Virus record (IMG/VR): IMGVR_UViG_3300023481_000016
Location: 1-20,187 of that record
Strand: one strand, 5' to 3'
From: a virus
DNA length: 20,187 nt
Every line of letters begins with the position of its first letter. Position 1 is the first letter of the stretch. The notes beneath the pieces were generated by a model. It made no database searches. It had not been told where the DNA came from and saw only the letters and a program-made list of their open reading frames with translations. The translations under genes and the position numbers were made by a program. This document shows, one piece after another, positions 1 to 20,187 of the stretch.

Positions 1-531
1 GCGATATAAGAATGATTGCTGTTTCTGGTCGCCGCCGAGAACGAAGCTCAGGCGCACCCAGCCGCCATAGGTGCCGCCTATGATATTGGATCCCGTGCGG
101 TGATTGAGTTCTCGGGCGAGGCGCGTCGTCAGGTTCGTATTCGCATTCTTGAGCACGCTTGTTTCGTGGTTGCCCATTCCCATCAAGAGCCAGTTTTTCG
201 CATATTTCTCGTACTTGTCAGCCGAGTCCATCACAAGCTGGTCGAAATAATCAGGCGCATCGTGCTCAGGCTTTGTCCTGCCCTTCGTGCGGCGCCGATC
301 GTGCTGCCCCTGCATCGCGCATTGGAGGTCGCCAACATCCAAGATCAGAGCGCCTCGCTCTTTGGCCTGCTCGAGGTGGCGTTTCTCCATCTTCCAGTTT
401 GAATTCGGATGATCTGAATGAGCATCTGAGCGGCACAGAAACCATTGCTCCCACCCCGCCGATTTGCCGACATCAAACAAAACCGTATGCGCGTTTTGAG
501 CCTTCTGCTCCACCGTGAAGGGTGTCATCAT
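1..531 (-). CDS. Calcineurin-like metallophosphoesterase, C-terminus cut by window edge
   Basis: An open frame of 177 codons starts at ATGATG (531-526) and runs off the left edge without a stop, so the protein is partial. A GGAG Shine-Dalgarno sequence lies six bases before the first ATG. Motifs of the calcineurin-like phosphoesterase family are visible in order: SDAH with Asp36 and His38, DVGD with Gly67-Asp68, and GMGNHE with Asn121-His122-Glu123. These residues bind the two metal ions in the family, whose members hydrolyse phosphomono- or diesters, including DNA, cyclic nucleotides and phosphoproteins. The substrate cannot be read here. No signal peptide is seen, so it should act in the cytoplasm. 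It follows the exported protease by 15 bases and is probably in the same transcript. The remaining metal ligands would lie beyond the edge. Confidence 0.8.
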   Translation of the reverse strand, partial: MMTPFTVEQKAQNAHTVLFDVGKSAGWEQWFLCRSDAHSDHPNSNWKMEKRHLEQAKERGALILDVGDLQCAMQGQHDRRRTKGRTKPEHDAPDYFDQLVMDSADKYEKYAKNWLLMGMGNHETSVLKNANTNLTTRLARELNHRTGSNIIGGTYGGWVRLSFVLGGDQKQQSFLYR

Positions 532-546
532 TTCAGGCTCCAGGGG

Positions 547-1236
547 CTAGAGATGAATCTCGTTTTCGGCGAGCACGTCGCGCACGGCATCGACCGACAC
601 CGCCACAGTCATGCGCCCGAACTCATCCCCCCATGCACGAAACACCAAGCCGATTAGCTTGCCCGCGTTGCGCCCCTCAAGCGCCACCACTCCCGACCCT
701 GACATCCCCTGCATGATGGTCGCGTCAATGAGCAACCGCCCCAAATCACGGCTCACCACCGAGACCCGGCCCCAGAACACAACGCTTGCGTAACCGCCCG
801 CAGCGCCAACCATCACAACGCGCTCAAATGCCCCTGGGTCATCGCCCAACTTGATCGGTCGCGCGAGACGTTCGGGCACACGCAGGATCATCACGTCCCG
901 GTCGGTGTCAGTCACCAGAACGTCAGCCTGCACCCGGGGACGTGATGAGAAGACATAGATGTTGTCGTCGCGGTGCATGATGTGAGCGACGCTAAGAACG
1001 GTGTGATCGCCGATCATAACCCCCGCGCCTTCCCACCGGCACGGCCTGCTCGGATCAGATTCACACGGCCCCACGGCTCGCACCACCACAGCAGCAGCGC
1101 GAGCGGCTGTCATGTAGTTGACCAGCTCGTATTGCTGCAACAACAGCTCATGGTGGATCTGTGTTCGCAGATCCAACTGCGCGGCGGCGGCCAACAGCGG
1201 TATCAGGACCAGCAGCGCAATGCATCCCTTGGTCAC
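547..1236 (-). CDS. Exported trypsin-like serine protease
   Basis: This 229-residue protein begins at GTG with GGAG eight bases upstream. Residues 1-20 form a typical Sec signal peptide: Lys3, a hydrophobic core, and an AAA|Q cleavage site near residue 19. The mature part shows the chymotrypsin-fold triad in the right order: His85 in SVAH, Asp114 in DTDRDVMIL, and Ser179 in QGMSGSG. The length suits a single protease domain without PDZ domains, unlike DegP. It should cleave proteins in the periplasm or at the cell surface. Exported proteases of this type are not a standard part of phage lysis or tail modules. It could help lysis, cleave receptors or rival virions, or process the other exported proteins of this phage; all of these are inference. 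Cys58 and Cys66 could form a disulphide. Confidence 0.85.
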   Translation of the reverse strand: MTKGCIALLVLIPLLAAAAQLDLRTQIHHELLLQQYELVNYMTAARAAAVVVRAVGPCESDPSRPCRWEGAGVMIGDHTVLSVAHIMHRDDNIYVFSSRPRVQADVLVTDTDRDVMILRVPERLARPIKLGDDPGAFERVVMVGAAGGYASVVFWGRVSVVSRDLGRLLIDATIMQGMSGSGVVALEGRNAGKLIGLVFRAWGDEFGRMTVAVSVDAVRDVLAENEIHL

Positions 1237-1316
1237 TGTTCCAGCTCCGTTCCCCCTCCCGATTGGGATGCCGTCGCCACGGCAAGAAATTGCAGAACAG
1301 CAATGCGATTCTTGTT
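1237..1316 (-). other. Intergenic leader with two small hairpins
   Basis: This 80-base gap lies between the holin-like gene and the protease gene. It holds two perfect inverted repeats: GCCGT-CGCC-ACGGC at 1270-1283 and ATTGC-AGAACA-GCAAT at 1289-1304. Neither is followed by a clear T-run in the direction of transcription, so I do not call a terminator. The gap and the protease's own Shine-Dalgarno site suggest that the protease is translated independently of the holin genes. I see no convincing -35/-10 pair. Confidence 0.4.
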
Positions 1317-1667
1317 TTATGCCGAATTTCGCCTCCGCTTGACTGCGTCTCCTACCGCGCCAACAACCCGCCCGAGCTCGCGCAGATCAATACCGTAGAG
1401 CACAAGCACGAGAGCGAACCAGATCCACACCAACTCCCAAACGACAGCGACGTAGACGTGAAACAGAGCTCCAATCCACGTCGCTGCAGACAGGTACGCA
1501 ACCAGCGCGAGCAGCGTTACCAGAGCACCGATCCCCTGCGGCCCCCATTGCGAATTTGCAGCGAGAGCCCCGAGGCGGATCTGTGCTTTGGCTGCATCGC
1601 GCTTATCAGCGTCAGGGATCAGATCATCGAGAATCCCGAGCGCTGCGCCGAGCGGATTGAATCCCAC
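1317..1667 (-). CDS. Putative holin, 3TM-holin-like
   Basis: This 116-residue protein starts at GTG directly after the stop of the preceding gene (TAG-GTG). An amphipathic N-terminus with DDLIPDADKRDAAKAQI (residues 14-30) resembles the start of phage 3TM holins (Holin_3TMs type). Hydrophobic segments at about 46-68 and 73-92 can span the membrane, and the C-terminus is strongly basic (KRRRNSA). Holins form inner-membrane lesions that release or activate the endolysin and set lysis time. The neighbouring gene is also a small membrane protein, which fits a holin pair or a holin with antiholin. The recognisable transglycosylase lies about 2.7 kb upstream in another block. The family assignment rests on pattern only. 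Confidence 0.7.
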   Translation of the reverse strand: MGFNPLGAALGILDDLIPDADKRDAAKAQIRLGALAANSQWGPQGIGALVTLLALVAYLSAATWIGALFHVYVAVVWELVWIWFALVLVLYGIDLRELGRVVGAVGDAVKRRRNSA

Positions 1668-1961
1668 CTACCCCTCCGAAGGCTTGCCCTTGATGGTGCG
1701 GTAGGCCAGCGACGTGAGCAGCCCCACCATCACGGGCACCGTGATCCCAGCTGTCGGTAACTGACTGATTGCGTCAGTGCTGCCAGTCATCAGCGCGGCA
1801 ACGACAGCGCCGACGATTGGCAAAACATACTGTTTGACCCACGGCGGCATCTTGGATGAGCCCTGTTCGATCAGCCGTTCGAGGATCTTCTTGCCGGCCT
1901 GGGTAAGACCGAGCGTGGAAATGATCGCCAACACGATGGCGTTCAGTGCATCTGGTTGCAT
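1668..1961 (-). CDS. Holin-like small membrane protein
   Basis: This 97-residue protein begins at ATG with a strong GGGAGG Shine-Dalgarno sequence. A first hydrophobic stretch covers about residues 8-20, followed by a charged amphipathic helix (22-36). Two clearer membrane segments lie at about 44-60 and 72-88, with a basic tail (RTIKGKPSEG). Size, topology and position just before the 3TM-like protein suggest a holin or antiholin, but I cannot name a family. It is the first gene after the structured intergenic region, so it may start its own transcription unit. A hairpin (1976-1989) sits directly upstream of its ribosome binding site and could influence translation. Confidence 0.6.
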   Translation of the reverse strand: MQPDALNAIVLAIISTLGLTQAGKKILERLIEQGSSKMPPWVKQYVLPIVGAVVAALMTGSTDAISQLPTAGITVPVMVGLLTSLAYRTIKGKPSEG

Positions 1962-1975
1962 GGTGCTAACCTCCC

Positions 1976-1989
1976 GCGGGCGTGCCCGC
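1976..1989 (-). promoter_or_regulatory. GC-rich hairpin directly before the holin-gene ribosome binding site
   Basis: GCGGGC and GCCCGC, two bases apart, form a perfect inverted repeat (a five-base-pair stem with a CACG loop on the transcript). On the minus-strand transcript the Shine-Dalgarno GGGAGG follows immediately. The hairpin could hold or expose the ribosome binding site. On the plus strand the same hairpin is followed by TTTTGTTCGTT and would resemble an intrinsic terminator for antisense transcription; no plus-strand gene nearby needs one. Confidence 0.45.
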
Positions 1990-2038
1990 TTTTGTTCGTT
2001 AAGGTTGACCGAAACGATGTATTTTTACTGTTTTGGGG

Positions 2039-2059
2039 GTAATTTGGTGGTGAAATTAC
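2039..2059. repeat. Perfect 7-bp inverted repeat GTAATTT / AAATTAC
   Basis: The arms at 2039-2045 and 2053-2059 are perfect inverted repeats around a seven-base centre (GGTGGTG). The element is AT-rich in a GC-rich genome and lies in the only long intergenic gap on the left side. It could be an operator for a dimeric DNA-binding protein or an RNA hairpin. It directly adjoins the larger inverted repeat that begins at 2061. Confidence 0.55.
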
Positions 2060-2060
2060 A

Positions 2061-2125
2061 GGGCGCCGGGAGAGGCGATGCACGTGCCTGCCGGGAGGCT
2101 GGCCTGCCCGAACTTCCCGGCGCCC
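2061..2125. repeat. Large branched inverted-repeat element with 11-bp closing stem
   Basis: GGGCGCCGGGA at 2061-2071 pairs perfectly with TCCCGGCGCCC at 2115-2125. The 43 bases between can form two inner hairpins: AGGCG with TGCCT, and GGG-AGG with CCT-G-CCC around CTGG. The whole would be a three-way junction about 65 bases long. No T-run follows on either strand, so it is not a simple intrinsic terminator. It lies between the stop of the 164-residue gene (2149) and the holin-like gene (1961). A structured untranslated RNA, a transcript-processing signal or a packaging/recombination site are possible. None is proven. Confidence 0.55.
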
Positions 2126-2148
2126 AATCATCTCGTACCTCCCGCTGC

Positions 2149-2643
2149 TCACTGTCCCACCTGCTGTGGATCGTAGGCATAAGCGACAAGCCCAACGTGT
2201 AGACCGCGCCCCGATTCGGCCATCGAATACACGACCTGTAATACGCTCCCCTCGGGTACCAGAACACCAACACCGTTCGGGCCAACGGCAAACCGCTTCG
2301 ATGCGTTGTAGTACAGGCCGCCGGTCTGGATGCTCTTGTTATCGCCATGGGCATTCGGTGGCCCAAGATTGTCTCCGCCGTGTTTGTGCGGGCACACGCG
2401 AGCGAGTCTCTTGGTGCGCACCTTGTCGCCATCTTGAACCAGAAGGTTGGCCTCCAAGTCAGCCTCATTCCACTGCTCGGCGAACGTGCCGAAGAAAAAC
2501 TCGACCGCATATACAACCATCGGCCTGCCCCACAGGCGCCGTTCAGCCTTGAGCGGAACGTGGATTGGCGTGCCCTGATTTTCTTCCCATGACACCTCGA
2601 AACCTCGATGTGCTAGCGCCATGGCAGGTATCGGGCTGATCAT
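2149..2643 (-). CDS. Hypothetical protein, 164 residues
   Basis: I do not recognise this protein. The start ATG at 2643 overlaps the previous stop (ATGA). A longer version from GTG at 2682 is less likely because it would run into the upstream gene. The sequence is soluble, mixed alpha/beta and rich in Gly, Val and Tyr toward the C-terminus (VGPNGVGVLVPEGSVLQVVYSM), which suggests a beta-sandwich or virion surface domain. One stretch has CPHKHGG, with a cysteine and two histidines that could bind metal. It is tightly coupled to the 330-residue gene upstream, so the two may act together. It is the last gene before the structured intergenic region. A tail or accessory virion role is a guess. Confidence 0.7.
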   Translation of the reverse strand: MISPIPAMALAHRGFEVSWEENQGTPIHVPLKAERRLWGRPMVVYAVEFFFGTFAEQWNEADLEANLLVQDGDKVRTKRLARVCPHKHGGDNLGPPNAHGDNKSIQTGGLYYNASKRFAVGPNGVGVLVPEGSVLQVVYSMAESGRGLHVGLVAYAYDPQQVGQ

Positions 2644-3632
2644 TTCGACAGCCTCCCGAGCAGCTTGCAGATCGAGCGCCACGGTTCCACCCGCAGATCC
2701 AGCAGCCCTGGATACTGGCGCGGATTCACGCGCGGGTTCTGGGCCAGGTGCCAGTCGCCGGTGTGCAAGAGGAAGAACCAGTCACGCTCATATCGTTGCG
2801 CAACAGCGTATGCAAGACGGAACCAAGTCTTTAGCTGTTCCATGTCACCGGCCGGGAGCGCCGCATAGGGCCGGAGTGCGAGTAGGCTGACCCCCTTCTT
2901 GCGCCACTCCTTGCGGATCTTCGGGTCCAGGTCCCACAGTTCGCGGCTCTTGCCCCAACCATCAAGCGCCCAGATGCACTCACCTGCTACCAATGATGCC
3001 AGCCGATCCGGCATCGGCGGAACCTCGCCGGGCTGGCTGTGGTGCTCGAACCTGTTGCCGCTCATGCCGTCAGTTGGCAACGCATCAATAAACTGGTAGT
3101 CACCGGCCTGGTAGATAGAATTCTGAACCCCGTTCTCTGGCGGTGGCACATCGAACGGTCCGAAGTATGTCTCAACGCCTCCGATGTAGGTCGCACCAGT
3201 ACCAAGGCGTCTGCGGACCTCATCGTAATAGCCGAGCTGGGCGTCGCGTGCCCTGTCCGAGAAACCAGCGAACTCGGACCGTAGGATGGGCGCGCCACGC
3301 AGCTTATAACCGTCCACCGACCCACGGTCGATCCGCCTGAGTGACGCCCCCATGAGCAGGTACACAAATAGCGTCAAGCCGAGGTCGTCACACTGCTTCG
3401 CCAGCGCCTCAAGGTCTCTCCAATGGTTCGCCTTGACGTGAGCGAAATCCCTACCTACGAACGGCCCCGGAGACGCCTTGACAGTCGGACTAGCTCTTGG
3501 ATATTCATTGAAAATGAACGGACAGATGGCAATCCCATTGAGCCCATAGCGCCAGGCTTGCTTGACGAACTTCCGCTGAGCACCACGCTTGTGCGTGAGT
3601 AGCGTCTGGCTCCAGATCCCACCTCTCGTCAT
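2640..3632 (-). CDS. Unknown 330-residue protein, possibly TIM-barrel glycosidase-like
   Basis: The start ATG at 3632 follows the previous stop by three bases. I recognise no family firmly. Short hydrophobic beta strands followed by helices recur: GLNGIAICPFIF near residue 30, then LEALAKQCDDLGLTLFVYLL near 74-93, then a YIGGVETYFGPFD stretch, then GVSLLALRPYAALP. This alternation resembles the (beta/alpha)8 barrels of glycoside hydrolases and related domains. Many Trp, Tyr and acidic residues would suit carbohydrate binding. No signal peptide is present. It lies after the transglycosylase and mini-membrane genes and is coupled to the 164-residue gene that follows. A polysaccharide-degrading or receptor-related role is possible but unproven. 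Confidence 0.75.
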   Translation of the reverse strand: MTRGGIWSQTLLTHKRGAQRKFVKQAWRYGLNGIAICPFIFNEYPRASPTVKASPGPFVGRDFAHVKANHWRDLEALAKQCDDLGLTLFVYLLMGASLRRIDRGSVDGYKLRGAPILRSEFAGFSDRARDAQLGYYDEVRRRLGTGATYIGGVETYFGPFDVPPPENGVQNSIYQAGDYQFIDALPTDGMSGNRFEHHSQPGEVPPMPDRLASLVAGECIWALDGWGKSRELWDLDPKIRKEWRKKGVSLLALRPYAALPAGDMEQLKTWFRLAYAVAQRYERDWFFLLHTGDWHLAQNPRVNPRQYPGLLDLRVEPWRSICKLLGRLSK

Positions 3633-3635
3633 CTC

Positions 3636-3803
3636 TCAGTCCACGACATGATCAGTCTCACAGTGCCGGTCGAGAAGCTCTTTGAGCGACTGGCGGGCGT
3701 CGATGATGAACCTCTGATCTGTGACGGTCTCGCCCTCGGTGCGGCGAAGGTGCTTGATAGCTTCCTCGATGTCGTGTCGGTCGCGTGAGGTGAACAGACT
3801 CAT
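3636..3803 (-). CDS. Small soluble hypothetical protein, 55 residues
   Basis: The start ATG at 3803 overlaps the stop of the 27-residue membrane protein (ATGA), which selects it over a longer frame beginning at 3932. The protein is highly charged and probably helical, with RDRHDIEEAIKHLRR followed by DARQSLKELLDRH, and has no membrane segment. There is no good Shine-Dalgarno sequence, so translation probably depends on coupling to the upstream gene. It closes the row of tiny genes after the transglycosylase. A cytoplasmic partner of the mini membrane proteins is conceivable. I do not recognise a family. Confidence 0.65.
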   Translation of the reverse strand: MSLFTSRDRHDIEEAIKHLRRTEGETVTDQRFIIDARQSLKELLDRHCETDHVVD

Positions 3804-3883
3804 CGGCCGTAATCCGATCCGATCCCACCGAGCAGCAGGTACGCCGCCAACAGCACGAGCAGCAGCGCTACAGGCCAGTTCAT
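3800..3883 (-). CDS. Mini membrane protein, 27 residues, single span
   Basis: The 27-residue frame begins at ATG (3883), which overlaps the stop of the gene before it (ATGA). A Shine-Dalgarno run, GGGGAGGAACGG, precedes the start. Nearly the whole protein is one hydrophobic helix (PVALLLVLLAAYLLLGG, residues 4-20) with a short polar C-terminus (IGSDYGR). Such a protein can only act in the membrane, for example as a mini-holin, an antiholin or a regulator of another membrane protein. Its overlaps on both sides with genes arranged the same way argue that it is real despite its size. Confidence 0.65.
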   Translation of the reverse strand: MNWPVALLLVLLAAYLLLGGIGSDYGR

Positions 3884-3981
3884 CCGTTCCTCCCCTGCCA
3901 CCACGCGCGCAAGATGCCACCCGCCAACACAACGATCAGCGCCCACACCAACAAACTCGTATACCCGCGTAGGTCGATCAC
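3880..3981 (-). CDS. Mini membrane protein, 33 residues, single span
   Basis: Translation starts at GTG (3981), overlapping the previous stop as GTGA, with GGGAGG about eight bases upstream. The longer frame from 4137 runs through the upstream genes in another phase and is rejected. A hydrophobic helix (LLVWALIVVLAGGILRAWW, residues 10-28) is followed by a basic end (QGRNG). The topology is probably N-out or N-in single span; I cannot decide. It is the second of three consecutive single-span proteins and belongs to the candidate holin/antiholin set. Confidence 0.65.
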   Translation of the reverse strand: MIDLRGYTSLLVWALIVVLAGGILRAWWQGRNG

Positions 3982-4094
3982 CGGAACATCCTCCCTGCGA
4001 GTCGGTGCAGGTCTCGAACGGCAAACACGAGCGCGGTAACAGCGGCCACGATGATCACCAGCCCGATCACGACCGATAACACCACCAATATCAT
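3978..4094 (-). CDS. Mini membrane protein, 38 residues, single span
   Basis: ATG at 4094 shares its A with the TGA stop of the 88-residue gene (TGATG). The frame encodes a hydrophobic helix from residue 2 to about 25 (ILVVLSVVIGLVIIVAAV and on) followed by a basic amphipathic tail (RDLHRLAGRMFR). Such a layout, a membrane span plus positive tail, is common in small phage membrane proteins. Its end overlaps the next mini gene by four bases. It is the first of the three mini membrane genes. Confidence 0.65.
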   Translation of the reverse strand: MILVVLSVVIGLVIIVAAVTALVFAVRDLHRLAGRMFR

Positions 4095-4360
4095 CACGCT
4101 CGCTTCCTGCGCCTGAGCCGCGAGATGTTGGATTCACGTTCTCGACGCTGCTGTGTAACGGCTATCCTGCGGCGGCGCTTGTCGAGTTCGGCATCGGTTC
4201 TTGCGACAGCATCGATGCTGTATCTCGGATTGATCTCATAGCCTGTTTGATCCATTTGTCCACCGAGGGACAGGCCAGAAGGATGTAGCGCATCACCACG
4301 ACCAAACAACGGCAGTTGACGACGAGAGAACGCCACAGCTATCCAGCGCAGATATCTCAT
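4094..4360 (-). CDS. Small basic hypothetical protein, 88 residues
   Basis: ATG at 4360 overlaps the transglycosylase stop (ATGA). The protein is very basic: its last 30 residues contain Arg/Lys clusters such as DKRRRRIAV and SRLRRRKRA, probably a long helix. The N-terminus (MRYLRWIAVAF) is mildly hydrophobic but too short for a clear membrane span. Nucleic-acid binding, or contact with the inner face of the membrane through positive charges, are both possible. I do not recognise a family. The position between the transglycosylase and the mini membrane proteins points to a lysis-related or accessory role. Confidence 0.65.
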   Translation of the reverse strand: MRYLRWIAVAFSRRQLPLFGRGDALHPSGLSLGGQMDQTGYEINPRYSIDAVARTDAELDKRRRRIAVTQQRRERESNISRLRRRKRA

Positions 4361-4890
4361 GTCAATAGCTCCTGTTCGAGGTCCAGGACTTTGCTCGCGT
4401 AGGCCATGCCGACTTCACGGTGCCGGCCACCCGGCCCCGCGTTGTAGGCCGATATGCCCTCTGTCTCGCCGAACCTCATGATCAGATACGCGAGAAATGG
4501 CACCCCGATCCCTAGATTGATTGCTGGGTCGCACAGCACTGGTAGGTCTGGCCCCTGTAGCCCCTGCTCGCGGGCGACAGCACCCATGATCTGCATCAGT
4601 CCCCAGCTCGCCTGCTGCCCCCACCACTCAGCAGTTGAGCTTGTCCCCCGGGGGGCAGGGAAATCTGCCGGCGGTGACTCCGATGCAGACTCAAACCGGG
4701 TCAGCGGCCTGAACGGTGAACCACGGCGGATGTCCCACAGATAGTGGTATCTCGGCTCTGGCCGCCACGCATACCGCCGGCCCCCTGACTCCACCATGAT
4801 CAAGGCGCTGATCAGCGATGCACGCAGACCCGAGGAGATCGCACGCCCCTCGATCATGTCCGCATACTCAGCCAACTCTGGATGGATCAA
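4357..4890 (-). CDS. Lytic transglycosylase (endolysin candidate), SLT fold
   Basis: This 177-residue protein carries the three signatures of the soluble-lytic-transglycosylase/goose-lysozyme fold: the catalytic Glu34 in LIMVESGG, SWGLMQIMG at 95-103, and SAYNAGPGG at 147-155. Such enzymes cleave the glycan strands of peptidoglycan between MurNAc and GlcNAc. Residues 60-90 form a Pro/Ser-rich insertion between the catalytic helix and the GLMQ motif. TTG at 4890 overlaps the previous stop (TTGA) and is the likely start; ATG at residue 12 is the alternative. There is no signal peptide, so release would need a holin, and membrane protein genes flank it on both sides. It could also be a virion-borne enzyme used at infection, but the lysis context favours an endolysin. 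Confidence 0.88.
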   Translation of the reverse strand: MIHPELAEYADMIEGRAISSGLRASLISALIMVESGGRRYAWRPEPRYHYLWDIRRGSPFRPLTRFESASESPPADFPAPRGTSSTAEWWGQQASWGLMQIMGAVAREQGLQGPDLPVLCDPAINLGIGVPFLAYLIMRFGETEGISAYNAGPGGRHREVGMAYASKVLDLEQELLT

Positions 4891-5177
4891 TGGCCCAGTA
4901 TCCGCGTGCGGACATACGCCCCAACGGACGCGACAATGATGCTCCAGATGGCATATATATGACGGTCTCGGCGGCGCCTGTCATCCTCCAGCGATGTGAC
5001 CCTACCGACCATTCCCGGGTCGCCGTTCGAGCCTCTGAGCGTGCGAGCGATTGCGTGGAGCTCACTGCATATTTGCTCGTGCTGTGTGGTGTGCTGCTCG
5101 CGGTCCAGGCTCACCGCGGACACAAGAGCATCCACCTTTGCGCCCAGAGCTGCGACCGTCACACGCTCAGCCATCAT
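4887..5177 (-). CDS. Coiled-coil protein with C-terminal membrane anchor
   Basis: Two adjacent ATG codons (5177 and 5174) follow the previous stop as TGATGATG; the first gives 96 residues. Residues 1-48 are helical and heptad-like. A GDPGMVGRV turn (52-60) leads to a charged helix (LEDDRRRRDRH). A membrane segment follows at about 74-90 (IYAIWSIIVASVGAYV) with a short basic tail. This coiled coil followed by a C-terminal span resembles holin-associated proteins of the XhlA type found next to phage endolysins. It directly precedes the transglycosylase and overlaps it by four bases. It may tether, regulate or help the lysis enzyme. A holin function on its own is also possible. Confidence 0.7.
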   Translation of the reverse strand: MMAERVTVAALGAKVDALVSAVSLDREQHTTQHEQICSELHAIARTLRGSNGDPGMVGRVTSLEDDRRRRDRHIYAIWSIIVASVGAYVRTRILGH

Positions 5178-5476
5178 CACTCCGCCGGTTTGTACTGGAC
5201 CAGATCGCACGCGGCAGACACCGAGTCAGCCTCCACGTCAGCCTCACAAATGTCGATGATCGCGCCCCGCAGCTTGGCGATCTCTGCACCGAGCCGCTGC
5301 CGGTCGATCTCGATCGCTGTCACGAGCTGGCGCACCTGGACAGCCATACCGCCAGCGCTTGCAAGCGTCTCGGAGAGCTGGATCGCAACCTGCGTCGGTG
5401 ACGGTTGTTGTTGTTGTGCGCCAACAGAGACAGCGGCCATCATGATCACAGCGAGCGCAACCAGTGAGCGCCTCAT
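5177..5476 (-). CDS. Small exported protein, coiled-coil, 99 residues
   Basis: ATG at 5476 overlaps the previous stop (ATGA). Residues 1-20 form a clear Sec signal peptide: MRR, a hydrophobic core and the cleavage site VGA|Q. The mature part begins with a Gln run and then forms a long helix with heptads (VAIQLSETLASAGGMAVQV, then REL-like charged repeats to about 70). Two cysteines near the C-terminus (ICEADVEAD and AACDLVQY) could form a disulphide after export. The protein should reside in the periplasm or outside the cell. It is the third signal-peptide gene in a row. An outer-membrane spanin-like or fibre-associated role is possible, but no lipobox is present. Confidence 0.7.
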   Translation of the reverse strand: MRRSLVALAVIMMAAVSVGAQQQQPSPTQVAIQLSETLASAGGMAVQVRQLVTAIEIDRQRLGAEIAKLRGAIIDICEADVEADSVSAACDLVQYKPAE

Positions 5477-5901
5477 TGGATTGCTCCCGCCGGCAGGAGT
5501 TGATCCGGCTGGTACTGCGCAATATCACCCTTGCCCCACGCGATGAGCCGGTTCTGGAGACTCTGACCGGCACTGAAATTCATGGTGTTGATGAGCACGA
5601 TCAGGCTCCACGCCTTGTCGTTGCACACGTCGGGCGTCGTAGGGTCGGCGTCGTCGTCCACCATCGCGTCCAACGAATAGGCGGTCAGCGTCACGCTGCC
5701 AGCGCTTACCTCCAGATGTACGCGCGCGTCGCACGCGGTCGCTCCGGAGCGCGGTGCAATGCGGAAGTGGCTGATTCGGAAGTTCGTCTCTCCCGCCTCT
5801 GCCTGTTGCGGTACGGTCGTGACCAGCGTTTCCTGCGCGTAGGCAGGCACCACGATCATCGCCAGCACCAATACAGTTCCGATTGTGATTCCCCGTCTCA
5901 T
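5473..5901 (-). CDS. Exported protein of unknown function, 142 residues
   Basis: ATG at 5901 overlaps the stop of the tail-fibre-like gene (ATGA), which places the start ahead of a textbook Sec signal peptide (MRRGITIG, hydrophobic core, AYA|Q near residue 23). A longer frame from 6018 lies inside the fibre gene and is rejected. The mature part has beta-strand-rich segments (NFRISHFRIAP, VHLEVSAGSVTLTAYSLD) and an end of LINTMNFSAGQSLQNRLIAW. Two cysteines (in ATACDAR and PDVCNDK) may pair. I do not recognise a family. Its position directly after the fibre is typical of fibre assembly chaperones or attached tip proteins, but those are normally not exported. Confidence 0.7.
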   Translation of the reverse strand: MRRGITIGTVLVLAMIVVPAYAQETLVTTVPQQAEAGETNFRISHFRIAPRSGATACDARVHLEVSAGSVTLTAYSLDAMVDDDADPTTPDVCNDKAWSLIVLINTMNFSAGQSLQNRLIAWGKGDIAQYQPDQLLPAGAIQ

Positions 5902-8135
5902 TGTTGCGCCTCCCCCGTGTAGACCAGCTTCTCGCCGGTCAGTTTCTCGACCAACCTGATAACGCGCAGAATATCCACGGTGATATATTTTCCGTCTCGC
6001 TCGGAGTAGTAGGACCACGCCATCGACTCGCTGGGTCCGTCCGGCAGGCGCGTGAAATTGTGCGGCGAGAGCACCGTGATATTTGTCGCCTCGTCCCTGA
6101 CCTTCAGCTCTGAGGATGAAGCGTCATCCTGTGCGTACAGGACGACTCCGTTCGTCTCACCGCTCGTGGGTGCCGTTCCATTGAACAGCGACACCGTGTT
6201 TGTTCCGTTGTTTGCTGGCGTTCCACCAACCCCGAAAAGCACCGTATTGGCAGTCCAAACGGTATCAATTGTCCGTTCGGATACGGTGAGCATTTGCAAG
6301 CCACCCGGCCAAAACTGAATCTCGTCCCCCGCTGCGTTGTTTCGCATATAGGTGTTCTGGTCGTACCCCCAAGTGTAGAAAGGGGTTGCGCCATCAAGAC
6401 TGAGTAAGCCGTCGCCTTCCAGTCTCATCGTGCGGGCAATTGTGCCGTTATCGACCGTGTAAAAAACTATGCTGCTGTCCTCGACTGCCGCAGTCTCGTC
6501 GTCAACTAAGAACCCAATTCTCGCGTATTCAAATTGTCCAGCAGTGTCCTTATCGGCGAACAGACTAATCCAGTAGGTATCTCCGATTCCCGGAGGAGCA
6601 CGAGTGGGGCCGTGAACTCCGACAATGCGACCCGTGGCTACATCGCCGGGATCGATCACTTCGAACCGCAACTCGCCGCCTGCAGTCAAGCCCCAGTTGT
6701 CAGCGCCGATCCTGTAAACACCCGAATCGGTGTCGCTGGTGAAAAACTGGCCCGGAGATGCTGCGGTCCCGTCTGACCATGAGCCTCCGCCCGCAGCGGC
6801 CTGAAATGTAGGTGCAGCCCCCGCTCCATTGCTAGTGAGTACCTGTGCTGCTGTGCCAACTGCAACCGTTGCAGCTACGCCTGCAGCATCCCACGTGATT
6901 AGCTCCCCATCGGTGCCATTGGCGAGCCCGGCGACCGGTAGCCCGGTAGCGTTCGTGAGGACAATTGCAGACGGAGTGCCAAGTGCTGGCGTGACCAGTG
7001 TCGGAGAAGTACCAAAGACCACGGCGCCAGTACCGGTTTCTCCAGTCACCGCGGCAGCGAAATTCGCGGTAGATGGCGTCGCCAGGAATGTCGCTACTCC
7101 GGTCCCAAGACCCGACACTCCGGTAGCAATCGGCAGCCCTGTCGCGTTGGTCAGCACCCCGCTCGCTGGAGTTCCAAGTGCTGGAGTAACCAGGGTCGGA
7201 GAGCTGGCGAGCACAACCGCTCCTGTTCCAGTCTCGTCACTGATTACACCCGCAAGCTGTGCCGATGACGTGGCAGCAAACACGCTCAGGTTGTCCGCCA
7301 CCATCGCGGCCAGCGTCCCGAGGTCCGTGATGTTCGCCTCCACATGCGTATGTCCGGGCGCTGAGTAGTCGGTGCCAGACACAGCGATCGAGACGACTCC
7401 CGTCGTTGTGGTCGATTTGAGAATGCCGGTAGCCAGTGCGCCCAACGCCTGCTCTGCACTCAGCGTCGCGTTGGCCGTCTGCGTGATGTAGGTAGCGTCT
7501 GTGGGGGCTCCGCTACCAGCACCGGCCCCCGTGGTCTCGGTCCACACCGCAGCCCCAACGGTCGAGTCCAGCAGCACGTAGGCTTTGTCATTCGTCTCAT
7601 CCAGCCACACCGTGCCGACCGAATATCCATCGCCGCTATCGTCGGTCACCAGTGGCGCTGTGGTCCTGCCGCGGATTACGTGCGTCGCCCCGAGGTTCGT
7701 CTCTATCGCGATCGTCTCCAGCGCCAATTGCTGGATCAGTCCGTTGACATCTCCCAGGAACACATCATCGGTGATCGCGTGTGCTGTTGCGTTCGTGCCC
7801 CACTTGGCCCGCTCGACAACATGAAATGTAGAGCCGGTCTTGGTGTCGAACCGCATGATCTCGATGCCGGCATCACAAGCGCCGGTCGTAGCGCAGTTGC
7901 CCACGAGCACATATCCAGCAGCGGGCCATCCGGTAGTAGTCGATACCGAGATGTCGAACGGAACAGCCGCTCCAGCCGTGATCGCGACCGAGAGCGTGGT
8001 CTGTACTTGGAGCGTGTCGCCAGGATCGGGGAGCTCTGTCGTGGTGACCACCGCTCCCGGATATTGCGCCTGCGCCCATAGTGGGGTGGAAATAGCAAGC
8101 ATGAAGCAACAGCAGATGATCGCTCGTTTTATCAT
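5898..8135 (-). CDS. Tail-fibre-like protein with N-terminal signal peptide, 745 residues
   Basis: ATG at 8135 overlaps the previous stop (ATGA). Residues 1-23 look like a Sec signal peptide: MIKR, a hydrophobic stretch with three cysteines, and the cleavage site AQA|Q. The rest has tail-fibre hallmarks: low-complexity Thr/Ala/Gly-rich beta sequence, a GTDYSAPGHTH motif near 254-264, and two copies of a 35-residue repeat (301-335 and 366-400) containing SPTLVTPALGTP, which is common in fibres of environmental phages. The conserved C-terminus (690-745, with MAWSYYSERDGK and VEKLTGEKLVY) resembles fibre C-terminal trimerisation or assembly modules. Fibres bind the host receptor. A signal peptide is strange, because virion proteins assemble in the cytoplasm. 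The protein may be exported, or the hydrophobic segment may be kept. Confidence 0.8.
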   Translation of the reverse strand: MIKRAIICCCFMLAISTPLWAQAQYPGAVVTTTELPDPGDTLQVQTTLSVAITAGAAVPFDISVSTTTGWPAAGYVLVGNCATTGACDAGIEIMRFDTKTGSTFHVVERAKWGTNATAHAITDDVFLGDVNGLIQQLALETIAIETNLGATHVIRGRTTAPLVTDDSGDGYSVGTVWLDETNDKAYVLLDSTVGAAVWTETTGAGAGSGAPTDATYITQTANATLSAEQALGALATGILKSTTTTGVVSIAVSGTDYSAPGHTHVEANITDLGTLAAMVADNLSVFAATSSAQLAGVISDETGTGAVVLASSPTLVTPALGTPASGVLTNATGLPIATGVSGLGTGVATFLATPSTANFAAAVTGETGTGAVVFGTSPTLVTPALGTPSAIVLTNATGLPVAGLANGTDGELITWDAAGVAATVAVGTAAQVLTSNGAGAAPTFQAAAGGGSWSDGTAASPGQFFTSDTDSGVYRIGADNWGLTAGGELRFEVIDPGDVATGRIVGVHGPTRAPPGIGDTYWISLFADKDTAGQFEYARIGFLVDDETAAVEDSSIVFYTVDNGTIARTMRLEGDGLLSLDGATPFYTWGYDQNTYMRNNAAGDEIQFWPGGLQMLTVSERTIDTVWTANTVLFGVGGTPANNGTNTVSLFNGTAPTSGETNGVVLYAQDDASSSELKVRDEATNITVLSPHNFTRLPDGPSESMAWSYYSERDGKYITVDILRVIRLVEKLTGEKLVYTGEAQQ
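6936..7040 (-). repeat. Fibre repeat copy 2 (35 residues)
   Basis: This segment encodes residues 366-400 of the fibre-like protein (ETGTGAVVFGTSPTLVTPAL and onward to ATGLP). It matches copy 1 at nearly every position in protein, apart from short differences (VFGT for VLAS, SAIV for ASGV). Such repeats are found in beta-structured shafts. Confidence 0.75.
7131..7235 (-). repeat. Fibre repeat copy 1 (35 residues)
   Basis: This segment encodes residues 301-335 of the fibre-like protein (ETGTGAVVLASSPTLVTPAL and onward to ATGLP). It is a direct repeat of the segment at 6936-7040 and has the same orientation and frame, spaced 195 bases start to start. Gain or loss of copies by recombination would keep the frame. 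Confidence 0.75.
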
Positions 8136-8761
8136 GTCCACTCCAGCACCAGGGACCAATTACCGAGTGTTGTAGCCGCTCCGGCCGAGCTGACCAGTTG
8201 CATGGTCAGCTTGTCGTCCTTGGCGAATGTCACTGTATTGACGATGTCCTCTGCTTCTGCTGATGCTCCTCCACCCACGGTAGCTGTTAGCGCTGTGTTT
8301 GCAGCGTTTTTCCGGACCGTGAACACGATCGTTTCACCAGCGCCGACCAGTGTTTGAGTCAGGCATCGCAAGTCTGACAGCTTCCCCGCATGAGGGCATT
8401 TGATGTCGATATTGCCCTCTGTGGCAACCAGCCCAGGACCCACACTCACGAGGCTCTGATACCTCGTAATCCCTGCGACGAGTGCCTCAAACTGCGATCC
8501 CTGCACCGAGATCGAAGGCACCAACGTCGTGAACTCATACGCCGTTCCGGCAGCGTCGATGCGAGGATGTTGGAGCGCTGTGCCCTTGGCAACACGTCCA
8601 AATTGGCTCGCGCCGGTCGCAATTATCAGGTCTAGATTCGCCTGCGCTGCAATCGCTATCGCACCGGCCCGCAGCGCGTCCAGGTTGTCTCGCTTGATGT
8701 TCTGGTTCGCAGCGGTGCCAACAGCTCCGGCCGTTTCCGTCGGTGTAGCAGACCAGGCCAT
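8132..8761 (-). CDS. Putative tail tip/minor tail protein, 209 residues
   Basis: ATG at 8761 overlaps the previous stop (TGATG). The N-terminal third is helical and Ala-rich (NLDALRAGAIAIAAQANLD, 26-44). The C-terminal half is beta-rich (GETIVFTVRKNAANTALTATV, then a strand series ending in NWSLVLEW), like the tail-tip or fibre-network domains of siphophages. There is no signal peptide, unlike the gene that follows. Its place between the hub-associated genes and the fibre suggests a connector or short tip protein. The family is not recognised. Confidence 0.65.
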   Translation of the reverse strand: MAWSATPTETAGAVGTAANQNIKRDNLDALRAGAIAIAAQANLDLIIATGASQFGRVAKGTALQHPRIDAAGTAYEFTTLVPSISVQGSQFEALVAGITRYQSLVSVGPGLVATEGNIDIKCPHAGKLSDLRCLTQTLVGAGETIVFTVRKNAANTALTATVGGGASAEAEDIVNTVTFAKDDKLTMQLVSSAGAATTLGNWSLVLEWT

Positions 8762-9189
8762 CAGGCCACCTCACCGATTCTGTGTTCGAGGTTTTCCGCT
8801 TCCAGATCAGCGATGGTCTCGGGTATCGGATTCAGCCTCTCAACGCTCTCTGGCCGCGGGTCCCAGTTCCTGGTAGCTATATCCGGACGCATGAGCAGCA
8901 GTTCCACTCCTCGCTCAATCTCGTCTGGCCACACCACATTCAGATGGCGCCGGCCGCATCCGAAACACAAAGCCTCGCTCCACTCGGGATCGGCCGCAGG
9001 CTCGTTTCCACACCCGCATCGAATCTTCCAACGCCCACAGATCACGTAGGCATATGCGGGCTCGTCCGAGTCGTGTATCTCAATCCTCGCTCCCATGCGA
9101 CGCAGAGCATTTATCTTGATCTCGTGTCTGGCACGCAGCTCCTCCTCACTCCGAACCAGGTGCTGATCTCCAATCCCGAGGATGCGCAT
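8761..9189 (-). CDS. Zinc-ribbon-like tail-region protein, 142 residues
   Basis: ATG at 9189 shares a base with the hub gene's stop (TGATG). A longer frame from 9243 lies inside the hub gene and is rejected. Residues 50-80 hold a compact cysteine group: CGC at 58-60 and CFGC at 75-78, with Cys51 nearby, which looks like a zinc ribbon. The N-terminus has a charged helix (SEEELRARHEIKINALRRMG). The C-terminal end is helical and acidic (ETIADLEAENLEHRIGEV). Proteins with this layout occur between the hub and fibre genes of siphophages, but no role is known to me. It may help tip assembly rather than sit in the virion. Confidence 0.65.
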   Translation of the reverse strand: MRILGIGDQHLVRSEEELRARHEIKINALRRMGARIEIHDSDEPAYAYVICGRWKIRCGCGNEPAADPEWSEALCFGCGRRHLNVVWPDEIERGVELLLMRPDIATRNWDPRPESVERLNPIPETIADLEAENLEHRIGEVA

Positions 9190-10814
9190 CAACCGAACCC
9201 CCACCGCGCTGTGTCCCACACTCCAGCAACAGGGTCGTCCCAAATCAGAACCGCTGTTGTATCAGCGGGAGCGAGACCATAGCTGAGCTGGATCGTCGCA
9301 TCGGGCCTGATGTCGCCCGACACTGAATGGATGAATACCTCGGTAGCAGCAACCCCGGTCATGGTCTCGGACGTGACGATCTTGTCGCCCACATCAAGCG
9401 GCACGCACTTCTCGAGCACATTGGGGATCGCTGTAACTGGCGATATCTGGAGCGGTATGTTCGTGACCCCGCCCCACAAATTCGCCACGAAATCTGCAGA
9501 GTCCTGCGCCGTCTGTACGTTGCCCTGGTAGGGCATCTCGATCACAGAACCCATCGGCCGGAGACCATAGGCAGCTATGCTCGTTGCGTTCTCTGCGTGT
9601 CTCTCGACCGGAGAGAACCGTGCCAGCATCAAACCGCGAACCTGCATCCCGTCCGCACTACCAGGACCGCGTAGATATCCCGTAGCGGCGCCGTTGTTGG
9701 TGGCCGAGATAATCACCCGTGAGCCAAGCGGCGAGATCGTGACAGCGAAATCAGAGGTAACGTCAGCACCACCGCCACCGCTGACTGCATTGGCCGTGTA
9801 GTCGGTGGTTGCCACCGGCACGACCAGGCTCTTGCCGCCAACGAATGCGGCGAGTTGAGCCGGGTCTTTGTAATCGGCGCCGAACACCTGCGTCTCGCCT
9901 GCCCTGACCTCTACCTCGCCATCCAGGCTCACCAGAACGACATTGCTCGTGCCGACTGAACGGGGGAACGCTGCAACGTCAACAACATTGACCAGCCGCG
10001 AGAGATCAGACGGAACGTTTATCCCGCCTTCGTAGAGCAGCTCGCCCTCTGCGAATGTTGCCTGCACCATCGCTGTCGCACGCGCCAATCGGTTCTCGAA
10101 TCTGAGCGTCTCACCATCGGTCGCATCCCCGCGCTCGTATAGGTAACCGCGCTCGCTCTGGCAGATGTCCTGCAATACGCCGATCGCTGAAAGGTTCGTC
10201 CCGATGTCATCAAATATGAACGCATACGTGTCCTGTCCAACGTCGATCGACTGGTTGGCTGGCGTTGTCGCAACCTTCCCGATAACGTCGCTCACGCCCT
10301 GGTCTGAGCGGTACGACTCCTGGAGCGCGAGTCGCAGGTCCCGCGTCTCCGAGAGCTGGTCGAACCAACTCACAGCGGTACAGTGCGCCTCCGCTGTCCC
10401 CGTTGTTCCGGGCGTCGGCAAGATCATTTTCAGCGTGCCTAGAAAGTGATACCAGAACGTGGAACCACTCTGGATCTTGAGCCGCACTCGGGTGCCAAAC
10501 CCGAACCCCGTGCGCACATTCGGACCGCTCGGGGAATACCAGCCGCGAATGCCGCCAGAGTTTGAGGCCGCATTGTTGAACGCGAAAGTCATCACTCCGG
10601 GCTGTGCGACCACGTCTACCGGCCCATCGCCCGGAATGCCGCGCTCCCAATGCACGCCCACCCTCTGGAGCACATCGGAGCTGACATCCGTCCAGATGCC
10701 TGTAGATAGCTCCATCTCCATCACCGCAGAGCCCGGGCCCGCTGTTGCGGCGACCCAGCCGCCGAACGGAGCGGTGCCAAATACAGTCGTGCCAAACGTG
10801 CGCGGTGGTGTCAT
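9189..10814 (-). CDS. Hub/distal-tail-like minor tail protein, 541 residues
   Basis: ATG at 10814 overlaps the tape measure stop (ATGA). The N-terminus has a DVLQRVGVHWERGIPGDGP stretch (residues about 48-66) followed by GVMTFAFNNAASNSGGIRG and WYSPSGPNVR. This pattern starts tail-tip proteins that follow the tape measure in many siphophages of environmental origin. The remainder is beta-rich, as expected for a hub with oligosaccharide-binding-like domains, and ends in DTARWGFG. It probably joins the tail tube to the tip and fibres. Whether it corresponds to a distal tail protein or to the hub cannot be decided by eye; at 541 residues it could combine both roles. Confidence 0.7.
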   Translation of the reverse strand: MTPPRTFGTTVFGTAPFGGWVAATAGPGSAVMEMELSTGIWTDVSSDVLQRVGVHWERGIPGDGPVDVVAQPGVMTFAFNNAASNSGGIRGWYSPSGPNVRTGFGFGTRVRLKIQSGSTFWYHFLGTLKMILPTPGTTGTAEAHCTAVSWFDQLSETRDLRLALQESYRSDQGVSDVIGKVATTPANQSIDVGQDTYAFIFDDIGTNLSAIGVLQDICQSERGYLYERGDATDGETLRFENRLARATAMVQATFAEGELLYEGGINVPSDLSRLVNVVDVAAFPRSVGTSNVVLVSLDGEVEVRAGETQVFGADYKDPAQLAAFVGGKSLVVPVATTDYTANAVSGGGGADVTSDFAVTISPLGSRVIISATNNGAATGYLRGPGSADGMQVRGLMLARFSPVERHAENATSIAAYGLRPMGSVIEMPYQGNVQTAQDSADFVANLWGGVTNIPLQISPVTAIPNVLEKCVPLDVGDKIVTSETMTGVAATEVFIHSVSGDIRPDATIQLSYGLAPADTTAVLIWDDPVAGVWDTARWGFG

Positions 10815-13800
10815 CGACGGCCCCCGCCCGTTTGCATCGCGTGGCGGAATTGACGTCCGCGATCATTTCCCGATGCTATGATTGCTCGCTCGATACGGGC
10901 CAGGCGGTCAAGCACTGCTCCAGATCCACCACCACCAGCCGCAGCACTCGAAACCGGCGCCGGCGCGCTTGTGGACACTGGCGAGATACCCGAGATCGGC
11001 AACGCCGGAGACGGCAGCCGTGCATGTCCCCCGGGGGACATGGCCGCAGCAATCGCCGCACCCGACACCGACCACTGGCGCTGTGCTGCAACGGCTGCCG
11101 CAACGTGTCGCTCGCCGAGAGAATCGGCAACCGCTGAACCGATCCGCCCGATGTCGAGGATGGAGGAGCCGCCGACCGTGGAGTGCCGGGTATCGTCCCA
11201 AGCGTCAGCCGCGTCTCTGGCAGCCTTGACCCATGCATCGCCCACAAGCTGCGCGTTGTGGATACCGATGCGGGCCATATCCTCTTGCACCGTGCGGAAA
11301 TCTTTGACCTCTTGTCTGCGGGCTTGGCGCGCTGCCTTCTTGGCATCGCGATCGGCCTGGCGAACCAGCTTGAGATTCGCACGCACAAACTCGCGGACCT
11401 CGTCTCCCTGTAATCCAAGATCAATAGCTTGCTGCCGGAAACCAGCACGCTGCTCTTGTTCAAACGTCTTCTGGGCGTCCCTCTGAGCTTTCAGTGAGCC
11501 CTCAACAAACGCCCGTGCGGTGCTGGCCGACAACCCCATCGTCTTGGCGAGATTCTCGAAATAGGCCCGATTGTGTCGCAGCGCTGTGGTCGTCTGAATC
11601 CCAACCGAATCAGCCCATGCCTTCCAGTCGTCCCGTGCCTGTTGCAGCGCAATCTGCGCGTCTGTCATTACGTCCAGTGTGATGCCCGCCTCTGCTGCGA
11701 GAGCGATCAGAGCATCCACACCAGCGATGCCCATCGCGCGCGCGGCGTTGGCGATCAGCTCAAACTGCGCCTTGACCTCTGCGGCGCTCAACTGGCCGCT
11801 CTTGAGCCGGTTGATCATGTCGGACAGCACACCGCCCGGACCCGTGAGCACCGAGAGATCCTGCCCGAACTTCGAGAAGCTCGGGAGCTGCGCGAGAATC
11901 GCCTCACCAATCGCACTCACCGCCTGCGCGCTCGTGATCACGCTGCGGTCGAAGTCGGAGAATATGTCGCGAGTGAACCCGAGGAACTTCTGGAGATCGG
12001 CAGCGGTGGAGATCCCGACTTCCTCGATCACTGCCGCTAGCGACTGCCGGAACGCGGCCCCGAAGTCGCGCCCTAGAGTGTCGCCCAGATCCTGGATCTG
12101 TTGTGTTAGCGCCTTCGAGAGCGACAGCCCGAACTGCTTGCTGATCTCCTTGGCGGCGTTTGTCTTTCCGAACAGCTTGCCGATGAAAGAAAGCGCCTTA
12201 CCAATAAATGAGATGATCTTGCTCAGCGCGGCCTGGATGATCGACGACAGCCCACCCGAGATGATCTGCCCGAACCCCTCGATGATGCCTTTGCCGAGAT
12301 TGTTGAAGGCCCCAAGCAGGCCCTTGCCGCCAGTGATGCCGGCAATGATGGCCTTGATGGAGCTGCCAAACCCTGAGAACAGCTTGCTGAGGAAGCTCGT
12401 GGTCGCGATCAGCGCAACGTGTTCGTCAACCAGCGAGGCTTCCGCCTGGGCCTGCCTGCCAAGATCGTCGATGATTCCGGGAAGCTGGCCGCCGAACTTG
12501 TCCAGCCCTTCGGAAATCGTCTTTTGGCCTGCCAGCCGCGCCCTCTGCGCATCGGCGACGGCGTTGATTCCGAGCACCCACGAGGGATAGAGAGAGACGA
12601 GAGTCTCGACCCGTGGAACAGTTTCTGCGAGTGCAGATCCGAGCTTGACCGTGGCGGCAGCATCATCCTTGAGACCAGCAGCTACCTTGGGGAGTTCAGG
12701 TGCGAGCCTCTTTACTCCGCCACCTAGCTTGTTGATACGGTCGATTACAGGCGCCGCAACCTCAGCGTTTTCTCTCATCTTTGCAGTGAGATTCAAGAAC
12801 GCACGCGCTGACGCTCCCATTGGCCCCGGAAGGAACGCTACTTTCTCTGCCATCCGTGCGAGAAAACCAATCAGCTTGATTGAATCCTTGCGGACCTCTT
12901 CCATCGCAGACCGGAATCTCTCGAACTGACCGAGCACAAAATTCTTGATCGTGCTTGCGACAAATTTCAGCGCGTCCCGAACCGGCTTGATGCTCAACAG
13001 CAAGGCACCAAGTAGAGCAATCCACCCCACCGGGCCGGACAGAATCCCAATCACCGCGCCGATTGCAGGGAGTAACGCCCCAACAGCAGTCGCCATCGCG
13101 CCAAGAACGATCAGAACGGGGCCAATAGCTGCACCGACAGCAGCTATCACAATCGCCCATTTCTTGGTCGCTGGATCTGCGTCCTTGAGCTTTTGCAGCC
13201 ATTCCTTCATCTGGGCAAGCATTGGGCGCACAACGGGGATCAGGATTTTCCCGATCATCTCTCCAACAGACCGGATGTCGCGGGCGAGGAATTTCATCAG
13301 GTTCGCCGTGGAATCTGCCGTGCGAGCCGCGTCCCCCATGGCGTCGGTACTGTCCTTCTGGATCGCCAACAGCACCGCCTGAGCCCGCGATGTTGAGTCC
13401 ATCTCCTGCCCTGCCTTGATGAGTCCAGCACTGAGAGCAATCGCCTTCAATGCGGCTTCGCGAGTGTCCACGCCGAACCGCCGCATGGGTTCACTCGACC
13501 CCGCTAGAGCCGACTGCATCGCGAGCAGAACGTCCTTGGTGCCGACGTTGTTGAATGACCCGAGATCGCTAGCCAGCTTGACCATTTCAAGCGACATATC
13601 AGCGGCCTTATCACGAGCCAGGCCCATCGGAACCAGCATGTCTTGCGTCCCAGCGGACAGGCTCTCCATTTGCGACCGGGTCAGCGGAATAGTTGACGTC
13701 AAACGCTGCAATTCAGCCCGAACACGGGACGCAGCCGGACCCATCACCACGTCGAACTTGTTGCCGGCCTCCTCGGCATCGGATGCCATCTTGAGCGCCG

Positions 13801-13987
13801 CAACGCCAACACCGACGAGCGGAAGCGTGACCCTGGTAGCGAATTTCTTTCCTGTCGTGGACAACCGGCGCCCGACGTCCTCGAACTTCTTTCCCGTGGT
13901 CGCGAATTGCTTCTGAGCACGCAGTAGCGCTGGCCCCATCAAATCCTGGAGCTTCAATACAGCCACCAGCGTTCCGACGTTGACCAC
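10811..13987 (-). CDS. Tail tape measure protein, 1058 residues
   Basis: Translation starts at GTG (13987) directly after the TAG stop of the preceding frame. Residues 65-260 match the TP901-type tape measure core: Gln-rich helices, then GDAARTADSTANLMKFLARD (219-238) and IGKILIPVVRPML. Hydrophobic segments at about 278-333 and 545-606 fit those that enter the host membrane during DNA ejection. Long helical, coiled-coil-prone sequence follows up to about 960, and the end is Pro/Ser/Gly-rich. The protein sets tail length. At about 0.15 nm per residue, 1058 residues would give a tail near 150 nm (family rule, inference). Its placement between the chaperone frames and the hub gene is the standard order. 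Confidence 0.93.
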   Translation of the reverse strand: MVNVGTLVAVLKLQDLMGPALLRAQKQFATTGKKFEDVGRRLSTTGKKFATRVTLPLVGVGVAALKMASDAEEAGNKFDVVMGPAASRVRAELQRLTSTIPLTRSQMESLSAGTQDMLVPMGLARDKAADMSLEMVKLASDLGSFNNVGTKDVLLAMQSALAGSSEPMRRFGVDTREAALKAIALSAGLIKAGQEMDSTSRAQAVLLAIQKDSTDAMGDAARTADSTANLMKFLARDIRSVGEMIGKILIPVVRPMLAQMKEWLQKLKDADPATKKWAIVIAAVGAAIGPVLIVLGAMATAVGALLPAIGAVIGILSGPVGWIALLGALLLSIKPVRDALKFVASTIKNFVLGQFERFRSAMEEVRKDSIKLIGFLARMAEKVAFLPGPMGASARAFLNLTAKMRENAEVAAPVIDRINKLGGGVKRLAPELPKVAAGLKDDAAATVKLGSALAETVPRVETLVSLYPSWVLGINAVADAQRARLAGQKTISEGLDKFGGQLPGIIDDLGRQAQAEASLVDEHVALIATTSFLSKLFSGFGSSIKAIIAGITGGKGLLGAFNNLGKGIIEGFGQIISGGLSSIIQAALSKIISFIGKALSFIGKLFGKTNAAKEISKQFGLSLSKALTQQIQDLGDTLGRDFGAAFRQSLAAVIEEVGISTAADLQKFLGFTRDIFSDFDRSVITSAQAVSAIGEAILAQLPSFSKFGQDLSVLTGPGGVLSDMINRLKSGQLSAAEVKAQFELIANAARAMGIAGVDALIALAAEAGITLDVMTDAQIALQQARDDWKAWADSVGIQTTTALRHNRAYFENLAKTMGLSASTARAFVEGSLKAQRDAQKTFEQEQRAGFRQQAIDLGLQGDEVREFVRANLKLVRQADRDAKKAARQARRQEVKDFRTVQEDMARIGIHNAQLVGDAWVKAARDAADAWDDTRHSTVGGSSILDIGRIGSAVADSLGERHVAAAVAAQRQWSVSGAAIAAAMSPGGHARLPSPALPISGISPVSTSAPAPVSSAAAGGGGSGAVLDRLARIERAIIASGNDRGRQFRHAMQTGGGRR

Positions 13988-14308
13988 CTAATCGCCCTCT
14001 CGCTCCGCCGCCGCGCGCCGCTCGCGCTCGATCGCCATGTCGATGTCCCGAACCCGCTTCACCATTGGAGCCTGCTTGTCCTTGAGCTCGATATTGCGAT
14101 CGTTGTAGATCCCGTAAGCCTCGGCATATCGCCTTAGCAGCATGATCTGTTCACCCAACCGCTCCGGGTCGTTCTCCATCTCCCACTTCGCCCAAAGCGG
14201 CGTGCATCCATACTCCCGTGCGTATTCCCCGACGCCCCACAACCACGCTGTCTGTGGGTCCGTCCACTCCCCACCACCCAGCGCGACATGGAACGCCCTT
14301 AGCCTTCC
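13988..14308 (-). CDS. Tail assembly chaperone T extension, probably made by -1 frameshift
   Basis: This frame is open from 14425 to the stop at 13988 but has no ATG, GTG or TTG before TTG at 14242. That TTG falls inside what looks like a conserved stretch (AFHVALGGGEW, DPQTAWLWGVGEYAREYG). It lies in the -1 phase of the upstream chaperone gene, whose stop is at 14299. These facts match the G/GT arrangement of siphophages, where a fraction of ribosomes slip and make a fusion that binds the tape measure and tail tube. Slippage at the G-run near 14310 would give a fusion of about 246 residues. An independent start at TTG 14242 (84 residues) is the alternative. Confidence 0.75.
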   Translation of the reverse strand, partial: GRLRAFHVALGGGEWTDPQTAWLWGVGEYAREYGCTPLWAKWEMENDPERLGEQIMLLRRYAEAYGIYNDRNIELKDKQAPMVKRVRDIDMAIERERRAAAEREGD

Positions 14309-14727
14309 CCCTCCTGTTCCTCGTCCAGCGGCTTGACCGAGTCGATGATGGTCTGCGCCATGAACGTCGCCGTCTGCTCGTCGAGCTCGTTGACGTTCTC
14401 GTCGTTGACATCGGCCGGCTTGCCATCAGCTCCAGAGAAGCTCCAAGCCCTCACGCACGAGCGCAGCAACACACCCATGTCGAAGCTCGAGAGCGCGTAT
14501 CGTTCTGCCTCCAGAACTTGCTCGACGGCTTTCTTGCCGCCCTTGTCAGCGGCTGCGAGAAGCGCGTCCATCATCTCTGGTCCGATCGCCTTCATATCAT
14601 CGAAGCCCTCGCGCTGAACGGCCTTCTTCGCCTTCTTGAGGCGCAGCCATGACGGCTTGATGAACTCGAACCAATCCCCATCAGAATGGGGAATCTCGAC
14701 CCTGATCGGGTCTGCGATCACCAGCAT
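14299..14727 (-). CDS. Tail assembly chaperone, G-like
   Basis: ATG at 14727 has GGGAGG five bases upstream. The longer frame from 14763 is rejected because its start lies before this ribosome site. The 142-residue protein is helical and acidic at its C-terminus (NELDEQTATFMAQ, then LDEEQEGEG), with a WFEFIKPSWLRLKKAKKAV segment near the N-terminus (residues 17-36). Position just before the tape measure and the overlapping -1 frame identify it as the G-like chaperone, which keeps the tape measure soluble until the tube polymerises around it. The 65 bases before it, down to the tail tube stop at 14793, hold no gene. Confidence 0.8.
   Translation of the reverse strand: MLVIADPIRVEIPHSDGDWFEFIKPSWLRLKKAKKAVQREGFDDMKAIGPEMMDALLAAADKGGKKAVEQVLEAERYALSSFDMGVLLRSCVRAWSFSGADGKPADVNDENVNELDEQTATFMAQTIIDSVKPLDEEQEGEG
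14302..14313 (-). other. Candidate -1 frameshift site
   Basis: The last in-frame codons of the first chaperone are GAG-GGG-GAA-GGC before TAA. The run of five G allows a Gly-tRNA on GGG to re-pair one base back. The A-site step (GAA to GGA) would be imperfect, so it is not a canonical X-XXY-YYZ heptamer. Purine-rich Shine-Dalgarno-like sequence directly upstream (GAGGAACAGGAG) could stimulate slippage. No better heptamer is seen in the overlap 14302-14425. Confidence 0.5.
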
Positions 14728-14792
14728 GTTTTCCTCCCTTGTTGCTGGCACCGGGACGAGCACAGCGCCCGCCCCGGCTACCAGATCAGCCT

Positions 14793-15227
14793 CTAGCTCC
14801 AGACAGCCGCGCCAGTCGCCACGAGCTCGGACTCGAATCGCTGGATGTTGTCCGTGCTCGCGATCGCCTTGTAACGAGTCAGGTGGTACTTGCGAGTCCA
14901 GGTCTTGGAGTCGCCAAACACCAGCACGAGCTCGCGCCCAACACTCGCGGGCAGCTTGTCGGCCGCCGCGATCTGAAACATCGCATGTGACCCCGTGGTC
15001 GCGGTCGTGTCGAAGTACCCGCTGAGCGTCAGGTTCGGCGAGTCGGTGATCCCGACAGGCACACGCGAGCGCGCGCTATCGCCCAGAGCGGTCGTCTCGT
15101 CCATCTCCTGGATGTCCTCAGCCGAGATGCCGTTGAGCAGGAATCCGTGAATGTTGCGCGACGTCCCGCCAGGTGAATCCTGGAGGGTGCAGGTGACTGA
15201 ACTCGGACTCTGTTTGCCTGGCGCCAT
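14793..15227 (-). CDS. Second tail tube-like protein, 144 residues
   Basis: ATG at 15227 has AGGAG nine bases upstream. The N-terminus MAPGKQSPS is nearly identical to that of the gene upstream (MAAGKQSPS), and a second shared region reads EIxExxETTxxGxxARxRxPxGIT (about 36-60). The two are therefore paralogs. This one lacks the long middle and C-terminal domains of its neighbour and resembles a single-domain tail tube subunit. It could be the main tube protein, with the longer one decorating it or lining one end, or the reverse. It has its own leader (15228-15313), so it is probably made at its own level. Confidence 0.75.
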   Translation of the reverse strand: MAPGKQSPSSVTCTLQDSPGGTSRNIHGFLLNGISAEDIQEMDETTALGDSARSRVPVGITDSPNLTLSGYFDTTATTGSHAMFQIAAADKLPASVGRELVLVFGDSKTWTRKYHLTRYKAIASTDNIQRFESELVATGAAVWS

Positions 15228-15240
15228 AATGTTTTCTCCT

Positions 15241-15254
15241 GCCCGCTGACGGGC
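15241..15254 (-). promoter_or_regulatory. Hairpin in the leader of the second tail tube gene
   Basis: GCCCG and CGGGC pair around the loop CTGA, ending immediately before the AGGAG ribosome site of the 144-residue tail tube gene. The rest of the 86-base gap 15228-15313 holds a weaker inverted repeat (TTGTG with CACAA) and an extra GGAG, but no T-run that would make a terminator. The placement mirrors the hairpin before the holin-like gene. Confidence 0.4.
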
Positions 15255-15313
15255 TGTTATCTCCTAGTTGCGGGCACTCGTTGTGTTATTGCCACAATGA
15301 TCTGGGCGCACGA

Positions 15314-16297
15314 TCAACTCCTCGCAAATGCGATCAGTGAGGTGAGCGAACCCGATCCCGTGAGCGTGCCGGTCACGCTGAGGTAGCGGTCGATGTCGCC
15401 GGCCACCGTGACCCGCTCCGCGAACGGGGCGCTGACGTTATCGGCGAAGCTGAGAACATCGGCGAACGAAATATCGTCAGTGCTGTCGCGGATCTTGCCG
15501 ACGAAGTTGGTGAACCCCGACGCAGCCGTGACTTGCAGGTACCCGACCCCGCCGCCGGCCGAGTCCGCACGCACGAACGAGCCGCCCGTACCGCCCACCG
15601 TCACGTTCACCGGGATCGTGAACGTGGTAGTGGTCACGACCGTCGCGACCTGCTCGGCGTTGATGCTCGGCGTCGCCCCGCTATGCCCCGATATCAGCAC
15701 CTTGTCGCCAGTGGTCAGACCGTGCGCCACGGTCGTTGTAATCACTGACGGGTTGGCAACCGACGAGCTTGTGATCGGGATCGCGATCTGCGAGATATCG
15801 GCCGTGTAGTCGAAGCTCGATGCCTCGGTGTTCCAGGTCGCCGTCTTGGCTGCGAGCGGTTGCAGGATGATCGCCGGGTCGTGATTCCCATTCATCGCGT
15901 ATTCAACATCGACCTTTTGCAGGTCGTCGTCGCTACCGATCACCTTGTAGCGGTTGTTGTACCCGCCCTCGAAACACTGGATCGGAGCGTTCTCTTCGTT
16001 GCCGGCGAAGCCCGCGCACACTATCCGCACGTTCGACGTTGGCGATGACCCGAGTTTTGTTGCCAGCGCGTCATGGATCGAGTTGGTTGCGGTGTCCCAG
16101 AACGCGCCCTGTTGCTCAAGCGTCACGCTCGTGATGCCCTTGGGTGCCCGTGTGCGCGCAGCCATCCCGACGCCCGTGGTCTCGGAAATCTCGCTGATCT
16201 CTTCGAACGACAGCGGGCTCGTGCCGGTAGAGGCCAGCATGTTGTAGCCGTCAACCAGCAGTTGCGCGCCGGATGGGCTCTGTTTACCTGCTGCCAT
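15314..16297 (-). CDS. Major tail tube protein with extra beta domains, 327 residues
   Basis: ATG at 16297 follows GAGGTG five bases upstream. Residues 1-150 form the tube domain and share the MAxGKQSPS start and the SEISETTGVGMAARTRAPKG region with the next gene. Residues about 171-243 hold a module with ANPSVITTTVAHGLTTGD and TTTTFTIPVNVT, a beta insertion common in phage structural proteins. Residues about 250-327 form another beta domain ending in LIAFARS. The tube polymerises below the neck and carries DNA during ejection; extra domains would decorate the outside of the tail. Length is large for a tube protein, owing to these modules. Confidence 0.85.
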   Translation of the reverse strand: MAAGKQSPSGAQLLVDGYNMLASTGTSPLSFEEISEISETTGVGMAARTRAPKGITSVTLEQQGAFWDTATNSIHDALATKLGSSPTSNVRIVCAGFAGNEENAPIQCFEGGYNNRYKVIGSDDDLQKVDVEYAMNGNHDPAIILQPLAAKTATWNTEASSFDYTADISQIAIPITSSSVANPSVITTTVAHGLTTGDKVLISGHSGATPSINAEQVATVVTTTTFTIPVNVTVGGTGGSFVRADSAGGGVGYLQVTAASGFTNFVGKIRDSTDDISFADVLSFADNVSAPFAERVTVAGDIDRYLSVTGTLTGSGSLTSLIAFARS

Positions 16298-16305
16298 GTA
16301 TCACC

Positions 16306-16494
16306 TCACTCGCTGTCGATTCGCTCGATGAACCCGTTGTCGAGCATCGAGCGCAGGAATTTCTGCGGGACCTTGCCGCACTTCTGGCCCGGCTTGGCAA
16401 TCACGTTTCCAGCCTTGTCGGTGACCGGCCCAAGCGGCCCGACACGGCGTGGGTGCTGTCTCACAACCCGGTACTCGCTCCCCCTGAGAGCCAT
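16306..16494 (-). CDS. Small basic protein in neck/tail region, 62 residues
   Basis: ATG at 16494 has a strong GGAGGG upstream that lies within the end of the zinc ribbon gene. The longer frame from 16689 is rejected as an overlap artefact. The protein is basic in its first half (RGSEYRVVRQHPRRVG) and has the pattern DKAGNVIAKPGQKCGKVPQKF, ending in a short helix. No family is recognised. Its position between the tail terminator and tube genes suggests a role in tail assembly or a non-structural accessory function. Confidence 0.65.
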   Translation of the reverse strand: MALRGSEYRVVRQHPRRVGPLGPVTDKAGNVIAKPGQKCGKVPQKFLRSMLDNGFIERIDSE

Positions 16495-16496
16495 GT

Positions 16497-16664
16497 CTAT
16501 CCCTCCATCTCGTGGCCGCAACGCAGGCACAAGACGCGCCCCCCGAACATGCGGCGGATGTTCTTTGACTCGCACGCAGCACACGAGGTGATCTCCTGCG
16601 GCTTCCGGTATGGCGTACCGTCTGCGTTGAACACTCCCTGCGGATGCTGCTGTGTCTCGCTCAC
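16497..16664 (-). CDS. Zinc ribbon mini-protein, 55 residues
   Basis: GTG at 16664 overlaps the tail terminator stop (GTGA) and is chosen over the longer frame from 16700. Two CxxC pairs are visible, SCAAC at 28-31 and LCLRC at 46-49, spaced as in a zinc ribbon. The N-terminal 25 residues are polar. Such mini-proteins occur in phage neck regions, where their roles are unknown. A DNA-binding or protein-binding adaptor would suit the fold. Confidence 0.7.
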   Translation of the reverse strand: MSETQQHPQGVFNADGTPYRKPQEITSCAACESKNIRRMFGGRVLCLRCGHEMEG

Positions 16665-17065
16665 GAGCTCGCCTTCTTGATCTGGACATTGAACGCCCAC
16701 AGCACGCGGTTGTTCTTGTCGCGCTTGAAGATGAACGGACTCTGCGTGGCTGTGATGAACAGATACTCGGTGCCGCTGAGCGTCTGCGCTCCGACCTTCA
16801 TCAATGCTTCGCGTGCGTTGACAGCGACCGTGCGCGGCGAGTCAGAATCAAACTCCGCGCCTCGGGTCACGATCTGCGCCCCGGGGTTTTCGTACTGAGA
16901 GCCGGTCGTGACACCGAGGCCGTGGTCAGCAGCAATGCCGGCCGTCTCGTATATAGCTAGACAGGTATCGGGAGTGTCCGGAATCATGTTCTCGAAGATC
17001 GTTGTACCGACCACAAGCGTGAGCTCGGTAGCGAGATATGCGGCAAGTTCTGCGGAGGTCGCCAT
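16661..17065 (-). CDS. Tail terminator protein, 134 residues
   Basis: ATG at 17065 has AAGGTG seven bases upstream and follows the previous stop by four bases. The sequence starts with a helix (AELAAYLATELTLVVG) and continues as alternating strands (TCLAIYETAG, GAQIVTRGAEFD, YLFITATQSPFIFKRDKNNR). It has the length and pattern of tail terminator (lambda gpU-like / minor capsid) proteins, which cap the tail and join it to the neck. Position after the HK97-gp10-like gene and before the tube genes is the standard order. Confidence 0.75.
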   Translation of the reverse strand: MATSAELAAYLATELTLVVGTTIFENMIPDTPDTCLAIYETAGIAADHGLGVTTGSQYENPGAQIVTRGAEFDSDSPRTVAVNAREALMKVGAQTLSGTEYLFITATQSPFIFKRDKNNRVLWAFNVQIKKASS

Positions 17066-17069
17066 CGCG

Positions 17070-17504
17070 CTACACCTTGATCCCGTCGCCGAACGGATTG
17101 CCGCCCGTGGGCCTGTTGTTCAGGTCGATGCGCTTGGCAACGCGCTCAGCAAGACCTGAGGCAGACTCGTTGACGGACTTCTCCAGGAACTTTGCTTCCC
17201 CTACCGTGTGGCGCGCTTCAAGATCCTCGTGAACTATCAGCGCGTAACCTGCACCTTGCGGACTCGCCGCTGTAGGACCACCAACGCTGATCTCTACCGA
17301 TACGTCGTGACCACTAATTACTGGTCGCATGACCTCGTGCGTGTTACGAAGCGTCCCCAGGTCTTTCGGCGTCCGTTTTATGCTTGCAGTCTTGATCAGT
17401 TGCGCCTCTCGAAACAGCGCTACGCCAACCTCACGCGGAACTTCATCCGCGATGTTACACAGCGTGCGGCTAAGCGCTTCCACACCCTTGAAGAATTCAC
17501 TCAT
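17070..17504 (-). CDS. HK97 gp10-like neck / tail completion protein, 144 residues
   Basis: ATG at 17504 follows GGGG and overlaps nothing; two bases separate it from the previous stop. The core motif GYALIVHEDLEARHTVGEAKFLEKSV (split: GYALIVHEDLEA and HTVGEAKFLEKSV) is the hallmark of HK97-gp10-like proteins, where a strand with YA-x-x-VH-E is followed by a helix with AKFLE. These proteins complete the neck between the head-closure ring and the tail terminator. The N-terminus is an amphipathic helix. Length is typical. The assignment rests on this motif and on gene order. Confidence 0.85.
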   Translation of the reverse strand: MSEFFKGVEALSRTLCNIADEVPREVGVALFREAQLIKTASIKRTPKDLGTLRNTHEVMRPVISGHDVSVEISVGGPTAASPQGAGYALIVHEDLEARHTVGEAKFLEKSVNESASGLAERVAKRIDLNNRPTGGNPFGDGIKV

Positions 17505-17506
17505 CG

Positions 17507-17896
17507 TTACCCCAACCAGATTTCGAGTAGGAATGGGGCACTGGTGTTCTTGTCGGTCAGGCCCGCAACAGCGAGGATCGGACCCGATGGGACCGAACTG
17601 GGCAGCGTAATCTTGTCGCGTGGGTCGATCGGGTTGCGCCTGCCGGTCGCCACCGTCGCGGTCACCGGCTGGAGGATCGTCAGCTTAGTCTTGGACATCA
17701 CCTCGCGGCCCGAAACATCGCGCACGAGCTGCTGTTTGTCCTCCACCAGCGCCGGCAAGCTGACCGACGCGGCATAGGTTGGCACGCCAGTGCTGCTCTG
17801 ACCGGTCCACGCCTCAAACGTGATGTTCGGCTGGAGGTCAGATGTGACTGATTTGGCCGTCGCGATTCCCGACGCAACGATGCTCCCGAGACCCAT
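17507..17896 (-). CDS. Head closure / head-tail adaptor protein, 129 residues
   Basis: ATG at 17896 has a G-rich run shortly upstream. The protein is beta-rich (NITFEAWTGQSSTG, LPALVEDKQQLV, KTKLTILQPV, DKITLPSSVPSGPIL) and ends in PFLLEIWLG. This fits a small beta-barrel head-closure protein. Gene order supports it: connector, then this, then the gp10-like neck protein. The family was not recognised with certainty. The unusual stretch with the tRNA and a plus-strand gene separates it from the connector. Confidence 0.6.
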   Translation of the reverse strand: MGLGSIVASGIATAKSVTSDLQPNITFEAWTGQSSTGVPTYAASVSLPALVEDKQQLVRDVSGREVMSKTKLTILQPVTATVATGRRNPIDPRDKITLPSSVPSGPILAVAGLTDKNTSAPFLLEIWLG

Positions 17897-17926
17897 CTAC
17901 CCGGCCCCCTGCTGTACCATTGCTCT

Positions 17927-18112
17927 GTGAGCGACGACCGACCTGAACCACTGAAAGCAACGCTGTCCGTCGAGGGGATGCCGAAGCTCATGGCACTGCT
18001 GCGACGTGAATTCGCGCGCGCGCTCCGTAAAGCAGCCGAGTGCGAGTCGGACGAGATCCGCGAGTGGGCGGTTGCGATGGCAGCGGTGTTCGAGGCCGGC
18101 GTGAGCGAGTAA
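17927..18112 (+). CDS. Small helical protein on the opposite strand, 61 residues
   Basis: This is the only credible plus-strand gene. It starts at GTG (17927) and ends at TAA 8 bases before the tRNA's 3' end. The codons end mostly in G or C, as in genuine genes of this genome, and the protein is a plausible amphipathic helix (MPKLMALLRREFARALRKA, then SDEIREWAVAMAAVFEAG). There is no strong Shine-Dalgarno site or clear promoter in the 30 bases between it and the head-closure gene. No family is recognised. It lies in the reverse direction inside the structural cluster, so it is probably expressed separately. Confidence 0.6.
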   Translation: MSDDRPEPLKATLSVEGMPKLMALLRREFARALRKAAECESDEIREWAVAMAAVFEAGVSE

Positions 18113-18120
18113 TCTGCAAA

Positions 18121-18192
18121 TAGCAGGGGCTGGATTCGAACCAGCAATCTCCAGGTTATGAGCCTGGCGAGCTACCGTTGCTCTACCCTGCG
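18121..18192 (-). tRNA. tRNA-Met (anticodon CAT), initiator-like features
   Basis: The 72-base minus-strand sequence folds as a full cloverleaf: acceptor arms 18186-18192 and 18122-18128, D stem GAGC/GCTC, anticodon stem CCAGG/CCTGG with loop CTCATAA (CAT anticodon), five-base variable loop, and T stem GCTGG/CCAGC with TTCGAAT. The discriminator base is A and CCA is not encoded. The 1-72 position is a C/U mismatch, and the D stem has A11-U24; both resemble bacterial initiator tRNAs. The anticodon stem has two of the three G-C pairs typical of initiators. A CAT anticodon could instead mean Ile-tRNA with lysidine. Confidence 0.9.
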
Positions 18193-18201
18193 TTCCGATC
18201 A

Positions 18202-18738
18202 TCATGCCCGCACCGCAGTCCTGAATCCGCGAGAGCGCCCGCGAATGCTCGTATACCAATCGCGGGGCAGCAAGAGTGCCACAGCATCCGGAACGCGCGC
18301 TTCGGCGCCACTCACCCCCGACCCGAACTCCAGCGACACCGGCCCCGCTTTCAAGCTGCGGATCTTCTGCTTCTCGATGTCGCTATCCGCTGCCAAGTCC
18401 GACGCGATCAGCAGCCGCGCGTACTCGCACTGCGCGTCTTTGAGCTCCTGCGGGATTACCGTGGTCGCGATCGCGTTGTCGTTGCGGTCCCACATCCCGC
18501 TCCGGGGCCAGGTGAGCGCCTGCGTTGAATCCACCCGGTAACCAGTCCACGCAAACAGCGACTCCATGAGCTTCGCGGCCCACAACAGCGCCTCGTCCTT
18601 GACCGCAGACGCAGCGCCAGACCACTCGTTGCCAGAGCTGGCGGGTCGAGAATCGTCGTAGTTGTCGCACTCGCTTTGTGTCGCGAACGTGTTGCTCGAC
18701 GCCCCGCCCACAGTTGCATCCAGCGTCGCCAGTGCCAT
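18202..18738 (-). CDS. DnaT-like head-tail connector protein, 178 residues
   Basis: ATG at 18738 overlaps the previous stop (TGATG). Helices dominate: AVKDEALLWAAKLMESLFAWTG, then LTWPRSGMWDRNDNAIA (with TWPRSG as key motif), then QELKDAQCEYARLLIASD. This matches the phage family often labelled 'DnaT-like ssDNA-binding', which by position is a head-tail connector (adaptor) attached to the portal ring. Length is typical. It comes after the coat, decoration and small structural genes and before the head-closure gene. The 'DnaT' label reflects weak similarity; the structural role is inferred from the order. Confidence 0.75.
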   Translation of the reverse strand: MALATLDATVGGASSNTFATQSECDNYDDSRPASSGNEWSGAASAVKDEALLWAAKLMESLFAWTGYRVDSTQALTWPRSGMWDRNDNAIATTVIPQELKDAQCEYARLLIASDLAADSDIEKQKIRSLKAGPVSLEFGSGVSGAEARVPDAVALLLPRDWYTSIRGRSRGFRTAVRA

Positions 18739-19049
18739 CAGCCTGTCGTAAACCCAGTAACCACAACCGCACCGATCACGCCCGCACTACCAGATGCCGC
18801 AAGCGACACGACAACAGCGGCTCCAGAGGTGATCCGTAGCGGCTCATCGAACACGATGTCTCTCTGGTTGTGGACGTGATAGTTGCCGATGATCGTCGAT
18901 CCGTCCTTGAGCGTCAGCAGCTTGATCGCCGCAGCCGAGAACGAACCCGAGACCCCAGTGACATAGTGCGCATTGCCAGACTCGGCAGCATGCGTAGCCG
19001 TTGCCGCCGCATTGTCTGCTGTTGCAGTTTCAGACCATTTTGAAATCAT
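18738..19049 (-). CDS. Small beta-rich structural protein, 103 residues
   Basis: ATG at 19049 overlaps the previous stop (ATGA) and has a G-rich site upstream; a longer frame from 19097 is rejected. The N-terminus is Ala/Thr-rich (ETATADNAAATATHAAESG), followed by HYVTGVSGSFSAAAIKLLTLKDG, several strands and a hydrophobic Gly/Val-rich end. This type of domain occurs in phage decoration or fibre-network proteins. It lies between the coat/decoration genes and the connector. The exact function is unknown. Confidence 0.65.
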   Translation of the reverse strand: MISKWSETATADNAAATATHAAESGNAHYVTGVSGSFSAAAIKLLTLKDGSTIIGNYHVHNQRDIVFDEPLRITSGAAVVVSLAASGSAGVIGAVVVTGFTTG

Positions 19050-19249
19050 CCCTGCCCCCGTAGTGCCCGCTGACGCAGGCATGGCGCGCATTGGCAATCA
19101 GGCCGGTTGGGATGCCAGCCCCCATACTTCTGACCGTTTGGAGAGTTGGCATCCCTATGAACCTCGCCGTTGAACTCGTGGGCGCTGATCGTGACCGGGC
19201 CCGCCGCGCGACCGTCTCGATACCGCACCTCACGAGTAGCAACCCTCAC
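19046..19249 (-). CDS. Small Cys-rich hypothetical protein, 67 residues
   Basis: GTG at 19249 overlaps the previous stop (GTGA). The sequence is hydrophilic, with HEFNGEVHRD in the middle and CQCAPCLRQR (Cys52, Cys54, Cys57) near the C-terminus, a possible metal-binding or disulphide knuckle. The coupling on both sides and preserved frame suggest a genuine gene, although the family is unknown. Confidence 0.6.
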   Translation of the reverse strand: MRVATREVRYRDGRAAGPVTISAHEFNGEVHRDANSPNGQKYGGWHPNRPDCQCAPCLRQRALRGQG

Positions 19250-19413
19250 CGCTTGCCGCCCTTCCTCTTTCCCTTGCGCTGTGCCCCCCGGGGGACAGGC
19301 TTGGGATCAGGCGATGGGTCCTCGTGGATCAGCGGGTCAAAGTCCGACTCGTTGATCACGCACACCACGCCCGACTCCCGAACCCGGACCTCACGAACCG
19401 GCAGACCAGACAT
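19246..19413 (-). CDS. Small hypothetical protein with basic tail, 55 residues
   Basis: ATG at 19413 shares a base with the decoration gene's stop (TGATG). The protein has an acidic middle (NESDFDPLIHEDPSPDP) and a strongly basic end (QRKGKRKGGKR), which could bind DNA or the inner capsid. The frame is too short for default gene callers but fits tightly between its neighbours. No family is recognised. Confidence 0.6.
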   Translation of the reverse strand: MSGLPVREVRVRESGVVCVINESDFDPLIHEDPSPDPKPVPRGAQRKGKRKGGKR

Positions 19414-19949
19414 CAGGCTTCACGCGCCCAGATGCCATGCACGTCGGTGATCAGCCAGTTGGTGCCATCGCACACAACCTCTATCCGGTCCCCAACAACG
19501 TCCGTGGCGCCGGTATTGATCAGGTCCTTGTCGTCGGCCGCAGTGATCGCAACCGAGAGCGCAGAAGTGTCATCTGTGACCGCTCCGTAGATGTTGTCGG
19601 CAGCGGCAGGCGAGACCGAAAGGCCCGTGCCCGCGGAGAGCGCGCCGGTGATGAATCGGTACCACACGCCAGCGAGCGAGGATGATGCGGCCGGCAGCGT
19701 GAACACCGCGTCAACTGCCCCCACGAACGTCTGGCCACTCTGGGCGGCCGTGAGCGTCTGCGTCGCGGCGGCGAGGTTGACCTTGCCGACCGACGAGAAC
19801 TCAGATCCACTCGGAACAGACAGCTTCCTGTTGGCCGGATCGATCGAGTAGATGATGTTGCCGGAGTTGTCGAAGAAATCCAGGACGCCAGAGCTGTTGT
19901 ACTTGCCCTTGACGCCCTTCTTGCTCTGCGGATATAGCCTGGTGTCCAT
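19413..19949 (-). CDS. Putative capsid decoration protein, 178 residues
   Basis: ATG at 19949 has a full AGGAGGT Shine-Dalgarno sequence eight bases upstream, consistent with an abundant protein. The N-terminus (DTRLYPQSKKGVKGKYN) is basic and the rest is strand-rich: KVNLAAATQTLTAAQSG, then VFTLPAASSSLAGVWYRF and LSVSPAAADNIYGAV, ending in GIWARE. This order of motifs is common in phage structural genes directly after the coat gene. The protein probably decorates the capsid surface. The family was not named with certainty. Confidence 0.65.
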   Translation of the reverse strand: MDTRLYPQSKKGVKGKYNSSGVLDFFDNSGNIIYSIDPANRKLSVPSGSEFSSVGKVNLAAATQTLTAAQSGQTFVGAVDAVFTLPAASSSLAGVWYRFITGALSAGTGLSVSPAAADNIYGAVTDDTSALSVAITAADDKDLINTGATDVVGDRIEVVCDGTNWLITDVHGIWAREA

Positions 19950-19956
19950 CTGCGCG

Positions 19957-19963
19957 ACCTCCT
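19957..19963 (-). promoter_or_regulatory. Consensus ribosome binding site AGGAGGT
   Basis: The perfect AGGAGGT lies seven bases before the ATG of the putative decoration gene and fixes its start. The gap 19950-20040 between this gene and the coat stop holds no gene and no clear terminator, so the two are probably co-transcribed. Confidence 0.8.
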
Positions 19964-20040
19964 GTCGCTGCCGGGGATTTCCCGATCGAGCGTGCTGGGC
20001 GAGGCCCCCGACGGACCCCGCCCCACGCAGCTACTTGTTG

Positions 20041-20187
20041 TTACCCAGCGATGCGGCAGGCGAACTCCTTGCGGATCGTCTGCACGCCATACAGCACGTC
20101 GTATGCAAACCGAGTCCGCTTGTGCTGGCGGCTGATCTCCAACCGCATGGCCAACCCAGAAACCGGGTCGACAGCGGCGCGGAAGTT
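20041..20187 (-). CDS. Major coat protein, P22 gp5-like, C-terminal 48 residues
   Basis: The last 48 codons of a gene that enters from the right edge end at TAA (20041). The sequence AVDPVSGLAMRLEISRQHK, TRFAYDVLYGVQTIRKEF and ACRIAG resembles the C-terminal beta strands of P22-type coat proteins, where a V-D-P-x-[ST]-G segment is followed by a R-x-D-x-LYG-like strand and a final ACR end. Coat proteins build the procapsid around a scaffold. The start and the N-terminal arm are outside the window. Its position before the decoration gene agrees. The fragment is short, so the assignment is moderate. Confidence 0.65.
   Translation of the reverse strand, partial: NFRAAVDPVSGLAMRLEISRQHKRTRFAYDVLYGVQTIRKEFACRIAG

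Follow-up and report, generated by a model that had tools for sequence, protein, structure and literature searches.

In an uncultured bacterial virus, three consecutive genes, the first of which encodes a tail-fibre-like protein, begin with signal peptides (SPs) of the Sec type, and we hold with moderate confidence that they constitute an exported tail-fibre module, supplying late tail parts that are joined to the particle at lysis. The cytoplasm is assumed to be where the virion parts of tailed phages assemble, and the sequence patterns described here suggest that in some of these phages the tail is completed outside it. Judging from these patterns, the SPs are real features that occur in sets and that, elsewhere, have been added to tail proteins working without an SP in relatives; export and cleavage of the SP proteins are predicted, export with good support, and the fibre would belong to the virion, joining it at or after the breach of the inner membrane.

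The whole stretch of DNA analysed, hereafter the window, is a 20,187-bp IMG/VR record with 30 genes and a GC content of ~60% that is even along its length. A siphophage-type gene order is found on its − strand, namely adaptor Ad1, connector, major tail protein, tape measure, a 541-aa tail protein, proteins of 160 and 209 aa, the fibre, proteins of 142, 99 and 96 aa, and a transglycosylase. The SP module starts exactly at the fibre gene, 3' of all tube and tip genes, which carry no SP; there is no nozzle in the window. The fibre-like gene (5898–8135, − strand; 745 aa) opens with an SP of residues 1–23 (8067–8135, − strand; MIKRAIICCCFMLAISTPLWAQA↓Q, the arrow marking the predicted cleavage site; score 8.4), the 142-aa gene (5473–5901, − strand) with one of residues 1–22 (5836–5901, − strand; ..VVPAYA↓Q; score 8.7), and the 99-aa gene (5177–5476, − strand) with one of residues 1–20 (5417–5476, − strand; ..VSVGA↓Q; score 7.5). 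The calls were made with a rule-based scorer, not SignalP, and controlled by shuffling residues 2–36 of each protein 1000 times; an equally high score was reached by none of the 1000 shuffles for the fibre and the 142-aa protein and by one of 1000 for the 99-aa protein. In all three, a basic n-region, an h-region and an AXA-type site stand at a true N-terminus, as is characteristic of Sec/signal peptidase I substrates. The scorer flags four of the 30 window genes, and the only one besides these three encodes a trypsin-like protease (547–1236, − strand; PF13365, 2e-13; PHROG 9683; score 8.2). Coordinates, scores and shuffles confirm the preliminary description of this DNA, which had reported three consecutive, overlapping genes with SPs ending in AQA↓Q, AYA↓Q and VGA↓Q.

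The three genes are translationally coupled, each start overlapping the preceding gene by ATGA, and Shine-Dalgarno-like sequences (GGAG, GGAGG or GGGAG) stand before their starts. Within the first 75 codons of the fibre gene, the only alternative start outside the SP is GTG-29, which has a GGGAG merely 2 nt away. The ATGA overlap and the Shine-Dalgarno-like sequence bear out the earlier assertion that the fibre start is genuine. We consider it very improbable that the SPs are an artefact of hydrophobic starts arisen by chance or of misassigned start codons: the calls do rest on a rule-based scorer, and the source is a 20-kb IMG/VR contig of uncertain completeness, but the overlap-fixed starts with their Shine-Dalgarno-like sequences, the shuffle and run statistics, the even GC content and the recurrence of the arrangement in independent contigs, described below, all speak against such an origin.

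The designation of the 745-aa protein as tail-fibre-like holds: its central repeats match many phage fibres and PHROG 33012, the repeat match being the only one that Pfam and PHROG gave, and the gene sits after the tail-tip genes. The same repeats (TNATGLPVAGL/DGELITWDAAG/QVLTSNGAGAAPTFQA) occur in known repeat-containing tail fibres, such as those of L004, L008 and L085, whose genes occupy the same place after the tape measure and tail-tip genes. As a side observation, a contig of a Hyphomicrobiales MAG (L103, 836–1057) carries a separate 73-aa ORF that corresponds to the C-terminal residues 655–742 of the fibre at 60% identity. The 142-aa and 99-aa proteins gave no Pfam or PHROG match, and no homologue of either was found. 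No useful relatives of the fibre N-terminus, the 142-aa protein or the 541-aa tail protein came out of the scans, which covered cultured phages as well; scanning with a motif of the fibre's N-terminal domain gave zero matches, and these searches found no N-terminal homologue of the window's proteins for comparing versions with and without an SP. The AlphaFold model of the 142-aa protein is poor (pLDDT 55), too poor for a structure search, and a check for an outer-membrane beta-barrel of the Lom type gave no Pfam match, with the same poor model. For the VEMSAAEK small-protein family, a DNA pattern found nine contigs, in two of which an SP-less gene with the motif lies after a likely fibre gene.

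Fibres of this kind normally lack SPs, as had been presumed at the outset. Among 80 IMG/VR loci of fibre relatives, found via the fibre repeats, 78 have a fibre without an SP, unlike that of the window, and two, L010 and L075, have a fibre with one. Both of the latter lie in series of SP genes: L010, on the same contig as L084, has a run of five consecutive SP genes, and L075 a run of four, in which the fibre is accompanied by two further SP genes and by a short ORF that is lipoprotein-like. With one threshold applied throughout, runs of at least three SP genes were present in 2/2 SP-fibre loci versus 0/78 others. Comparable phage loci have SP-like genes at a base rate of 3.8%, and label shuffling gave a mean of 0.03 loci with a run of at least three per 80 loci, so three SP genes in a row are not due to chance. 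Six consecutive SP-flagged genes, including those for a 1149-aa fibre and a Laminin-G-like lectin, are found in L118, which was located through a small protein shared with L075 and which, having been reached through an SP gene, provides no independent frequency count. The window module has the arrangement that recurs in L084, L075 and L118, namely an SP fibre within a run of at least three SP genes, and this recurrence in unrelated phages sustains the earlier idea of an exported-type module. In a literature search of partial coverage, no tail-fibre or nozzle module with SPs was found to have been described. We also observed that, in L118, the structural genes are followed by several glycosyltransferase-like and methyltransferase-like genes (12670–16006).

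Comparison of the podophages L084 and L086 with their SP-less relatives indicates, at the level of sequence, that an N-terminal SP was gained by several virion tail proteins of one phage and not by the adaptor-like gene that precedes them. The SP run of the podophage L084 is flanked by this adaptor-like gene, which has no SP, and by a 523-aa gene. Within the run, a 548-aa SP protein has the nozzle fold (P22 gp10, E=2e-13; also Pa223 tail, Sf6 gp8 and T7 gp12), as found in a search that used a model of pLDDT 62. Only L084 and L086 of the 11 nozzle family members compared carry an SP, and the other nine lack one. Most SP-less relatives start with MGYxGxT or a sequence like it, which lines up with the residues directly behind the cleavage sites of L084 and L086 (...AFA↓QYIGKTF and ...ANA↓QYEGQTF), so that the SP stands exactly before the conserved N-terminus. 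In the nozzle tree, L084 and L086 form one clade, the sister of which is L085, without an SP; their mature parts are 72% identical and their SPs differ in both length and sequence, as expected when SP character alone is selected. The same relationship is seen in the L084 fibre (...TAYG↓VYPYTNTYT), which matches the L085 fibre (MGYPYSMTYT) from just after the cleavage site, and in a 287-aa SP protein of L084, which matches L078 (MAYNIKDYFTEV) from its SP-less start and is also matched by SP-less cyanophage proteins, some of them annotated as tail fibre. Because SP-less homologues of the nozzle, the fibre and the 287-aa protein begin at the mature N-terminus, we infer that the SPs were gained. 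No internal start is present at the mature N-terminus in the SP-bearing genes of L084 and L086, which, together with two diverged SPs on one homologous protein, argues for SP gain and not for a wrong start. Homologues starting after the hydrophobic segment had been regarded in the preliminary description as evidence against its reading; they do exist in these other families, but they imply no wrong start.

Although L084 and L086 are of another phage type than the window, their nozzle is, like the window module, a late tail protein in a run of SP genes that includes a fibre. In the P22 pathway, nozzle and spikes join after gp4, and in vitro, spikes can be added to finished particles. As the adaptor-like gene before the L084 run lacks an SP, the SP boundary would follow the late part of P22 tail assembly.

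A different reading, which we regard as unlikely though deserving of weight, is that infected or lysogenic cells would send all three window proteins into the periplasm or onto the cell surface, for example to mask receptors against superinfection or to change adhesion, while the virion fibre is the 209-aa protein. The gene for this candidate cytoplasmic virion fibre (8132–8761, − strand) adjoins the SP module directly upstream of the fibre gene; it encodes no SP and has a weak match to a tail-fibre C-terminus (PHROG 7049, phrog_7049; E=0.01), and the virion may therefore be able to do without the exported fibre. Porphyromonas phages encode SP proteins of unknown function that follow the Q-rule (PMC10367356), and lambda Lom, an SP protein encoded among tail genes, offers a distant precedent (PMC12309495), although it is an outer-membrane beta-barrel and a single gene, as opposed to the window's fibre and run. 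Secretion away from the virion is, however, made less likely by the SP on the L084/L086 nozzle, an essential virion part, and by the SP genes of these phages replacing virion genes of sister phages in both position and homology; in addition, the window genes lie within a late tail-to-lysis operon. We know of no function of the nozzle outside the virion. A pure decoy, receptor-blocking or envelope-modifying role is less favoured for the same reason, namely that the tail nozzle of L084 and L086 also carries an SP.

Under the preferred reading of late joining at lysis, the fibre and its two small partners would be made during infection with cleavable Sec SPs, cross the inner membrane and lose the SP; folding would take place in the periplasm, with disulphides able to form between the paired cysteines, while heads and tail tubes would be built in the cytoplasm without these proteins. 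Breach of the inner membrane at lysis would bring the particles together with the periplasmic fibres, which would bind the tail tip last. Predicted cleavage would leave an N-terminus nearly as in SP-less homologues. The mature part of the fibre contains Cys 81 and Cys 87, and those of the 142-aa and 99-aa proteins two cysteines each. Even Cys counts are commoner in SP proteins (p=0.02, in a small sample that includes one truncated gene), which is modest support for oxidative folding. Other observations weigh against this reading. L104, a contig in a Phycisphaerales MAG, has a window-like gene order (5726–13980) and weak similarity to the window in the tape measure, the transglycosylase and a small downstream gene, and the fibre of this syntenic relative has no SP, which counts against an export module; a search of 300 further Phycisphaerales genomes yielded weak transglycosylase matches and nothing else. 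Moreover, if L084 exports its nozzle, it is not obvious what keeps the packaged DNA in place before lysis.

The three mature parts look soluble, with no clear transmembrane stretch in any of them (best 19-residue mean hydropathy 1.0–1.4). There are two further alternatives, both of low probability. In the first, which we judge improbable, uncleaved N-termini would anchor the tail proteins in the inner membrane for the building of tails or the release of virions there, or would aid entry into the membrane of the next host; the hydrophobic start of every SP gene is indeed long enough to span a membrane, yet good AXA sites stand right behind short h-regions, and homologues begin exactly after the site, such that the segment, if kept, would extend an N-terminus that is otherwise conserved. 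The earlier suggestion that the hydrophobic segment is kept in the virion is not supported, in view of the good cleavage sites and of mature N-termini that match Met-start homologues; the original interpretation is borne out in part, in its genuine start, its unusual SP and its module of exported type. In the second, slightly less probable still, the 99-aa protein, perhaps together with the 142-aa one, would belong to the lysis cassette that follows, as a periplasmic spanin-like protein or lysis helper, leaving the fibre as the sole exported tail protein. The 99-aa gene overlaps the gene for the 96-aa protein, which has a hydrophobic C-terminal segment and is followed by the transglycosylase, but its mature part has no transmembrane anchor and no lipobox, and the SP fibres of L084, L075 and L118 are followed by small SP genes with no adjoining lysis gene recognised. 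When the three proteins were checked for the lipobox or anchor of spanins and phage lipoproteins, there was no Cys at +1 and no later transmembrane segment, and the SPs were of the cleavable type. The 96-aa protein itself (4887–5177, − strand), lying between the SP module and the transglycosylase, is similar in kind to the product of a 113-aa gene of L104 and is a possible lysis part.

Filamentous phage coat proteins are Sec-exported, membrane-anchored and extruded without lysis. They stay in the membrane, whereas the window proteins look soluble and come from a tailed, lysing phage; pIII and pVIII are virion proteins exported by Sec before assembly (PMC4823517). Late phage proteins on the Sec route also include SAR endolysins and spanins (PMC3765740), from which the three window proteins differ in having no lysozyme, lipobox or membrane anchor.

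More tentatively, and with somewhat less confidence than we place in the window module itself, we propose that in some tailed phages of several lineages the head and core would be cytoplasmic, while fibres, small partners and even the nozzle would be Sec-exported and joined at lysis, a trait that may have been gained one gene at a time, through SPs added to virion proteins that are otherwise unaltered. The recurring SP tail genes, with SP-less homologues as a built-in control, make extracytoplasmic tail assembly directly testable and bear on the ways in which receptor-binding proteins escape premature binding or depend on oxidative folding. In annotation, a 'fibre' that has an SP is not necessarily a start error, and phage genomes can be used to read host export rules.

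With respect to the host, Gln directly follows the cleavage site in all three SPs of the module, as the Gln-rule has it, compared with five of the 41 predicted SPs of the comparison loci; the window protease was left out of this count because A↓A and A↓Q tie as its best site. In Bacteroidota, Gln at +1 is the rule, with a mean of 71% (PMC5837995). The three instances in the window favour true signal-peptidase substrates of a Gln-favouring host and point to Bacteroidota-like hosts, though not exclusively: one Phycisphaerales genome has Gln at +1 in 7/28 strong SP predictions, so the rule is not exclusive to Bacteroidota. In the Phycisphaerales genomes G062 and G027, the commonest residue after predicted cleavage sites is Gln, and from these Planctomycetota samples the Gln-rule may extend in part beyond Bacteroidota.
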